From NCBI RefSeq assembly GCF_000372865.1, contig NZ_KB889965.1, positions 2,897,450 to 2,961,449 of the forward strand: a DNA stretch of 64,000 nt. The letters run 5' to 3'. The position numbers and the translations under genes were made by a program. Below are positions 1-64,000 of the stretch, piece after piece. The notes beneath the pieces are model-generated. The model ran no database searches and was not told the origin of the DNA. It worked only from the letters and a program-made list of their open reading frames with translations. Source of the DNA: Methylosarcina fibrata AML-C10. Its GTDB lineage: Bacteria > Pseudomonadota > Gammaproteobacteria > Methylococcales > Methylomonadaceae. Numbering within the stretch: the stretch's first letter is position 1; each line of letters opens with the position of its first letter.

Positions 1-130
1 AGCGGGCCAGCGCCGAGGGCAAAGGCTGTGCGGGAATGTTGAACGGCTCGGCAATGACCGTCGCCGGCGCCAACAGCGCGGCGGTCAGCATGGCGGGGCG
101 GAAAGAAAAAGGCAACGGGGTCGACGGCAT
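1..130 (-). CDS. TonB-dependent siderophore receptor, N-terminal fragment (cut by window edge)
   Basis: Only the first 43 codons are inside the window. The ATG at 130 is preceded by a good ribosome site (AAGGAG, 8 nt away). The visible peptide has a hydrophobic signal peptide ending near a VIAE junction, followed by FNIPAQPLPSALAR, which is the opening of the STN (secretin/TonB short N-terminal) signalling domain seen in all the other receptors here. It is the last gene of a sigma-FecR-receptor module reading leftwards. The barrel lies outside the window, so substrate and completeness cannot be judged. Confidence 0.85.
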   Translation of the reverse strand, partial: MPSTPLPFSFRPAMLTAALLAPATVIAEPFNIPAQPLPSALAR

Positions 131-207
131 AAACTCAATTCTCCTTGGTCAAAAACTCGGGTTGTGACACAAGACGAAACAAGCGGGGCTTTACCCTTAG
201 TGCCGAT

Positions 208-218
208 AAAAAATTTTT
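208..218 (-). promoter_or_regulatory. A/T tract upstream of receptor, candidate ECF promoter element
   Basis: Read on the minus strand this is AAAAATTTTTT, 78-88 nt before the receptor ATG at 130. Similar tracts precede the other receptors in the window. A downstream TTTCGTCTTG could be the -10 part, because CGTC-type -10 sites are common for iron-starvation ECF sigmas. Promoter function is inferred. Confidence 0.35.
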
Positions 219-261
219 GAAATCCTTACCTTGGGAGGCTGCCGTAAAAGTCAATACAGAA

Positions 262-292
262 CCTTCTCCCCGAGGAAGAGGCAGGGAGAGGG
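262..292. repeat. Imperfect hairpin followed by a T run
   Basis: Arms CCTTCTCCC (262-270) and GGGAGAGGG (284-292) pair over 9 bp with one G-U pair and are followed by TTTTT at 295-299. It would terminate plus-strand transcription, but no plus gene ends here, so it is more likely a dispersed short palindrome. A related hairpin lies at 2926-2946. Confidence 0.35.
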
Positions 293-323
293 GGTTTTTA
301 CGGCCTTCTCCTTTGGCGAAGGG

Positions 324-1277
324 TTAATACAATACGACCACGCCGCCCGGAATCCGCACCGCCCGGGCGTGCAATATGGCGGTAAGTGCATCGACGACCC
401 CGTCAGGGTCGTCGGCATTGAAAATGCCGCTGATCCTTCGTTCGGCCAGAGTCCGGCTCACCACAGCAATAGGCCCCGCTCGATAGCGGTTGACCTCCGC
501 GACCACTTCTGCCAGGGGTTGCCGATAGAACACCACCTGGCCGCGCCGCCAGGCCAAAAGGGTGTCCACATCACCTGCGGACAGGGCCTCAAAACGGCCG
601 TCCCGATAGCCGATCTGCCGCCGGGCAGAAACGGAGACCGACGCCATGCCGGAACTGACCGCCACCACGCCTTCGCTGACCGTCACCTGTACCGCTCCGG
701 CCTGCTTTCTGACGTCGAAAGCCGTGCCTACCGCGCGCGCTTCGACGTTGCCGCCGGCAACGATGAACGGCCGTTTTTTATTCGGCGCGACTTCGAAATA
801 GGCCTCGCCGCGCAACAAGTCGATCCGCCGCTCCGCGTTCGAATAATGTACGGCCAGGGCGGTATCGGTATTCAGGAGCAAGCGCGAACCGTCGTCCAGA
901 GTGACGGACAGGCGCTCGCCCGAAGCGGTACGGTAATCGCTCACCGCGTTTTGGTAAAACGTCGGCAACCGAACCGAAACAACGGCCAACAGCAAAGCCA
1001 GACAAGGCCATGCCATCCGGAGGCCGGGCCTCGACGGCGGAGCCATCACAGACGCTTCGGCAGCCAGCCGGGCATGAACATTGACGGCCGGTGCGCGCAG
1101 CACCGTCCATAAATCCTCGATACGTTGATAAGCCTGCCGGTGCCGCGGGTCGGCTTTAAGCCAGGCGTCAAACCGCGCTCTGTCGTCGGCACTGACGTCG
1201 TCGGCCCGGAGGCGGGCAAACCACGTCGCGGCCTGATCGGAAATACGGGATGCGGTCCTGAAAGGTCGTTCTACCAT
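324..1277 (-). CDS. FecR-type anti-sigma/sigma regulator (317 aa)
   Basis: Inner-membrane regulator that would hold its partner sigma inactive and pass on the signal from the receptor STN domain. Residues about 13-60 form the cytoplasmic DUF4880 region (ATWFARL and FDAWLKADPRHRQAY), a membrane helix lies near 88-105, and the FecR domain spans about 115-210 (DDGSRLLLNTDTA, LLRGEAYFEV, RPFIVAGG). The C-terminal part carries the GIFNADDP motif typical of the family. I chose the ATG at 1277; a TTG at 1295 is possible in frame but less likely. It lies 62 bp after the sigma gene and about 190 bp before the receptor at 130, so the three form one module. Confidence 0.92.
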   Translation of the reverse strand: MVERPFRTASRISDQAATWFARLRADDVSADDRARFDAWLKADPRHRQAYQRIEDLWTVLRAPAVNVHARLAAEASVMAPPSRPGLRMAWPCLALLLAVVSVRLPTFYQNAVSDYRTASGERLSVTLDDGSRLLLNTDTALAVHYSNAERRIDLLRGEAYFEVAPNKKRPFIVAGGNVEARAVGTAFDVRKQAGAVQVTVSEGVVAVSSGMASVSVSARRQIGYRDGRFEALSAGDVDTLLAWRRGQVVFYRQPLAEVVAEVNRYRAGPIAVVSRTLAERRISGIFNADDPDGVVDALTAILHARAVRIPGGVVVLY

Positions 1278-1339
1278 GGCACAAGGCGGTCTCAAATAAA
1301 TCCCATTATGATGACGAGTTCGGCTTTATGCGGCAAGGG

Positions 1340-1846
1340 CTAAGTAATGGAGTCCGCATCCGCCTGCAACCGACTCAGCGCCTTGCGCATGTGGCTCTCG
1401 ACGGTACGGACGGAGATTCCCAATTCCTCGGCCACTTCAGCATACGATCTGCCTTCGACCCGGCACAGCAGGAAGACGCTGCGGCACTGCGGCGGCAAAG
1501 CGTGGATCAAGGTTTCGAAGCGATCCATTTGCTGGCGCGCCGCCAGCACGCGATCCGGTCCCGGCTTTACGCAAACGATATCTTCCTCCGGTTGTCCCAC
1601 GTAACGCTGCTGTTGCCGCATTCGCGAGCGCAAATGATCCAGCGCCAGATTATCGGCTACCCGGAACATGAAAGCGTGCCAGTTTTTGATTTCATCGCCG
1701 GCCGGATAATCGGCCAGACGCAGGTAGGTTTCCTGAAGCAGATCGGCCGCGGCTTCGCTGCATTGCACGCGGCGCAACAAATAACGCCGAAGTTCCTGAC
1801 GTGATCTCAGAAAAACTTGCAAAAGATCGTGCTCCAATGAAGCCAT
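1340..1846 (-). CDS. FecI-type ECF sigma factor (168 aa)
   Basis: Cytoplasmic ECF sigma factor of the iron-uptake signalling type. Region 2 is visible around AAADLLQETYLRLADYP and LALDHLRSR, and region 4 as LPPQCRSVFLLCRVEGRSY followed by the helix-turn-helix EELGISVRTVESHM. It is expected to transcribe the receptor downstream (start at 130) under control of the FecR encoded just after it. The ATG at 1846 gives a normal N-terminus; a TTG at 1882 would add 12 unlikely residues. A tandem operator-like repeat lies 230-264 bp upstream. Confidence 0.93.
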   Translation of the reverse strand: MASLEHDLLQVFLRSRQELRRYLLRRVQCSEAAADLLQETYLRLADYPAGDEIKNWHAFMFRVADNLALDHLRSRMRQQQRYVGQPEEDIVCVKPGPDRVLAARQQMDRFETLIHALPPQCRSVFLLCRVEGRSYAEVAEELGISVRTVESHMRKALSRLQADADSIT

Positions 1847-2075
1847 AAAAAATGATAGAGAAATGCCGAATTCAAAGAACAACGGAAACAGGGAAAGTTT
1901 GTCGACAACCGTCCGGTTACTGAAGGCAATAACCGTGCCGATATGGGCAACATCTTAAAGAACCGAATTTCTTTCAGCCTCCAAGCAGTCTGGCTCCGCC
2001 ATGAAACCGGATGCAAATACGGGCGTCCGGCTTTGTTAAGGGATAGCCGGAACAGGGCAGGATAATGCTGAATGC

Positions 2076-2110
2076 ACGATATGACGCAGCCGATTGTGTC
2101 AAGTGACGCA
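2076..2110. promoter_or_regulatory. Tandem 13-bp operator-like repeat (site A)
   Basis: Two copies, ACGATATGACGCA at 2076-2088 and GTCAAGTGACGCA at 2098-2110, are offset by 22 bp. They lie in the 364-bp gene-free stretch 1847-2210 between the divergent sigma gene and the Uma2 gene. The pair matches sites found upstream of the other sigma genes, which suggests a shared regulator; its identity is unknown. Confidence 0.6.
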
Positions 2111-2210
2111 ATGACGGCGCTCAAAAGCGGATTGACGAAAACGGGTTCGTCCGTTATCTTGAGCGGATATATCGTTGAATTTTTCGAAGATACGGCATAA
2201 AGTGATTCGG

Positions 2211-2819
2211 ATGGCATTACCGCAAGTACCATTTCATCTCAATGCGGAAGATTATTTACGGTACGAATTATCGACGGACGGAAAACACCAGCTCATCGAC
2301 GGTGAAATTTACGCGATGGGCGGCGCAAGCGAGCGTCACAATTTGCTTGCCGGCAATATTTTCAACGAATTTAAAAATAGATTAAAAGGCCGGCCCTGCC
2401 GCACGTTCATGGCGGACATGAAACTCCGGGTGGCCGAAGATTTTTTTTACCCGGACGTGATGGTGATTTGCGGGGAAGACAACGAGAGCGCCTATTACAA
2501 AACCGCGCCGACCGTCATCGTCGAGGTCCTGTCCAAAACCACGCGTAAATTCGATCAAAGCCGAAAGCGGCTGCGCTGCCAATCGCTTCCGACTTTGCAG
2601 GAATACGTGCTGGTCGAACAAGACAAAGGCGAAATCCTGGTTTTCAGCCGTAAAGACGGCTGGCAATCGTTATATTATTACTTGGGCGATGAAATCGTTT
2701 TCCCTTCCCTGAACGTCGCCGTGCCGGTCGAGACGATCTACGAGCAAGTCGACAACGAGGACGTCGCCGCCTTTCTCGAACAAAAACGGCAAAACTCGTC
2801 GGACGAACCCGTCAGATAG
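2211..2819 (+). CDS. Uma2 family (DUF820) putative restriction endonuclease (202 aa)
   Basis: Uma2 proteins have a PD-(D/E)XK nuclease fold and are usually of unknown target. Visible features are the N-terminal LSTDGKHQLIDGEIYAMGG, the strand with FYPDVMVICG (acidic residue) and TVIVEVLSKTTRKFDQSRKR, whose EV and downstream K fit the catalytic core, then TLQEYVLVEQD. One oddity is RLRCQSLP where relatives usually have an aromatic Y-containing helix. The ATG at 2211 fits the family start; a TTG at 2175 is an alternative. It is the only plus-strand gene among minus-strand iron modules, and nothing suggests it works with them. Confidence 0.88.
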   Translation: MALPQVPFHLNAEDYLRYELSTDGKHQLIDGEIYAMGGASERHNLLAGNIFNEFKNRLKGRPCRTFMADMKLRVAEDFFYPDVMVICGEDNESAYYKTAPTVIVEVLSKTTRKFDQSRKRLRCQSLPTLQEYVLVEQDKGEILVFSRKDGWQSLYYYLGDEIVFPSLNVAVPVETIYEQVDNEDVAAFLEQKRQNSSDEPVR

Positions 2820-2925
2820 GTTGACGACGAAGGAACCCCAACGCACCATCGCACCGGGAATGCATTAGGGTTCGCAAGCTCGCCCCAACCTACCGCTCTT
2901 GCCTGACTGGTTATAGCATTCCCGC

Positions 2926-2946
2926 CCCTCTCCCAGAGGGAGAGGG
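2926..2946. terminator. Perfect 9-bp hairpin between convergent genes
   Basis: Arms CCCTCTCCC and GGGAGAGGG with a 3-nt loop lie between the end of the Uma2 gene and the end of the receptor at 3077. The place suits a bidirectional terminator, though no T run follows. It may instead be a dispersed palindrome related to that at 262-292. Confidence 0.4.
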
Positions 2947-3076
2947 AGGTTTATGACTGAATCAGAGCTTCCTCAAGAATGTTAAAAGCCGATCCCGCAC
3001 AGACTTGAACTCGGGAAGTCAGGATAGTAAATCCTTGACGGGAGGCTCAAGACCGTACACTCGAATCGAAAAGGCT

Positions 3077-5512
3077 CTAAAACTCGACGCGCACCGATCC
3101 CATGAACGAGCGCGGCGCGCCGGGGATATTGCCGTAGAAGCGCTGGCTGGCGTCAAAAGTGTCGGCGCCCGAAAAATAGCGTTTGTCCAGCAGATTGTAA
3201 GCATTGAACTGGGCGGTCAGTTTGGTCGCGCCGACCTTGAAGCTGTAGGCGGCCAACGCGTCCCAGGTGAAATAACCGGGCAATTGAAAGCTGTTCTGCG
3301 GATCACCCTGGCGCTGGCTGACCACGCGCATGCCCGTGCCCAAGCTCAAACCTCTTAACAGCGGATCGTCGTTGAAATCGTATTTGGTCCAGAGATTGGA
3401 GGAATGTTTCGGAGCATTCGGAAAGCGGTTGCCCTTTAAATCCAACGCGGTGTCTTCGATCACTTCGGTATTGGTCAACGCATAGTTCGCGATCAGGCTC
3501 CAGTTGTCGGTCAGTTGCCCGGCCACGTCCAGCTCGATGCCGGTACTGCGCGCTTTGCCGATCGGTATCACGTACTGCGCAAAGGCCGACGGACTGACCG
3601 CAATATTGGTTTTCGTCACCGAGAAGAACGCCAAGGTCGAGTTCAGCCGGCCATCGAAAAACTCGGTCTTGAAGCCGCCTTCGTATTGCGTGGCTTCCTG
3701 GGGCTTGACCGGCCTGCCGTCGATGCCCTTGCCGAAATTGTTGCTGCCCAGCGATTCCGTATAGTTGGCATAGACCGACAGCCACGGCAGCGCACGGTAG
3801 AGCACGCCGACGCGCGGGCTGAATTTGCCTTGATCGCGCCCGTTTTGCCGCAATGTGTCTTCCGCGCCGGAGAACGATTGCGAGGAACCGCCGGAACTCA
3901 GGCTGGCCCAATCGTAACGGCCGCCGCCCAAGATGTGCAGCTTGTCCCAAAACACCATCTGATCCTGAAAATACACGCCGTTCCACGATTCGGCGTTCAA
4001 ACTGTAATTGTTCGGATCGGTCGGAAACTTCCCTGGATAAGGCTGAGGATTGTAAATGTCGATGCTGTCGACCAGCGAGCAACAACCCCAAACCGATTTG
4101 GTGTCGTGCTGAAAAAAATCATGCCCAACCAGCAGCGTGTGTTTGACGCCCCAAGTATCCAGATGGCCTATCAAATTGGTGTTGAACGAATAAGTATTGT
4201 CGTCGAGCACGTTGAGGCGCCACAGATAGCGATCTACGAAAACCTGGTCCGGATGAAAGCCGAAAGGAAACGCATCGAGCTGGTTTCTGCCGCCCAGAAA
4301 CGCCGAAAACTGCTGGCTGATCTTCCAGTCGTCATTGAACGCATGCGACCAGTTGAAGTCGACGACTTCGCGTTCCTGGTTGGATGCGGACTGGGGATCG
4401 CTCAACGCGCGGTTGATCGGCAGGTCGACCGGACGGTTGGCGCCGTCCCTAACCGGAAAGCCCTCGTCCCAGGTGAAATCGTCGCGCTGATACTCCATGC
4501 CGATGCCGAATTGCGTGCGATCGGTCGGTTTCCAGCTCAATTGTGGCGCGATGAAAATACGGTCGCGCATCAACAGATCGCGATACGATTTGTTGTTTTG
4601 ATAAGCCAGATTGAAGCGGTAGGCCAATGAGCCGTCCCGGGTCAAAGGACCGGTCGCGTCGGCGGTCGTGCGGTACAGGTCAAACGAACCGAACTGCTGT
4701 TGCAGCGAATAGTAGGGCGTATCGAGCGGCTTTTTGGTGGTCCGGCTGATCATGCCGCCGGGCTCGATGCGTCCATAGAGGATCGCGGCCGGCCCTTTCA
4801 GCACCTCCAATCGTTCGACGTTGGCGGTTTCGGCGGTCCACGAGCTTTCGCGAATGCCGTTGCGGTAGATTGCGCCGTTGGCGTCGAAACCACGCACGAC
4901 GAAATTGTCGTAAGTCGGCGAAGTGCTCAACTGTACGCCGCTGACGTTCTTCAATCCGTCGGCCAATGAAATGGCCTGCTGATCCTGCAACACCGACCGG
5001 GGCACGACCTGGATCGATGCCGGCGTTTCGATAAGCGGCGTGTCGGTACGCGTGGCGGTCGCTGTATCGAGCACCGCATAGTTTTTATTGTACGGATCGT
5101 CTGCCTCGTACTCCGCTTGCCCGGCGACCGTCACCGGCGGCATCGTGTCCATCAATTGGTTCACTTTCAGCGGAGCCTTTTCGATCACGATCGTACCGTT
5201 GCCGATCAGGCGATAACTTAGGCCGCTGTTGCGCAACAGTTTGGACAGCGCCGCTTCCGGAGTGTAGCTGCCGTGCAGCCCCTGGCTCGACAAGCCGGCG
5301 GTGATCCCGGTGTCGTATACCAGTTGCAGGCCTCCCTTTTCCGCCAGGCGGTTCAAGGCGGTGGCCAAAGAGCCTGCCGGAATGTCGAACTGCCGGTTGG
5401 CGCCCTCCGCCCCGGCCCTTGCCGAAAACAGCAGCAACGTACTCAAAGCCAGCGATAGTGCTGCTGCGGCCGAACGGCCCGGACTTCCGCCAGGTGTTGT
5501 GTTCAATGTCAT
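3077..5512 (-). CDS. TonB-dependent ferri-siderophore receptor with STN signalling domain (811 aa)
   Basis: Outer-membrane gated barrel for a ferri-siderophore. After a signal peptide comes the STN domain (FDIPAGSLATALNRLAEKGG to GNGTIVIEK), then a TonB-box-like PPVTVAG, the linker DDPYNKNYAVLDTATATRTD, the plug (IETPASIQVVPRSVL, ERLEVLKGPAAILYGRIEPGG) and a 22-strand-type barrel ending in VRVEF with the usual terminal Phe. An extracellular loop holds adjacent cysteines (GCCSL) just before an IDIYNP motif. The ATG at 5512 has a GGGGGATC ribosome site; the longer reading to 5563 lacks support. It is the last gene of the module with FecR 5603 and sigma 6640. The siderophore cannot be told from sequence. 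Confidence 0.95.
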   Translation of the reverse strand: MTLNTTPGGSPGRSAAAALSLALSTLLLFSARAGAEGANRQFDIPAGSLATALNRLAEKGGLQLVYDTGITAGLSSQGLHGSYTPEAALSKLLRNSGLSYRLIGNGTIVIEKAPLKVNQLMDTMPPVTVAGQAEYEADDPYNKNYAVLDTATATRTDTPLIETPASIQVVPRSVLQDQQAISLADGLKNVSGVQLSTSPTYDNFVVRGFDANGAIYRNGIRESSWTAETANVERLEVLKGPAAILYGRIEPGGMISRTTKKPLDTPYYSLQQQFGSFDLYRTTADATGPLTRDGSLAYRFNLAYQNNKSYRDLLMRDRIFIAPQLSWKPTDRTQFGIGMEYQRDDFTWDEGFPVRDGANRPVDLPINRALSDPQSASNQEREVVDFNWSHAFNDDWKISQQFSAFLGGRNQLDAFPFGFHPDQVFVDRYLWRLNVLDDNTYSFNTNLIGHLDTWGVKHTLLVGHDFFQHDTKSVWGCCSLVDSIDIYNPQPYPGKFPTDPNNYSLNAESWNGVYFQDQMVFWDKLHILGGGRYDWASLSSGGSSQSFSGAEDTLRQNGRDQGKFSPRVGVLYRALPWLSVYANYTESLGSNNFGKGIDGRPVKPQEATQYEGGFKTEFFDGRLNSTLAFFSVTKTNIAVSPSAFAQYVIPIGKARSTGIELDVAGQLTDNWSLIANYALTNTEVIEDTALDLKGNRFPNAPKHSSNLWTKYDFNDDPLLRGLSLGTGMRVVSQRQGDPQNSFQLPGYFTWDALAAYSFKVGATKLTAQFNAYNLLDKRYFSGADTFDASQRFYGNIPGAPRSFMGSVRVEF

Positions 5513-5590
5513 AAAGATCCCCCAGGATTGTTTTTTGGACGTCAACAATCCTCTGACGCGCAACGCGTGCGAAACAGGAGGAGGGGTAAT

Positions 5591-5601
5591 AAAAAAATTT
5601 T
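5591..5601 (-). promoter_or_regulatory. A/T tract upstream of receptor, candidate ECF promoter element
   Basis: Minus-strand AAAATTTTTTT lies 79-89 nt before the receptor ATG at 5512 and abuts the FecR stop codon. A TGTTTCGCA downstream could serve as the -10 part. Function is inferred from recurrence. Confidence 0.35.
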
Positions 5602-5602
5602 G

Positions 5603-6571
5603 CTAGCGATGCAGCCAGATCAGATAACTGCCCAGCCGAATCGATTTGACGTGCAGGGACGTTTCCAGGGCGGCGAGCACCGCCAGCGGCTGATCGGTGC
5701 GAAATACGCCGTTGACGCGGCGCTGCGCAAGTCCGGCATCGCTCATCATCAGATAGCCCTGGTAATAGCGGTTCAGCTCGGCGATCACCTCGCCCAGCGG
5801 CCGGTCTTGAAAAACCAGCACGCCTCGCCGCCAGGCGGTTGCATTGGCGCCGTCGATGCGCTCGACGGCGCCGAACCCCGTGTTGGCATTAAAACGGATC
5901 TGCTGGTTTTGATCGAGGATTCTGCGCGTCGGACCATCGGCCGGACTCCGCATCAGATCGACTGCAACGCGGTGTTCGGTCACGCTGACCTCGGTCTGAC
6001 TGCCTCTCAAGCGGATGTTGAACGCGGTGCCCAACGCAGTGACCGTGCCTCGGCCGGCTTTCACCCTGAAAGGGCGGGCAGCGTCCGGCTGCACTTCAAA
6101 CCAGGCCTCTCCTTCCAGGAGAACCAATTCCCGATGCCGCTCGTCGAGGCGCAGAGTCAGAGCGCTGTTGCCGTTGAGATGGACGACCGAGCCGTCGCTT
6201 AACTGCACGTCCTGCATTTCGCCGAAACCGGTGCGAACGTCGGCCTCGAGCCATAACGGCAAGGAGCCGAACAACCACCAGATCAGACTCAAAGCGGCAA
6301 GAGAGGAAGCCAACCGAACCATTCTGCGCGCCGGCGGTCTTGTTCGCCCGACCGTTTGCTGCTGCGAGAAATACGACTTAATCGCGTCGAGCTCGCCCCA
6401 CAGTCCGCAAACGGCATCGAATGCCCGGCCATGGCGCGGATCGGCCGCCAGCCAGCGGGCGAAAGCGGCCTTTTCCCCGGCGCCGGCGCTGCCGCTGTCG
6501 AGCCGGATCCACCAGTCGGTGGCCGCCTCCCTAATGGCGGATTGCTCCGATGAGCGGTGTGTCGGTTTCAT
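5603..6571 (-). CDS. FecR-type anti-sigma/sigma regulator (322 aa)
   Basis: Transmembrane signalling protein partnered with the sigma at 6640 and the receptor at 3077. The DUF4880 region is at the N-terminus (TDWWIRLDSGSAG, FARWLAADPRHGRAFDAV), a membrane helix runs through LASSLAALSLIWWLFGSLPL, and the FecR domain has LSDGSVVHLNGNSAL, LLEGEAWFEVQPDAARPF and GTVTALGTAFNIRL. The C-terminal part has NGVFRTDQPL. The ATG at 6571 is well placed, 68 bp after the sigma stop. Two conserved tryptophans (DWWIRL) match the pattern by which FecR cytoplasmic tails bind sigma. Confidence 0.93.
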   Translation of the reverse strand: MKPTHRSSEQSAIREAATDWWIRLDSGSAGAGEKAAFARWLAADPRHGRAFDAVCGLWGELDAIKSYFSQQQTVGRTRPPARRMVRLASSLAALSLIWWLFGSLPLWLEADVRTGFGEMQDVQLSDGSVVHLNGNSALTLRLDERHRELVLLEGEAWFEVQPDAARPFRVKAGRGTVTALGTAFNIRLRGSQTEVSVTEHRVAVDLMRSPADGPTRRILDQNQQIRFNANTGFGAVERIDGANATAWRRGVLVFQDRPLGEVIAELNRYYQGYLMMSDAGLAQRRVNGVFRTDQPLAVLAALETSLHVKSIRLGSYLIWLHR

Positions 6572-6639
6572 AAAATAACGGAATTGGATCGGTCGACGGT
6601 CATTATAGGCTCATGGCAGGACGGGGAAAACAACGAGCG

Positions 6640-7146
6640 TTATTGCTCGTCGATTTTTTGCAACGTCTGCAAGGCATGCCGTAAATGCTTTTCGACCATG
6701 TTGCGGCTGATGCCGAGGCGTTCGGCGATTTCAGCCTGGCTCAAGTTTTCGAATTTGCGCAGTATGAATACGGCGCGGCATCTGGGCGGCAGAGTATTGA
6801 CCGCCTCGACCAGTTTGTCCAGCCGTTGCCGGGCAACGGCGATCTGTTCGGGGTTCAGGCCGTCCGCCGGTTGCAATTCTTCACTCGACAAGCCGGCCTG
6901 TTCGGCGTGGCGGCTGCGCACCCGGTTACGGCGCTCGTGATCGGTCGCCAGGTTGGCGGCGATCCGGTGCAGCATCGCGCGGGGATTGTCCGCCTGTTGC
7001 CATAAATTGCCCGAGGACATGCGGTGATACGTTTCCTGGACGATGTCGGCGGCCGTTTCCAGACAACCGCAGCGCCTGAACGTTACCCGGCGCAGTTCCG
7101 GATCATAAAGCTTGATCAGTTGATTGATAAAAGCGACGTTACTCAT
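6640..7146 (-). CDS. FecI-type ECF sigma factor (168 aa)
   Basis: Region 2 shows as ETAADIVQETYHRM and IAANLATDHERRNRVRSRH, and region 4 as LPPRCRAVFILRKFENLS with the helix-turn-helix RLGISRNMVEKHLRHAL. The ATG at 7146 begins the protein. It leads a sigma-FecR-receptor module reading leftwards. Its probable job is transcription of the receptor at 3077. A tandem operator-like repeat lies 159-192 bp upstream. Confidence 0.94.
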   Translation of the reverse strand: MSNVAFINQLIKLYDPELRRVTFRRCGCLETAADIVQETYHRMSSGNLWQQADNPRAMLHRIAANLATDHERRNRVRSRHAEQAGLSSEELQPADGLNPEQIAVARQRLDKLVEAVNTLPPRCRAVFILRKFENLSQAEIAERLGISRNMVEKHLRHALQTLQKIDEQ

Positions 7147-7304
7147 ACCGTGAATGATTTCCAGACAGGTGTACGGACAAACCGGTAATCAAGTTTTATG
7201 CCAATAAAACAGTAGATCGGGCCGGGCAAGACGAAGCTCGATAAAAACCTGCGGCAAACCTGTTCGGCTTCCTGACGCCGGTTCCCTGCCCGGATTTAAA
7301 TTGC

Positions 7305-7338
7305 GTGAAATAACGGATTGGCCGGGTCAAATGACACA
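7305..7338. promoter_or_regulatory. Tandem 13-bp operator-like repeat (site B)
   Basis: GTGAAATAACGGA at 7305-7317 and GTCAAATGACACA at 7326-7338, offset 21 bp. They lie between the sigma start at 7146 and the end of the next receptor at 7450. The second copy is identical to the second copy of site E. Confidence 0.6.
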
Positions 7339-7449
7339 GTGAAATCGACGGGCCGCCCGGACAGGCCTAAAGCGCCGGCGGCCTTTTTCCGAACAGCGGA
7401 CCGGCCTACCGGCCTGTCTCTCCGCAAGCAGAGCCGAAGCGGCTACTCC

Positions 7450-9873
7450 CTAGAATTCGTATTTCAACGAGCCGAACACGTTGATCGGCGAGCCGGGGAT
7501 GACGTCCAGGTCGCTGCCGTCGGAGTTGGCGTAATATTCCTTGTCCAGCAGGTTGTTGACGTTCAATTGGGCCGTGAATCTATGCCGGCCCACGGTATGG
7601 GTATAGGCCGCCATGGCATCCAGGCGAACATAGCCCGGCAGGATGAAGGTATTGTCGGCATCGCCCCAGCGCCTGCCGACGGCTACCACGCCCAGACCGG
7701 CCTTGAAGGCTTCGTTGAATTGCCAGGTGCCCCACAGACTGCCCTGATGCCGAGGCACGTTTTCCAGCCGGTTGCCCTGCAGGCCGTCAAAATCCTGGGT
7801 GTACTTGGCTTCGGTATAAGCGTAAGTGGTCAATAGATGCAGTCGGTCGGTGATCTGTCCGGCCAGATCGAACTCGATGCCTCGGCTTCTGATCGCGCCG
7901 GCCAGAATTTGAAAATTGGGATCGGCTTCGTTGGGATCGTCGGTAAGCAGGTTGGTCTTGGTCAGGTGGAACAGGGCCAGCGTCGAGGAAAGCCGTTTAT
8001 CGGGCGTCTCTGCCTTGATCCCGATCTCGTATTGTTTGCCTCGCTGCGGATCGAATTTCGCGCCGTCCGCGCTGACGCCGTTGTTGCCGCTGAACGACTT
8101 GGTGTAATTGCCGTACAGGGACAGCCAGTCCAGCGCCTGGTAAAGCAGGCCGAGGCGCGGGCTGAACGCATCGTCTTTCTGCGCAACGCGCCCCGCTCTG
8201 GCCGCGGCGAGCGACATCGGGGAAAAATTGGCGCCCGTGGTGACGTTGTCGTAGCGGCCGCCGAGCAACAGATGCAGTCGGTCGAAGAAGGTGATCTGGT
8301 CCTGAACGTAAGCGCCCAGCCAGGATTCCTTGCGATAGAAAAAGCCGTTGTCGGTGGTCAGGGCGTCGAAATCCACCAGTCCGTAAACCGGATTGAATAT
8401 ATCGATCGAAGGCGCCGCCTCGCTCGCGGAAGGGGATTCGGTGGAAGCAAGAAAACCGTCGAAGCCGATCAACAAATTGTGCCGGCTGCCGAGAAGGTCG
8501 AATTTGCCGTTCAAATCCAGGTTGCCCGAATGGGTCATGACGTCCTGCACACTTTTATATGCGGTGCGGTTCAAGGTGCGGTTATCGGCGTCGAGGCCCC
8601 CGAAATTGAACAGCGTCGGCCCGCTCAGCGTCCAGTCCTTGAACAGGTAGCGCTGGGTTATTTTCCAGTCCTCGTTGAGGCGATAGGTCCAGTCGAAACC
8701 GACCAGCGTACTTTCGACCGATTGGCGATCCGGGCCATCCTTCAAGGTACGGGTGATCGGAATCGGCGCCGGACGCCCATTGATCGCGGGAATGCCGAAA
8801 TCGGCATTGAAGCGGTCGTGCTTGTATTCCAGCTCCAGATGGGTTTCGATGCGGTCGGTCGGCCGCCAGGTAACGACGGGGGCCACGAAAAAGCGCTCGT
8901 TGCCGACAAAATCCCGGAACGACTGGTTGTTGGTATAGGATCCGTTGATCCGGTAAAGCAAAGTCTTGTTCTGATCGATCGGACCGGTGGCGTCCATCAG
9001 CGTGCGGTACTGATCATAAGAGCCGAACTGCTGCTGAATGGAGTAGTAAGCCGTATCGAGCGGCTTCTTGGTCACGTAGTTGACCAGACCGCCCGGCTCG
9101 ATGCGCCCGTAGAGCACAGCCGCAGGCCCCTTGAGGATGTCGATCCGCTCGATGTTGGCGATGTCGTAAATATCCTGCCGGTTGAACAAGCCGTTGCGGT
9201 AGGCATCGCCGAAACCGGAGCCGGCGAGGCCCCGGATGATGAAGTTGTCGTAGAGATAGCCGCCACCGGTTCGGCCCAGCACGCCGCTCACCTGGCCGTT
9301 GACGGCGTCGGGCAGCGTCGTTATCTGTTTGTCCGCCAGGATCGCTTTGGGAATGACCTGGATGGAAACCGGCGTCTCCATGATCGGCGTGTCGGTCTTC
9401 GTGGCGGTCGTGGCATTAGGCCGGTTGTAATCCGGGTTGTACGGATCGGCCGCATCGTATTCGGCGCTGCCGGTCACGGTCATCGGCGCCAATAGGGCGG
9501 CCTCGGCTTTTCCGGCTTCCGCCTCAGGCCGGGCTTCGGCTTTCACCACCGTAACGGCGCCGTTCGGCGTCTTCACGGCAATCAGGCCACTGCCGGACAG
9601 AAGTCTGTCCAGAGCCTCCCGGGCGCTGTATTGTCCGGAGACGGAGGGCGCGGTCAGTCCCTTGACCAGCTCGGCGGGATAGCTGATTTGCCAGTCGGCC
9701 TGTTCGGAAAGCTGATTGATGGCCGTCTGCAATGATTGGGATGGAATGTGCAGCGCGCGCCTGCCGTTATCGTCAGCGGGCGAGCCGAGCGGCGCCAGAC
9801 AAAGAGTTGCGGTGACGGCCGTCGCCAGCGTGTTCATCCGGCGGGTTGGGTGGATCGTATTCGGTCGTGACAT
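7450..9873 (-). CDS. TonB-dependent ferri-siderophore receptor with STN signalling domain (807 aa)
   Basis: Signal peptide about 1-33, STN domain about 41-110 (LHIPSQSLQTAINQLSEQAD, then GAVTVVK), TonB-box-like APMTVTG near 130, conserved linker with DPYNPDYNRPNATTATKTD, plug with IETPVSIQ-type motif (PIMETPVSIQVIPKAIL) and RIDILKGPAAVLYGRIEPGG, then barrel ending GSLKYEF. The ATG at 9873 has AAGGAG upstream. It closes the module led by sigma 11176. The linker and plug are strongly alike those of the receptors at 28863 and 17902. Substrate is unknown. Confidence 0.95.
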   Translation of the reverse strand: MSRPNTIHPTRRMNTLATAVTATLCLAPLGSPADDNGRRALHIPSQSLQTAINQLSEQADWQISYPAELVKGLTAPSVSGQYSAREALDRLLSGSGLIAVKTPNGAVTVVKAEARPEAEAGKAEAALLAPMTVTGSAEYDAADPYNPDYNRPNATTATKTDTPIMETPVSIQVIPKAILADKQITTLPDAVNGQVSGVLGRTGGGYLYDNFIIRGLAGSGFGDAYRNGLFNRQDIYDIANIERIDILKGPAAVLYGRIEPGGLVNYVTKKPLDTAYYSIQQQFGSYDQYRTLMDATGPIDQNKTLLYRINGSYTNNQSFRDFVGNERFFVAPVVTWRPTDRIETHLELEYKHDRFNADFGIPAINGRPAPIPITRTLKDGPDRQSVESTLVGFDWTYRLNEDWKITQRYLFKDWTLSGPTLFNFGGLDADNRTLNRTAYKSVQDVMTHSGNLDLNGKFDLLGSRHNLLIGFDGFLASTESPSASEAAPSIDIFNPVYGLVDFDALTTDNGFFYRKESWLGAYVQDQITFFDRLHLLLGGRYDNVTTGANFSPMSLAAARAGRVAQKDDAFSPRLGLLYQALDWLSLYGNYTKSFSGNNGVSADGAKFDPQRGKQYEIGIKAETPDKRLSSTLALFHLTKTNLLTDDPNEADPNFQILAGAIRSRGIEFDLAGQITDRLHLLTTYAYTEAKYTQDFDGLQGNRLENVPRHQGSLWGTWQFNEAFKAGLGVVAVGRRWGDADNTFILPGYVRLDAMAAYTHTVGRHRFTAQLNVNNLLDKEYYANSDGSDLDVIPGSPINVFGSLKYEF

Positions 9874-10138
9874 TCAATGGTCTCCTTTGATGACGGTTTG
9901 CCGGTCCGCGCCGCCTATTGGCGGGCAGCGGCAGGGTGTTCTCAAGGAAGACAATCGACAAAAAAATATCCGCACCTGGCGAAATCACTTTTTTATCGTT
10001 TTCATGCCGGACATTGCCGCCGGCGTCGCGAGAGGCTTCGCTTCCGCAGGCGGCATTTATTTTTGGAGACCGCACCCCGCTGTGCCGGCAAGACGTTGAC
10101 AAAGCAAGCTTTCAGCTCCTGCCCTTTTCGGGGGGCGG

Positions 10139-11122
10139 TCAACGCCGCCCGATCACCGTCAGCCAATTGCCGACATAGGTAATTTTGATCGGCAAGGTTT
10201 GTTCCAGCGTATCCAGCGCGCGGGACGGCCGGGTAACGTCGAAGCGGGCATTGATGCGGTAGGTTTTCAAGGTGGGATCGCTGAACAGGATCAGGCCGGG
10301 CAGATACCGGCCCACGTCGTTGACGACTTGTTCGAGGGGGGTGTCCTGAAACGACAGGCGGCCTTTCAGCCAGCCGCTTTCCCGATGGTCGGCAAGAGGC
10401 CGAACGGCAGTCAGGCCCGATGACGTATTGCCGACCTGTTCGTCCGGATGCAAGAGCACGTTTTGCCGGTTGGCCTTGTTGCTGACGTTGACCAACCCCT
10501 GCATCACGGTGACCTTGTCTTCGGCGGCTCCATCCCGAACGATGAAGCGGGTGCCAAGGACTCGGGTTTCCGTCTCTCCGCTGTCGACCACGAACGGTCT
10601 GCCTTCATCGCGCCGGACGTCGAAATAAGCTTCGCCTTTGAGCAGGCGAACGAACCGTTGTTCTTCGTTAAAAGCAACGGCGACGGCGCTGTCGGTATTC
10701 AGGGTGACGTTGGAGCCGTCGCTCAGCCGAACGGTTTGACTGGCGCCCACCGGAGTATAGTAATCCGCCTGAACGCGGGTGACGGGATCGAACAGCAAAG
10801 CCAGTAAGGCTACGCTCGCCGCCAGGCTCAACGGCAGCCATTTTCTGACGGCATGAGCGTTGCGCCGCTTTTTGACGATGCCGTCGGACAGGCCGATGCG
10901 TTTTAACGCCTGATTAAAATCGCTGTCGTCCCATAACTGCGAAGCTTCGCTGTAGGCTTGCCGGTGCGCCGGACTTTGCATTTTCCAGGTTTGAAAACAA
11001 AGGCGTTCATCTGTCGACAATTCACCCGACTGCAGACGGGCAAACCAGACGATCGCCTGTTCGGCGATCTGATCGGCCTGTTCATTGTCCGGCCTGGAAA
11101 AAGGTTGTTTGGGTGCTTTCAT
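10139..11122 (-). CDS. FecR-type anti-sigma/sigma regulator (327 aa)
   Basis: N-terminal DUF4880 region (AIVWFARLQSGELSTDERL), a membrane helix near WLPLSLAASVALLALLF, a FecR domain (LSDGSNVTLNTDSAVAV, LLKGEAYFDVRRDEGRPF, ETRVLGTRFIVRD) and a C-terminal segment INARFDVTRPSRALDTLEQ. The ATG at 11122 avoids overlap with the sigma gene that stops at 11176; reading from 11191 would overlap it and is unlikely. The protein should control sigma 11176 in response to the receptor at 7450. It resembles the FecR at 46017 in overall sequence. Confidence 0.92.
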   Translation of the reverse strand: MKAPKQPFSRPDNEQADQIAEQAIVWFARLQSGELSTDERLCFQTWKMQSPAHRQAYSEASQLWDDSDFNQALKRIGLSDGIVKKRRNAHAVRKWLPLSLAASVALLALLFDPVTRVQADYYTPVGASQTVRLSDGSNVTLNTDSAVAVAFNEEQRFVRLLKGEAYFDVRRDEGRPFVVDSGETETRVLGTRFIVRDGAAEDKVTVMQGLVNVSNKANRQNVLLHPDEQVGNTSSGLTAVRPLADHRESGWLKGRLSFQDTPLEQVVNDVGRYLPGLILFSDPTLKTYRINARFDVTRPSRALDTLEQTLPIKITYVGNWLTVIGRR

Positions 11123-11175
11123 CGATTGAATTTTGTTATGCTGCGATAAACGGTAGATACTTCTGTTCCAAAACC

Positions 11176-11694
11176 TCACTCGCCGTCCCATGCCAACAAT
11201 TGCCGGCGGATGCAGCTCAGTCCCCTGGCGATGTGTTTTTCCACCCCGCTGACGCTGATGCCCAGTTCTTCGGCAATTTCCTTCTGGCTCATGCCATGCA
11301 CTTTGAACAAGACAAATACATCGCGGCAGCGCGGCGGCAATTCTTCAACGATCCGGACAAAACGCTCCAGCCGCTGCTTTTCGGTCACCAGATGCTCGGC
11401 GGACGGACTGGCCTGATCGTCGTTCGTCAGATGCTGCGAATGCGTGTCGGCGATCTTGTTCCGCCTCAGGTAATTGAACGCCAGATGAGTGGCAATGCGG
11501 AACAGAAAGCCGCGCGGATGCTCGATGGTTTGCCGTTGCGAGGCTTTATGCAGGATCAAATAACTTTCCTGAACCAGATCGGCCGCGGTCTCGTCGCATT
11601 TTACAATCTTTGCCAAATGTCTTGTCAATTCGATCTTGTGCCCGTAAAACAGGGCGTCCATATTGAGCGTATCGGGTAGCTGTATTCCTGCCAT
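11176..11694 (-). CDS. FecI-type ECF sigma factor (172 aa)
   Basis: Region 2 as CDETAADLVQESYLILHKA with FRIATHLAFNYLRRNK, region 4 as LPPRCRDVFVLFKVHGMS and the helix-turn-helix ELGISVSGVEKHIARGL. ATG at 11694. It heads a sigma-FecR-receptor module. The closest relative in the window is the sigma at 47090, which shares QESYLIL, the PRGFL motif and the VEKHI helix, so these two modules look like paralogues. A tandem operator-like repeat lies 135-168 bp upstream. Confidence 0.94.
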   Translation of the reverse strand: MAGIQLPDTLNMDALFYGHKIELTRHLAKIVKCDETAADLVQESYLILHKASQRQTIEHPRGFLFRIATHLAFNYLRRNKIADTHSQHLTNDDQASPSAEHLVTEKQRLERFVRIVEELPPRCRDVFVLFKVHGMSQKEIAEELGISVSGVEKHIARGLSCIRRQLLAWDGE

Positions 11695-11828
11695 GTCGTT
11701 TGCCGGTGATAATTTAAGCCGAACGTTTCACGTTAGGCAAAAACTTTGGCAAGTCTTGTGCCAAACATGTAAAACACGGATCTGGCAGGGAATTGAACAA
11801 TGAAGATCGGGAATACCGGATAAAGTGC

Positions 11829-11862
11829 GGCATTTCCCATACGGGGTGCGGCAAATCGCGCA
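11829..11862. promoter_or_regulatory. Tandem 13-bp operator-like repeat (site C)
   Basis: GGCATTTCCCATA at 11829-11841 and GGCAAATCGCGCA at 11850-11862, offset 21 bp. Each copy is preceded by GTGC, so GTGCGGCA itself recurs at 11825 and 11846. It lies between the sigma start at 11694 and the end of the receptor at 11981. Confidence 0.58.
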
Positions 11863-11980
11863 TGTTGTGATTTTTGCCCGGCATTTTCGGCGTCCTCCGT
11901 CTGTGCGTCGCGCACAGGCAGAAAGGCATCGAACTGCCGAGCCAACGGTGAATCCCCTAACAGATTACGTGTGAATTCAC

Positions 11981-14347
11981 TCAATATTCTATTCTCACCG
12001 ACCCCATGAATGTCCGCGGCGCGCCGTAGTGTGAAGGGCCATAGCTGTAGATGCTGGCAATATAGGTTTTGTCGGTCAGATTGTCGATGTTCAGTTGCGC
12101 CGTGACACGGGAAGCGCCGATCTTCCAGAACTTGCTCAACATCACGTTCATCGTGACGTAGCCCGGCGCTTGCGCGGTCTCGTCGTAGCCGATCTCGCGC
12201 TGCCCCACCGCCTGCATGCCCGCGCCGATTCTGACGCCCCGCAACAGCGGCTTTTGAAACTCGTAAGTAGTCCACAGGCTGGCGCTGTGCACCGGGGCAT
12301 TGTTCAGGCGCTTGCCGCTGTTTCCGAAACCGGCCGAATCCTTGGTCGTTTTGGCGAACGGCGTATAGGCATAGGCGCCGATGATGCTCCAGCCCGGCAG
12401 AATTTCGCCGCTCAAATCAAATTCGATGCCGCGGCTCTCGGCCTCGCCGACGGCTTTGGTGACGTTCGGCCCAACCTCCATCGGCAGATTCTGTTTGGTC
12501 AGGTCGAAATAAGCCATCGTCGCGCTGAAGCGTCCGTCGAACAGCTCGGTTTTGGCGCCGACTTCCCATTGCTTCGCGGTTTGCGGCGGCAACGGCGTTT
12601 TCGTCGACCAGTCGTAATAGTTCGAGGCGCCGAAGTTTTCGGTGTAGCTGCCGTAAAGCGAAAACTCGGGAATCGGCTGCCAGACCAGGCCGCCGCGCGG
12701 CGAAACCTTGTCCGCGCTGGTGTCGGAATAAGAGGAGCCGTGCCAGGAGCTGGTCGCATTGTCGTAACGAAGTCCCGCCAGCGCATGCAAATGATAAGGC
12801 AGCTCGATTTGATCCTGCGCATACAGGCCGAACCACGGGAGCGTCCATTCAGCCAGGTCCACGTCGCCCGGCAGGATGGCCGGCGGTCCGGGCTGGTGGA
12901 TCGGATGATAAATATTGGTAACGTCGCCGGTCTGAGGAGTAAACCCGGCCGAGGTGGCTCGGTAGTCGGTACGGTAATAGTCGCCGCCGATCAACAGATT
13001 GTGCTTTAGAAAGGCGGTATCGAATTTTCCGTTCAGCTCCAGCGCGTTGAAAAAATTGTGCTGATAATCGTTGCCGTCGGTGTTTTGCGCAAAGAAATAC
13101 CGTGTCTGATCCCCGTTCGGCTGCACGGGGGAAAAGGCGCCTGTCGGGAACTTTCCCGACATGGTCAGGATGTGGTTGGTAAAGTTGAAGCGGTGCCGCA
13201 GCCGCCAGTTGTCGTTGAATGCGTGCACGGTGTTCAACGACAACATGACATATTCGTCTTCCTGAATATTCCAAGGATCGCCGAGATTGAGCGAGCGTGG
13301 AATCGGCGCCGGGCGATCGCCCAGGAGAGGAACCGTGCCGCGCCCCAACTCCTTGATGTCGCTGTATTCGATCTTGAAGGTCGACGTGGTCTGCTCGCTG
13401 ATGTTCCAGCGCAGGGAAGGCGCGACGAACAAGCGTTCGTTACCGCCGAACTCCTGAAAGGTGTTGTTGGATTGATACCCCAGATTGAAACGGTAAGCCA
13501 GATCCTTGTCGGCGCTCAAAGGGCCGGTCGCATCGACGCTGGTGCGGTAGTGATCGAACGAGCCGAATTGCTGGCGCAGGCTGTAATACGCCGTATCCAG
13601 CGGCTGCTTGGTCACGAAATTGACCAGCCCGCCCGGCTCGGTCCGCCCGTACAGAACGGAACCGGGGCCTTTCAAGACTTCGATCCGCTCGATGTTTTCC
13701 AGGTCTTCGGTATGCGCCCATTGGCTCTGATTCAAATAGCCGTCCCGATAAACGTTGTAGTTGCCGAAACCGCGGATGAAGAAGGTGCCGGTCCCGCCGG
13801 AGCCAGTGACCACGCCGCTGACGTTCCTTAATGCCTGGTCGACGGTAATCGCTTGTTGGTCTTTTAACACCTGCTGCGGAACGACTTTTACCGAGAACGG
13901 CGTCTGTATCAGCGGCGTATCGGTTTTGGTCGCGGTAACCGCGTTGGGACGGTTGTAGTCGGTGTTATACGGATCGGTCGAATCGTATTCCGCCGTTCCC
14001 ACCACTCTCATCGCCGGCAACGTCGACGAAGCATCGCTCTTCGAATCCGCGGCCTTGACCGAAACCGAATTTTCGTCCGTAAAGGTATAGGTCAAACCGC
14101 TGCCTGCCAGCAATTTTTCCAAGGCTTCGCGTGGACTGTACGAGCCTTGTAAGGCCGGGCTGGTCTTGCCCTGCACCTGGCTGTCCGAGAAAAATACCGC
14201 AATTCCGGCCTGATCCGCGAGTTTTTGCAAGGCGCCGTGCAAGGATTGGGCGGGAATATGGTAGGTCTGAACTTTCTCGTCCGCCACCGCGCTGCCGAGG
14301 CTTGCGCACAACAGGGCGGCGACCGAAATTTTCGTGGGGTGGTACAT
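11981..14347 (-). CDS. TonB-dependent ferri-siderophore receptor with STN signalling domain (788 aa)
   Basis: Signal peptide 1-22, STN domain from YHIPAQSLHGALQKLADQAG to FTDENSVSVK, TonB-box-like PAMRVVG, linker DPYNTDYNRPNAVTATKTD, plug with RIEVLKGPGSVLYGRTEPGG, and a barrel ending in VRIEY, where the last residue is Tyr rather than the usual Phe. The barrel belongs to a subgroup in the window (with 28863, 43416 and the split receptor at 57819) that shares PPQTAKQWEVGAKTE and LTKQNLP. The ATG at 14347 has AAGGAG 10 nt upstream. Module partners are FecR 14674 and sigma 15761. Confidence 0.95.
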   Translation of the reverse strand: MYHPTKISVAALLCASLGSAVADEKVQTYHIPAQSLHGALQKLADQAGIAVFFSDSQVQGKTSPALQGSYSPREALEKLLAGSGLTYTFTDENSVSVKAADSKSDASSTLPAMRVVGTAEYDSTDPYNTDYNRPNAVTATKTDTPLIQTPFSVKVVPQQVLKDQQAITVDQALRNVSGVVTGSGGTGTFFIRGFGNYNVYRDGYLNQSQWAHTEDLENIERIEVLKGPGSVLYGRTEPGGLVNFVTKQPLDTAYYSLRQQFGSFDHYRTSVDATGPLSADKDLAYRFNLGYQSNNTFQEFGGNERLFVAPSLRWNISEQTTSTFKIEYSDIKELGRGTVPLLGDRPAPIPRSLNLGDPWNIQEDEYVMLSLNTVHAFNDNWRLRHRFNFTNHILTMSGKFPTGAFSPVQPNGDQTRYFFAQNTDGNDYQHNFFNALELNGKFDTAFLKHNLLIGGDYYRTDYRATSAGFTPQTGDVTNIYHPIHQPGPPAILPGDVDLAEWTLPWFGLYAQDQIELPYHLHALAGLRYDNATSSWHGSSYSDTSADKVSPRGGLVWQPIPEFSLYGSYTENFGASNYYDWSTKTPLPPQTAKQWEVGAKTELFDGRFSATMAYFDLTKQNLPMEVGPNVTKAVGEAESRGIEFDLSGEILPGWSIIGAYAYTPFAKTTKDSAGFGNSGKRLNNAPVHSASLWTTYEFQKPLLRGVRIGAGMQAVGQREIGYDETAQAPGYVTMNVMLSKFWKIGASRVTAQLNIDNLTDKTYIASIYSYGPSHYGAPRTFMGSVRIEY

Positions 14348-14437
14348 TCATTATCTCCTTGTTTTTAGTTGTTCATAAACTAAAACGAAGAGATAAAAAA
14401 AAGCCGACACGCTAAAGCGCAGTTTTCTGGAATTATT

Positions 14438-14449
14438 AAAAAAATTTTT
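14438..14449 (-). promoter_or_regulatory. A/T tract upstream of receptor, candidate ECF promoter element
   Basis: Minus-strand AAAAATTTTTTT, 91-102 nt before the receptor ATG at 14347, inside the 326-bp gap 14348-14673 between receptor and FecR. I see no other gene or RNA in that gap. Confidence 0.35.
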
Positions 14450-14673
14450 AATTGGCGGCATGCGTGCCGATGTTGTCCCCTGCTTTCTTTGGCTAAAGCA
14501 GCCTGATGTCGCCTGAGTAATCCATACATACAAATTGAAAACGATCCAAGGCCGCCAAGTTAAGCCGGCAAGGTAGCCCGCATGTAATGCAAGGCAATGC
14601 GGGATCATCGGAGCCACAAAAATCCCGGATTGCGCAAGCTCCATCCGGGCTACCCGCTACCCGCTATTTGCTC

Positions 14674-15651
14674 TCAATGCCTGGCCAGCACGATTTTGCC
14701 GCTGCCTGCATAACGAACGGTCAGATTCAAACTGTTGGCGATGGTGGCGAGGTTGCCATCCAGGCGGTCGATAAAAAAGGTGCCGCTGACTTTGTTGTCG
14801 GCCAGCTTTCGGTCGGACAACTGCAACTGCACGTTGTGATAGCGACTCATTTCGGACAGTACTTCATCCAGCCGGCGATTGTCGAAAATCAGTTTGCCTC
14901 GCCGCCAGGCGGTGGCGGCGTCAATGTCGAATTGAGCAGGCGGATCGATGAAATCGCCGTTTGGGTCATAAGCGACGGTCTGCGATGCGGTCAGTTCGCG
15001 GCTTTGTTTGGCTTCGACGCGGACGCTGCCTTCCCGGACCGCAATAATGACTTGTCCGCCCTGGCGATAGACCTCGAATTCGGTGCCGATGTCGATACTG
15101 CGGCCGGCCCCGGCGGTGACGATGAACGGCCGCTCGGTCTGGTGCGCCACGCTGAAATAGACTTCGCCTTTGACAACTTGGACCGATCGTTGCCAGCGAT
15201 TGAGGCGTACTTTAACTTCACTGTCGGTGTTCAATTCCAGCCGCGAACCGTCGGCCAGATCGACGGTTTCACGGCCTCCGCGCGCGGACCGGTAATGGGC
15301 GCTGCTGCCGTACCAGCCTTCCGATGAAAACGTGGCCACGCCGACGGCCAGCAGGATTGAAGCCGCCGAGGCCAACTTCAACCAACGCCGTCCGGCGTGT
15401 TCTTGCGGTTCCGAGCGGTAACGCAGGGCGGCCTTTCGGACGGCGGCGTCGTTTTTGGCAACGCGTTCCAGCCAGTCCATGCGGCGAGCGATTTCGGCAT
15501 AGGCCGCCTGATGTCCGGGGCTTTGTTGCAGCCACTGATCGAAGGCCTGCAACTCGTCGGCCGGGCAACTTTCCGCGCTCAGGCGGATCATCCATTCGAT
15601 GGCTTCATCCTGGAGTGTTTCGGCGATGTCGGTTGCGGCAGGGACGGTCAT
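14674..15651 (-). CDS. FecR-type anti-sigma/sigma regulator (325 aa)
   Basis: DUF4880 region (AIEWMIRLSAESCPADELQ, FDQWLQQSPGHQAAYAE), a membrane helix near LKLASAASILLAVGVATF, a FecR domain (LADGSRLELNTDSEVKV, VVKGEVYFSVAHQTERPF, SIDIGTEFEVYRQGG) and the C-terminal VSGTFFIDRLDGNLA. I start it at the ATG at 15651; the frame is open to 15750 but without a better start. It resembles the orphan FecR at 39800 (shared EFxVYRQG motif), unlike the other FecRs. Partners are sigma 15761 and receptor 11981. Confidence 0.92.
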   Translation of the reverse strand: MTVPAATDIAETLQDEAIEWMIRLSAESCPADELQAFDQWLQQSPGHQAAYAEIARRMDWLERVAKNDAAVRKAALRYRSEPQEHAGRRWLKLASAASILLAVGVATFSSEGWYGSSAHYRSARGGRETVDLADGSRLELNTDSEVKVRLNRWQRSVQVVKGEVYFSVAHQTERPFIVTAGAGRSIDIGTEFEVYRQGGQVIIAVREGSVRVEAKQSRELTASQTVAYDPNGDFIDPPAQFDIDAATAWRRGKLIFDNRRLDEVLSEMSRYHNVQLQLSDRKLADNKVSGTFFIDRLDGNLATIANSLNLTVRYAGSGKIVLARH

Positions 15652-15760
15652 GGTATCGGCGGATGCCCGGTTATTTTGTAAGGGTATTATTGAATAAAAC
15701 GAATGCCGGGGAAAGTACCGCCGGCGAAATAGCTTGAATCGTTGCGGCAAACGGTTTGCG

Positions 15761-16282
15761 CTACTCCTCGAAACCCGGATGTTTGAGCAAATGCCGCAGA
15801 GCGATGGCGAGATGGCGTTCGGAATTGCGTTCCGAAATGCCCAAACGTTTGGCGATTTCGGAATGGGAAAGCCCTTCGATACGCTTGAGCACGAATACGT
15901 AACGAGTCACTTCCGGAAGCTCCTGGAGCATTTCGCTCAGCAGTTCCAGTTCCTGCTGCTGGCTGATTTGGGTTTCCGGTGCCGGCGTGGTGGACGTTAT
16001 GCCGGAAACTTCCCTGTCGTTTTCGAGGTCGGGCGCCGGTTCAAAGCGGTATCGCGTCTCCAGCATTTGTCGCCGGTAAAGATCGATGCTCAAATTCGAC
16101 GTGGTTCGGAACAAAAATGCACGGACGTTTTCAATCGATTCGGGATCGGGGTGTTGCAGCAAGCGCAAATAAGCCTCCTGCACCAGATCTTCCGCCCCAT
16201 TGCCGGCGCGTTGCGTGGCAAACAGCAACAACTCCTTGCTGTGGCGGAGGAATAACTTGTCCATTAAACCATTGATAGTCAT
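15761..16282 (-). CDS. FecI-type ECF sigma factor (173 aa)
   Basis: Region 2 as GAEDLVQEAYLRLLQHPDP with FRTTSNLSIDLYRRQM, region 4 as LPEVTRYVFVLKRIEGLS and the helix-turn-helix RLGISERNSERHLAIAL. The start could be the ATG at 16282 or 16264; a TTG at 16357 would lengthen it by 25 residues. It pairs with FecR 14674 and receptor 11981. The orphan sigma at 40854 is its nearest relative here. Confidence 0.92.
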   Translation of the reverse strand: MTINGLMDKLFLRHSKELLLFATQRAGNGAEDLVQEAYLRLLQHPDPESIENVRAFLFRTTSNLSIDLYRRQMLETRYRFEPAPDLENDREVSGITSTTPAPETQISQQQELELLSEMLQELPEVTRYVFVLKRIEGLSHSEIAKRLGISERNSERHLAIALRHLLKHPGFEE

Positions 16283-16445
16283 GTCGGTAACGCTTGCGGC
16301 GGTCGTGTCTGTTCGGTTTTGTTTAAAAAAATCGTAATTATTCAGTGAGAAGGCCAATCGACGAAGGGATCAAGCGGATGCATTTTGTCTGGCTTGGATT
16401 TCCTTTTCTGATGAAGAGGCTTTCAGAGCTTTTCGTTGAACGGTT

Positions 16446-16481
16446 AACAAATTTCGTCTGTGGACTGTTTACATTTCGCCT
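16446..16481. promoter_or_regulatory. Divergent tandem repeat at the expected operator position (site D, weak)
   Basis: In the 408-bp gap 16283-16690, ATTTCG recurs at 16451 and 16473 within CAAATTTCGTCTG and TACATTTCGCCTC, offset 22 bp. The position and spacing fit the other operator pairs but the sequence fits the consensus poorly. The rest of the gap shows no gene. Confidence 0.25.
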
Positions 16482-16690
16482 CTGGATAGGCGGCCAGACC
16501 ATTAAGATTTATAAGCAATTTTTGAGCCAAAATTTGCTTATCGCAGTCCGGCAGGCCGGGCAACAGTAAAGTAGGCAGGGATGAATGCAATGAAACCCAG
16601 CAAGCCGGGTAAAAGCCGGGATTCACGTTGTTCATCCCAGCCTACGGTGCTAAAACATTGGAAGCGTCAGGCGCAAAAAGCGCGCCCCAT

Positions 16691-17905
16691 CTACCTGCTC
16701 GGTTTTTGTAGACCGGTCCATTTTTTTGCCCGCCGTTTTTGCAGCCAGCGGATAATCCCGGTCACATACAGCACCGGACAAGCGAGCCCGGACAAAAACA
16801 CCAGCGCCCTGCCCGGCCAGCCGAACGCCTGGCCCGAATGCAGCGGCCACTGCCAGTCCAGCAGCACGTCGCCGGCGCTGCCGGTGCCGGACTCGTACAC
16901 TTCCAGGAGTTCGCCGCTGTATTGGTCGATGACGAACTCCCGGTAGCCGATGAACGGTCCGAGTTCGTCCACGTCGCGTTTCCAAACGTAATAAATGCCG
17001 TCTGGCCCTTTCGGCGCGGTCAGCATCCAGAAGCGCCCGGAGGGATAGCGGCGATTGACCGCCGCTTCCACCGCCGCGGGTCCGATCGGTTTTTGGTCCC
17101 GCCGAACCGTGGAATGGTAAGTTTGCGACGGCAGGCCTTCCCAGGCGTTGGGCCGGGTCAGGTGCGAAAACGGTTCGACCAGCACATTGACCCGCTCCGG
17201 CAGATTGAAATACACGCCCGAGAACAACACCACGAGCAATACGGCCGACAAATAGACGCCGGCGAACTTGTGCAGATCGTAATTGCGGCGAGCGGCACCG
17301 GCACCCGGTTTGAAGATCAGCGCCTGCCGCCACTTTCCGGTCAACGGCCACCAGACGATCAGTCCGGTCAATACCGAGATGATCGCCAACACGCCCAGAA
17401 TGCCGACCAGCGTGCCGCCGGTTCTGCCGAGCAACAAACACCAATGGAGCTGCATCACGAAACTGACGAAAGGCCGCCCCCAATAGCGCTGGTAAGGATG
17501 CCACAGTTGCTTCCCGGTCGCTTTTGCGGTGTAAGGATCGACAAAGACGTAATATTCGTCGCCACTGCCGTTGGGCGGCGACGGAAGAACATACAGCAGC
17601 TTGTAGGCAAGGTGTTCATTGCGAGGGTAATACACCTTGTCGAAACGGCTGCCTTCCGGTTTAATGGTTTCTGCCGCCGCGACGATTTCATCCAGGGAAT
17701 GCAGGCGGCGCTGCCCTTCCGGCGGCGCTTCGATCTGCATCTGTCCGGCGTTTAGCACTTCCTGCAATTCCCAGTAAAACACCGCAATGCTGCCGGTCAG
17801 GCCGACGACGACCAACACCGCGCCGGCGATCAGGCCGAGATACAGATGCACTTGAAACCAAACACGACGGCGCTCTTTCAGGCGCTGCAGACGGGCGGGG
17901 TTCAA
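16691..17905 (-). CDS. PepSY-associated TM-helix inner-membrane protein, putative ferri-siderophore reductase (404 aa)
   Basis: Member of the PiuB/FoxB-like PepSY family, inner-membrane proteins with several helices and conserved histidines that act in siderophore reduction or processing in other proteobacteria. Visible segments are VHLYLGLIAGAVLVVVGLTG, MQLHWCLLLG, ISVLTGLIVWWPLTGKW, DLHKFAGVYLSAVLLVVLFS and WQWPLHSGQAFGWPGR. The histidines in VHLYLG, QLHW, DLHK and PLHSG are shared by all three copies in this window. The likely start is the TTG at 17905, which overlaps the receptor stop as TTGA and implies translational coupling; a GTG at 17977 is an alternative. It lies directly after the receptor at 17902. 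Confidence 0.9.
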   Translation of the reverse strand: MNPARLQRLKERRRVWFQVHLYLGLIAGAVLVVVGLTGSIAVFYWELQEVLNAGQMQIEAPPEGQRRLHSLDEIVAAAETIKPEGSRFDKVYYPRNEHLAYKLLYVLPSPPNGSGDEYYVFVDPYTAKATGKQLWHPYQRYWGRPFVSFVMQLHWCLLLGRTGGTLVGILGVLAIISVLTGLIVWWPLTGKWRQALIFKPGAGAARRNYDLHKFAGVYLSAVLLVVLFSGVYFNLPERVNVLVEPFSHLTRPNAWEGLPSQTYHSTVRRDQKPIGPAAVEAAVNRRYPSGRFWMLTAPKGPDGIYYVWKRDVDELGPFIGYREFVIDQYSGELLEVYESGTGSAGDVLLDWQWPLHSGQAFGWPGRALVFLSGLACPVLYVTGIIRWLQKRRAKKWTGLQKPSR

Positions 17906-20340
17906 AATTCCACCCGGACCGAGCCGAGAAAGGTTCTGGGCACTCCGGGCTGGATGCCGTAAGCGCGCGTTTCCCACGTCGAAGACGTGTAATAACGCTT
18001 GTCGAGCAGGTTGTCGACGTTGAATTGCAGACTGACTTTCGACGGTCCGGCATGGAAGGAATAACCCAGCGCCGCATCGAGCCGGGCATAGCCCGGTAGC
18101 TGAAAACTGTTTGCGCGGTCGCCCTGGCGCTGATCGGCAATGAACACGCCGGCACCGGTCCAGAGCCCCTGCCAGCCGAAGCCGCCGAAGTCGTACTTCG
18201 ACCAGAGGCTGCCGGCATGGGTCGGCACGTTGGCGAATTGATTGCCTTCAATTCCGGTCGAATCCTGTGTGAATTCGGTATTGGTCAGTGAATAAGTGCC
18301 GATCAGGCTCCAATTCTCGGTCATTCTGCCGGAGATGTCGAACTCGATGCCCTGGCTGCGGCCTTCGCCGGCGAACACGCTGAAGCCTTGCGCCGCCAGC
18401 TTCGGATCGGAATGCGGCTGGCTGATGTTTTTCTTGGTCAACTCATAAAAGGTCAGGTTTGCGGTCAGCCGTCCGTTCCACCAGTCACCTTTCAAGCCCG
18501 CTTCATAACCTTCCGACATTTCCGGCTTGACCTGGGTGCCCGGCGAGACCCGGTTGACGTTCGCCGCGTTCATTGCCCGGACGTAATTCGCATACAGCGA
18601 AAGCCAGTTCATCGGCCGGTACAACAGGCCGACGCGCGGACTGAACTCGCCGTCGTCGGTAGGATTTCCCCAACTGCTGTTGTTGGTCGCCTGGTCGTAT
18701 CGAGTGCCGAACATCAGATGCCAGTCGTCCAATATCGTGACTTGATCCTGAACGTACAGCCCCCACCAGAACGTTTCGGTATTGCTGCCTCCGCCTGCCG
18801 TTTCAGTGGCCGGATCGATACCGGGCCGCCCGTAAACGATCGGCTGATAGATATTGATCGGCGCCGGAAAACTGGTGCCGCACGCTTCGCACAAAAAATA
18901 ACTTTTACCGGTGCGGCCGTGGGTATGGTAAATGTCGCCGCCGGCGGTCAGCGTATGTTTCAGGCCATAGGTGTCAAACTTACCGGTCAGATTGATCAGG
19001 CCTTGAATGCTGTCCTCGAAATAGTCGTAGAAACTGTAAAACCGCGAGGCATCGCCGGTTTGTTCGTTCAGGGAGTCGATAAAGGTGCCGCCGGACTCCT
19101 GGTTCTCGTAGTTGTAGCCGACTTTGGCGTTTAGCTTCCAATGATCGGAGAAGGCATGCGTCAGGCTCATGCCTCCGTAAAGCAGGCTGGAATCGCCATC
19201 GTCGCCGGGTTCGCCCATGAAACGGCTGATGGGCACGTTGGCCGGCCGGTTGCCGACGGCCGGCAAGCCGAACGTCGTCGGACCGTTGACGTCGTGATAG
19301 CGGAAATCGACGTCGAGCTGCGTTTGGGGCGAAATTTTCCAGGTCAGGGACGGCGCGATGAAGCCGCGCTCCTTGCTCACCACGTCGACGAACGAATGGC
19401 TGCTCAAATATTCCATCGTGACTCGGTACAACAAATTGCCGTCCTGCGTGATGGGACCGGTCGCATCGCCCAGCGTACGGTACAGATCGAACGAGCCGAA
19501 CTGTTGCTGCAAGGAATAGTAAGGCGTATCCAGAGGCCGTTTGGTCACATAGTTGATCAGGCCGCCGGGCTCCAGTCGTCCGTACAAGGCGCCCGCGGGC
19601 CCTTTCAATACTTCCACCCGTTCGATACCGGCCAGCGAATGCGATTGCGGCAGATCGCGCAAGCCGTCGATGTATTGCCGGCTGTCGGTATCGAAACCGC
19701 GCAGATACGCAGTGTCGTAAACGAATTCCTCGCCTCGGGAATCGAAATAACCGCTGACGTTTTTCAGCGCGTCACCGACCCGGATCGCCTGCTGGTCGTC
19801 GATCACCGCTTTCGGCACCACCTGGATCGACAACGGCGTTTCCATGATCGGCGTGTCGGTTTTGGTCGCAGTCGAAGCCATGGTACGGTTGTAGTCGGGA
19901 TTGAAAGGATCGGTCGAATCGTAGTCGGCCACGCCGGTCACGGTCATCGGTTTCAGCGTGGTGGCTTCGTTGCCCTTCTCCGTCTCATCGCGACCGACGG
20001 CTTGTGCTACGGTGATCGCACCGCCTGCCGTCTTGCGGTAGGTCAGCCCGGAATCGGCCAGCATGATCTTCAACGCCTGTTCCGGCGTGTGCCGGCCGGA
20101 CACCGGGCGCGACCGTAAAGCGCCGACTGCGCCGGCCTGATACAACAAACGCAGGCCGGCGCGGTCGGCCAGTTCGGTCAGGGCGCTGTCCATCGGTTGC
20201 GCCGGGATGTCGAAGGTTTGCTGGGCGGAGCCGGCCAGTGCCGGCGCGTCGAAACCGCCGGCAAGCAGCGCGGCGATGCAGGCGGGCAATAATCGGTTGG
20301 CGTTGAACTTTGCTTTGTTGTTTCGCTGTCTGGTTCCCAT
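17902..20340 (-). CDS. TonB-dependent ferri-siderophore receptor with STN signalling domain (812 aa)
   Basis: Signal peptide about 1-37, STN domain from FDIPAQPMDSALTELADRAG to AGGAITVAQ, TonB-box-like KPMTVTG, linker DPFNPDYNRTMASTATKTD, plug with ERVEVLKGPAGALYGRLEPGG, and barrel ending VRVEF. A loop carries a CEAC cysteine pair shortly before an INIYQP motif. The ATG at 20340 has an AAGAGGG ribosome site. It overlaps the downstream PepSY gene and is led by sigma 21514 and FecR 20430. Substrate is unknown. Confidence 0.95.
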   Translation of the reverse strand: MGTRQRNNKAKFNANRLLPACIAALLAGGFDAPALAGSAQQTFDIPAQPMDSALTELADRAGLRLLYQAGAVGALRSRPVSGRHTPEQALKIMLADSGLTYRKTAGGAITVAQAVGRDETEKGNEATTLKPMTVTGVADYDSTDPFNPDYNRTMASTATKTDTPIMETPLSIQVVPKAVIDDQQAIRVGDALKNVSGYFDSRGEEFVYDTAYLRGFDTDSRQYIDGLRDLPQSHSLAGIERVEVLKGPAGALYGRLEPGGLINYVTKRPLDTPYYSLQQQFGSFDLYRTLGDATGPITQDGNLLYRVTMEYLSSHSFVDVVSKERGFIAPSLTWKISPQTQLDVDFRYHDVNGPTTFGLPAVGNRPANVPISRFMGEPGDDGDSSLLYGGMSLTHAFSDHWKLNAKVGYNYENQESGGTFIDSLNEQTGDASRFYSFYDYFEDSIQGLINLTGKFDTYGLKHTLTAGGDIYHTHGRTGKSYFLCEACGTSFPAPINIYQPIVYGRPGIDPATETAGGGSNTETFWWGLYVQDQVTILDDWHLMFGTRYDQATNNSSWGNPTDDGEFSPRVGLLYRPMNWLSLYANYVRAMNAANVNRVSPGTQVKPEMSEGYEAGLKGDWWNGRLTANLTFYELTKKNISQPHSDPKLAAQGFSVFAGEGRSQGIEFDISGRMTENWSLIGTYSLTNTEFTQDSTGIEGNQFANVPTHAGSLWSKYDFGGFGWQGLWTGAGVFIADQRQGDRANSFQLPGYARLDAALGYSFHAGPSKVSLQFNVDNLLDKRYYTSSTWETRAYGIQPGVPRTFLGSVRVEF

Positions 20341-20429
20341 GTTTTCCCTCTTAACGGTGAGTCGGCAATAACGCCGCGTATGGGTTAAGACGGATCAGCG
20401 GGAAAATCTTGTAATCGGACTGTGAATTT

Positions 20430-21401
20430 TTATCCCCGGAGCAACGTCAGCCACGGCGTGATGCGGGTGATGCTGACCGGCAGAATGTCGGCGATCATGT
20501 CCAGCGCGGCGGTGGGGTCGCCCACGGGAAAGACGCCGGTGACGCGCAAGGATTCAAGGCTTTCGCCGACAATCAGCATACGGCCTGGGTAATAGCGGTC
20601 GAGTTCGGCGATGACCTCGGCCAGGGGCCGGTTTTTGAAGATCAGCTTGCCGCGCCGCCAGGGCGAAATCTGCCTGGCATCGATTGCGACAACCGGTCCG
20701 AGACCGTGCTCGGGACTGTAGCGGGCCTGTTGTCCGGCATGGATCCGGCTCGATTCCGGATAATCCTTTTCATGAGGCCCCTTGATGCCGACGGCGTGTT
20801 CTTCGACCGTCACGCGCGTGCCCCGGCTATCCATCAAGACTTCGAACACGGTGCCCAGAGCCTTGACGACGGCGGTGTCGGTGGCGACTTCAAACGGCCT
20901 GACCGGGTCTTTGGCCACGGTAAATACCGCCTGCCCGCGATGCAGAACGATGCGTCTTCCGGTCCGGCTGAAGGCGATCGAGAACGCGGTATCGGTATTC
21001 AGCGCAATGCGGCTGCCGTCCGTCAGGACGACGGTTTTTTGTTCGCCGACGCCGGTGTAAACATCGCTGAGCCAACGTTCGCCGTAACCTGAAAACTGAA
21101 GCATCGACGCAAGCAAAAGCAGACCGGCCGCCAAACCGGTCCAGTACCGGCCGCGCCGGGTGCCGGTGGCGTCTTGCCGGAGGCCGGCAACAGGCGCCGT
21201 GTTCATCAGCATGGCGTTCCCCATCTCCAGCCAGAGCCGTTCGGCTTCCGCAAACGCCTTGCGGTGCGAGAGACTTCGATTTTGCCATGCCCGGGCCTCG
21301 GCCCGATCCGTCTCGCTCGCCTTGCCGGAATGCAGCCGGATCACCCTGTCGATGGCCTGGTCGGATAACGCGGAAATGGTGGAAACCGGAGATTTGGTCA
21401 T
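20430..21401 (-). CDS. FecR-type anti-sigma/sigma regulator (323 aa)
   Basis: DUF4880 region (AIDRVIRLHSGKASETDRAE, HRKAFAEAERLWLEM), a membrane helix near WTGLAAGLLLLASMLQF, a FecR domain (LTDGSRIALNTDTAFSI, LHRGQAVFTVAKDPVRPF, VVKALGTVFEVLMD) and the C-terminal VTGVFPVGDPTAALD. The N-terminal motif is less tryptophan-rich than its paralogues (DRVIRL where others have WxxRL). ATG at 21401. It controls sigma 21514, and an A/T tract that may drive the receptor overlaps its 3' end at 20425-20431. Confidence 0.93.
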   Translation of the reverse strand: MTKSPVSTISALSDQAIDRVIRLHSGKASETDRAEARAWQNRSLSHRKAFAEAERLWLEMGNAMLMNTAPVAGLRQDATGTRRGRYWTGLAAGLLLLASMLQFSGYGERWLSDVYTGVGEQKTVVLTDGSRIALNTDTAFSIAFSRTGRRIVLHRGQAVFTVAKDPVRPFEVATDTAVVKALGTVFEVLMDSRGTRVTVEEHAVGIKGPHEKDYPESSRIHAGQQARYSPEHGLGPVVAIDARQISPWRRGKLIFKNRPLAEVIAELDRYYPGRMLIVGESLESLRVTGVFPVGDPTAALDMIADILPVSITRITPWLTLLRG

Positions 21402-21513
21402 GGCAATATTGGAACGCTCTCTAATATTCTTATTATTATGACGGATGAGTTAACAATTGTTGCCCATCTTTTTTACCGACAAAGACGGGCAGAGGGCGGC
21501 CGATGCGCCGCTT

Positions 21514-22095
21514 TCAATAATTTTTCAGGCGGTCGCGGCAATGCTGCATCGCCCTTGCCAGATGCTTGGCGACCATACTTTCGGAGAGGCAAAGACGCGC
21601 GGCAATCTCGGCATGGCTGCATCCTTCGACCCGGTTCAGATAAAAGGCCAACCGGCACGCGTCCGGCAGTTCGGCCAGCGCCCGATTAACCGCTTCCAGC
21701 CGCTGCCGCTGTTGATACCGGCTTTCCGGGCCGGGCAAGTCGTCGGGGATATTTCGCCAGGCCTCCTCGTCGACCTCGTGCGGCAACCGATGACGGCACC
21801 GGCGCTGAAAGTCGATGACCAGGTTGGCGACGGTCCGAAACACGTACGCGCGCAGATTCTCGACCGTCTCGGCGCTTTGATGCCCGTTTATCCGCAGAAA
21901 AGCGTCGTGCAGGATGTCCGGAGCCAGATCTTCGGTGCCCGCTTTTCTGACGATGAAACGGCTCAGTTCGCTGCGATGTTCCTGGATAAAATCGGCGATG
22001 CGCTGAAGGGTTGCTTCGGGAACGTCTGCCGTATCTCCGGAAGCGTCTGTGCCGGTGTTGGCTTTCTGCTGAGATGGATTGAAATGATCGCTCAT
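21514..22095 (-). CDS. FecI-type ECF sigma factor with N-terminal extension (193 aa)
   Basis: About 25 residues longer at the N-terminus than its paralogues (NPSQQKANTGTDASGD). Region 2 shows as LAPDILHDAFLRINGHQS and FRTVANLVIDFQRRCRHR, region 4 as LPDACRLAFYLNRVEGCS and the helix-turn-helix RLCLSESMVAKHLARAM. ATG at 22095. It leads the module sigma-FecR-receptor-PepSY down to 16691. A tandem operator-like repeat lies 120-153 bp upstream, and tonB lies just beyond it in the same direction. Confidence 0.93.
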   Translation of the reverse strand: MSDHFNPSQQKANTGTDASGDTADVPEATLQRIADFIQEHRSELSRFIVRKAGTEDLAPDILHDAFLRINGHQSAETVENLRAYVFRTVANLVIDFQRRCRHRLPHEVDEEAWRNIPDDLPGPESRYQQRQRLEAVNRALAELPDACRLAFYLNRVEGCSHAEIAARLCLSESMVAKHLARAMQHCRDRLKNY

Positions 22096-22214
22096 GGACA
22101 GGCCAGGGAGGTTGGATTAAAGCCTGGAGAGAGCATTTTTCATGCCTGCTTTCATTACCGGCCCGAGTACGGAATTTTCCCCCGGACGCTCGAGCAGAAA
22201 GTGCAAGTCACTGC

Positions 22215-22248
22215 GGGAAATGGCGCATCCGGTGCGTCAAATGACACA
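22215..22248. promoter_or_regulatory. Tandem 13-bp operator-like repeat (site E)
   Basis: GGGAAATGGCGCA at 22215-22227 and GTCAAATGACACA at 22236-22248, offset 21 bp, between the sigma start at 22095 and the end of tonB at 22350. The second copy equals that of site B over all 13 bases. Confidence 0.6.
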
Positions 22249-22349
22249 GTGCGCCGGCAGGCCCGATAAAGCACGAGCCCACACGGCAACCGGGACCGGG
22301 CCTGTGGAGTTGCGGGTAGCGCATAAACTGGCCGGCACGGTTTCTTCGC

Positions 22350-23141
22350 CTACCACGACTCCCGTTCCTGCAGGGCAAACACGATCGGCACCCGCACCGT
22401 GCTGGCCATCGCTGTTTCGCCGCGCATGGCCGGCACGAACTGCCAGCCTTTGACGGCCTCAGCAGCCGACTCGTCGAGCAGGTCATGGCCGCAACTACGT
22501 TCGACCGTCACCGATTCGGGTTTGCCTTCCACGCTGACCATGACCCGCAACACGACGGTGCCTTGCCAGCCCCGATTCCTGGCGGTACGTGGATAGTCCG
22601 GCTTGGGATTGTGCAAGTAAGCCGGATTGACGTAAGCCTCGGTATAGGGCTGGGTTTCCGCTTTCGGAACGGGACTTGCGTTAGTCAGCACCTTCGTTGC
22701 ATCGTTGGTTTCGGGCTGCCGTTGCAGAACTTGCTCCGTCGCCGCAAACGCGGACGGCGCCCCGTCAGCCGTTTTTTTCAGCCTGGGCTTGGGCTGGATC
22801 TTTTTCCGCGGCATTTTTTTTGCCGCCGGCCGCGGCGGCGAAGGCGGCGCCTGCACGGGTTTGGGTGCCTGGACCGCCAACAAGGACACTTCAATAGGCA
22901 TCGGTTTGGCGGCGGGTTCAGGGTCGGCGGTCAGCCTGAACCATCTGACGCCGGATACATGCAGCCCTGTCACCAGGACCAGAATCCAGAACAGCAACGC
23001 CATATTAAGCGGGCGCCCTCTGGCGGGCGTCCCGGCCTGGATCCAATCCGCGCGATGGCCGCTGACTTTGGGTACATCGAGAAATGAAGCCCGATGTTGA
23101 TCGAGGCGAAAAAAATTTCGGGTCGGAGCGTTCAAAGACAT
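22350..23141 (-). CDS. tonB: TonB energy-transducing protein (263 aa)
   Basis: Couples the inner-membrane proton-motive force to outer-membrane receptors. There is a cytoplasmic N-terminus, one membrane helix near MALLFWILVLVTGLHVSGV, a Pro/Lys-rich periplasmic stretch (APPSPPRPAAKKMPRKK, QPKPRLKK), and a C-terminal TonB domain (YPRTARNRGWQGTVVLRVMV, GHDLLDESAAEAVKGWQFVP). ATG at 23141; an ATG at 23003, at the helix, is a less likely start. No exbB or exbD lies in the window, so it must use a complex encoded elsewhere. It sits between a receptor-PepSY pair and a sigma-led module, and its upstream region carries the same tandem repeat as the sigma genes. Confidence 0.92.
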   Translation of the reverse strand: MSLNAPTRNFFRLDQHRASFLDVPKVSGHRADWIQAGTPARGRPLNMALLFWILVLVTGLHVSGVRWFRLTADPEPAAKPMPIEVSLLAVQAPKPVQAPPSPPRPAAKKMPRKKIQPKPRLKKTADGAPSAFAATEQVLQRQPETNDATKVLTNASPVPKAETQPYTEAYVNPAYLHNPKPDYPRTARNRGWQGTVVLRVMVSVEGKPESVTVERSCGHDLLDESAAEAVKGWQFVPAMRGETAMASTVRVPIVFALQERESW

Positions 23142-23279
23142 AAAGAAAACAGTTGTTCAAGATGTCCAAAACGTATCAAAACGCATGCCAACGCCACCGA
23201 CTCCGTCCTCTACATCATCGTTTCCGCGATTCGCGCAACGATATCGGAAGATGGAAAAAACGCTATCCGGAACTATTGG

Positions 23280-23313
23280 GTCATATCCCGCAGGCAGTGT
23301 GGCATATGAAGCA
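23280..23313. promoter_or_regulatory. Tandem 13-bp operator-like repeat upstream of tonB (site F)
   Basis: GTCATATCCCGCA at 23280-23292 and GGCATATGAAGCA at 23301-23313, offset 21 bp, about 140-172 bp before the tonB ATG at 23141. It is in the 311-bp gap 23142-23452, which otherwise shows no gene. This is the one pair not in front of a sigma gene. Confidence 0.6.
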
Positions 23314-23452
23314 CTGCGGCAATCCGGCTTGCAGGCGGCGTCATTTCTGCTCATGGACAACGGATTCCCGCGCTGGACGATCAACCGCGACAGGTTGCCC
23401 ATGCTGCCGGCACGGTAACGTCGGCCCGCCTTTTCTTTCCGGAAAACCCGGT

Positions 23453-24658
23453 TTATCCGCTCCGCATTTTTCGACGGCCTCTTTGCTTCTGCCGCCAGCG
23501 GATGAAGCCGGTGACAAACAGAACCGGGCAAGCCAAGCCGCTTAAAAACACCAGGATGCGTCCGGTCCAGCCGAACGCCTGTCCCGAATGCAGCGGCCAT
23601 TGCCAGTGCGTGAAGATTTCTCCGGCGCTGGCCTTCCGGTCGGAAGGATCGTCCACATCGAGGATCGCGCCGGAGTATTGGTCGATCACGACGCAGCGGC
23701 GGTGAATCAGGCTGCCTTCGGCCTGGATGCCGTCCTTGCAAACGGTATAGGTGCCGGTCGGCGAGGAAATGCCGTAAATCCAGTCGGCGCGCCCCTCCGG
23801 ATAGCGCCGGTCGGCGATCGCCACCGCGTCCGCCATCGTGATCGGCGGCTTGCCCGCTACCGGCTTCGATTGAAACCAGTAGCGGTAAGTCACCGGCGAA
23901 AACAATTCCAGCACCGGTACGACGTGTTCGGGCGCGTCCATGTAGATGCCCGAAAACAGCACCGGGATCAGCACCGCGGCCGAGTAAAAACCGAAGGTCT
24001 TGTGCAGATCGAAATTCAAGCGTTCGGCGCTGGCCCGCCGTTTGACCGTCAACGCCTGCAACCACTTGCCCGTCAAGGGCCACCACACGATCAAACCGGT
24101 CAGCACCGAAATGATCAGCAACGCCCCCATCAAGCCGACCACCTTGTAGCCGACGTCCTCGCCCAGAAACAAGGCGTAATGCAGTTCGAACACAAAGCCG
24201 ATGAAGGTCAACGGAAAAGGATTGTCCGACGTGCTCGTCAGACGCTTGCCGGTCACTGCGGCCGTGTACGGATTGACGTAAACTTCCCAACTTTCGCTGC
24301 CGCCGCCGGCCAGAGGCTGCATGAAATTCATTTTCAACGCGGCTTCGCCGTTGCGCGGATAGTTCGAAAAAACATGCACGGCCGTTGCCGGCATCGCCCG
24401 TTTGCCGGCCTGAAACAGTTCCGCCAGCGGCTTATAGTCCGGCGCATTCTCCGGCACCGCGACGGTCAGCAGCGCCGGATTCAACAGCTCGTTGATCTCG
24501 GCGTGAAACACCAGAATGCTGCCGGTGACGCCGAAGACCGACAGAAACAGGCCGAGCGCAAGACCCAGCCACAGATGCATGTCCAGCCAGAGTTTGCGGC
24601 GGAATTTAAGCCGCTCCAGGCGTGCGTTTTGAGTTGGCAGGACGGTGGTTCTACTCAT
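23453..24658 (-). CDS. PepSY-associated TM-helix inner-membrane protein, putative ferri-siderophore reductase (401 aa)
   Basis: Second PepSY protein. Helices include LWLGLALGLFLSVFGVTGSI, VVGLMGALLIISVLTGLIVW and FGFYSAAVLIPVLFSGIYM; conserved histidines are in DMHLWLG, ELHYALFLGE, DLHKTFG and PLHSGQAFGW. It shares VLTGLIVWWPLTGKW and HWQWPLHSGQAFGW with the copy at 16691. The start is uncertain: ATG at 24658 gives a normal N-terminus, but in-frame ATGs at 24706 and earlier are possible. It follows the receptor at 24833 after about 170 bp that hold a long inverted repeat. Confidence 0.9.
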   Translation of the reverse strand: MSRTTVLPTQNARLERLKFRRKLWLDMHLWLGLALGLFLSVFGVTGSILVFHAEINELLNPALLTVAVPENAPDYKPLAELFQAGKRAMPATAVHVFSNYPRNGEAALKMNFMQPLAGGGSESWEVYVNPYTAAVTGKRLTSTSDNPFPLTFIGFVFELHYALFLGEDVGYKVVGLMGALLIISVLTGLIVWWPLTGKWLQALTVKRRASAERLNFDLHKTFGFYSAAVLIPVLFSGIYMDAPEHVVPVLELFSPVTYRYWFQSKPVAGKPPITMADAVAIADRRYPEGRADWIYGISSPTGTYTVCKDGIQAEGSLIHRRCVVIDQYSGAILDVDDPSDRKASAGEIFTHWQWPLHSGQAFGWTGRILVFLSGLACPVLFVTGFIRWRQKQRGRRKMRSG

Positions 24659-24719
24659 CGGTAGTCGTGACTGTGTATTTTCAAAATGGACTTTCAAGTT
24701 TTTCATATCACTGGCCATG

Positions 24720-24830
24720 GTTCCCACGCTCTGCGTACCCATAGGGCATTAAAATGGGAACGGGTAAGGACGCTCCGCGTCCCGAACCGCAGAGCAGTTC
24801 AAAAAACGTTTCCACGCAGAGCGTGGGAAC
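24720..24830. repeat. 17-bp inverted repeat of the dispersed palindrome type
   Basis: GTTCCCACGCTCTGCGT at 24720-24736 is the exact reverse complement of 24814-24830. The arms flank 77 bp between the receptor at 24833 and its PepSY gene. The arms would fold across the receptor-PepSY transcript and could attenuate the second gene. The sequence type, TTCCCACGCTCTGCGTGGGAA, is a common dispersed repeat. Confidence 0.55.
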
Positions 24831-24832
24831 GA

Positions 24833-27310
24833 TCAAAACTCCACTTTAATGGAGCCGATTGCCATCAACGGCGCGCCCGGATAAATGCCGTTGCGCGGCG
24901 AGACGTTGGAATCGGGATCGGTCGATTCGTAATAGGTTTTGTCCAACAGGTTGCGGATATTGAATTGTGCAGTCACCGGCGTTTTTTTGACGTTCCACTT
25001 ATAGGCGGCGAAGGCGTCCACGCGCACGTAACCCGGCAACTGGAAGGGATCTCCGTAATAGAAAAAATTGCCTTCACGCTGGCCTGCCGCGATTCCGCCC
25101 AGGCCGACGCTGAACCCTTCCAGAGCCTGATGACCGTTGAAATCGTACTTAAGCCACAAACTGCCGGCGTGCTCCGGTACGTTGGGCAGGCGACTGCCCT
25201 CGCCGCCGTCGTTGTTTTTGGTGATGCGGGCATCGGTATAAGCATAACTGCCGATAATGCTGAATCGGTCGGTCAGTTGACCGGTCACGTCCAGCTCGAT
25301 ACCCTGGCTGCGCGCTTCGCCAATCGCCGCGCTGACGTTCGGTTCACCCGGCACCGAGGTTAAAATGTTGCTCTTGGTCAGATGGTAATAAGCCAGCGTC
25401 GCCAGGAGCCGGTCATCGAACAACTGCGTCTTGACGCCCGCCTCGAATTGCTCGCCGATTTCGGGATCGAACGTTTGCCCGGTCGCCGACACGCCGTTAT
25501 TGGCGCCGAACGAGGTCGTCCAGTTGCCGTATACGCTCAGCCAGTGCCACGGTTGATACAGAATGCCGACGCGCGGGCTGAAGCCCTGGTCCTTCCGTTT
25601 GATCGAAGGCGACGAGCCTTCCAGGGCGTTGTCGGCTTCATCAAAACTGCCGCCGCGACCGCGGCCGACTTGCGTCCAGTCGTAGCGGCCGCCGCCGAAA
25701 ACATGCAGCTTGTCCCACAAGGTGATGTGATCCTGGAAATAAACCCCGTACCATTGCGTGACGAAGCGCGAGTAATTTCTGCCCGGCTGCACATAAGTCG
25801 CCAGCGTTCTGTCGAAAACGGAAGGATCGATGCCGTAGCTGGCGCTGGGGTTATAGATGTCGATGGCAAGATCAGGGTTCGGATTTTGCCAGTCGCCCTG
25901 GGTATGATAGGTTGTATGCGATTGGGTATAGTCGAAGCCGACCAGGATGTCGTGTTTGGTTTGCCAAAGATTGAACTTGCCGGTCAGATCGAGGTTGGTC
26001 GCGTAGGCTTCGACCAAGTTTTCTTCCGAAAAAATATTCCTGTCCAGCGTCCGGTTGTCGGGCCTGAGCGCGTTGCCGAACGCGGGCGACGGATTGACGA
26101 AAGTCATCTCGACTTTTTCCCGGCTCATCAGGAAACGGTTATGAACCGCCCAATCGTCGTTAAAGCGGTGATTGAACTCGGTGCCCAGGTGCACCTTGGA
26201 AAGATGATCGACCGGATCATTGGGGTCGCCGAAGGAGTTTTCGATCGGAATCGGCGCAGGCCGGTCGCCGATGGCCGGAATGCCGAAGTCGGCTTGAAAA
26301 TCCTGGTCAACGCCTTCGACGTTGAAGCTGAGTTCGGTTCGGTCGCTGATTTTCCAGGTCAGGCTCGGCGAAACCATCACCCGATCGGTAAAGATCAAAT
26401 CGCGAAACGACTCGTTGTTCTGGTAGGAACCAGTGAATCGATACAGCAAGTTTTTGCCGTCGTCGATCGGCCCGGTCGCATCCCACTGAGTACGGTAATA
26501 ATCGTAGGAGCCAAACTGCTGTTCCAGCGAGTAATACGGCAGGTTTAGCGGTTTTTTGGTGGTCACGTTGATCAGGCCGCCCGGTTCGCCGCGTCCATAT
26601 AGCATCGCCGCCGGGCCTTTCAGCACTTCGACGCTCTCCAGATTAGCGGTGTCGAATTCGCTGTTGAAGCCGTTCGATTGCGTGGTCAACAAACCGTTAC
26701 GAAAGACTTGATCCTGACGAAAGCCACGCACGATGAAGCCCGTACCCATGCCCAGCGTCGGTTGGGCGCGCACGCCGCTGACGTTTTCGAGCGCATCCTT
26801 GATCCGGACGGACTTCTGATCGTTCATGACCGTTCTCGGCACGACCTGAACCGAGGCCGGCGTCTCGATGAGCGGCGTGTCGGTCTTGAGGGCCGTGCTG
26901 GAATTGACGACCGTATAAGCCGTATTGTAAGGATCGGCCGCATCGAAGTCGGCTTCGCCTTGTACCGTCATCGGCGGCAGCGTATCGCTTGCCCGGGTTC
27001 CCTCCACGGCCTTTGCCTTCAGGGCCGCCGCGTTACTACCGGTAAAGGTATAATCGATGCCGGTCCCCGCCAGCAGCCTGCCCAATGCCTTGCCCGGACG
27101 GTAGGGACCTTGCAGCCCGGCGCTGCGTTTGCCCTGCAATAGGCCGTCGGCGTAAAACAGATGCACTCCGCTCTGCTTCGAAAATACATCGAGCGCGGAC
27201 GCCAGAGGCTGCGCCGGAATGTTGAAATCGACGGTGTTTTCCTGAGCGGCCTGAGCGACGGCAACCACTCCGAGCCATAAACCCAGCGCGGCGGGCGATG
27301 AAAGATGCAT
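24833..27310 (-). CDS. TonB-dependent ferri-siderophore receptor with STN domain but no adjacent sigma/FecR (825 aa)
   Basis: Signal peptide 1-21, STN domain from FNIPAQPLASALDVFSKQSG to GSNAAALKA, TonB-box-like PPMTVQG, linker DPYNTAYTVVNSSTALKTD, plug with ESVEVLKGPAAMLYGRGEPGG, and barrel ending IKVEF. ATG at 27310 with GGAGG upstream. It is closest in the window to the receptor at 35029 (shared NSSTA-KTD linker and GIYPGAPL near the end), and both have a PepSY gene downstream. Upstream lies a toxin-antitoxin remnant where a FecR would be expected, so it either answers to a distant sigma or lost its pair. Confidence 0.94.
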   Translation of the reverse strand: MHLSSPAALGLWLGVVAVAQAAQENTVDFNIPAQPLASALDVFSKQSGVHLFYADGLLQGKRSAGLQGPYRPGKALGRLLAGTGIDYTFTGSNAAALKAKAVEGTRASDTLPPMTVQGEADFDAADPYNTAYTVVNSSTALKTDTPLIETPASVQVVPRTVMNDQKSVRIKDALENVSGVRAQPTLGMGTGFIVRGFRQDQVFRNGLLTTQSNGFNSEFDTANLESVEVLKGPAAMLYGRGEPGGLINVTTKKPLNLPYYSLEQQFGSYDYYRTQWDATGPIDDGKNLLYRFTGSYQNNESFRDLIFTDRVMVSPSLTWKISDRTELSFNVEGVDQDFQADFGIPAIGDRPAPIPIENSFGDPNDPVDHLSKVHLGTEFNHRFNDDWAVHNRFLMSREKVEMTFVNPSPAFGNALRPDNRTLDRNIFSEENLVEAYATNLDLTGKFNLWQTKHDILVGFDYTQSHTTYHTQGDWQNPNPDLAIDIYNPSASYGIDPSVFDRTLATYVQPGRNYSRFVTQWYGVYFQDHITLWDKLHVFGGGRYDWTQVGRGRGGSFDEADNALEGSSPSIKRKDQGFSPRVGILYQPWHWLSVYGNWTTSFGANNGVSATGQTFDPEIGEQFEAGVKTQLFDDRLLATLAYYHLTKSNILTSVPGEPNVSAAIGEARSQGIELDVTGQLTDRFSIIGSYAYTDARITKNNDGGEGSRLPNVPEHAGSLWLKYDFNGHQALEGFSVGLGGIAAGQREGNFFYYGDPFQLPGYVRVDAFAAYKWNVKKTPVTAQFNIRNLLDKTYYESTDPDSNVSPRNGIYPGAPLMAIGSIKVEF

Positions 27311-27380
27311 GTTTCCTCCGAGATTGATGACAGTCTCGGATAAGACGGCTCAGTCGGGAAGGGACCGCCACGGCAAGGCG

Positions 27381-27390
27381 AAATTTTTTT
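27381..27390 (-). promoter_or_regulatory. A/T tract upstream of receptor, candidate ECF promoter element
   Basis: Minus-strand AAAAAAATTTCGCC lies 71-80 nt before the ATG at 27310 and is nearly the same as the tract before the receptor at 35029. CCGTCTTATCC nearer the gene could be the -10 part. Confidence 0.35.
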
Positions 27391-27528
27391 CGTTTGCCAT
27401 CGTGTATTTTCAAAGCGAACTTCGCTTCCGGAGTCCAAAGGATCGGCCGTCGAATTATCGTCGGTCAGCCAGCACCCCGGATTGCGTTGTGCGGAAACAG
27501 GGTTTTCGTGGTGGCCGAAAACAGAAGG

Positions 27529-27930
27529 TCATCGCCGAGCGTCAAAGCGTTTCAGCGTATTGTTCCATTGTAATAGCGGTTGGTCGGCGGTCAGGAGTAG
27601 CGCTCCTTTGATCTGGGCGGTGGCCACAATGAGCCGGTCTGCGGGGTCGCCGTGCAGGACAAGTTGGGCGGCTGCGATGCCGATGTCGCCATCAACAGGA
27701 ATTTCAAGCAACCCCAGGCGCAGAAGGTCGCGCCGCCACGCCGCTGGCGGCAGTGCCATGGTTATCCGCCCTTTGGCGACGAGCATGGCGGTTTCCCAGA
27801 ATGAGATCGCCGAAACCGCCAGTTATCCCTGCTGTAATGCGAGGTCGGCACACTTTCGTGCTTCGGCTCCCAAGGAGGGATCATCCTGGTCAAGCCAAAT
27901 CAAGGCATGCGTGTCTAGCAGGACGAACAT
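27529..27930 (-). pseudogene. PIN-domain toxin (VapC-like) broken by an in-frame stop
   Basis: The reading frame starts at the ATG at 27930 (MFVLLDTHALIWLDQDDPSL), overlaps the antitoxin gene by 16 bp, and carries a TAA at 27823-27825 (codon 36). After the stop the same frame continues as LAVSAISFWETAMLVAKG and ends with DRLIVATA and LLTADQPLLQW, the usual VapC C-terminal acidic motifs. So one base change probably inactivated a complete ribonuclease toxin of about 133 codons. The downstream part alone is open from 27786. Unless the stop is read through, only the antitoxin is functional. Confidence 0.82.
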
Positions 27931-28148
27931 TCGGCATCCCAGGGTTCACCTAACGTTCCCACGATATCCCCGGCAATGCCGATTTTACTTTTATGGCAGC
28001 CGGCGAGGGTCGCAGGTCTTGAGACTATCGGACTTAGCTGCGCTACCGGCTGGCCGTTTTTGATGATGATGCTATCGCCTGAATCCGTCACTTCGTTCAT
28101 GAGTTGCAGGCATTTGGCTTTAAATTCGGAAGCTTTAACGGTTTTCAT
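27915..28148 (-). CDS. Phd/YefM-family antitoxin (77 aa)
   Basis: N-terminal MKTVKASEFKAKCLQLMNEV and SIIIKNGQPVAQLSP are typical of Phd/YefM antitoxins, which bind DNA through the N-terminus and neutralise the toxin through the C-terminus. The ATG at 28148 has a GGGGG ribosome site. It precedes and overlaps the PIN-toxin pseudogene, in classic antitoxin-toxin order. With the toxin broken it may be a free antitoxin. Confidence 0.88.
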   Translation of the reverse strand: MKTVKASEFKAKCLQLMNEVTDSGDSIIIKNGQPVAQLSPIVSRPATLAGCHKSKIGIAGDIVGTLGEPWDAECSSC

Positions 28149-28384
28149 TCTATTACCCCCTAAATGACTATGGGCATGACTATAGTTCTGCGAATATAGA
28201 AAATCAAACGGATTGGAGAAAGGGGCCGGGTTGTCATCTATAGATTATGAACTGCGCCGCCTACGGCAAGATTTCCCCGCGAACGGAACGATGGAAACAT
28301 TTGGAATATATTCGACCTATACTTGACCACGCCTGTATAGCGAGCCATGATTGACCGACCCTAGCCAAGGCTATGAGCATTTCC

Positions 28385-28627
28385 ATGCAAGTCAACATTC
28401 TCGAAGCGAAAAACCGCTTGTCCGGCTTGGTTGCCGCCGCCGAGCACGATGAAGAAGTCATCATTGCCCGCAACGGCGTGCCTGTCGCCAAAATCGTCAA
28501 ATACAGCGCGCCGCGGGTAGCGACGTCCGGTGCCTGGAAAGGCAAGGTTTCCTATTCGGAGGACTGGAACTCGGCCGCCACCAACGCAAAGGTTGAAAGT
28601 TTATTCCACGATGCGCCTGTTGCTTGA
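28385..28627 (+). CDS. Phd/YefM-family antitoxin (80 aa)
   Basis: Begins MQVNILEAKNRLSGLVAAAE and contains EVIIARNGVPVAKIVKY, the Phd/YefM core. The ATG at 28385 fits the family; an ATG at 28373 adds four residues. It points away from the antitoxin at 27915, and its last codons overlap a short toxin fragment at 28611. The two neighbouring antitoxins are different subtypes, so they are two modules rather than a duplication. Confidence 0.85.
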   Translation: MQVNILEAKNRLSGLVAAAEHDEEVIIARNGVPVAKIVKYSAPRVATSGAWKGKVSYSEDWNSAATNAKVESLFHDAPVA

Positions 28628-28700
28628 TACGTGTATCGTGTACGACGGGTTGATGGGCGTCATTGCGGACCGCCCGTTGATTAGTGCAGCCTTCCGGTAA
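28611..28700 (+). pseudogene. Truncated PIN-domain toxin fragment (29 codons)
   Basis: The frame overlaps the antitoxin stop, as in intact modules, and begins MRLLLDTCIVYD, the first acidic motif of a VapC toxin. After IADRPLI it stops at 28698-28700. The other catalytic residues are missing, so it cannot be an active ribonuclease. The break lies just before a 20-bp inverted repeat at 28715-28799. Confidence 0.7.
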
Positions 28701-28714
28701 TTTCAGCGAGTAGG

Positions 28715-28799
28715 TTGATGACATGGACTCCTCTTTACTCCGTTTAATTGATTTGGTGCATTATGACACCGCAGGAGGGAGAGGAGTCCATATCATCAA
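28715..28799. repeat. 20-bp inverted repeat (19/20) beside the toxin remnant
   Basis: TTGATGACATGGACTCCTCT at 28715-28734 and its near-exact reverse complement at 28780-28799 enclose 45 bp. It sits between the truncated toxin and the receptor at 28863, so it could be the receptor's terminator structure or the scar of a small mobile element. Confidence 0.5.
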
Positions 28800-28862
28800 T
28801 CTACGCGGCTACGCGCTACCTTACGGGTTTATCCAGCTTACCGCGTAGTTTAGACGGAATAT

Positions 28863-31343
28863 TTAAAACTCTATTTTTACCGATCCTAAAAACGTCAGCG
28901 GCGCTCCGGGAAAAATACCGTTGGAAGCGGAATTCTGCGATGAAGCGTAGTAATGCTTATCCAGAACATTATCAATATTTAACTGCGTAGTAATTTTTGA
29001 TTTGTTCAGATACCAAGAATAAGCTGTCATCAAATTAAAGGTAGCGAAGCCGGGAAGTTGAAATTTGTTGGCGTTATTGCCTTCTCGTTGTCCACGCGCA
29101 ATCATGCCTGCGCCGAATTTAAGCCCGCGCATATCGCCGCTTTGTAGTTCATAAGTCGCCCAAAAACTTCCACCATGTTTTGGTACATTGAAGAACCGGT
29201 TTCCTTTGTTCCCGCTGTTGTCCCGTGTGATTTCAGAATCGGTAAGAGCATAACTGCCTATGACATTCAAGCCGGGATAAACCTCTCCTGACATATCCAA
29301 TTCCAAACCTTGGTTACGCACCTCGCCAGTGTTGATAGAAATGCCTCTGTTTGCAAGATCCGGGTCTGGATGCGGCGTGGCAATATTATGTTTGGTTAAA
29401 TCAAACCATGCGAGCGACGCGGTTAAACGATCATTGAATAACTGCATTTTCATGCCTACTTCCCATTGCTCGGCCGTTTGTGGAGGCAGAGCTTTATTGT
29501 TTTGATCTTTATTGAATGTATTTGCTAGCCCGAAATTCTCGACATAGTTGCCATAAAAACTCAATTCATGTAGAGGCTGCCATACGACACCGAATCGGGG
29601 CTTCACTGCATCTGCGCGCTGATTTCCTATAGTTGTATCTGTAGGGGAGTTTCTTGCCGTAAACACATCTTTAGTAGCCACTTCCGCATCATCGTAACGA
29701 AAACCGGCTAATAGCTGAATATTAAAAGGAAGCTTGACTTGATCTTGAACATAAAATCCGTACCAGTTTTCATCAATACTAAATATTTCTGTAGTGTTAG
29801 GATTATTTAATAAGCCAACAGAAGTTTCCGTAAAAATTGGATTAAATAAATCAACTGCCTGTGCTGTTGCGACTTTTGCCAAGCCGCTTGATGCCGTTGA
29901 ATTGTAATAATCCCACCCGAATAACAAGGTGTGCTCAAGTGGTCCGGTATCAACCTTCCCTGTCAAATCGAGCGATGTATAATATTGTTCGCCAGACCAA
30001 TTACTGGTTCGTATTCTCCGGTTCATATTACAAGTTGAAAGATTACAGCCGTTGGCAGGACCGGCCACAGCTATACCAGGAGATAACGGGAAATCCGCTA
30101 TAAGCGCATTAAATTTATGGCTCACAGACCAGCGGTCATTGAATGCATGAGACCAATTTAGCCCGGCCCAAAACGAATCGCTTTCTTGTATCAATCCTTG
30201 AGGTCCCGCTAAGTTGCGGTTGCGCGGCACTGCGGCGGGTCTCGTCCCGATTGCCGGCAATCCTTGATCGAAAGTATCACTGCCGTGTTTGTATTCAAGT
30301 TCCAATGTTGCTTGCGTTTTATCGCCGATATTCCAACGCAGGACCGGCGCAAAAAATACGCGGTCGTTATTGACAAAATCACGAAAGGAACCGGCGTCTT
30401 CATAAGCGAAATTGAGACGATAAAGCAGGGATTTATCGTCATTAATAGCCCCTGTCGCATCCGCCATCGTTCTATAAAAATCGAACGATCCGAATTGCTG
30501 CTGTAACGAATAATACGGCGTGGACAAAGGTTGCTTTGTGACAACATTGACCATGCCGCCCGGCTCTACTCTTCCATAAAGAATCGAAGAAACACCTTTA
30601 AGCACCTCGACACGTTCGAGATTTGCAGTTTCTCTAAATCCGTCTGTCAGCCATGATGCGCTTACCCTCGTACCATTGCGATAAAATTCATTGTTTAGGA
30701 AGCCTCTTATCATTGCTCCGCTTTGATTATGACTGTCTCTCGTCAATGTATAGACACCACTGACATTATCAAAAGCTTTTTCCAAACGTACAACTTGTTG
30801 ATCGTTTAACACTGCCCTAGGGATAATTTGAATATTAGCCGGCGTTTCCATGATCGGCGTATCGGTCTTGGTCGCCGTCGTGGCGTTGGGCCGGTTGTAA
30901 TCCGGGTTGTAGGGGTCTGTGGAATCGTATTCGGCATTACCCGTCACCGTCATCGGCGGCAGCGTGCTTGCACCGGGCGCGGAGTTGATGGGCACCGATC
31001 GTTTTTCCAGCGTGACGGTATGATCGTTGATGTAGCGGTAACCATAACCGCTGCCCTGCAGCAACCGGTCGAGCGCCTGTTCCGGTGTCATCCGCCCCTC
31101 CAGGCTTTTGGCATTCAGCCCGCGTATGCCGTCGGCATTGAAAACCACTTCCAGACCGGAATCGGCGGCGAATGCCATCAGCGCATTGTTGAGCGATTGT
31201 GCCGGAATGTGGAAGTCGCGTGCGGCATCGGCGGCCGCTACGGTTTGGACGTTCAGCCAGACGCCGAAGCATACCGTCGCCGCCGTCCGTAGCATCGTGC
31301 CGTGCCGGAGCCTGTGAGTCCTGTTGTCGAAATGTCGTTGCAT
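28863..31343 (-). CDS. TonB-dependent ferri-siderophore receptor with STN domain, GC mosaic (826 aa)
   Basis: Signal peptide about 1-38, STN domain from FHIPAQSLNNALMAFAADSG to NDHTVTLEK, TonB-box-like PPMTVTG, linker DPYNPDYNRPNATTATKTD, plug with ERVEVLKGVSSILYGRVEPGG (VSS where relatives have PAA), barrel ending VKIEF. The coding sequence changes from GC-rich (30840-31343) to clearly AT-richer (28863 to about 30830) right at the linker-plug junction. That points to replacement of plug and barrel by recombination, keeping the signalling part. A loop has two cysteines (NGCNLSTCN). ATG at 31343. Partners are FecR 31793 and sigma 32905. Confidence 0.95.
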   Translation of the reverse strand: MQRHFDNRTHRLRHGTMLRTAATVCFGVWLNVQTVAAADAARDFHIPAQSLNNALMAFAADSGLEVVFNADGIRGLNAKSLEGRMTPEQALDRLLQGSGYGYRYINDHTVTLEKRSVPINSAPGASTLPPMTVTGNAEYDSTDPYNPDYNRPNATTATKTDTPIMETPANIQIIPRAVLNDQQVVRLEKAFDNVSGVYTLTRDSHNQSGAMIRGFLNNEFYRNGTRVSASWLTDGFRETANLERVEVLKGVSSILYGRVEPGGMVNVVTKQPLSTPYYSLQQQFGSFDFYRTMADATGAINDDKSLLYRLNFAYEDAGSFRDFVNNDRVFFAPVLRWNIGDKTQATLELEYKHGSDTFDQGLPAIGTRPAAVPRNRNLAGPQGLIQESDSFWAGLNWSHAFNDRWSVSHKFNALIADFPLSPGIAVAGPANGCNLSTCNMNRRIRTSNWSGEQYYTSLDLTGKVDTGPLEHTLLFGWDYYNSTASSGLAKVATAQAVDLFNPIFTETSVGLLNNPNTTEIFSIDENWYGFYVQDQVKLPFNIQLLAGFRYDDAEVATKDVFTARNSPTDTTIGNQRADAVKPRFGVVWQPLHELSFYGNYVENFGLANTFNKDQNNKALPPQTAEQWEVGMKMQLFNDRLTASLAWFDLTKHNIATPHPDPDLANRGISINTGEVRNQGLELDMSGEVYPGLNVIGSYALTDSEITRDNSGNKGNRFFNVPKHGGSFWATYELQSGDMRGLKFGAGMIARGQREGNNANKFQLPGFATFNLMTAYSWYLNKSKITTQLNIDNVLDKHYYASSQNSASNGIFPGAPLTFLGSVKIEF

Positions 31344-31630
31344 GAGTTCTCCGGGTTATGGTTGTATCTGCTAGAGAACCCGTGCGAACCGGAAAAAATC
31401 ACCGTGAGCCGATGCAACTATTTTGTATGCCGATGCGGTATAAAAATATTTTTACTTATAATTCAAATAAATAAGACTTGATAAACGGCATGATTTTGTC
31501 AATTCGATAGAACGGGCGCAGGCAGCGGCTGCCGCGACCGGAGGCGTAAGACGATCTTGGACGTGGCGGGGTTGGTAACCTCGTTGCTTACGTTTGGCCA
31601 TGAGCATTGGCCAATAAAATGAAACGTAAC

Positions 31631-31709
31631 GGTCGGGTTTGCAAAACCCGACCGGCGCGAGTAAATATGTGCGTCCATGCGCCGTAGGTGCGAATTTATT
31701 CGCACCTAC
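31631..31709. repeat. Two strong palindromes in a 449-bp gap
   Basis: GGTCGGGTTT at 31631-31640 pairs with 31644-31653, and GTAGGTGCGAA at 31684-31694 pairs with 31699-31709. Both lie in the gap 31344-31792 between receptor and FecR, where I see no gene. Such palindromes recur in the window (43313-43335) and look like dispersed repeats; here they could weaken transcription from FecR into the receptor. Confidence 0.55.
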
Positions 31710-31792
31710 AATAAGATAGCGCTTTCGCCCTGCTCCCACTCTTGTCTTTCGATTTTCACGGTAACCGCATTGCCTTTCTGACCGGGGCTTTG

Positions 31793-32821
31793 CTAACGAT
31801 GCAGCCACACCCACCACGGACCGACGCGGGTTTGCCGCAACCCCAACGCCCGGCAGACCGAATCGAGCACCTTGTCCGGATCGTCCACGGTAAAGACGCC
31901 GGTGATGCGCAGCTTTTCCAGCCCGTCACCGCGCAGAAAAACACGTCCTGCACGGTAGCGGCCCAACTCTTCGACCAATTCGGACAGCGGCCGGTCGTTG
32001 ACCCACAAGCGATGCCGCTGCCAGGCCGTGGCCTGGTCGAGCGGGACCGGTTCGGGGGCCGGCAACAGGCTTCCCGGCCGGTAACTCAGCTTTTGGCCTT
32101 GTTCCACTTCAATTTCGGAAGGCGGCTGCCGGGCCGCTGCCGGATCAAGGCCCACGGCGACCGCATGCTCCTGCACAGTGACGGTCACGTCGCCGCTGTC
32201 GGCCTGATACACGTCGAAGACCGTGCCGAGGGCGCGAACCGCCAGCCCGTTCGCCTGCACGACGAACGGCCGGCGCGGGTCCCCGACCACGGTAAAGCGC
32301 GCCTGCCCCCGATGCAGGATAACGTTTCGACGGAATGCGGTGAAATCCACCGAGACGGCGGACTCGGTGTTCAACAGCAGGCGGCTGCCGTCGCTGAGCG
32401 TAAACTCGCGCATCTCGCCGGTTTGCGTGCGGTAATCGCCGAACAGTGCGGCCAGCGGATGGAAACGGCCCGGCAGGATCAGGTTGACGGCCAACAGCCA
32501 GACGGCGGCCGCCGCCAGCGAGGCGGACAGCCACACGGGGTAGCGTTTTCGGCCCCGCCTGCCCGCAACCGGCAAGTCTGCGTGAACCGGCGCAGCGTTG
32601 GCCGCCCGGTCCGTGCTTTGCGCGCGTGCGGCCAGGGCCATCTCGTCGAACAAATTTTCCGCCTCGCCGAAGGCTTCGGCATGGGCCGCATCCTCGGCCA
32701 GCCAGTTCGCGAAAGCGCGCACTTCCTCGTCGCTCATGTCGTCCGAGCGCAACCGCACCAGCCAGTCGATCGCCTGGCATTTGATTTCGGAGCGCTGAGT
32801 GTCGTTTGCGGTTAGCGGCAT
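31793..32821 (-). CDS. FecR-type anti-sigma/sigma regulator (342 aa)
   Basis: DUF4880 region (AIDWLVRLRSDDMSDEEVRA, FANWLAEDAAHAEAFGEAEN), a membrane helix near WLSASLAAAAVWLLAVNLI, a FecR domain (LSDGSRLLLNTESAVSV, LHRGQARFTVVGDPRRPF, AVRALGTVFDVYQAD) and the C-terminal ITGVFTVDDPDKVLD. ATG at 32821. It resembles the FecRs at 38555 and 20430 in the QARF/VFxV motifs. Partners are sigma 32905 and, after the palindromic gap, receptor 28863. Confidence 0.93.
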   Translation of the reverse strand: MPLTANDTQRSEIKCQAIDWLVRLRSDDMSDEEVRAFANWLAEDAAHAEAFGEAENLFDEMALAARAQSTDRAANAAPVHADLPVAGRRGRKRYPVWLSASLAAAAVWLLAVNLILPGRFHPLAALFGDYRTQTGEMREFTLSDGSRLLLNTESAVSVDFTAFRRNVILHRGQARFTVVGDPRRPFVVQANGLAVRALGTVFDVYQADSGDVTVTVQEHAVAVGLDPAAARQPPSEIEVEQGQKLSYRPGSLLPAPEPVPLDQATAWQRHRLWVNDRPLSELVEELGRYRAGRVFLRGDGLEKLRITGVFTVDDPDKVLDSVCRALGLRQTRVGPWWVWLHR

Positions 32822-32904
32822 GACGGAAGGTTAGAGAAAGTGGGCTCTGATAAACAATAATACGTTCGACGGACGAAATCGTACAGTGATGATGGCTGCG
32901 ATGT

Positions 32905-33429
32905 TCATGCGTCGTCCAGCCGGTCCGCGCAATGCGCCATCGCTTTAGCCAGGTGCTTGCCGACCATGGACTTGGAAATGCCCATGCGCGCGGCAATTTC
33001 GGTGTAACCGAGGCCTTCGACGCTGTGCAATACGAATGCGGTCCGGCAGTTGGCCGGCAAATCGTCGAGCGCCTGCTGCAACCGTCCGAACCGTTGCTTC
33101 GAGATGAGGATGCGTTCCGGATTAGCCGAATCTTGACCCGCAAGGGTATCGTGCAGCGTATCAGTATCGATTTCGGCGCCGAAGCGGTTTCTGACCGCTA
33201 TCTTCCGCTGATAGTCGACCGCCAGATTGACGGCGATATGAAACGCCAGCGCGCGGGCGTCGTCCGGCGGGCTTTCCCGACAAATCCGGTGCAGCCGGAG
33301 ATAGGTTTCATGCGTCAAATCGGCGGCTGTTTCCCGGCACTTCAAACGTCCGGTCAAAAACCGCAGCAAATCCTTCGCGAGCGGCTCGGACCAAAAGGAT
33401 AAGGTTAAGGCTGATGCGGAGTCGGTCAC
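32905..33429 (-). CDS. FecI-type ECF sigma factor (174 aa, non-ATG start)
   Basis: Region 2 as CRETAADLTHETYLRLHRI and FHIAVNLAVDYQRKIAVR, region 4 as LPANCRTAFVLHSVEGLG and the helix-turn-helix RMGISKSMVGKHLAKAM. There is no ATG: the choices are GTG at 33429 or TTG at 33435, and no strong ribosome site is visible, so expression may be low. It leads the module with FecR 31793 and receptor 28863. Its tandem operator lies unusually far upstream, about 300 bp. Confidence 0.92.
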   Translation of the reverse strand: MTDSASALTLSFWSEPLAKDLLRFLTGRLKCRETAADLTHETYLRLHRICRESPPDDARALAFHIAVNLAVDYQRKIAVRNRFGAEIDTDTLHDTLAGQDSANPERILISKQRFGRLQQALDDLPANCRTAFVLHSVEGLGYTEIAARMGISKSMVGKHLAKAMAHCADRLDDA

Positions 33430-33731
33430 GGTCAAGGCGTGTTCAAATCATGTTGGCGATTCATCGGGCCGGTTGGCGCTTTCTTCCGCTGAAGAGGCAT
33501 CGTGATATTGTCCGTGTCTGACTCAGCGAGCTATCGCAAACTATAGGCAAAAATCATGCCTTTATTAGCCGGGGGACGAGTGGTTTCGCCGGATCACGCA
33601 GTGCAATTCTCCGGATGCGGACGGAGCAACCAGGGATACAAAGGCAAAACCGCCAGCCCAACCGGCTTCGGCAAGCACGGTCTCCTGTTTTTTCGCGCTC
33701 CGGTCAGACTATCTACTAAAGAAAAAAGTGT

Positions 33732-33765
33732 GTCATATCACGCAGTCGTTGCGGCAAACGACGTA
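33732..33765. promoter_or_regulatory. Tandem 13-bp operator-like repeat (site G)
   Basis: GTCATATCACGCA at 33732-33744 and GGCAAACGACGTA at 33753-33765, offset 21 bp, in the gap 33430-33803 between sigma 32905 and the end of the PepSY gene at 33804. It is about 300 bp before the sigma start, further than the other sites. The rest of the gap shows no gene. Confidence 0.57.
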
Positions 33766-33803
33766 CTTTTTCGGAAACGGGAAGTCGGTGCCATGAACGG
33801 AAT

Positions 33804-35015
33804 TCAGGACGGACGTCGAGCCGTGCGCCGCGCCCGGCGTTTCTGCCGCCAGCGGATAAGGCCGCTGACGTAAAGCAGCAGAGGTGCCAGGCCGACAATG
33901 CACCAAACGATACGGCCGGCAAGCCCCAAGGCTTCGCCGCTGTGCAGCGGCCACAGCACGTTCAAGAACGTTTCTCCCCCGGTAAACCGGTTCGGATCTT
34001 GCACGGCCAAGATTTGGCCGCCATACTGGTCGATCCATACCTTGCTGCGCGGCCAGCGACGGTTGGCTTCGCCCGCTTGCCTTTTCGAAATACAGTAAAC
34101 GCCTTCCTTGCCGTCGGGCGTTTCCACGCCGCGCAGTTCCGCATCGGGGAAAATCCTGTCTGCAACCGCCACAGCGCGCGCTACCGAAATCGGTCGCGCA
34201 CCCGCAGAAAGCCGGGACCGAACATCCGGTTCCTGCAGATGCTTGTCCTTGACGGCCGAAACAACGCGTACCAGCGGCTTGATGTAATCGGCATAACCAA
34301 ACGAAAATCCGGTAAACGCCAGAATCAATAGAATAATCGAACTGTAAAAGCCGGTAGTCTTATGCAAATCGAAATAAAACCGCTCAGGACTTGCGCCCCG
34401 TTTTACGGTCACGGCTTTTTTGAAATTTCCCCCGCGCGGCCACCACAGATAAAGCCCGGTCGAAGCGGACGTGAACAAAAACAAGCCGAAAAAACAAACC
34501 GAGTTAAAACCGATCCGCCCGACTCGTGGACCGATTTTGCCGGTCATTAACGCGGCGTGCACTTCATAGATCAAGGTCCATAACGTGCGTCCCCAATAAC
34601 TCTCGGCCACGATTTTTCCGCTGTAAGGATCAACCAGTACCCGGAAGGGCGCATACAACTCATCGGCGGTTTCTGTCGGCTTCGGGTATTCCGCCCATAA
34701 ATAATCGTTGCCATAGCCCGGCAACAGCAGCGACCATTTTCCCTGCTTGTCCGGATGCGCGGCTCGAACCGTTTGCAGGATGTCGTCCAGCGAACGTGGC
34801 AGTGCCCCGGTTTCATGACGTACCGGCGGCAGCCCCAGCTCTTCCAGCTCATGGATGAAGACATTAAAAGACCCCGTCAGCCCAAGAACGACAAAGAAAA
34901 ATCCCAGCGTCAGGGCAAGCCATAAATGCACTTTCAGCCAAGCGCCGCGAACACGCCGGCGCCAGCGCGAGGCGCTATTGATACTTGCAGACATCGTCAA
35001 AAAATAAGATCGCAT
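33804..35015 (-). CDS. PepSY-associated TM-helix inner-membrane protein, putative ferri-siderophore reductase (403 aa)
   Basis: Third PepSY protein. Helices include LALTLGFFFVVLGLTGSFNV, SVCFFGLFLFTSASTGLYLW and FYSSIILLILAFTGFSFG; histidines are in KVHLWLA, YEVHAALMTG, DLHKTTG and PLHSGEALGLAGR. It is more distant from the other two copies than they are from each other. The ATG at 35015 has a GGAG ribosome site that overlaps the receptor stop region at 35029, so the receptor and this gene are one operon. It is expected to act on the ferri-siderophore taken up by that receptor. Confidence 0.91.
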   Translation of the reverse strand: MRSYFLTMSASINSASRWRRRVRGAWLKVHLWLALTLGFFFVVLGLTGSFNVFIHELEELGLPPVRHETGALPRSLDDILQTVRAAHPDKQGKWSLLLPGYGNDYLWAEYPKPTETADELYAPFRVLVDPYSGKIVAESYWGRTLWTLIYEVHAALMTGKIGPRVGRIGFNSVCFFGLFLFTSASTGLYLWWPRGGNFKKAVTVKRGASPERFYFDLHKTTGFYSSIILLILAFTGFSFGYADYIKPLVRVVSAVKDKHLQEPDVRSRLSAGARPISVARAVAVADRIFPDAELRGVETPDGKEGVYCISKRQAGEANRRWPRSKVWIDQYGGQILAVQDPNRFTGGETFLNVLWPLHSGEALGLAGRIVWCIVGLAPLLLYVSGLIRWRQKRRARRTARRPS

Positions 35016-35028
35016 GGTGATCACTCCC

Positions 35029-37536
35029 TCAAAATTCCAGACGGACCGAACCCATCGCCGTCAGCGGCGCACCCGGGTAGATGCCGACGCGCGGCGGCGC
35101 GTTTTGAAACGGGTCGGTGGATTCGTAATAGGTCTTATCGAGCAGATTGCGGATATTGAATTGCACGGTCAGACGCGAATCACGGAGTTGATAGGTATAG
35201 CCGGTATAGGCATCCAAACGAACGTAGCCCGGCAACACGAAGGTATTGTCGTCATCGCCCTGCCGCTGGCCGGCGGCGAACACGCCCACGCCGAACTGCC
35301 ACCCGTTGAGCGGCTGGTAATGACGAACGTCATACTTGAGCCACAGGCTGCCGGAATGCTCGGGCACGTTGTTCAGGCGGTTGCCCTGCAATCCGGAGTA
35401 GTCTTGGGTGATACGGGCATCGGTAAAGGCATAGTTGCCGATGAGGCTGAGTTCGTCGGTAATCCGGCCGTTCAAGTCGAACTCGATGCCCTGGCTGCGC
35501 GCCTTGCCGATCGCGGCCATGGCGAAAGGATCCGGACTATTGAAATCCCGAGTCAAAATGTTTTCTTTGGTCAAATGGTAATAAGCCAATGTTGTAATTA
35601 GACGCTGATCGAAAAACTCGGTTTTCAAACCGGCTTCGAATTGCTCGCCTCTTTCCGGATCGATCGTTGCACCGGTCGAGGTGAGGCCGTTGTTCGCCCC
35701 GAACGAAGTGGTCCAGTTGCCGTAAACGCTGGCCCAAGGCCAGGGTTGATAAAGTATGCCCACGCGCGGACTGAAGCCCGTATCCTTGCGCGTCGGCAAA
35801 GCCGCTTCGGCAGCCTCAAACGAATCACCTCGGCCACGACTCGTCGTAGCCCATTCGTAACGCCCTCCGCCGAGGATGTGAAGCCTATCCCAGAGCGTAA
35901 TGTGGTCCTGGAAGTACACGCCATACCAGTCATCTCTAAAATAGCTATGGTTTCTGCCAATCGGGAACGGCGTCGACAGCGCCTGAGCATAGAAGGAAGG
36001 GTCGATGCCGTATACCGGGTTATAAATATCGATTTCCAGGCCAGGCACCGGCGCCTGATAATTACCCTGCGTCAGATAAGTGCCGGTCGAGCGCAAGTAA
36101 TCGAAGCCCATCAACGTTTGATGCCGAGTACCCCACAATTCCAGATTGCCCGTTAAATCCAGATTGGTGGTATAAGTCTCGGATGAAGCGGCCTGCGAAA
36201 AAATATTGCGCAAATAGGTGCGGTTGCCTGCACTCGGATCGAGAAACTGTGCGACCGTGAACGCATTAGCGGGCTTGACCGAGATATTGTTGTCATCGAC
36301 AAAAGTCGCCAGAAACCGATTGCGCAGCGTCCAGTCCGCATTGAAGGCATGGGTCAAATTAAAGCCAAGGTTCACTCGGGAATTAGTATCGACAGGATCG
36401 TTGGGATCGATGAAGGAGCGGCTAACCGGAATCGGCGCCGGCCGGTCGCCGATCGCGAACAGGCCTCTGTCGACCTGATAGTCCTCATGCAACGCTTCCA
36501 CTTCCAGGGAAATTTCGGTGGCGTCACCGGGCCGCCAGGTCAAAGACGGGTTCACCAGCACCCGGTCGTTAAAATTGAAATCCCGGAACGAACGATTGTT
36601 TTGATACGCACCGGTAAATCGGTAACTCAACGACTTGTCTTCGGTCACCGCATCGGTGGCATCCCATTCGGTGCGATAGAAATCGTAGGAGCCGAACCGC
36701 TGCTCCAGAGAATAATAGGATTCGTCCCGAGGCTTTTTGGTGACCAGGTTGATCAGGCCTCCGGGCTCGATACGCCCGAACAGCACCGCCGCCGGGCCTT
36801 TCAACACTTCGATCCGCTCCAGGTTGGCGGAATCGAAATTCGATTCTTCACCGACGGACAAACCCAGAGCAACCAGACCGTTACGGTAGATGCGTCCGTT
36901 CCGGAAGCCGCGGACAATAAAAGCATTGCTTCTGCCCAAAGACGATTGCGGCCGCACGCTGCTGACGTTTTCGAGCGCGTCTTTGATCGTCGTCGTTTTT
37001 TGATCGCTCATCACCGCTTTCGGCACCACCTGAATCGATACCGGCGTTTCGATGATCGGTGTATCGGTCTTGGTCGCCGTGCTGGAGTTGTGGATGGTGT
37101 AATCCGTATTGTAAGGATCGGAAGAATCATAGGCGGCCGTCCCGCTCACCTGCACGGCCGGCAAGGTCGCCGCCGACTTCGGTTCCAACTCCGCCTTGTT
37201 CAGCTTCGGTTCGATAATCGCCGTATCGCCGCCCACCATCCGGTAGCCGAGGCCGGAGCCCTGCAGCAACCTGTCCAAACCATGCTCGACCGTGACCGTT
37301 CCGTGCAGCGCCGGCGCTTTAAGGCCGCGCGTCAGATCGGTATTGATGACCAGCTTCAGATCGGCCTGATCGGCAAAGTCGGTCAGCGATTCGGCCAGAT
37401 GGCCGGCCGGAATCGCATAGGCGCGGGCGGCAGGCAGCGCAGGTTCGGCGGCGGCGCTGCCGGGATGGGCCAGAACCAGCGCCATGGCAGTCAAGGCGGC
37501 GGGCGCCATGTCGTGGTTGACGAGGGTTTTCCTCAT
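35029..37536 (-). CDS. TonB-dependent ferri-siderophore receptor with STN signalling domain (835 aa)
   Basis: Signal peptide about 1-32, STN domain from YAIPAGHLAESLTDFADQAD to GGDTAIIEP, TonB-box-like PAVQVSG, linker DPYNTDYTIHNSSTATKTD, plug with ERIEVLKGPAAVLFGRIEPGG, barrel ending VRLEF. The ATG at 37536 has AGGAG upstream; the frame is open to 37596. Unlike most receptors here it is divergent from the nearest sigma/FecR pair (37967-39517). Close paralogue of the receptor at 24833, including the AAAAAAATTTCGC tract upstream and a PepSY gene downstream. Confidence 0.95.
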   Translation of the reverse strand: MRKTLVNHDMAPAALTAMALVLAHPGSAAAEPALPAARAYAIPAGHLAESLTDFADQADLKLVINTDLTRGLKAPALHGTVTVEHGLDRLLQGSGLGYRMVGGDTAIIEPKLNKAELEPKSAATLPAVQVSGTAAYDSSDPYNTDYTIHNSSTATKTDTPIIETPVSIQVVPKAVMSDQKTTTIKDALENVSSVRPQSSLGRSNAFIVRGFRNGRIYRNGLVALGLSVGEESNFDSANLERIEVLKGPAAVLFGRIEPGGLINLVTKKPRDESYYSLEQRFGSYDFYRTEWDATDAVTEDKSLSYRFTGAYQNNRSFRDFNFNDRVLVNPSLTWRPGDATEISLEVEALHEDYQVDRGLFAIGDRPAPIPVSRSFIDPNDPVDTNSRVNLGFNLTHAFNADWTLRNRFLATFVDDNNISVKPANAFTVAQFLDPSAGNRTYLRNIFSQAASSETYTTNLDLTGNLELWGTRHQTLMGFDYLRSTGTYLTQGNYQAPVPGLEIDIYNPVYGIDPSFYAQALSTPFPIGRNHSYFRDDWYGVYFQDHITLWDRLHILGGGRYEWATTSRGRGDSFEAAEAALPTRKDTGFSPRVGILYQPWPWASVYGNWTTSFGANNGLTSTGATIDPERGEQFEAGLKTEFFDQRLITTLAYYHLTKENILTRDFNSPDPFAMAAIGKARSQGIEFDLNGRITDELSLIGNYAFTDARITQDYSGLQGNRLNNVPEHSGSLWLKYDVRHYQPLNGWQFGVGVFAAGQRQGDDDNTFVLPGYVRLDAYTGYTYQLRDSRLTVQFNIRNLLDKTYYESTDPFQNAPPRVGIYPGAPLTAMGSVRLEF

Positions 37537-37642
37537 GTTTTCTCCTAATCTTGTTTGTGAGGACGATGGGGCGTATCGAACGCTCCTTTTCTTCACAACG
37601 TTTCAGGAAAAAAATCATGAATACGGGGGCCGTATATTCGCG

Positions 37643-37653
37643 AAATTTTTTTT
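37643..37653 (-). promoter_or_regulatory. A/T tract upstream of receptor, candidate ECF promoter element
   Basis: Minus-strand AAAAAAAATTTCGCG, 107-117 nt before the ATG at 37536. It matches the tract before the paralogous receptor at 24833 over 11 bases. Confidence 0.35.
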
Positions 37654-37765
37654 GCGCGCAGCGGCGGACCGCGGCCTCATGCCCGCCAAGGATTTAGCGG
37701 TCAACCATTCCCGCATGCGCCGGCGCCGCTCCAAATCGTGCTTCGGGCAGTCCACAACAGGTACT

Positions 37766-37791
37766 GGAGTCCAAAGCTCGCTTTGGACTCC
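37766..37791. repeat. 11-bp perfect hairpin in the divergent gap
   Basis: GGAGTCCAAAG at 37766-37776 pairs with CTTTGGACTCC at 37781-37791 over a 4-nt loop. It lies between the divergent receptor and sigma genes, next to the tandem operator, and could act as a transcription insulator or be a dispersed palindrome. Confidence 0.45.
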
Positions 37792-37808
37792 GGGAGAATC
37801 CCGGGTGA

Positions 37809-37842
37809 GCCATATCACACACTTTCGGCGGCAAGCGGCTCA
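37809..37842. promoter_or_regulatory. Tandem 13-bp operator-like repeat in a divergent promoter region (site H)
   Basis: GCCATATCACACA at 37809-37821 and GGCAAGCGGCTCA at 37830-37842, offset 21 bp, in the 430-bp gap between the receptor start at 37536 and the sigma start at 37967. It could serve either gene; it is 125-158 bp before the sigma, the usual distance. Confidence 0.55.
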
Positions 37843-37966
37843 ACCATATCCGTAACCCGGCAATATCATTTTGATGAATAAAGTAAAATCTTGGTATGGC
37901 GCAAGTTTTGCTTAGGATTTCGGCATTATCCAGCCATCGTTTCACCTTTAATCTTACGCATTGCTC

Positions 37967-38485
37967 ATGACTGCCCGCGCGGATACCCTCGGCCATTTCT
38001 TTCTGGAAACCCGTGACGAACTGATCGGCTTCTTTTATCGGCGGCTGAAATGCGCCGACACCGCCAAAGACCTGGCCCAGGAAACCTATCTGCGGCTATT
38101 GAGCTGCGAACGGCGCGCGCCGGCGCAAAATCGCCGGGCGCTGACGTTTTTCATTGCCGGCAATCTGGCCGTCGATCATGTGCGCAAGGAATCCGTGCGC
38201 GCCCGCCATGCGCCCGTCTCCCCCGAAGCCGCCGACTTCCTGGAGCAGGTTCCGTGCCGCAACCCGGACGCCGAACGCCGCGCCAGCGCCTGGCAGGATC
38301 TGGAGCGGATCAGTGCGGCATTGGACGAACTGCCGGAAGAAAACCGCAGCGCCTTTTATTTGAGTGCCATCGAAGGACTGACTTACGCGCAAATCGGCGA
38401 GTGCCTGGGCGTGTCCGAACGGGCCGTCGCCAAACGCATCGCCAATGTCTTGAAACATTGCCGGGCGCGGTGTGCGGCGGACTAG
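37967..38485 (+). CDS. FecI-type ECF sigma factor (172 aa)
   Basis: Region 2 as CADTAKDLAQETYLRLLSC and FIAGNLAVDHVRKESVRARH, region 4 as LPEENRSAFYLSAIEGLT and the helix-turn-helix CLGVSERAVAKRIANVL. The ATG at 37967 is preferred over a TTG at 37961. It forms a two-gene unit with FecR 38555 and is divergent from the receptor-PepSY operon at 33804-37536, its most likely target. No receptor lies downstream of FecR. Confidence 0.93.
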   Translation: MTARADTLGHFFLETRDELIGFFYRRLKCADTAKDLAQETYLRLLSCERRAPAQNRRALTFFIAGNLAVDHVRKESVRARHAPVSPEAADFLEQVPCRNPDAERRASAWQDLERISAALDELPEENRSAFYLSAIEGLTYAQIGECLGVSERAVAKRIANVLKHCRARCAAD

Positions 38486-38554
38486 CGGAAAACGGTTTAT
38501 CTCCGCCCGGCTTTGGTTTATCGTTACCATTTTTACCTTTACCCCTCGTCTTTA

Positions 38555-39517
38555 ATGTCTACCGAATTCGACAATACCGGCGAAACGCTGGCCGACACGG
38601 CAATCGACTGGCTGGTACTGATGCGCTCCGGAGCGGTCGATGCGGACGCGCGCCGCGCTTTCGAGCGCTGGCTGCAGGAAGACGCGGCGCATCGGCAAGC
38701 CTATGCCGAGGCTGAAACCCTGTGGAGCAGCACGGCAAAAGCGCTCGGGCAATCCGGTGCGCCGGCAGGCGCCCTGACGCATCGGCCGCGCGCCGGACGC
38801 AAGACGTGGCATGCCGGTCTGGCCGTGGCGGCAAGCGTAGTGTTGAGCGTTGCCGTCGTCTGGACGGCGCTCGCGCCGCGCTTGCTCGGCGATTATTCGA
38901 CGCAGGCAGGCGAGCAAAAGCGCGTCGAGCTGGCCGACGGCAGCACGGTGCTGCTGAACACCGACAGCGCGATCGCACTGGACTGGTCCTCCGAACGGCG
39001 CCGCATTATCCTGCTGAAAGGCCAGGCCGAATTCCGGGCAGCCCCGGATGCCGCGCGTCCTTTCGTGGTGGCGGCGGGAAATCTGTCGGTGCGTGCGCTG
39101 GGAACCGTATTCGAAGTGTACGAGCAGGCGTCCGGCGCGGTGGACGTTAGCGTCAGCGAACATGCAGTCGCGGTCGGTCTGCAGGAAGCCGGTGGCGAGG
39201 CGCGGCGGGTCGAGGAAGGGCAGCGGTTTCAGTATGCGGGACACGGTCCCTTGGGCGCGGCCGCCGCCGCAGACCTGCACCGGCTCAATGCCTGGAAGCG
39301 GGGCAAGCTGATCTTTAAAGACCGTCCTTTGGCTGAGGTGGTGGCCGAGCTGAATCGCTACAGCAGGGCCCGGATCGTGCTGCAGGGCGGCAGGACCGGC
39401 AGCCTGCGCGTCAGCGGCGTGTTTCCGGTCGACGGCGGGCTGGTACTGGAGGCGTTGGAGAAATCGTTCTCGTTGCGGGCGCTCCATTTGGGGCCGTGGC
39501 TGGTGATTTTGCGTTGA
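38555..39517 (+). CDS. FecR-type anti-sigma/sigma regulator (320 aa)
   Basis: DUF4880 region (AIDWLVLMRSGAVDADARRA, FERWLQEDAAHRQAYAEAET), a membrane helix near GLAVAASVVLSVAVVWTALA, a FecR domain (LADGSTVLLNTDSAIAL, LLKGQAEFRAAPDAARPF, SVRALGTVFEVYEQ) and the C-terminal VSGVFPVDGGLVLEALEK. The ATG at 38555 fits; the frame is open from 38513. It follows the sigma by 69 bp and ends convergently with the FecR at 39800. Confidence 0.93.
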   Translation: MSTEFDNTGETLADTAIDWLVLMRSGAVDADARRAFERWLQEDAAHRQAYAEAETLWSSTAKALGQSGAPAGALTHRPRAGRKTWHAGLAVAASVVLSVAVVWTALAPRLLGDYSTQAGEQKRVELADGSTVLLNTDSAIALDWSSERRRIILLKGQAEFRAAPDAARPFVVAAGNLSVRALGTVFEVYEQASGAVDVSVSEHAVAVGLQEAGGEARRVEEGQRFQYAGHGPLGAAAAADLHRLNAWKRGKLIFKDRPLAEVVAELNRYSRARIVLQGGRTGSLRVSGVFPVDGGLVLEALEKSFSLRALHLGPWLVILR

Positions 39518-39742
39518 GAAAGCGCCGGAAGGACTGAGTTTTCCATTTCGTCAAGCCTCCGCCGGGAACCGTTACCGTCAAAATGTCCCAATAGGATGTA
39601 CCGACGAAGGAGGCGCATCGATCGAGACCGCGACAGTAGCAGGGTGCGCACCGCGTACCTTGAGGCGCTTGATTATTCGGCTGGCTTCAAAACGGCGTGC
39701 CGTGCAAACGCTACGGATCTTTTCTGAATCGGATAGAGCAAT

Positions 39743-39771
39743 GTTGGGTTGCCAAACCGCGGCAACCCAAC
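39743..39771. terminator. Hairpin between convergent FecR genes
   Basis: GTTGGGTTGCC at 39743-39753 pairs perfectly with GGCAACCCAAC at 39761-39771 over a 7-nt loop. It lies between the ends of two convergent FecR genes, where a bidirectional terminator is expected, though no T run follows. Confidence 0.5.
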
Positions 39772-39799
39772 CGCTTCAAGCCGGCGCCGAGGAGACCCG

Positions 39800-40792
39800 T
39801 TACCGTTGCGTCGGCCCGTCCGCCGGAACCAGAGCCACCTGCCCTGCCCCGCGCCGCGCCACCTTGACCGGCAGACCGGCGGCGATCGTGTTCAGAGCCA
39901 GGTCGAGATCGCCGGTCGGAAAGCTGCCGCTGACTTTCAAATGTTTCAAGGAAGCATCGTCCAGCGCCAAATCGACTGTATGATAACGGCCCAATTGCGC
40001 CAGCACTTCGTCCAGCGGCCGGCTCTTGAACACCAGACGGCCGTCGCGCCAGGCCGTGGCGCTTGCGGTATCGGCCGCTTCGACCAAGCCGAAGCGGTCG
40101 TCGGCACGGTAGGTCAACTGCATGCCTGGATGCAGCAATTGCCCGTCCCGGTTGGCGGCATTGTCGACGCTGACCTCGCCTTCCAGCACGGTCACCGCGA
40201 CCCGGTCGCCCTGGCGGTACACGTTGAACTGTGTCCCGACGTCGCGAATCCTGCCGCCGGCGGCCTCCACCGCAAACGGCTTTGCTTCGTCATGCCGCAC
40301 CGTGAACAGGGCTTCCCCGCGCGCCAGCACGGCGACCCGCGCGGACCAGGTATAGACGACACGCAGCTCGCTGTCGGTATTCAGGTCGATCCGGGAACCG
40401 TCGCTCAACACGATATGCGCCTGCTCGCCCTTGGCGGTGCGATACACGCCGTTGTCGAACCAGAGGCGCCAGAGCGGCGTTGCCGCGACCGCCAGCAAGA
40501 ACGAGGCGGCCAGCGCCAGTCCGGGGCGGAATAAGCGCCGGCGGCATTGCGCCTGGCGAAGATAGGCGCGCGCGGCCGTCAGCTCGGGCTGTACGTCCCG
40601 CCGCAAGGGGCCGAGGCTCCGCCAGAAGGTCTCGACCTCGCGGTAAGCCCGCCGGTGGCTTTCATCCGCATTCAGCCAGCGGGCAAAGGCCCGCCGCTGC
40701 GCCGCCGTGGCGGTGCCGGAATGCAGGAGCGTGACCCATTGGCTGGCTTCTTCATGCAGCCCGGCCGGGCGTTTCGATATTGATGGAGGCAT
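39800..40792 (-). CDS. FecR-type anti-sigma/sigma regulator of an orphan pair (330 aa)
   Basis: DUF4880 region (ASQWVTLLHSGTATAAQRRA, FARWLNADESHRRAYREVET), a membrane helix near GLALAASFLLAVAATPLW, a FecR domain (LSDGSRIDLNTDSELRV, LARGEALFTVRHDEAKPF, RIRDVGTQFNVYRQGD) and the C-terminal VSGSFPTGDLDLALN. ATG at 40792. It is paralogous to the FecR at 14674. Its own 3' side meets a convergent FecR and no receptor follows, so its receptor must lie elsewhere or have been lost. Confidence 0.92.
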   Translation of the reverse strand: MPPSISKRPAGLHEEASQWVTLLHSGTATAAQRRAFARWLNADESHRRAYREVETFWRSLGPLRRDVQPELTAARAYLRQAQCRRRLFRPGLALAASFLLAVAATPLWRLWFDNGVYRTAKGEQAHIVLSDGSRIDLNTDSELRVVYTWSARVAVLARGEALFTVRHDEAKPFAVEAAGGRIRDVGTQFNVYRQGDRVAVTVLEGEVSVDNAANRDGQLLHPGMQLTYRADDRFGLVEAADTASATAWRDGRLVFKSRPLDEVLAQLGRYHTVDLALDDASLKHLKVSGSFPTGDLDLALNTIAAGLPVKVARRGAGQVALVPADGPTQR

Positions 40793-40853
40793 GATCTATT
40801 GTACCCTGGAAAGCGTCGGCAATAAGACGGATTTGCGCGTAAAAAACCGCCAG

Positions 40854-41369
40854 TTATTGTGACAATTCGTCTCGCGCTTCCTCGAAACAGCGCGCCAGCG
40901 CCTTCGCCGCATAGCGTTCGACCGTGCGCGCCGGAATACCCAGAGCCTTGCCGATTTCCGCATAGGTCAGGCCGTCGAAGCGGTGCAGTAAAAATACATG
41001 CCGGTAGATCTCGGGCAGATCGTTCAAGGCGCCCAGACAGCTCCTGAGTCGTAATTGCGCATCGGTTGAAGCCTCGGGCCCCGGCTGCGGATCGGCGACG
41101 AGGTCGATCTCGTCTTCGTCGCCGGCATGGCGGGCGCGGATTTGCCCATGCCGGAAATAATCGGTGCTCAAATTATGCGTGATCCTGTACAGATAGGCGC
41201 GCGGGTTTTCGATGCCGCCGTTCTCTGCATGCTGGATGAAGCGCAAATAGGCCTCCTGGACCAGGTCTTCGGCGACTTCATGATTGGAATGCTGGCCCGC
41301 GAACGCCAAAAGCTCCTGGCGGTGCCGGCGGAATAACAGATCGAAAGCGTGTTGTTTGGCAAAGGGCAT
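40854..41369 (-). CDS. FecI-type ECF sigma factor of an orphan pair (171 aa)
   Basis: Region 2 as VAEDLVQEAYLRFIQHAEN and YRITHNLSTDYFRHGQIRARH, region 4 as LPEIYRHVFLLHRFDGLT and the helix-turn-helix ALGIPARTVERYAAKAL. ATG at 41369. It forms a two-gene unit with FecR 39800. Nearest relative here is the sigma at 15761. A tandem operator lies 228-261 bp upstream, just outside the IS element that begins at 41653. Confidence 0.93.
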   Translation of the reverse strand: MPFAKQHAFDLLFRRHRQELLAFAGQHSNHEVAEDLVQEAYLRFIQHAENGGIENPRAYLYRITHNLSTDYFRHGQIRARHAGDEDEIDLVADPQPGPEASTDAQLRLRSCLGALNDLPEIYRHVFLLHRFDGLTYAEIGKALGIPARTVERYAAKALARCFEEARDELSQ

Positions 41370-41596
41370 GAGGGACAGTAAGGAAACTGACAGCGTTCTC
41401 GGCTTATCGCAAGCAAGTTGCGGACCAAACTAGCGGATGCCCGCCCCATGCGGCAGGATTGCCTTCCCGCGAACCGTATTTTGTCGTTTGTTTCCAGGCC
41501 GTTGCGAGTCTCCGGAGTCTGGCCGAAAAAGCCGGCGCACCGCCTCGGGCGTTTGCGGATAACGCGTTACCGGGCAACCGGGCCCAGCAAAAGCAT

Positions 41597-41630
41597 GTCA
41601 AATAACACATCAGATGAGTCATTTGACATA
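41597..41630. promoter_or_regulatory. Tandem 13-bp operator-like repeat (site I)
   Basis: GTCAAATAACACA at 41597-41609 and GTCATTTGACATA at 41618-41630, offset 21 bp, between sigma 40854 and an IS element. The IS end lies only about 22 bp away, so the operator has survived insertion. No gene is seen in 41370-41652. Confidence 0.6.
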
Positions 41631-41652
41631 GTTCAATTATTTTACCGGGTCG

Positions 41653-42821
41653 GCCTCATCACCTATCACTTTATCCCGTTCCACAAAAGGCGGGCAAAGG
41701 GATGTCGTTTTGCAGGCCGCGGATAAACCAGGAGACCAGGCTGCGGCGGAGTTTCCTGAAGCTCCAATGGTCGGGATCGTTTTGCTTCCCTATTTTTTTT
41801 CGAGCGGCGTCGGACACGTCAAGGCGTCGTCCTGGCCGACACGGACGCACCAGTACATCGCCAATGTCATGACCAGGACCAGCCGCTCCAGGCGGTCCGC
41901 ATGCCCAAGCTGTGAGCTCTCCAGGTCGAAACCCAGGCCCTTGAAGTCGGAGAACATCGGCTCGATGGCCCAGCGCGCGGCATAGTCCAGCACCGACGCC
42001 CGCGACGGAGGGCAGTCCATCGCAATGATCCAAGGCTCTGGATGCCCGGCTTCGTGGAGGATGCCCAGATTCGTCATGCGCTCCTGGGTGAACAGCCTCA
42101 CCCCAGACAGATAACGTTCCGCCACGCCTTGTGCCAACTGACCGGTAGTGGTCTCGTCGCCCTGCCCGGTGTCCGCCAGCACGTTGCCTTGCAGCCGCAG
42201 CCGGTAGCCCCAACCATGGGTCTGGATCCAGCCGAACAGCGCGGCCGAGGGGTAGAACCGGTCTGCCGAGAGCAGCACCTTCACCCCCGCAGGCAGCCAG
42301 GCCCGCACCTGCTCCAGCAACCTTTGCTGACCCTCGAAGCCGATGTTGGCCGGCCCCGCCTCCGCCCGCCAAGCCAAGGGCAACGCCCGGTCGCCGACCC
42401 GCAGGGCCACCACCAGCAACGCCATCCGGTCGCCCAGGTCGGTCTGATCCATCGCCAGCAGCACGGTCTGGCCGTTCCACGCTGCCTTAGCCAGCGCCTC
42501 CCGTGCGAACGGTTCCATCACCGTCATGGCGCACAGCAAGGGATTCTTCAGCAAGCGCCTCAGCCATTGTTCGCGCATGTCCTGCCGCTCGGTCTCCAAG
42601 GGCAGCAGATTGGCCAGTTCCACGGTGTTCGGCGTCTGGCCTTCGATCATCGCGCCCACCGCCAGCGCCAATTTCCCTACCACCGTCTTGCCCAATCCCG
42701 GAAGTGCCTCCGCAAGCCCGCGCTCCACTTCATTCGCCAGTTTTCTTACAGTTCCCAAGCTTGCCTTGATTCAAAAGTTGCAGAGAGGGATAGTTTACCT
42801 GAAACGGATAGGTGATGAGGC
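41653..42821 (-). mobile_element. IS4-family insertion sequence (about 1.17 kb)
   Basis: GCCTCATCACCTATC at 41653-41667 recurs as its exact reverse complement at 42807-42821, giving terminal inverted repeats that enclose one transposase gene. No clear target duplication flanks it (ACCGGGTCG against ACCAGGACA), so it may have rearranged after insertion. Its right end abuts a fragment of a different IS4-type transposase. Confidence 0.72.
41790..42758 (-). CDS. IS4-family transposase (322 aa)
   Basis: DDE transposase. LLAMDQTDLGD holds the first catalytic acid, VLLSADRFYPS the second, and YAARWAIEPMFSDFK the IS4 signature Y-x2-R-x3-E-x6-K with the catalytic Glu. The start is a TTG at 42758 because no in-frame ATG precedes the conserved N-terminus. 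Length and motifs are complete, so it may be active. It lies inside inverted repeats at 41653 and 42821. Confidence 0.9.
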   Translation of the reverse strand: MGTVRKLANEVERGLAEALPGLGKTVVGKLALAVGAMIEGQTPNTVELANLLPLETERQDMREQWLRRLLKNPLLCAMTVMEPFAREALAKAAWNGQTVLLAMDQTDLGDRMALLVVALRVGDRALPLAWRAEAGPANIGFEGQQRLLEQVRAWLPAGVKVLLSADRFYPSAALFGWIQTHGWGYRLRLQGNVLADTGQGDETTTGQLAQGVAERYLSGVRLFTQERMTNLGILHEAGHPEPWIIAMDCPPSRASVLDYAARWAIEPMFSDFKGLGFDLESSQLGHADRLERLVLVMTLAMYWCVRVGQDDALTCPTPLEKK

Positions 42822-43271
42822 ACCAGGACAAACACTGCATTGGCCAGGCCGGCGTCCGGTTTGGGGCTGCTTTGTCGCCTTGTCGGCCTTGCGGCTGGAC
42901 GACGACTGGCTCATCATTGCCAGCTCCGGGGTACCGCAGGCTCAAGCCATCGACGCTTACGCCCGGCGCTGGGAAATCGAATCCCTGTTCGGCTGCCTTA
43001 AGAGCCGGGGCTTCAACTTCGAGGACACGCACCTGACCAATCCCGGACGGCTCAGCAAGCTGTTCGGCCTGCTCGCTTTGGCCTTTGCCTGGACTTACCA
43101 TACCGGGGAGCAGCTCGACAGCCAGCAGCCCATCCTTTTTAAAAAAGTATCGGACGCCCCCTCAAGTCCGTCTTCCGGCACGGGCTGGACTTCCTCCGCC
43201 GATGCCTGCTGAATTTTCAACTGCGGATTGATGATTTCCTATGGGCTTTAAAGTTTTTGTCCTGTACTTAG
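42822..43271 (+). pseudogene. C-terminal remnant of another IS4-family transposase, frameshifted
   Basis: In frame from about 42822 are ALSALRLDDDWLIIASSG and YARRWEIESLFGCLK, the IS4 Y-x2-R-x3-E-x6-K signature, then SRGFNFEDTHLTNPG. After a run of six A at 43141-43146 the zero frame turns into nonsense, while the -1 frame continues as GRPLKSVFRHGLDFLRRCLL to a stop at 43269-43271. The 5' half is missing, cut at the right end of the neighbouring IS. It is on the opposite strand to that IS and is not the same element. Most likely decayed. Confidence 0.75.
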
Positions 43272-43312
43272 ATTTCGCCGTTACAATTTGCCGGATGCAC
43301 GGGTGTATGGCC

Positions 43313-43395
43313 GGACGGGTTTTGCAAACCCGTCCGTAAGTTTTATCGAAGCGGCAAAGCGGGTTTGAAACGTTAGATCGGGGTTACAAACCCCG
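43313..43395. repeat. Two palindromes between IS remnant and receptor
   Basis: GGACGGGTTT at 43313-43322 pairs with 43326-43335, and CGGGGTT at 43379-43385 pairs with 43389-43395. The first resembles the GGGTTT-GC-AAACCC palindrome at 31631. They follow the receptor that ends at 43416 and may act as terminators. Confidence 0.5.
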
Positions 43396-43415
43396 ACCTG
43401 CCGAGGGCCGAGTTG

Positions 43416-45818
43416 TTAAAATTCAATCTTGACCGAGCCCAAGAAGGTTCTCGGCTGCCCCACCTCGATGCGGTATTTGCTGAAGGCCGAAGGAAAGTAG
43501 TCTTTATCCAGCAAATTGTTGACATTCAATTGCAAGCTCACTTTGGAATGCCCGACTTTCCAGCCGTAGCCGCCCATTAGATTAACCGTCGCATAACCGG
43601 GCAGTTGCACCGTGTTGTCGACATCGGCTTCCGATTCGCTTCGAATAACCACCCCGGAACCGAATTTCAACCCTCTCAAGTCGCCTTCCTGAAATTCGTA
43701 ATTGGCCCATAGGCTCCCTCCATGTACCGGCACGTTTCTTAGCCGGCCAATGGGGGGATAAGAAGAGTCATTCGCTTTAGTCACATTGGCCTCGGGCGTA
43801 AAGGCATAAGCCCCGATAAGACTCAATCCGGGTAAAACTTCACCCTTCAAATCGATTTCCAGACCTTTGCTATGCGCTTCGCCAATCGGAATGTTAAACC
43901 CTGGATTTGCCGGATCGGCTGCGGCGATGTTTTGTTTGGTAAGATCAAACCAGGCCAGGCTGGCTATGAACTTTTGGTTAAACAGCTCCGTTTTCAGCCC
44001 GGCTTCCCATTGCTGTGCGCTTTCAGGTTCCAATGGCACTCCGCCGACGGCTGTGCCCGATACCGCCTGCACGTTTTCACTGTAGCTGCCATAAACCGAA
44101 AGCTCCGGAATGGGTTGCCATACCAAGCCGCCTCTCGGTGTCAATCTATCCTGTCGCGGAACCTCGGTTGGGCTCCCGTTAAACGCACTGTTTGATTCCA
44201 TGCTGTCGTAGCGAAACCCGGCGAGCATATGGAAGTGATACGGCAGTTTGATTTGATCCTGCAGGAAAAGGCCGAACCAGTCATTATGATTCGAAACGGT
44301 GAAGGAAAATGGGTTGCTGATACTAGCGCGCAATTGGTCTTCGTTCAAATAGACGGGATTGAAAATATTGAGCGTCGCCGATCCCCCACCGATGTCGAAA
44401 TTAGCCGAATTCCTATAGTAATCTCCGCCCAACAGCAAAGTATGGTCCAATCCAAAGGTGCTGAATTTTCCGGTCAAATCCACCGAGTTGAAGTAAATCT
44501 CCCTATCATTTGGAATAAATGCCGCTGTGAGCGTCAAGTCGCCATTACTCGCCAAGGCATTGCCCGTCGGGGAAAATTCATTGGAACTCTTTAAATACGC
44601 ATTGAAGCGATGACGGAACGTCCATCGATCGTTAAACGCGTGCGACCAATTGAGTCCGACCAGGGTGTCCTCGAAAGAGGTCATGATCGGATGGCCCAGG
44701 AAGCGATCTCCTGGAATTTTGCCAACCTGACCATTAATCGCTACGGTGCCAGGGTCGAATTGAATGTCGCCTTGCCGGTGCTCCAACTCCAGATTCACCT
44801 GGGTGCGATCACTGATATTCCATTGCAATACGGGGGCGACGAAAACCCTATCGCCTCGATTGCCGGTATTCTTGAAAGTACCGACGTCTTCATAGGCAAA
44901 GTTGAGCCGGTACAACAAGCTGCCGTCCTTGGTCAAAGGGCCGGTCGCATCCGCCGTGGTCCGGTAAAAATCGAACGAACCGAATTGCTGCTGTAACGAA
45001 TAATAAGGGTTCGAGAGCGGTTTTTTCGTAACATAGTTGATGATGCCCCCGGGCTCACTCTGTCCATACAAAATTGAGGCTGGTCCCTTAAGGACTTCGA
45101 TGCGCTCCAAATTCGCCGTCTCTCTCCCCGAACTTATGAATTGATTGCCGAAAGGATAGCCGTCACGGTAGGCCACAATGCCGCCGTCCATGCCGAAACC
45201 GCGCAAAATGAATTGCTCGAAAATTCCGCCGGAACTCTGGCCGCGATAAACGCCGGACACGTTATCCAAGGCGTCGTTCACGCGCACGATTTGTTGATCT
45301 TTTAACACCTGTTTGGGAACGACCTGAATCGAATAAGGCGTTTCCATGATCGGCGTGTCGGTCTTGGTCGCGGTGGTGGCGTTCGGCAAGCTGTAATCCC
45401 GGTTATAAGGATCGGTCGTGTCATATTCGGATGTGCCGGTCACGGTAACCGCCGGCATCGTCTCGGCGCCCGAACGCGGCGCCGTGGTCGATTGCGCTTT
45501 CTCCAGCGTGACCGTGCCGTTCGGCGTCTTCCGGGCGCTGATCGGGGTGCCGGCCAATAGTCTTTGCAGGGCCTGTTCGGGCGTGTAGCGCCCGGAAACG
45601 CCGGGCGACTTGAGGCCGGCGGCGAGTTCGCCGGGATAGCTCAACTGCACGTTCGCCGCGTCGGCAAAGGCATTCAAAGCCGTGCCGAGCGCTTGCGGTG
45701 GAATGTCGAAGACGAGAGCGCGTTCTTCGGCGATCATCACGGGCGAGGTAGTGATGGCGACCAAGGCCAGGGGCGCCGATAGCAACCGGGGATGCGGGCG
45801 GAACAGGATGTGTGCCAT
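43416..45818 (-). CDS. TonB-dependent ferri-siderophore receptor with STN signalling domain (800 aa)
   Basis: Signal peptide about 1-30, STN domain from FDIPPQALGTALNAFADAAN to NGTVTLEK, TonB-box-like PAVTVTG, linker DPYNRDYSLPNATTATKTD, plug with ERIEVLKGPASILYGQSEPGG (GQS where relatives have GRx), barrel ending VKIEF. The plug and barrel part (43416 to about 45330) is visibly AT-richer than the signalling part, a milder version of the mosaic at 28863. The ATG at 45818 has GGAG upstream. Partners are FecR 46017 and sigma 47090. Confidence 0.95.
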   Translation of the reverse strand: MAHILFRPHPRLLSAPLALVAITTSPVMIAEERALVFDIPPQALGTALNAFADAANVQLSYPGELAAGLKSPGVSGRYTPEQALQRLLAGTPISARKTPNGTVTLEKAQSTTAPRSGAETMPAVTVTGTSEYDTTDPYNRDYSLPNATTATKTDTPIMETPYSIQVVPKQVLKDQQIVRVNDALDNVSGVYRGQSSGGIFEQFILRGFGMDGGIVAYRDGYPFGNQFISSGRETANLERIEVLKGPASILYGQSEPGGIINYVTKKPLSNPYYSLQQQFGSFDFYRTTADATGPLTKDGSLLYRLNFAYEDVGTFKNTGNRGDRVFVAPVLQWNISDRTQVNLELEHRQGDIQFDPGTVAINGQVGKIPGDRFLGHPIMTSFEDTLVGLNWSHAFNDRWTFRHRFNAYLKSSNEFSPTGNALASNGDLTLTAAFIPNDREIYFNSVDLTGKFSTFGLDHTLLLGGDYYRNSANFDIGGGSATLNIFNPVYLNEDQLRASISNPFSFTVSNHNDWFGLFLQDQIKLPYHFHMLAGFRYDSMESNSAFNGSPTEVPRQDRLTPRGGLVWQPIPELSVYGSYSENVQAVSGTAVGGVPLEPESAQQWEAGLKTELFNQKFIASLAWFDLTKQNIAAADPANPGFNIPIGEAHSKGLEIDLKGEVLPGLSLIGAYAFTPEANVTKANDSSYPPIGRLRNVPVHGGSLWANYEFQEGDLRGLKFGSGVVIRSESEADVDNTVQLPGYATVNLMGGYGWKVGHSKVSLQLNVNNLLDKDYFPSAFSKYRIEVGQPRTFLGSVKIEF

Positions 45819-46016
45819 TAAATTCTCCATTGCGAACAAAACGTGCCCGGAAATGTCCGGGGGTCGCAATGTAAACGGGCGGGAGAATTTTTCCCTCAGT
45901 GTCTGCTGATGAATTTTTTACCGGCTTCGGTGAGGGATGACCTCGGCACCCCGAAAGGCAGTGCCGTGACAGGGCCAATTATCAAGACTTTGTGGGAGCG
46001 ACGCCCACAATCTGGC

Positions 46017-46970
46017 CTAGCCGATCACGACCAGCCAGGGCGTCAGCCGGTAGAGCCGAATCGGCAGCGTTTCCGCCAATGATTGCAGCGCCCGGTCGGT
46101 ATCGTTCAGATCGAAACGACCGCTCACCCTCAGGCCTTTAAGCCGCTCGTTGCGGATTACCACGGCGCCGCGCCGATAGCGGCCGATCTCGGCTAACACT
46201 TCTTCGAGCGGCGCATTGTCGAACAGCAGCTTGCCCTTGACCCAGGCGGCGGCATTGCCCGCGACCGGCTCGACCTCGCCGATATGCGCGGCCGTCACGC
46301 TGATCCGTTCGTTCGCTTTCAATAAAGGCGATTTTCTTTCCCCCTGCCCGACTTCGACCAGGCCGCTGACGACGGTGACGGTGTCGCTCTCCGCCTCTTC
46401 CCGGACGCTGAAGCGGGTGCCGACCACGCGGGTCACGCTGTAGTTGCCCTCGACCTGAAACGGACGGTCCGGATAGCGCCGCACTTCGAAATAGGCTTCT
46501 CCACGCACCAGGCGCACCCGGCGGGTGGCTCCCCGGAAGTCCGCGGTCAGGGCCGAGGCCGAATTCAGCGTCGCCAGGCTGCCGTCCGCCAGTTGCACGC
46601 TGCGGACCTCGCCGACGTCGGTGCAATAGTCCGCCTGAAGACAATCGAGAACAACCGGGCGGCAGACGAGCACGCCGATCGCCAGCGAGGCCGCCAAAGC
46701 CAGGATAAATCGGGGGCGAACGTTAAATGGCCGTCGGCCGCGGCTGCTGAGCGGGAAGTCGCCGAGTACCCGCTGTAATTCGGGCTCTGCCCAGAACCGG
46801 TCGATCTGCCGGTAGGCTTCGGCATGGGCCGGACTTTCCAGCAGCCAGGCCCGGAACAGGACACGCTCCCGGTCGGTCACATTGTCCGAGCGCAGGCGGG
46901 CAAACCAGGCGATGGCCTGCTCGTCGATGGCCGCGGGGGAGTCTGGGGTATCAAAGGAATGCTGTTTCAT
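46017..46970 (-). CDS. FecR-type anti-sigma/sigma regulator (317 aa)
   Basis: DUF4880 region (AIAWFARLRSDNVTDRERVL, FRAWLLESPAHAEAYRQIDR), a membrane helix near FILALAASLAIGVLVC, a FecR domain (LADGSLATLNSASALTA, LVRGEAYFEVRRYPDRPF, VTRVVGTRFSVREE) and the C-terminal VSGRFDLNDTDRALQ. ATG at 46970. Its motifs (GTRFxVR) match the FecR at 10139, in line with the similarity of their sigma partners. Between receptor 43416 and this gene are about 200 bp with an AATTTTT tract at 45886-45892. Confidence 0.93.
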   Translation of the reverse strand: MKQHSFDTPDSPAAIDEQAIAWFARLRSDNVTDRERVLFRAWLLESPAHAEAYRQIDRFWAEPELQRVLGDFPLSSRGRRPFNVRPRFILALAASLAIGVLVCRPVVLDCLQADYCTDVGEVRSVQLADGSLATLNSASALTADFRGATRRVRLVRGEAYFEVRRYPDRPFQVEGNYSVTRVVGTRFSVREEAESDTVTVVSGLVEVGQGERKSPLLKANERISVTAAHIGEVEPVAGNAAAWVKGKLLFDNAPLEEVLAEIGRYRRGAVVIRNERLKGLRVSGRFDLNDTDRALQSLAETLPIRLYRLTPWLVVIG

Positions 46971-47089
46971 GAATCCATTATAAGCCGGTGCGTCGGCAAC
47001 CGAGAGGGAAAAGTCGGCCGCTGCATCAAAATACCGTCGAATTTGTTGCCGGACTTTTCATCGAATAGACGGACCGCTCGGAAAAATTC

Positions 47090-47611
47090 TCAGCCGTCGG
47101 AATCGACCGGGAGAAAATGCTTGCCGAGACGTGTGCGGCAATGCTGGAGCCCCTTGATGATGTGCTTTTCGACGGCGCTCTCGGATATGCTCAGCCTGGC
47201 GGCCGTTTCCCGGTAGCTGAGCCCCTGCACCTTGTGCAGAATGAAGGCGTCGCGGCAACGCGGCGGCAGTTCGTCGATCGCCTGACGCAGGAGAGCCTGC
47301 CATTGTTCCCTGGAAACAGCCTGCTCGATGGACAAGGAAGAGGCTTCGGGTTCGTCGTTGCCGCTTTCCAGTTCGGCGTGACGGGCCACGACCTTGTTAT
47401 GGCGCAGATGGTCCAGCGCCAGATTGCCGGCCGTCCGATAGAGAAACCCGCGCGGCTGCTCGATCGCTTGTTCGGCAGCCGTACGCGTCAGGATCAGATA
47501 GCTTTCCTGCACCAATTCCTGCGCGATTTCACGGCAACAGACGGTGCGCGCTACGTAATTGATCAGTTCTTTGCGATACAGCCGGTATAAAGCACTAAGG
47601 TCCAGAGTCAT
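47090..47611 (-). CDS. FecI-type ECF sigma factor (173 aa)
   Basis: Region 2 as CREIAQELVQESYLILTRT and YRTAGNLALDHLRHNKVVARH, region 4 as LPPRCRDAFILHKVQGLS and the helix-turn-helix RLSISESAVEKHIIKGL. The ATG at 47611 is preferred; the frame extends to 47638. It leads the module with FecR 46017 and receptor 43416 and is paralogous to the sigma at 11176. A tandem operator lies 130-163 bp upstream. Confidence 0.94.
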   Translation of the reverse strand: MTLDLSALYRLYRKELINYVARTVCCREIAQELVQESYLILTRTAAEQAIEQPRGFLYRTAGNLALDHLRHNKVVARHAELESGNDEPEASSLSIEQAVSREQWQALLRQAIDELPPRCRDAFILHKVQGLSYRETAARLSISESAVEKHIIKGLQHCRTRLGKHFLPVDSDG

Positions 47612-47740
47612 TCGAGATGGCAAAAAATATCCGCACAATGAAAAAACAGCCGAGGTGCGAATGGTTGAAGCAAGTTGAATGCCATCGACTTCAAGCGGCC
47701 AAATCCGGCCCTTTCGGACCGTTTCCGGCCGGACAAGTGC

Positions 47741-47774
47741 GGCATATGGCTCAGTTGCTGTGGGATATGCCGCA
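47741..47774. promoter_or_regulatory. Tandem 13-bp operator-like repeat (site J)
   Basis: GGCATATGGCTCA at 47741-47753 and GGGATATGCCGCA at 47762-47774, offset 21 bp. The pair also forms an inverted repeat (GCGGCATAT against ATATGCCGC), which shows that the half-site itself is nearly palindromic. Confidence 0.6.
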
Positions 47775-48217
47775 AAAAACGGCTCATTTTTTCCGTAAGG
47801 CTTCGGATCGGAAACGCGGAAAGGCCGGCCCTTCCAACCCGGCCCTGCAATTCAACATGGAAAATCTGCCGGACAAGGAATGCGTCGCCTCCGGCAACGG
47901 CTTCGCATCGTTCATTGACTGGACGTGGCCCGCTGCTCCGCGGACGTTTTAGGATCGGTTAAAGTGGAATTTTAGCAGCCTTTTTTATTCGAATGTACGG
48001 CCTTGAGCCTGCCGTCAGAGCTTGGCCGTAACGGCGGCCCGGATTCGAGTCTTTACGGGAAGGGCCTTGATCGCGGCTCAAGCCGCTCCTACGAGAAAGG
48101 GCTTTGAACTTTCTTAACGGCATCAAGGATAGGGCGAATGCCTTTGCCAGGTCACGCGCATTCCTACAGACAGACGGCTTGGCCAGGATCCGGACAACCG
48201 CCAAGAACAAATGACTC
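47775..48217. other. Gene-poor stretch with a short hairpin
   Basis: Between operator J and the membrane protein at 48218. Open frames here have no recognisable protein features. It contains a small hairpin, GCGGCT at 48073-48078 with AGCCGC at 48081-48086, in a sequence of the dispersed-repeat type. Nothing else is seen. Confidence 0.4.
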
Positions 48218-48643
48218 TTACGTGGCTAAAAGAGAACCGAGATACATGATGGCGGCCGCCGTCGAAAACAATTTGAGTTTGTGGATTAAGGACAGCGACA
48301 GCCAGTAGCGCAGGCATTCGGCTTTGCGCCGGTGCCAGGCTTGCCGCGCGAAATCGACGCCATGTCGGCACAGGCGGGGAAGAGTCCGCCATAGCCAGTA
48401 GATTATCAATCCCGCAATCAGCAGCAGGATATAAAAAGTGACGGTCTGGCTGCCGTGGCGGGTCGTATGAAACAGATGCTCCACGGTATGCTCTATGCCC
48501 AGCTCGAACCATTCAAACAGCATGTGCAATGCTTCAAAAGTCAGATGCAGAGCGCTCAGGAACAAATCGATCACCACATCGTACAGGACGATGGACAGCG
48601 TAACGAGCGCCACAATGATCAAATCGAGATTTTCTTTAATCAT
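48218..48643 (-). CDS. Small membrane protein of unknown function (141 aa)
   Basis: I do not recognise a family. Two hydrophobic segments are clear, LIIVALVTLSIVLYDVVIDL near the N-terminus and VTFYILLLIAGLIIYWLW in the middle, with a third weaker one at the C-terminus (STAAAIMYLGSLLA). The middle part is rich in His, Phe and Leu (ALHLTFEALHMLFEW, HTVEHLFHTTRHG). The ATG at 48643 is the likely start; an ATG at 48772, ten bases after mlaA, would add 43 residues with no membrane character. It follows mlaA on the same strand and may be co-transcribed. Confidence 0.6.
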   Translation of the reverse strand: MIKENLDLIIVALVTLSIVLYDVVIDLFLSALHLTFEALHMLFEWFELGIEHTVEHLFHTTRHGSQTVTFYILLLIAGLIIYWLWRTLPRLCRHGVDFARQAWHRRKAECLRYWLSLSLIHKLKLFSTAAAIMYLGSLLAT

Positions 48644-48781
48644 GTCAATTTCTAAAGGCCTGGTTTTAGAAGCTGGCTGAAAAAAGGGAAAAAGCCCTTC
48701 TGGTAACTTTATGCCGGTTGGATGCGACAATTCCGCTAACGACGGCGCCTTTCTGAGAGGTATTTTTCGCATTGCGCAAAA

Positions 48782-49771
48782 TTACTCGAAGCGCCCGAGT
48801 CTCATCCCGGAACTTTTTTGACTCAACCGATCGATTTTGAGCGAGGTCTCCTCAAAAGATTGCACCAGCTTGTCGAAAGCCGCATGCCGCCCGACGACTT
48901 GATCGTCCGGCCGATCGGACGACGGCGCCGCCGCTCCCGATTTGCCTTCCGCTGCCGCCGGATTCCTCGCTTCCGAAGCCTCCGAACCGGAATCGGCCGC
49001 ATCTTCGAGAGCCGCTTCGAGATCCGGATCGTATCTGCCGTCGTGTTCGCCGTCGCTGATCAAATGACGGCGGTATTGGAGAAAGGATTCACGGGTAAAC
49101 ACATACGGGTCCAGCGCCGCCTCGTCGATGAAGTTCAACGCCCCTTGTGCATTCGCGCGCTCGTTGATTCCTTCGAGAATGCCGGTAAACGGCACGTAAG
49201 TGCCTGGATTGGCGGCTCTGTCCACGATGCCTCCGCCGCCGTCACGGATCGTGGTCGGTCCCAGGAAAGGCAGCACCAGATAAGGCCCCTCGCCGACGCC
49301 CCAAACCGCCAGGGTTTGCCCGAAATCTTCGACGTTGCCTTGCAGGCCAAAATGGCTCGCCACGTCGAACAAGCCGGCGACGCCGAGCGTCGTGTTGGCC
49401 AGAAAGCGGCCGGTATCCGAAGCGCTCTGCCGGAGCTTTCCTTGAAGAATGTCGTTCAACACCACATTGATGCCTTTCAGGTTATTGAAAAAATTACTCA
49501 CACCGGTTTCCACGAAATCCGGGGTAATGAATTTATAACCGTCCGCGACCGGTTTAAAAAAATATTGATCCACCTTCATGTTGAACGAATACATGGAGCG
49601 GTTGAAGCCTTCATAAGGATCGGCCCGGACTGCTTCGGCCTCGCCAAAACCTGCCGCCGGTTCCAGGCGTTTCTCGCTGCCCGCGCATCCGGTGAGCATC
49701 GAGACGCCGACCATTAACAACGCTTGCGCTAAAAGCATTCGGCTTTTGCCTGAATAGAATGAAGTGGACAT
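48782..49771 (-). CDS. mlaA: MlaA/VacJ outer-membrane lipoprotein (329 aa)
   Basis: Component of the Mla system that removes misplaced phospholipids from the outer leaflet of the outer membrane. The signal peptide ends in a lipobox (SMLTGC, Cys about residue 29). The conserved core includes DPYEGFNRSMYSFN, FFNNLKGINVVLNDILQGK, FGQTLAVWGVGEGPYLVLPF and LGPTTIRD, with residues FMxxN-type region before. The C-terminal 90 residues are low-complexity (Ala/Ser/Asp-rich) and not part of the family core. The ATG at 49771 is certain. No other mla genes are near; its neighbour upstream is haoB. Confidence 0.94.
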   Translation of the reverse strand: MSTSFYSGKSRMLLAQALLMVGVSMLTGCAGSEKRLEPAAGFGEAEAVRADPYEGFNRSMYSFNMKVDQYFFKPVADGYKFITPDFVETGVSNFFNNLKGINVVLNDILQGKLRQSASDTGRFLANTTLGVAGLFDVASHFGLQGNVEDFGQTLAVWGVGEGPYLVLPFLGPTTIRDGGGGIVDRAANPGTYVPFTGILEGINERANAQGALNFIDEAALDPYVFTRESFLQYRRHLISDGEHDGRYDPDLEAALEDAADSGSEASEARNPAAAEGKSGAAAPSSDRPDDQVVGRHAAFDKLVQSFEETSLKIDRLSQKSSGMRLGRFE

Positions 49772-49844
49772 CAGTTACAACTCCTGCTGACTAGGTGTTT
49801 CGAGCGGGTTTCCATTTCAGATGGAACTTTTGCCGCCCTCAATA

Positions 49845-49860
49845 AGTTTCGAATCGATAT
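49845..49860. promoter_or_regulatory. 16-bp element shared with the haoA upstream region
   Basis: AGTTTCGAATCGATAT at 49845-49860, about 74-89 bp before the mlaA ATG, is exactly repeated in inverted orientation at 52912-52927 before haoA. The rest of the 434-bp gap 49772-50205 shows no gene. A shared regulator is possible, as is a repeat of other origin. Confidence 0.45.
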
Positions 49861-50205
49861 TACAATACAGTATAACACTTTGCCCTTTGTTGTCCCATCG
49901 GTTCATTCCATGAGCCCGACAGGCCGGTTTGAAAGGCTAACCGAACCTCGAGCAAACTATTGGCAAATCGGCTCCAGTCAAGGCAAAGCCGGGACTTTAA
50001 CCTTCCCGGAAGAAATTACATGAGGCATGTAAAGTTCATCCCCGGCAAAAGAACCTGACTGGTCAAGGCCCATCTTAGCGAACGAACCTTTCACAAACCT
50101 TGCAACGAAGGATGAATGAGAAGAACGGAATAAGCGCCGCAGGAGCCGTACTGCGCAGCACTATTTCCAGAGTGTTGCAGGACAAAGCCGGCCCGCTCGA
50201 GGAAC

Positions 50206-51216
50206 TCAGTCTTGGCTCCTGCGTTTGCCATCGATCTGGTAAATGGACAAAAAGCCGCCCCAATGGCTCTGGTAAACCAGGCTGACGCCGTCCGGCAGCT
50301 TCTTGAGCGAATCCACGAAAGGCAACAGCCGCATCAGAAGCGTATTTTTGGTTTTCTCGTCGGCCGTGGACCAAACCCGGTAATAAGCGCCTTCTTTTTG
50401 GGCCAGATAATTGCCGTCGCCCGTCTCGTTCGCCCAGCGTTTGACCTGGGCAATATCGGCATGCAAGTCGTTGCCCGCCGGGATATTCTTTGAATTGAGC
50501 GGCAACGAAGCGCCGCCGTAGGCGGCCATTTCGCCAAGATGCAGCAACAGATCGCTGTCGACCAGAAGATAGACGGGCCGGGCATCGCCGAAATGCGCGG
50601 CCATTTCGGCCAGGGCCTGCTCGCTGTCCATCGTCAACCAGCGCGCCATCTGCTCGAGGCGGCCGGCTTCCTCCCTGGATGCGGGAGGCAGACTCTCCTG
50701 CACGGCCTTCCAGACCGGATTGGAAAAAGTTTTCAGAGAAGGTTTGTGCAGCCACGTTTCCCTGCCGCTCAAATAGTGAATGCGCTGGCCGCTGTCCCAC
50801 CAGCTCAAAAACAGCGCATCTTCCGGAGCCTTGCGGACGATGACGTCGGCGGCCTCTTTCCAGATATCGTGCCGCAGGCCGGTCGGGCTGGACGCGATCG
50901 CCTGCGCGTCCTTCGGAAACAGAACGGCGGCCTGAGGCGCTCCCACTGGGTCCTGATAGCGAGCCACGAGCAGGCTGAACAGCTCCCGGCCTTCCTGACT
51001 GAAGACGTAGCGTTCCACGGCCTGGGCGGTAAAACGCCCAGGCGCATCGGTTTGCGATTCCTGCGTACGGCGAACGTCAAGCTCCGCGCCGGAAGGGCTG
51101 CCCGCCGCGCCGGAGGCGGCGGGGGCGGCCAACTGGCGATACAGTATCGCACTCCCGCCGGCCAGAAGCGCGATACTCGTCAGCAACAGAAATCCTTTTC
51201 TTACTTTAGGACTCAT
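50206..51216 (-). CDS. haoB: HaoB-like protein next to hydroxylamine oxidoreductase (336 aa)
   Basis: Identified mainly by position directly after haoA and by its layout. The N-terminus has one membrane anchor (GFLLLTSIALLAGGSAILY) and the rest is a soluble, probably periplasmic domain with motifs such as FLSWWDSGQRIHYLSGRETW and VYLLVDSDLLLHLGEMAAYG. Its biochemical role is not established; haoB accompanies haoA in ammonia oxidisers and methanotrophs. The ATG at 51216 is used, 17 bp after the haoA stop, so the two genes form an operon. Confidence 0.75.
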   Translation of the reverse strand: MSPKVRKGFLLLTSIALLAGGSAILYRQLAAPAASGAAGSPSGAELDVRRTQESQTDAPGRFTAQAVERYVFSQEGRELFSLLVARYQDPVGAPQAAVLFPKDAQAIASSPTGLRHDIWKEAADVIVRKAPEDALFLSWWDSGQRIHYLSGRETWLHKPSLKTFSNPVWKAVQESLPPASREEAGRLEQMARWLTMDSEQALAEMAAHFGDARPVYLLVDSDLLLHLGEMAAYGGASLPLNSKNIPAGNDLHADIAQVKRWANETGDGNYLAQKEGAYYRVWSTADEKTKNTLLMRLLPFVDSLKKLPDGVSLVYQSHWGGFLSIYQIDGKRRSQD

Positions 51217-51233
51217 CAAGTTTACTCTTCGCC

Positions 51234-52883
51234 CTATTCGTTGCCGCCGGTTTTCTGGTTGCGGCCGGGCCTCAGAACCAGATAGGCCACGCCCAGACCG
51301 AACACGATCAGCAACAGGCCGCTGACGACCAGACCGTTATCTCCACCGTCGCCGCTCTTCGCCGCAGCGGCAGGCGCGGACGCGGGCGCTGGCTTCCTGG
51401 CGGCCGCTTCGCGCAGGCGGGTGTCCTCGTCCATGATGTTGGTATAGTCCCGCATCAGCTCGGACCAGCCTTCGGTGTAAGTAAAGCCGCCGGGGTTGGC
51501 ATGGAAAATACCTTTATAGTGTTTGATCAGGTCATGTTCCCACATGTCGGCATGGATGCGCTCCACGCTGGTGGGATTGTTGCCTTTCGCCCAGAACAAC
51601 TGGAAGAAGCCGGCAGCAGCGTCCTTCTCGGGCGCGGGCGGATTGGGCCGGTTGGTTTTCTGGCCGACCAATAGGCCGTCGTCGTACAGTTTGCTGACGA
51701 CTTTTTTGGCTTCCTGTTCGACCGCCAGACCCTGAATGGTGCCTTTGTCGGCGGTATCGAGATAAGTCTTGGCGAATTCGGCCGAATGACACAGGCTGCA
51801 CGTCTCGACCCAAGCCTGCTTGCGATCCTCGAACCACGGATGGCTCAGATTGTCGGCAATCGCCGGCGTCGGATTGAAGGCCCAGCGCACTTTACGGACT
51901 AAGTTATGGGAAAACTCGCCTTTGTATTCGAAGTGGCAGACCTGACAGGTCGGCGCAGTGTAACCGCCTTTGGCGATGGCGTCTTTCAACGGCACCTCGA
52001 AATTCCATTTGGCTTTGCCCTGAGTCAGGTACTGCGTGCCGTGCTTGGACAACAGGAAATTCTCGTACTCGTTATGGTCCACGCCGTTGTGGCAGGTCGA
52101 GCAGGCTTCAGGCTGCCGGGCCTCGGCGACGGAGAAGGTATGGCGGGTATGACAGCCGTCGCATTTGTTCTGCTGGTAATGGCACATGTCGCAGCCTTGC
52201 GCCACTTCCCGCTGCGGCATGGCCGCCCAGATGGTGTTTTCGACGTTCGCCTCCCAGTCGACCGCATGGGACGGATGGCCCTTGCCCCATTGCTTCTGCG
52301 GCCATTCCTGGTCTTTTTCGGACTCGGCTTCGGCGAATTCGTTCACATGGCAGGTACCGCAAGCGGCGCGGTCGGGCATGACCAGGTTTTCGGCGTGATT
52401 GATTTTTTCCTTGCCGACGCCGCCATGGCAATCGATACAACCGACCTGATCGAGTTGTTGGTCCTTCGGCAGCAAGCCCTGTTTCACCAGATTGCTTTCC
52501 ACTTCGGCAAGTTTTTGCTTCTTGTAGGCGCGCACGTCGGTGTCCGGCAGATTCCGGATCGCGGTCAGGTCGCTGTGGACGCTGTTTTTCCAGGCATGGA
52601 AGGCGCCCGGACTGGACGCTTCATGGCAGGTGACGCAGTCGTTGCGGCCGAATTCGCCCTGAATGGTTTTGGGCGGCTTGTAGAAATCCTTGGGATTCCA
52701 GTATTTCTGGATGGGAATCGGTTCCCAATAGGCGGCATGCGATCCCTTGCCCGGGTGCGCATCGTAATAACTCTTCTTGAGCTGTTCGAAATCAGGAGGT
52801 TCCGTACCGGCAACTCCCATAGAACTGAACCCTATTAAGCTGAATAGCAAGACACTCAGCAGATCAAGCATTTTGTATTTCAT
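51234..52883 (-). CDS. haoA: Octaheme cytochrome c, hydroxylamine oxidoreductase (549 aa)
   Basis: Periplasmic multiheme enzyme that oxidises hydroxylamine; in methanotrophs it handles the hydroxylamine made when methane monooxygenase oxidises ammonia. A signal peptide is followed by exactly eight CxxCH heme sites near residues 83, 149, 175, 231, 241, 261, 313 and 362. FTYTEGW after the last heme (Tyr about 469) sits where the cross-linking tyrosine of HAO is expected; that assignment is inferred. The C-terminus has an Ala/Pro linker and a membrane helix (VVSGLLLIVFGLGVAYLVL), so the enzyme is anchored, unlike soluble HAO. The ATG at 52883 has AGGGG upstream. haoB follows. Confidence 0.93.
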   Translation of the reverse strand: MKYKMLDLLSVLLFSLIGFSSMGVAGTEPPDFEQLKKSYYDAHPGKGSHAAYWEPIPIQKYWNPKDFYKPPKTIQGEFGRNDCVTCHEASSPGAFHAWKNSVHSDLTAIRNLPDTDVRAYKKQKLAEVESNLVKQGLLPKDQQLDQVGCIDCHGGVGKEKINHAENLVMPDRAACGTCHVNEFAEAESEKDQEWPQKQWGKGHPSHAVDWEANVENTIWAAMPQREVAQGCDMCHYQQNKCDGCHTRHTFSVAEARQPEACSTCHNGVDHNEYENFLLSKHGTQYLTQGKAKWNFEVPLKDAIAKGGYTAPTCQVCHFEYKGEFSHNLVRKVRWAFNPTPAIADNLSHPWFEDRKQAWVETCSLCHSAEFAKTYLDTADKGTIQGLAVEQEAKKVVSKLYDDGLLVGQKTNRPNPPAPEKDAAAGFFQLFWAKGNNPTSVERIHADMWEHDLIKHYKGIFHANPGGFTYTEGWSELMRDYTNIMDEDTRLREAAARKPAPASAPAAAAKSGDGGDNGLVVSGLLLIVFGLGVAYLVLRPGRNQKTGGNE

Positions 52884-52911
52884 GAGACACCCCTGGGCCG
52901 ATTTGGTTATT

Positions 52912-52927
52912 ATATCGATTCGAAACT
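52912..52927. promoter_or_regulatory. 16-bp element shared with the mlaA upstream region
   Basis: ATATCGATTCGAAACT at 52912-52927 is 29-44 bp before the haoA ATG, where a promoter or operator would be, and matches the mlaA element exactly in the other orientation. The gap 52884-53216 also holds operator K. Confidence 0.45.
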
Positions 52928-53049
52928 AAGGTTCAGGGTATTATACTCCATAAAAAAAATATGGGTAAAGAATCGGTTTACGAAATCCGGATGTACCGGG
53001 GCAATTTTTATTGCCGAAAGTTCGGACAAGCCGCCTGCCCGGGCAAATT

Positions 53050-53084
53050 TGTGTGATATGCCCTGTTCGGCTGTGTGAAATCCC
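53050..53084. promoter_or_regulatory. Tandem 13-bp operator-like repeat, reversed with its gene (site K)
   Basis: On the minus strand the copies read GGCATATCACACA (53050-53062) and GGGATTTCACACA (53072-53084), offset 22 bp. The sigma it precedes is on the plus strand, so the motif has turned round together with the gene. It lies 133-167 bp before the sigma ATG at 53217. Confidence 0.6.
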
Positions 53085-53216
53085 GCAAAACTCGTTCCCG
53101 GAAAGCCGGTCGGGCTGTTTTCTCGATTCCGCCGGAGAAGTCAATTCGAAACTTTCTCGATGATTGGTCGGTTTCGGCATGAGTGTTGCTGTTCAATCTG
53201 GCGCCCCCATCCGGCC

Positions 53217-53753
53217 ATGCATCCATTCATGTTCAAATTCACGCCCGACTTTACCACTTTGCTACTGGAAAAATACCGTATCGAACTGACCGGTTTTTTG
53301 ATCAGTCGCGTCAATTGCCCGGAAGTCGCTGAGGATATTATCCAGGATGCGTTCTTTCGGCTGACCCAATTCGAATCCGCCAGCCGAATCGACAACCCCA
53401 AAGCGTTTTTATACAAAGTCGTCGGCAATCTGGCCATCGACCACCAGCGCAAGGAGCGACGCGAACAGGCCCGTTATGCCGATGAAGACGCCTTGCGGGA
53501 TCACGCCGATGCCGCACCGGGCCCGGAACGCCAGGTATACGGCGATCAGCGGATGGCCCATTTGCGGATCGCCATTGCCGAACTGCCGCCGCGCTGCCGG
53601 GAGGTATTCATTCTGCACAAATTCAGACATTACTCCTACTCTCAAATCATGAACGAGCTGGGCATTGCCGAAAACACCGTGCTGAAACACATCGTCAAAG
53701 CCATGGAACATTGCCGGCGACGCATGCAGGAACTGGAAGCGGAAGGCCGCTGA
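53217..53753 (+). CDS. FecI-type ECF sigma factor (178 aa)
   Basis: Region 2 as CPEVAEDIIQDAFFRLTQF and YKVVGNLAIDHQRKERREQARY, region 4 as LPPRCREVFILHKFRHYS and the helix-turn-helix ELGIAENTVLKHIVKAM. The ATG at 53217 is preferred; 53229 is possible. It leads a plus-strand module with FecR 53901; the receptor (57819-61637) lies about 3 kb further on, beyond a group II intron and a toxin-antitoxin module, and is itself split. Confidence 0.93.
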   Translation: MHPFMFKFTPDFTTLLLEKYRIELTGFLISRVNCPEVAEDIIQDAFFRLTQFESASRIDNPKAFLYKVVGNLAIDHQRKERREQARYADEDALRDHADAAPGPERQVYGDQRMAHLRIAIAELPPRCREVFILHKFRHYSYSQIMNELGIAENTVLKHIVKAMEHCRRRMQELEAEGR

Positions 53754-53900
53754 TGCAGCCGTCGATGCCGGATTATGCCGCGCTTTCATGCCTTTTCAAT
53801 CACGGCCGCCGCAAGCAAGGGTCCGCGCATCGGCCGCTTCTGCAAACGATTGGGTTTCGGGACGTTATCGGCCACCCGATCATTGCGCTATAATCCGCTC

Positions 53901-54869
53901 ATGACCCTATCCCGACCCGAACAGGATGCCGCCGACCGGCAAGCCATGGAATGGCAGGCGCAACTGAGCTCGGACCGGCTCAGTGAAGCCCAGCGGCTCG
54001 CTTTCGAGAACTGGCTGAAGCAAAGCCCGGAAAACGCCGCCGCCTGGCGCTCAGTCAACGACTTCTGGACCGGTCTTGACAGCCTGACCTTGAGCGATCT
54101 GTATCTCGACAGCGCGGCGTCGCCCGAGAAAACTCCGCGGCTTCGTTCCAAGCCGCGATTCCGGCAAGCCGGCTTGGCCCTGGCCGCCTCGGTGCTGCTT
54201 CTGGCCGGTGCGGTTTACCCGAAATTCGACGGCTATCTGGCCGATTACCGTGCCACCACAGGAGAACTGCGAACGATCGCCCTGGAAGACGGTTCGACTC
54301 TGCTCCTGAACACCGCCAGCGCGATGTCGGTCGATTATTCGCCGCAGCAACGGCTGATCACCCTGCACGGCGGCGAGGCTTTTTTCACCGTCGCGCCCGA
54401 TCCGGCCCGGCCGTTCGTCGTAGCGACCGAAGCCGGCCGGGTAGAGGCGCTCGGCACTGCCTTCGACGTGAAAGAAACCGGCGGAACGACCGAGGTTACC
54501 GTGTTCGAACACGCGGTCAAAATCACTACGTGCGACGGCGAGGTCAAGGAAAAACTGGCTCAAGGCCAGCATCTGCAATTCAGACGCGACCGAATCAATC
54601 CCACCGCCCGCATCGACCTGCAGCACGCCGGCGCCTGGCATCGCCGGCGCCTGGTGTTTCAGGACCGATCGTTGGCCGAAGTCGTCGCCGAACTGGACCG
54701 CTACCGGCCCGGCAAAATCCTGATCATCGACGCCGCGATCGAAAAGCTGCCGATCACCGGCGTCTTCGGCATCGCCGACACCGACGTGGCACTGGCCAGC
54801 ATCGAACAAAGTCTACCTGTTAAGGTCAGGAAATTGCCGGGCGGATTGGCGCTGCTGTCGGCCAAGTAA
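53901..54869 (+). CDS. FecR-type anti-sigma/sigma regulator (322 aa)
   Basis: DUF4880 region (AMEWQAQLSSDRLSEAQRLA, FENWLKQSPENAAAWRSVND), a membrane helix near GLALAASVLLLAGAVYPKF, a FecR domain (LEDGSTLLLNTASAMSV, LHGGEAFFTVAPDPARPF, RVEALGTAFDVKET) and the C-terminal ITGVFGIADTDVALA. The ATG at 53901 fits; the frame is open from 53775. It is intact although its receptor is split by an IS. Downstream begins a repeat and the 3' end of a group II intron on the other strand. Confidence 0.93.
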   Translation: MTLSRPEQDAADRQAMEWQAQLSSDRLSEAQRLAFENWLKQSPENAAAWRSVNDFWTGLDSLTLSDLYLDSAASPEKTPRLRSKPRFRQAGLALAASVLLLAGAVYPKFDGYLADYRATTGELRTIALEDGSTLLLNTASAMSVDYSPQQRLITLHGGEAFFTVAPDPARPFVVATEAGRVEALGTAFDVKETGGTTEVTVFEHAVKITTCDGEVKEKLAQGQHLQFRRDRINPTARIDLQHAGAWHRRRLVFQDRSLAEVVAELDRYRPGKILIIDAAIEKLPITGVFGIADTDVALASIEQSLPVKVRKLPGGLALLSAK

Positions 54870-54897
54870 GGATAGGGTCATAAATAACTTCCCGATT

Positions 54898-54934
54898 AAA
54901 TTTTCCGTTCATCCCGAGCCCTTCGTTAAACTCA
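54898..54934. repeat. Left member of a flanking repeat around the group II intron
   Basis: AAATTTTCCGTTCATCC at 54898-54914 pairs, with one mismatch, with 56960-56976 on the other side of the intron. CGTTAAACTCA at 54924-54934 recurs in the same direction at 56933-56943. Such CCGTTCATCC elements are typical dispersed palindromes; the intron appears to lie between two of them. Confidence 0.5.
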
Positions 54935-54973
54935 TACCGTTATACACAAGTCCGATAGGGGTAGGGAAAGCGA

Positions 54974-56356
54974 TCAAGCCTTCCCTCCCTCCAAACCGTG
55001 CGTGCGGTTTTCCCGCACACGGCTCTCCAGTTGATGTTTTCCTCGTCGGGAGTGTCTCTCGGTTTGCCAGGCTGGATATAAGGCGAACAGCCCGACCTCC
55101 GCGAAGAAAGCATTGGTCCAACGTTGATGGTCGGCTAGGCATCGTCCCCGACCTGGTCGTTTCTCCTGTTTGCGCAATAGCGCCCGCAGTCGTCGCCGCA
55201 GAAAACCATCCAATTTGCGAAAGACACTCGGATGGGCATGTTGGAAGTAGCCATACCAACCCCGCAGCATCGGGTTCAGGTCGGCGATGACGCGAGACAA
55301 ACTTTCGCCCCGCGTTCGCTTCGTCTTCGCCCGGATGCCGTCTTTCATGCGCATCAGGCTTTTCTTGCGGACCCAGCGTTTCCCGGCTTCAAATCGGTAG
55401 CCGAGAAAGTCGAAGCCTTGACCCGCCTGCCGACTGTCGCCCACATGGGTTTTATCGGGATGCAGTTGCAGCGCATTGGTGTCAACCCATTGTCGCACTT
55501 CCGTGAGCGCCGCCTCTGCTTCAGCTTGGCTTGCGCACAAGATCACAAAGTCGTCCGCATAGCGAACCATCCGGTAGCCATGTGCCATCATCCGTTCATC
55601 CAGCGGGTGCAAATACAAGTTGGCCAACAACGGACTGATCACCGCGCCTTGCGGGGTGCCGCCCGTCGGCGTCCACCGTTCCGCTCCCCGCAGGATGTCC
55701 TGCTCCAGCCAGCTTCGCAGCAACGCCAGCAATCGACCGTCGCTGATGACGGTTTCGACCCGCTCCATCAGGCGCTCGTGCGGGATGCTGTCGAAATAGC
55801 CTTTCAGGTCGGCGTCCACCACATGGGTGTAACCTGCCTTGAGTAGTCGGTCCACTTCGCGCAAGGCGTCCTTGCAACCGCGTCCGGGACGGAATCCATA
55901 GCTGGTCGCCAGGAATTTCCTCTCGAAGATCGGTTCGATGACGAGTTTAACCGCCGTTTGCACGATTCGGTCCTTGACGGTCGGGATGCCCAGGGGCCGG
56001 GTTTGTCCTCGGACTTTGGGAATGTCGACCCGTTTCACTGCTTGCGGGCGATAGCATCCTTCGCGCAAATCTTGGCTGAGTTCGGCCAGATACCTGTCCG
56101 CTCCTGCCGCGAACCGTTCAACGCTTTGGCCATCGACACCGGCCGCGCCTTTGTTGGCCTGAACTTTAGACCACGCCAACGTCAACGTTTTCGGTGCATA
56201 GACCTTGTCCATCAGGCTGTACCATTTGCCACCTTCGACGCCGTTGACCAGCGCCGACACCATGCGTTCCGTCCAGATAGAAGCTTCTACCCTTGGCTGG
56301 CCGCCACGGTTGTCTGCATCTTGTTTAGCCCCTTGGGGCACTGTCGATACTGTCAT
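54974..56356 (-). CDS. ltrA: Group II intron reverse transcriptase/maturase (460 aa)
   Basis: Intron-encoded protein that helps splicing and copies the intron into DNA. The RT domain shows LGIPTVKDRIVQTAVKLVIE, SYGFRPGRGCKDAL, GTPQGAVISPLLANLYLH and the catalytic RYADDFVILC. The maturase X region follows (LNPMLRGWYGYFQHAH, FLRRRLRALLRKQEKRPGRG). There is no HNH endonuclease domain, in line with class C, D or E introns. The last 17 codons run into domain V. ATG at 56356. Complete and probably functional. Confidence 0.94.
   Translation of the reverse strand: MTVSTVPQGAKQDADNRGGQPRVEASIWTERMVSALVNGVEGGKWYSLMDKVYAPKTLTLAWSKVQANKGAAGVDGQSVERFAAGADRYLAELSQDLREGCYRPQAVKRVDIPKVRGQTRPLGIPTVKDRIVQTAVKLVIEPIFERKFLATSYGFRPGRGCKDALREVDRLLKAGYTHVVDADLKGYFDSIPHERLMERVETVISDGRLLALLRSWLEQDILRGAERWTPTGGTPQGAVISPLLANLYLHPLDERMMAHGYRMVRYADDFVILCASQAEAEAALTEVRQWVDTNALQLHPDKTHVGDSRQAGQGFDFLGYRFEAGKRWVRKKSLMRMKDGIRAKTKRTRGESLSRVIADLNPMLRGWYGYFQHAHPSVFRKLDGFLRRRLRALLRKQEKRPGRGRCLADHQRWTNAFFAEVGLFALYPAWQTERHSRRGKHQLESRVRENRTHGLEGGKA
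54993..55025 (-). ncRNA. Group II intron domain V
   Basis: A 33-nt stem-loop that begins GAGCCGTGTGCGG, has a GAAAA loop and closes with CCGCACGCACGGTTT. This is the catalytic domain V, the most conserved part of group II introns. Its coding strand also holds the maturase C-terminus. Confidence 0.8.
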
Positions 56357-56802
56357 TTGCCTCTCTCTGTCTTTGACGCATTCATCTTCCTGCCCGGCCT
56401 TCCCTCGAACCGGTTTTGCTAGCCGATTCTCTCGCGGTTTTTTTTTCCTCCGCTTCGGTACTACGCGGGCTCTGACTCCTGACCCACTTCGCCGTGAAGA
56501 TCAGGTCTCTCCGCTTACTCCGCTTTGCTTTCCGAACATCCCGCCCCCAACCACACCATGCGCCCAAACGCCGCTTTGACGTCACTTCAGCGCGTTCGAC
56601 TGTTTCCGGGCTTCGCCATGAATGAGCAAGCTCGCCGCCACATGCCGCCGAATCGGGTTCGTCAGCCTACGGGCTGTTCTTTCGCCTCCGGTTGCTCTCC
56701 ACCCCGCCTCGCGGCGACGCAGTTACCTTCCACTATGCAGGATGTGACTTCCCACAACAAGGACTTTCACCTTGCTAACAAAGCGTCCTCACGGACGCAC
56801 TC

Positions 56803-56825
56803 ATTCCGGCAGGGATTGCCGGAAT
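56803..56825. repeat. Perfect hairpin at the group II intron insertion site
   Basis: ATTCCGGCA at 56803-56811 pairs with TGCCGGAAT at 56817-56825 over a GGGAT loop, two bases before the intron 5' end. It is the probable target structure. The stretch 56826-56993 beyond it holds a flanking repeat and no gene. Confidence 0.65.
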
Positions 56826-56932
56826 CCAGACTACAGGGACGTATCGGGCTTGCCATCCGTGGCCCTGGATACCCGCTCTTGTGCCCTTTGGGTATCCCGG
56901 CGGGTATGACGGCATTTGCGTATAAAGGCATC

Positions 56933-56976
56933 CGTTAAACTCAGGAGAGCCTTGTCGAAGGATGGACGGAAAATTT
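56933..56976. repeat. Right member of the flanking repeat around the group II intron
   Basis: Contains CGTTAAACTCA (56933-56943) and GGATGGACGGAAAATTT (56960-56976), the near reverse complement of 54898-54914. A dispersed palindrome type. Confidence 0.5.
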
Positions 56977-56993
56977 CCAGCCAATGCGGCCAG

Positions 56994-57374
56994 TCAGTGC
57001 AGGTCAAGCCTGTGCATCACGCCAAATCGCTCAGCCAGGGCACACAGCCGTTGGTCCAGCGTCCATAGCTCGACCCCCGGCATCATCAGGGTGGACGTCA
57101 GCAGAAGCATGTCCACCAGACCGCAGCCCAAGCCGAACAGGCGTTCGCGCTCGATGAACGCCATCGCCTCACGCACGCTGGCCTGCCGGGCCTGTTGCAA
57201 TCCATCGAGATCGGCCAACGTTTGAACCCGATTGGGCGGTGTTCCACACGCAATCTCGCCCAAGACCAGAGGATGCGCCATCACAAGGTCAAGCACCAGC
57301 AGATCGACCAGCGCCTCATTGCCATACCGGAAGTGATCGACCCACACCGAGGTATCGACCAGAACGCCCCTCAT
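56994..57374 (-). CDS. vapC: VapC-family PIN-domain ribonuclease toxin (126 aa)
   Basis: Toxin that cuts RNA through a four-acid PIN site. [15 protein letters not shown] holds the first Asp, VLGEIACG the Glu, [10 protein letters not shown] the next Asp and LWTLDQRL the last one, so the catalytic set is complete. It overlaps the antitoxin gene by 4 bp (57371-57374), the normal coupled arrangement. Unlike the two broken toxins at 27529 and 28611, this one looks functional. It lies between the group II intron and the split receptor, inside an iron-uptake module. Confidence 0.92.
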
Positions 57375-57574
57375 CGCCCCGAATCCTTACGTCGGCGAGG
57401 TATTTCCTGCATCTCCGGCGCCGTTGCGCCCAGGGCAGCAAGCCGCTTGGCGGACTGAACCCGCACAAAGGTCTTGACAGCTTCGCGGAACAGGTCGGCC
57501 TTATCCATGCTCGGGTCGGCAACTTCCAGCGCCCTCTCATACAGGGCGTCATCAATCGTCACAGTGGTTCTCAT
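57371..57574 (-). CDS. vapB: VapB-family ribbon-helix-helix antitoxin (67 aa)
   Basis: [20 protein letters not shown] is a ribbon-helix-helix N-terminus that would bind its own operator; the basic C-terminus (PRRRKDSG) would contact the toxin. The ATG at 57574 has an AGAGG ribosome site 5 nt away; a GTG at 57580 is possible but would overlap that site. It is followed by vapC with a 4-bp overlap. The palindrome at 57608-57625 is the probable autoregulatory operator. Confidence 0.9.
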
Positions 57575-57607
57575 ACGCACCTCTTGGCATCAAAGTTGGT
57601 GTAATTT

Positions 57608-57625
57608 TGCATCAAATTTGATGCA
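57608..57625. promoter_or_regulatory. Perfect 18-bp palindrome, probable VapB operator
   Basis: TGCATCAAATTTGATGCA is its own reverse complement and lies 34-51 bp upstream of the vapB ATG. Part of it, GCATCAAA, recurs at about 57588. RHH antitoxins bind this kind of site to repress their own operon. Confidence 0.6.
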
Positions 57626-57697
57626 CTTGCAATAGACGATCGCGGTAGCCAACCCCAAATTTCATTGTGGGCAAACACAGTTAAATCCGGATAGCCC

Positions 57698-57706
57698 AAA
57701 AAATTT
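57698..57706 (+). promoter_or_regulatory. A/T tract upstream of receptor, candidate ECF promoter element
   Basis: AAAAAATTTGCC on the plus strand, 113-121 nt before the ATG at 57819. It resembles the tracts before the receptors at 24833 and 35029. It lies between vapB and the receptor. Confidence 0.33.
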
Positions 57707-59426
57707 GCCTCCTGGAATGGATACTCCACCCCAGCTGTTTCGTCATTAACTCCAAGCCGCCGTTTTACCCTCTGCAAACGGCGCACCGACCGACATGAAA
57801 ACAACCCTTGGAGCACCAATGACCCATAAACCCTCCCCTCTTCGCCACGGCATCATCCCGCCTAAAAACGGCGCCCCGGCCAAGGCGCGTGCCTTGGCCC
57901 TGACCGTCTCCGCCCTCTGCATCGGACCATTGCTGATGTTGCCCCCGCAAGCCGCCGTGGCTGCGTCGGACGACAGCGCCAGCCAGACCACTTTTGACTT
58001 CGCGATTGCTAAAGGCTCGCTCTCCAGCGCGCTGCTGCAATTTTCCGAAACCACCGGCAAGAAGGTGCTGTTCAATGCCGATCTGGTGCGGGGGCTGAAC
58101 AGTTCCGGCTTGCACGGCCGCTATAGTACGGAGCAAGCGCTGCGTAAGCTGCTGTCTGGCAGTGGCCTGATGCCCAGAGAAACCGGCAGCGGCAGCGTGA
58201 CGCTGGAAAGGACACCGCACTCCTCATCGGCATTGGGAGAATCGACACTGGGAGCCGTGACGGTAACGGGCAGCGCGGACTACAATTCGACCGATCCGTA
58301 TAACCCGAACTACAATCGCACTAACGCATTCACTGCTACCAAGCTCGACACTCCGATCATGGAAACGCCTTATTCGGTTTCTGTCGTGCCGCAACAAGTA
58401 TTCAAGGACAAACAGGTCGTCCGCGTTGAAGACGCGGTCAACACGGTGGCCGGGGTGCAGACCAGTTGGACCAACGGCGGCACCAGCGACGTATTCATGA
58501 TGCGTGGATTCCAGAACACCAACCTGTATCGTGACGGTTTTTTGTTGCCGTCAATTTTAGGCGGCGGTTCAGCGAGACGGCAAACCGCCAATTTGGAGCA
58601 GATTGAAGTGCTGAAAGGGCCTGGCTCTATCCTGTTCGGACGCAACGAGCCCGGCGGCGTGATCAACTTAGTGACCAAGCGGCCGTTAGCAACTTCTTAT
58701 AATTCAATCCAACAACAGTTCGGTTCGTACGGATTTTACCGGACTTTGGTTGATTCGACCGGTGCTGTCACATCCGACCACACGCTGTTGTACCGAGCTA
58801 ATCTGTCTTATGAAAACGCCGGTTCATTCCGTGATTTCGTCAGTAACGATGACGTATTTTTTGCACCGAGCCTGACCTGGAACATCTCCGACCGGACGCA
58901 AGCCAATCTGGATGTTACCTACGAGCATTTCGACGACAAAAATGATTCGGGCATACCATCGTTTGGCAACCGCCCGGCGCCGATTCCGATCAATCGGGCG
59001 ATCCATGAGCCTAAAGCCAACAAAAACCGCGGCGACAGAACTTATGTCGGTTTCAACTGGTGGCATGAATTCAACGACAATTGGAAAATCAGCCATCGCT
59101 TCGGTGCCGAATTTACCGATTTGGAGTCCGATTTCATCTTCTTCGGATTTCCGGATCCGGCGGGCAACCTGAACAATGTCGGCAATGACTACCGTGGTTT
59201 CAACAACGGCATCGTGCATGAACAGAATTACTACACAACTCTGAATTTGACCGGCAAGTTCAATACCGCCATGCTGGAACACAGCACGTTGTGGGGCTTT
59301 GACTATTTTGTGATCGACGATCAGGGAGAAGGCTCTTGTTGTGACGACTTCCGGGGTGGGGCAGGTTTCAATATCTTCAACCCCACTTATCTCACCTCAA
59401 GGCCAGACTTCGTTTACACCCCTGGT

Positions 59427-60743
59427 CATTACTGTCCGGTTAAGAACGGTCTGAAATCGCTATAAGCCATGATTTTCAAGATCTCCAGCGCAATAAAAAG
59501 TGGTGTCGATTTGAACGAAGATTTGGTGCAACCTTCCGGCTTTTGCCCGGGAGGCGGCAATGAATACTGGCAAGACTTTGTTTGCCCAACTCATGGACTT
59601 TTTGCCATGGACCACATTCACGCGCATCGTCGACCGTTACGACGGCAACCGTCGGGTACGAACCTTTTCGTGCGCCGAACATTACCGAGTGATGGCCTTT
59701 GCGCAACTGACCTACCGGGAAAGCCTGCGCGACATCGAAGCCAGTTTGTCGGCGCAAGCCCACAAGCTCTACCACCTGGGGTTCCGGGAACCCGTGCGGC
59801 GCTCGACTCTGGCCGACGCCAACGAAACACGCGATTGGCGGATCTACGCGGAATTTGCTCAGCGGTTGATTGCTCATGCGCGAACACTCTACGCCCAGGA
59901 AGACTTGGGATTGGAACTGACGAACACGGTCTATGCGTTGGACTCGACCACGATCGACTTGTGCCTGTCGGTGTTTCCTTGGGCCTTGTTCCGATCCACC
60001 AAGTCGGCGGTCAAAATGCACACTTTGCTTGACCTTCGGGGCAACATTCCGAGTTTCATCCATATCTCTGACGGCAAGCTGCATGATGTCCATGCGCTCG
60101 ATCTGTTGTTGCCCGAAGCCGGCGCCATCTATGTGATGGACCGGGGTTATATCGATTTTGCCAGACTCCATGCGCTGCACCGTGCGGGCGGTTTCTTTGT
60201 GACCCGTGCCAAAACCAACCTGGCTGCGCACCGCGTCTACTCCCATCCGGTGGACCGAGAAACCGGCTTGGTGTGCGACCAGACCATCGCGCTGGACGGC
60301 TTCTACACCCAGAAAGACTATCCCGATCATTTGCGCCGTATCCGTTTTAACGACCTCGACAACGGCAAGCGTTTGATCTTTCTGAGCAACCACTTCGAGT
60401 TACCGGCACTGACGATCTGCCTGCTCTATAAAAGCAGGTGGCAAGTTGAACTGTTTTTCAAATGGATCAAGCAGCATCTTCGCATCAAACAATTCTATGG
60501 AACCTCCGAGAACGCCGTAAAAACCCAAATCTGGATTGCCGTTTCGGTCTATGTGCTGGTTGCCATTATCAAGAAACGACTCAATTTGGAGGCTTCCCTG
60601 TACACTTTGTTACAGATTTTATCAGTCACTCTGTTTGAAAAAATCTCATTACAACAGGCACTTGTGAATTCACAACACAAATCCAGCAGCTCGGATTTCG
60701 ATAACCAATTAGATTTATTTAACTTTTAAACCGGACAGTAGTG
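59427..60743 (+). mobile_element. IS4-family insertion sequence with 9-bp target duplication (1317 bp)
   Basis: The ends read CATTACTGTCCGGTT and, in reverse, CACTACTGTCCGGTT, imperfect terminal repeats of about 15 bp with one mismatch. ACCCCTGGT is present on both sides (59418-59426 and 60744-60752), a 9-bp target duplication. The element carries one transposase gene. Intact ends, gene and duplication show recent transposition into the receptor. Confidence 0.9.
59560..60729 (+). CDS. IS4-family transposase (389 aa)
   Basis: N-terminal DUF4372-type region (FAQLMDFLPWTTFTRIVDRY, FSCAEHYRVMAFAQLTYRES), then the DDE core: VYALDSTTIDLCLSVF, IYVMDRGYIDFARLHAL, and YKSRWQVELFFKWIK, the IS4 signature Y-x2-R-x3-E-x6-K. 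ATG at 59560 with GGAGG before it. It differs from the transposase at 41790. Complete and probably active. Confidence 0.94.
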   Translation: MNTGKTLFAQLMDFLPWTTFTRIVDRYDGNRRVRTFSCAEHYRVMAFAQLTYRESLRDIEASLSAQAHKLYHLGFREPVRRSTLADANETRDWRIYAEFAQRLIAHARTLYAQEDLGLELTNTVYALDSTTIDLCLSVFPWALFRSTKSAVKMHTLLDLRGNIPSFIHISDGKLHDVHALDLLLPEAGAIYVMDRGYIDFARLHALHRAGGFFVTRAKTNLAAHRVYSHPVDRETGLVCDQTIALDGFYTQKDYPDHLRRIRFNDLDNGKRLIFLSNHFELPALTICLLYKSRWQVELFFKWIKQHLRIKQFYGTSENAVKTQIWIAVSVYVLVAIIKKRLNLEASLYTLLQILSVTLFEKISLQQALVNSQHKSSSSDFDNQLDLFNF

Positions 60744-61748
60744 ACCCCTGGTGCGAACTTTACCCAGAATTGGTACGGCTTGTATTTCCAGGATCAGATC
60801 AAGTTCCCATTCAACATCTACGGCAACGTCGGTGTCCGCTACGACAATGCCACCACTCAAAACAATAGGAATGGCTTAGCAACAGACGATGATCATGTCA
60901 GCCCGCGCGGCGGCTTATTGTGGAAACCGCTGCAATGGTTGTCCGTGTACGGCAGTTATAGCCAAAACTTTGGCGCCTCCAACAATATGTGGAGTGCACC
61001 GGGGCAACAACTGTTGCCGCCGCAAACCGCGGAGCAATGGGAATTGGGCGCAAAAACCGAATTTTTCGGTGGTAGGTTGACGGCCAGTTACGCCTATTTC
61101 GACCTAACCAAGCAAAACCTCCCGGTTCCCGATCCCAAGCATTATCCGTTGATGATAACCAGTGGCGAACAGGAAAGTCGAGGGCATGAGTTGGAACTGG
61201 CCGGAGAAATTTTACCCGGCTGGCGAGCAGTTGCCGCGTATACGCATCTGTCCTACGCTAATATCAACTTGGGGTGGAACGGCGGCGTTGGCGACGACAC
61301 CGGGAACCGTTTGTTCAACGCGCCGCGTAATTACGGTAGTTTGTGGAATACCTACGAATTCCAGAACGCAAGCCTGCGCGGACTCAAAGTGGGCGGCGGC
61401 ATCATCGCCTCCAGCCAAAGCCAAGGCAACAATAATAACGACTTCCAGTTGCCCGGTTATGTCACGCTTAATCTGATGTCGAGCTACAACACGAAAATCA
61501 ACGGCAAATCGGTCACTTTCCAAATCAATGCCAATAATTTGCTCGACAAAACTTACTATCCCGGGTCGAATTCGTGGAGCATGATTGGCGTTGGCACTCC
61601 GCGTACCTTTCTGGGATCCGTAAGGCTTGAGTTTTAACCTTTCCGAATGAAAATCGACCGAAGCAGAACCGTAGATAGGGGTGGCTCTGAGAGCCCCGAC
61701 GTTTCTCGGGCCGGCGCTCTGTTAGAGTTCGCTGCGTTTTACTGGTTT

Positions 61749-61853
61749 ACTGGTTCCCAACGTCTACGTTGGGAACCAGTTTCGCCAAGCTCCAGCTTGG
61801 CGAAGCGGAAAGCTGGAGCTTCCACGCGGCATTCCCAAGCAGGAGCTTGGGAA
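61749..61853. repeat. Cluster of three palindromes
   Basis: ACTGGTTCCCAACG (61749-61762) pairs with 61767-61780, TTCGCCAAGC (61781-61790) with 61795-61804, and TTCCCAAGC (61832-61840) with 61845-61853. All are perfect. They lie in the 415-bp gap 61638-62052 after the receptor, which shows no gene. They belong to the dispersed GTTCCCA palindrome type also seen at 24720. Confidence 0.6.
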
Positions 61854-62052
61854 CGAGGGGAAGCAGGAAAGCCCGTAGGCTGGGATGAACCTCGTGAATC
61901 CCAGCCTCAAGGTCGGTCTATTGATTGCCGGCGTTATGCCGGCAATCAAAACGGACGTTTAGCGGCTAGCCCGGAAATACGCCATATCCGGAACCTTCGG
62001 CGGGCCGGCTTTGTCTCAGTCGGGTTTCCCCTACGTCTTCGGAGAGAGGCTC

Positions 62053-62565
62053 ATGCCCGGATCAACTTTCAGATCCCTGCTTCTGCTTGCTCTCCTGAAC
62101 GGCGCGCCGGCCTTCGCCGAAGTCACGATCCGCTTCGAACCCGTGGAACGCTACACCGATCTGGGTCTCAGCGGCGCCGCCACGCCGGCCGTTCAGGAGA
62201 GTCTTTTGAAACAGCTTGAAAAACACCTCAGACAGCTCGGCGAACAGTATCTGCCGAAAAGCGATACGCTGGTGATTGCAATCCAGGACGTCGACATGGC
62301 CGGCGCGATGGAGCCCTGGCGCTCGCCCAACTTGATCAATACCCGCATCATCCGCGACATCTACCCGCCGCGATTCACTTTGCATTACCTCTGGCGCGAC
62401 CAAGCCGGCCGGTCCAAAGCCGACCGCGAGGAAACGCTGACCGACCTGAATTATCTGATGCGGCTGGATGCCGCCCGCTACCTGAACAACGACCCTTTGC
62501 GCTACGAAAAAGCGCTGTTGGATCGCTGGTTCCGGGAGACGTTTGCGGCAAAGCCCAAGCAGTGA
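62053..62565 (+). CDS. DUF3016 protein, exported, function unknown (170 aa)
   Basis: Signal peptide about 1-22 (FRSLLLLALLNGAPAFAEV). Then VTIRFEPVERYTDLGLSG, LLKQLEKHLRQLGEQYLP, DTLVIAIQDVDMAGAMEPW and FTLHYLWRDQAG, the pattern of DUF3016, a periplasmic family of unknown role. The ATG at 62053 fits the signal peptide; the frame is open from 62011. No functional link to the iron modules is visible. Confidence 0.82.
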   Translation: MPGSTFRSLLLLALLNGAPAFAEVTIRFEPVERYTDLGLSGAATPAVQESLLKQLEKHLRQLGEQYLPKSDTLVIAIQDVDMAGAMEPWRSPNLINTRIIRDIYPPRFTLHYLWRDQAGRSKADREETLTDLNYLMRLDAARYLNNDPLRYEKALLDRWFRETFAAKPKQ

Positions 62566-62597
62566 ATCCGCGTGCGTCCCCTGTCTTGTCGTTGAGG

Positions 62598-62645
62598 TAG
62601 GCGATATGCCGCAGTGGCGGGTTTCGTTTTATGGCATATCACACA
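62598..62645. promoter_or_regulatory. Operator-like 13-bp pair with wider spacing (site L)
   Basis: A minus-strand copy GGCATATCGCCTA (62598-62610) faces a plus-strand copy GGCATATCACACA (62633-62645). Read as direct repeats, GCGATATGCCGCA (62601) and the second copy are 32 bp apart, one helical turn more than elsewhere. It lies 116-163 bp before the sigma ATG at 62761. Confidence 0.5.
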
Positions 62646-62760
62646 GTCTGTTCGCAGCGCCCGGCCTCTCCCATGGACATACCCTTGATTTGAAAGACGA
62701 TTCCCGGCATGGCGCGATCCTTGCTGAAAATCCTGTCTGTCGCTGTCTACAGGATATCCC

Positions 62761-63354
62761 ATGTCTCACACTCTGCTGTTTACGGCTTTTCAGGAGTCGA
62801 GCCTCGGCTACGAGGAAAACGGCGCGCGCCATCCCGACAAAGAAGCCGTGCAGGTCGAGCAACTGTACATGACGCACCATGCCTCCCTGAAAAAATTCGT
62901 GCTGAGCCGCACCCGTTCCCGGGAGCAGACCGAAGTCATTCTGCAGGAGGTGTATTTGCGCCTGATGGAGATCAGCGACCTGTCGGCAATCGTCAACCCC
63001 GGCGCCTACCTGAAAAGGATGGCGAATAATCTGTGGATAGACCTGCAACGCCGGCAACAACTCAGGCAAAAGCACATGACCGACGAGCCGATGGAAGACG
63101 TCGCCCTGGAAGTGGCCGAAACCCAGGCCGCCGTTTTCGAGCAGGTCCATCACGCTCAATTGCTGGCAGCTTATCAACAATTGCTGCGGGAATTACCGCC
63201 GCCGGCCGGCGAGGTATTGCTGCTTTATCAACTGGAAGGATTGAGCCATCGGGAAATTGCTCAAAAATTCGGCAAATCGAAAAGCTGGGTCGAAAAAACC
63301 ATCGCCCAAGCTTTGCTGTACTGCCGGGAAACATTGCAGGGGCTGGACAACTGA
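62761..63354 (+). CDS. FecI-type ECF sigma factor with N-terminal extension (197 aa)
   Basis: An extension of about 30 residues (HTLLFTAFQESSLGYEEN) precedes region 2 (REQTEVILQEVYLRLMEIS and KRMANNLWIDLQRRQQLRQKH). Region 4 is LPPPAGEVLLLYQLEGLS with the helix-turn-helix KFGKSKSWVEKTIAQAL. It is the most divergent of the eleven sigma factors here (PPPAG where others have PPRCR). ATG at 62761. It leads a module whose FecR begins at 63527 and whose receptor is expected beyond the window. Confidence 0.9.
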   Translation: MSHTLLFTAFQESSLGYEENGARHPDKEAVQVEQLYMTHHASLKKFVLSRTRSREQTEVILQEVYLRLMEISDLSAIVNPGAYLKRMANNLWIDLQRRQQLRQKHMTDEPMEDVALEVAETQAAVFEQVHHAQLLAAYQQLLRELPPPAGEVLLLYQLEGLSHREIAQKFGKSKSWVEKTIAQALLYCRETLQGLDN

Positions 63355-63526
63355 GCCTGCCGCACAGCATCCGCCCGGCATGGGATGTTCCTCGCCTTTT
63401 CGCGGGACAATCGCATTCGGTTCGAGTAAACTTCAGCCATTCCCAAAAACCATCCGAAGCCCTTCCTCGGGCGGACGGCAATATTCTTTCACATTGGTTC
63501 TGCGGACGAACAATGACTCTTGCTTG

Positions 63527-64000
63527 ATGAATACCGACCCTCCCCACGATAACCGCATTCAGGCCACGGCGGCCGCCTGGGTGGCCAGGCTGGCTTCACG
63601 CGAAGTCAGCGCCGGGGAGCGCGAGCAGTTCAACCGGTGGATCGCGGCATCGCCCGCTCACCGCGCCGCGTTTTTCGCCCTGCGCGCGCACTGGCAGGGG
63701 CTCAACGAAGCGGTTCGACTGGGGGCGGCGCCGAAGCGGCAACGCTCATGCCATCGCGGCCTGGCGGTGGCAGCGAGCCTCGTGCTGGCTGTGCTGCTGT
63801 ATGCGCTGCATCCTGCGCTCGAGGATTACTGGCTGGCCGATCACGTCACGGCGGCCGGCGAACAAAAAAACCTGATTCTGGCCGACGGCAGCACCGTCGT
63901 CATGAACACCGGCACCGCGCTGGCGGTCGAGTTCGATGCCGGGACGCGGCGCATCCGTCTGCTGCACGGCGAGGCGGAGTTCATCGTCGCCCACGACCCG
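63527..64000 (+). CDS. FecR-type anti-sigma/sigma regulator, cut by window edge
   Basis: The first 158 codons are present. DUF4880 region (AAAWVARLASREVSAGEREQ, FNRWIAASPAHRAAFFALR), a membrane helix near GLAVAASLVLAVLLYAL and the start of the FecR domain (LADGSTVVMNTGTALAV, LLHGEAEFIVAHDP). The ATG at 63527 follows the sigma by about 170 bp. The C-terminus lies outside the window. Confidence 0.9.
   Translation, partial: MNTDPPHDNRIQATAAAWVARLASREVSAGEREQFNRWIAASPAHRAAFFALRAHWQGLNEAVRLGAAPKRQRSCHRGLAVAASLVLAVLLYALHPALEDYWLADHVTAAGEQKNLILADGSTVVMNTGTALAVEFDAGTRRIRLLHGEAEFIVAHDP

Follow-up and report, generated by a model that had tools for sequence, protein, structure and literature searches.

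Introduction

Receptors such as FecA, FpvA and FoxA are TonB-dependent transducers that work with FecI/FecR regulators. According to the available text of one account, the signalling domain (STN) contacts the C-terminal domain of a FecR-type protein, and the loop that leads to the plug holds the TonB box (PMC11637429). The parts have also been recombined in the laboratory. As the available portion of PMC9249621 relates, the PupBA chimera, which joins the PupB STN domain to the PupA plug and barrel (Koster et al. 1994), has the barrel's transport specificity and signals through the STN domain's partner, and the reverse chimera, PupAB, kept transport and lost signalling. For the pyoverdine synthesis and FpvA loci of Pseudomonas, frequent recombination and horizontal transfer have been suggested, for the synthetase clusters, in the available part of PMC11444679. 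Among the Methylosinus MbnT receptors, which occur with MbnI/MbnR, the accessible text of PMC3621798 describes both forms with a signalling domain added at the N-terminus, accompanied by a FecIR-like pair, and forms with neither.

The receptor considered here, from Methylosarcina fibrata AML-C10, is like the FecA, FpvA and FoxA transducers in being an STN-plug-barrel receptor beside FecR and ECF sigma factor genes. It is unlike them in that its STN domain and barrel appear to have separate ancestries, a difference in the history of the locus and not in mechanism. As in the PupB/PupA chimeras, so far as that partial source describes them, the STN domain of one receptor would stand on the plug and barrel of another; unlike them, the present chimera would be natural, recurrent in related bacteria and joined at a common block, and it is known here from sequence alone. 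The Pseudomonas loci resemble our case in frequent recombination and transfer, but the available part of that account (PMC11444679) is without an exchange between signalling domain and transporter. The MbnT methanobactin receptors are likewise methanotroph transporters with an optional signalling domain and FecIR-like pair, but the corresponding text (PMC3621798) is without a module swap.

We propose that the receptor gene is very probably a natural chimera, in which the end of a sigma-FecR-STN module was recombined in frame, at a block of about 100 bp where the plug starts, with an AT-rich plug and barrel of another lineage. A search of open PMC titles and abstract openings, with subscription papers and preprints outside its scope, returned no report of natural STN/barrel exchange among the matches listed, which is weak evidence that such exchange is new to the literature.

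The receptor and its locus

We analysed a window of 64,000 nt (contig NZ_KB889965.1, positions 2,897,450 to 2,961,449), whose central features are collected in the table. The receptor carries an STN domain ahead of a plug and a beta-barrel (Pfam scores of 44.9, 63.4 and 196 bits, each over its cut-off), and FecR and ECF sigma factor genes adjoin it upstream on the same strand, which is the domain order and gene arrangement of a TonB-dependent transducer. The peptide TLPPMTVTG (aa 127-135, 30939..30965, minus strand), a putative TonB-box-like motif by position, lies where a TonB box would be expected, in the loop between STN and plug; its counterparts in the 15 receptors of the same genome are similar, not identical.

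Features of the receptor locus, with positions counted from the first nucleotide of the window
Feature	Position	Strand	Remarks
ECF sigma factor (FecI-like)	32905..33435	-	176 aa, TTG start; Sigma70_r4_2 55.9 bits, Sigma70_r2 28.5 bits (Pfam)
FecR-type regulator	31793..32821	-	342 aa; FecR 71.5 bits, DUF4880 51.7 bits (Pfam)
TonB-dependent receptor ORF	28863-31343	-	826 aa; STN, plug, barrel (Pfam)
STN signalling domain as used here	31002..31220	-	aa 42-114; Pfam STN aa 66-114
Conserved junction block	30840..30938	-	aa 136-168 (NAEYDSTDPYNPDYNRPNATTATKTDTPIMETP); plug start, directly behind the TonB-box-like motif
AT-rich plug and beta-barrel segment	28863..30839	-	aa 169-826 plus stop; Pfam Plug, TonB_dep_Rec_b-barrel; GC3 0.40

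The receptor matches CntO/FoxA chains over aa 34-802 and, in part, a ferripyoverdine receptor (best stretch aa 42-355), and its named relatives belong to Methylomonas, Methylobacter, Methylovulum and other Methylococcaceae. Its barrel part passes the cut-off of the TonB-dependent siderophore receptor family TIGR01783 (350 bits against 223.5). The equivalog families of known ligand all scored below their cut-offs (FhuA 260 against 803, FoxA 220 against 1300, FecA 103 against 1100), and none of the other equivalog families exceeded its own among the best 25 of the 28 families matched. The family comparison therefore gave no named ligand.

The M. fibrata genome has 16 STN matches, and 15 of them are TonB receptors, 14 of which lie within about 90 kb; the remaining match looks like a PilQ-type secretin. 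The other 139 of the 140 class genomes sampled have 0-4 STN matches each. The receptor cluster (contig positions 2875612-2965233) takes in the whole window, 1-64000, and sequence on both sides of it, and most of its receptors have their own FecR and sigma genes. With DUF4880/FecR matches counted as lower bounds (at most 18 candidates scored per genome), this genome has at least 15, the highest number in the 383 genomes sampled from the class; in the control genus used below, a single genome has 21.

Several neighbours are less complete. A short receptor ORF at 57795-59465 (556 aa; STN, plug and part of the length of a barrel, no FecR assigned) is possibly a decayed receptor. A full-length STN receptor at 24833-27310 has no assigned FecR or sigma gene, and toxin-antitoxin-like remnants lie just upstream of it; at 27529-28627, between two receptors, are two Phd/YefM-like antitoxin ORFs and a PIN-domain fragment. 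Elsewhere on the contig are large NRPS loci at 2318633-2349914 and 4877961-4887896, and the second directly precedes an STN receptor.

Composition changes abruptly at the plug start

The first-pass annotation had reported a sharp fall in base composition near 30840, at the linker between STN and plug, and a maximum-likelihood change-point analysis located it there. At codon 168 (window 30839), with a support interval of codons 160-170, GC3 drops from 0.74 to 0.40. This codon is the end of the conserved plug-start block, and the strength of the step (2lnL 64.3) was matched by 0 of 500 shuffles. The downstream part is thus AT-richer, as had been stated, and the profile is stepped, not smooth. 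By gene and domain, GC3 is 0.72 for sigma, 0.80 for FecR and 0.70-0.72 for STN, and falls to 0.45 in the plug and 0.41 in the barrel.

The 14 other STN receptors of the genome provide a comparison. GC3 of plug and barrel lies between 0.59 and 0.85 in 12 of these 14; the low outliers are the focal receptor, R2875 and R4888. Three of the 14 have their best change-point at the same place: R2875 (0.73 to 0.47, 2lnL 28.6), R2942 (0.80 to 0.60, 2lnL 22.9) and, with a weaker step, R2934 (0.81 to 0.67, 2lnL 11.9). Within the plug-barrel segment no second GC3 step was found (best 2lnL 5.1, at codon 259), so that composition sets no 3′ limit to the AT-rich piece; GC climbs to 0.54-0.60 at 28400-28700, the site of a Phd/YefM-like antitoxin ORF.

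Composition by itself is imperfect evidence of chimerism, and a gene of single ancestry could in principle acquire such a profile by selection or codon bias, with no recombination at all. A mild drop from STN to barrel is indeed common: STN has the higher GC3 in 74 of 100 receptors (one of 101 was omitted for its short parts), with a mean difference of 0.066, and the trend is one-sided (z>3 in 17 receptors, z<-3 in 0), which random exchange does not account for. However, the focal difference is 0.30, the differing nearest relatives and incongruent trees described below are independent of composition, and the junctions in relatives are defined by identity instead. We consider a history without recombination extremely unlikely.

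The two halves have different nearest relatives

The first-pass annotation had asked for the two parts to be searched separately, and we used the STN part and the plug-barrel part as separate queries against the same 101 genomes. They returned different best loci. The closest STN domains, at 59-67% identity, are those of G043:C7 (65% in the search), G040:C4 (62%), G014:C25 (61%) and G018:C74 (59%); at these four loci the plug and barrel together are 43, 30, 30 and 46% identical to the focal ones, respectively, and the barrels alone 22-42%. Conversely, the closest plug-barrels are those of G037:C8 (57%), G051:C64 (53%) and G060 (53%), the nearest barrel alone being 54-57% identical, and the STN domains of these three receptors are 29, 33 and 45% identical to the focal one (29-47% overall).

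The regulatory genes go with the STN domain. All four STN-closest loci are within the 8 nearest of 77 by FecR and the 8 nearest of 73 by sigma. In all three parts a group of seven loci is set apart, with identities of 43-59% for sigma, 45-54% for FecR and 51-67% for STN (medians 31.5, 31.6 and 38), and the barrels of the same seven are 18-42% identical to the focal barrel. Two further loci, G060:C1_4358898 and G037:C25_7033, have similar STN domains (52 and 51%) with FecR and sigma at background (31 and 35%), a mismatch indicating that STN and FecR can separate too. A donor of the focal barrel over 57% identity was absent from the list for the 101 genomes; near-identical, donor-like barrel copies were found for relatives only.

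Upstream near-identity to the neighbouring receptors, which the first-pass annotation had described, holds only for the block at 30840-30938. The STN domain itself is 34-48% identical in amino acids to those of the 14 paralogues. The companion statement, that the downstream part is more divergent, did not hold: conservation is highest in the plug taken together with its start block (47-63%), and the barrel (37-48%) has diverged to about the same degree as STN.

These values bear on a history in which the receptor arose by duplication and divergence within the cluster, its 5′ part later being converted by neighbouring receptors. The close clustering of the paralogues and the excess synonymous identity of the block among them (below) would suit gene conversion, but the process accounts for the block at most, not for STN or FecR, and no STN domain of this genome is closer than the 67% reached in other genomes. 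Own paralogues were rejected as the STN source on this comparison, and we regard the gene-conversion history as very unlikely.

Trees on either side of the linker conflict

For phylogenetic analysis we assembled 63 regions with 101 STN receptors, a non-random sample that is a subset of matches picked mostly for resembling the focal protein or a part of it. FecR was assigned to 77 receptors and sigma to 73 by position, up to 2.5 kb upstream, so that a few assignments may be wrong (for example at window 35029-37596, with a 2204-bp gap). The focal locus and the seven outstanding loci, chosen jointly from the STN, FecR and sigma lists and without G060:C1_4358898 and G037:C25_7033, are hereafter the module set. 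It groups as a single clade by FecR (support 100 among 77 rows), by sigma (100 among 73) and by STN (92 among 101), clades that restate the selection because the set was picked from those lists. The independent tests are consequently the plug-barrel tree, the fate of its barrel clade in the other trees, and the correlations over 71 loci given below.

In the plug-barrel tree (100 rows, one of 101 being omitted as less than 60% filled; LG+G4, quick search, with long-branch warnings) the module set falls in at least four places, and a single clade for it is rejected (AU p 2.7e-5, lnL difference 2314). The focal receptor instead groups with G037:C8_52854, G051:C64_112182 and G060:C1_4365817 (support 96), a clade defined after the identities were known. 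This four-row clade is rejected for STN (AU p 4e-82), and the grouping of the focal locus with G037:C8 is rejected for FecR (2e-35) and sigma (3e-36). By AU test, then, the trees on either side of the breakpoint differ significantly, as in a mosaic gene.

The first-pass annotation had proposed domain swapping as the origin of the receptor and recombination tests as a check. Between the composition step, the separate relatives, the trees and the AU tests, which give different ancestries across the linker, its main idea proved right and was understated. Of the outcomes that it had given as refuting, neither a smooth profile nor shared nearest relatives of the two parts was observed. The chimeric origin is strongly supported; the direction of the swap, the ligand and the recombination mechanism are what we infer from it.

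The conserved block and the position of the crossover

At the DNA level the junction block stands out. Over codons 152-168 the focal gene is 65-96% identical to the 14 own paralogues (50-83% over codons 136-151), and over the next 17 codons 43-61%. Where residues are identical, the same codon is used at 0.67 of 181 positions in codons 152-168, against 0.34 expected from codon use, and at 0.29 of 209 positions in codons 169-202. Codon sharing and DNA identity thus fall together after codon 168, which indicates that the host-like DNA stops with the block, and we place the crossover of the focal gene, by inference, inside the junction block or at its end.

This excess is general. We took receptor pairs in which neither half is related, 245 of them within a genome and 4335 from different genomes. 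Their excess of shared codons over expectation peaks at aa 152-168, at 0.154 within and 0.122 between genomes, and is 0.025-0.106 in each of the remaining 13 segments. Exchange recurring through the block would fit this as well as selection acting on the DNA as such.

Amino-acid identity with the focal protein puts the change-point at aa 104-151 in four relatives, at aa 133 in G037:C8 and inside the plug, at aa 184-247, in G014, G043, G018:C74, G051 and G060, which are five of the ten relatives from the module set and the barrel clade. On this measure the breakpoint is blurred, which would count against a chimeric joint at codon 168.

A short repeated block could also mislead an assembler into joining two receptors. 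The block is up to 96% identical to one paralogue over 51 bp, but the ORF is unbroken across the joint and joints of the same type occur in other assemblies, including Methylomonas koyamae and Methylomonas sp. LW13; an artefact of assembly is hardly credible. Repeats of at least 30 nt in 26500-36000 comprise two direct-repeat families, both inside receptor genes, and no inverted repeats, in a search blind to a single copy of the ~85-bp repeat of G010 and G059 described below.

Receptor halves are exchanged widely among related loci

We compared pairwise identities over the 71 loci with all parts (2485 pairs; Mantel tests with 199 permutations). Sigma, FecR and STN correlate with one another at 0.41-0.46 (sigma-FecR 0.46, FecR-STN 0.42; 0 of 199 permutations each), and plug and barrel at 0.84-0.85. 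Across the linker the correlation vanishes (STN-plug -0.01, STN-barrel -0.03 to 0.01), and for sigma against plug and barrel it is weakly negative (-0.09 to -0.13). Nearest neighbours agree between FecR and STN at 44 of 71 loci, between plug and barrel at 45 and between STN and barrel at 11; since about 1 would agree by chance, some loci are still intact.

Individual pairs give the same picture. When barrels are at least 55% identical (114 pairs), FecR identity is below 38% in 97 and at least 45% in 13. For all 15 receptors of the focal genome the barrel-nearest locus differs from the FecR-nearest (12 receptors) or, where FecR is not adjacent, from the STN-nearest (3). We defined swapped pairs by a barrel identity of 65% or more and an STN identity below 50%; of these 68 pairs, 64 have their DNA-identity change-point within focal aa 115-175.

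The moving unit seems to be sometimes the barrel with the next gene and sometimes the barrel alone. Of 28 pairs that differ in STN and have barrels of 75% identity or more, 14 are also alike in the DNA downstream, mostly over ~1.1 kb, which is as long as the PepSY_TM gene that Pfam identifies in G036. Downstream DNA is alike in 11 of 23 same-module pairs (FecR at least 60%, barrels below 45%), the stretch being just 182 bp in one pair. Part of these downstream matches could come from a gene family frequently located behind receptors of this kind.

As a control we searched 13 genomes of a different gammaproteobacterial genus, using 60 regions with 35 complete loci. Its correlations are 0.27 for STN-barrel and 0.18 for FecR-barrel. 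Among its 11 pairs with FecR at least 60% identical, barrels are at least 60% in 9 and below 45% in 2; of the 24 such pairs in the methanotroph set, the first barrel halves are at least 60% in 6 and below 45% in 16. Taken from the barrel side, FecR is below 40% in 5 of 18 control pairs with barrels at least 60% identical. Exchange is present in the control but rarer than in the methanotrophs, the control being a genus and the methanotroph set a family and more. Plug-barrel exchange appears to be widespread in the methanotrophs examined and a common route of receptor evolution there.

Exchanges resolved in relatives and the probable direction of the swap

Two comparisons within one genus capture the event at higher resolution. 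Between G036 and G010, 3.3 kb of plug, barrel and next gene is 98.9% identical in DNA, and the sequence upstream of the linker about 43%. The G036 receptor stands after an NRPS gene (Condensation, AMP-binding, PP-binding, NAD_binding_4) that lacks a close counterpart in G010, the best match there being 51% identical over 597-1459 of 1483 aa. The G010 copy of the barrel follows a sigma-FecR-STN module shared, at 89-97% identity, with G059, a further member of the genus. The likely siderophore cluster at G036:C2 1725106-1747278 (includes L103) has NRPS genes, receptor, PepSY_TM, sulfotransferase, cupin and phosphopantetheinyl transferase in a row.

In the comparison of G059 with G010, DNA identity is 90-93% throughout two divergent modules, between the linkers of their two receptors; the two barrels are 25 and 17% identical, and the sequence beyond both receptors is conserved. 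At one end the difference comprises plug and barrel only; at the other it reaches through most of the next gene. Here barrels were replaced at a constant position while the modules in front of them stayed, which is what we propose for the focal gene. These regions (L090, G010:C1 2986000-3005999; L102, G059:C1 1136000-1155999) contain many dispersed ~85-bp repeats between genes and a small ORF for a putative REP-associated transposase; the 3′ end of the block common to G036 and G010 adjoins such a repeat.

The focal genome offers a further case. Its receptor by the NRPS at 4.88 Mb has a barrel that is 88% identical in G024, where it stands on a different STN domain (34%), and for a 965-aa piece of that NRPS, identity in G024 reaches 36% at best. 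Both this case and that of G036 and G010 would fit the capture of foreign siderophore receptors.

In the focal gene the swap could also have run the other way, a resident AT-rich receptor capturing a sigma-FecR-STN module at the same block. The trees cannot polarise the swap, and of the three receptors closest by barrel, G051 and G060 lack an assigned FecR or sigma gene alongside. In G059 and G010, however, modules stay and barrels are replaced, and in the focal locus the GC3 of sigma, FecR and STN (0.70-0.80) is close to that of plug and barrel in most own receptors, among which the focal plug and barrel are outliers. The host-like composition of the module favours, without proving, the arrival of the barrel at a module already in place; as the search gave no barrel donor, composition is the basis for this direction. 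Capture of the regulatory end is, in our judgement, unlikely.

Proposed mechanism

Under the favoured direction, the sigma-FecR-STN module would be the resident part and the plug and barrel the newcomer, joined in frame by recombination in or beside the conserved block, just behind the TonB-box-like motif. Plug and barrel would bind and import an iron-siderophore-like ligand, and binding would be relayed through the retained STN domain to FecR, the sigma factor then inducing the receptor. A plug-barrel swap would re-aim uptake and induction to a new ligand and keep the control circuit. These functions are assigned from family features (PMC11637429) and from the PupBA chimera (PMC9249621), as given in the available texts of both sources.

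Beyond the single gene, we advance a tentative and somewhat doubtful extension: pools of sigma-FecR-STN sensor modules and of plug-barrel cassettes, sometimes with PepSY_TM, may recombine freely at the plug-start block, whose DNA would be kept beyond the need of the protein as a crossover site. Barrels of other species' siderophore receptors would be captured under native sensors, making a combinatorial system in the methanotrophs of the family.

Implications

As read from the sequences, the signalling and transport halves of siderophore-type receptors have been exchanged in nature at one place, an arrangement whose viability the laboratory PupA/PupB chimera had suggested. Across the methanotroph set examined, almost no history is common to the two halves. 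For annotation this means that the ligand is not to be inferred from the regulatory neighbourhood, nor the regulation from the barrel. The finding also bears on siderophore piracy and on the linker positions that tolerate receptor engineering, and the G059/G010 and G036/G010 loci are natural pairs for the rule that the barrel sets the ligand and STN sets the circuit. By exchanging parts, these bacteria could bring new nutrients under sensors that they already have.
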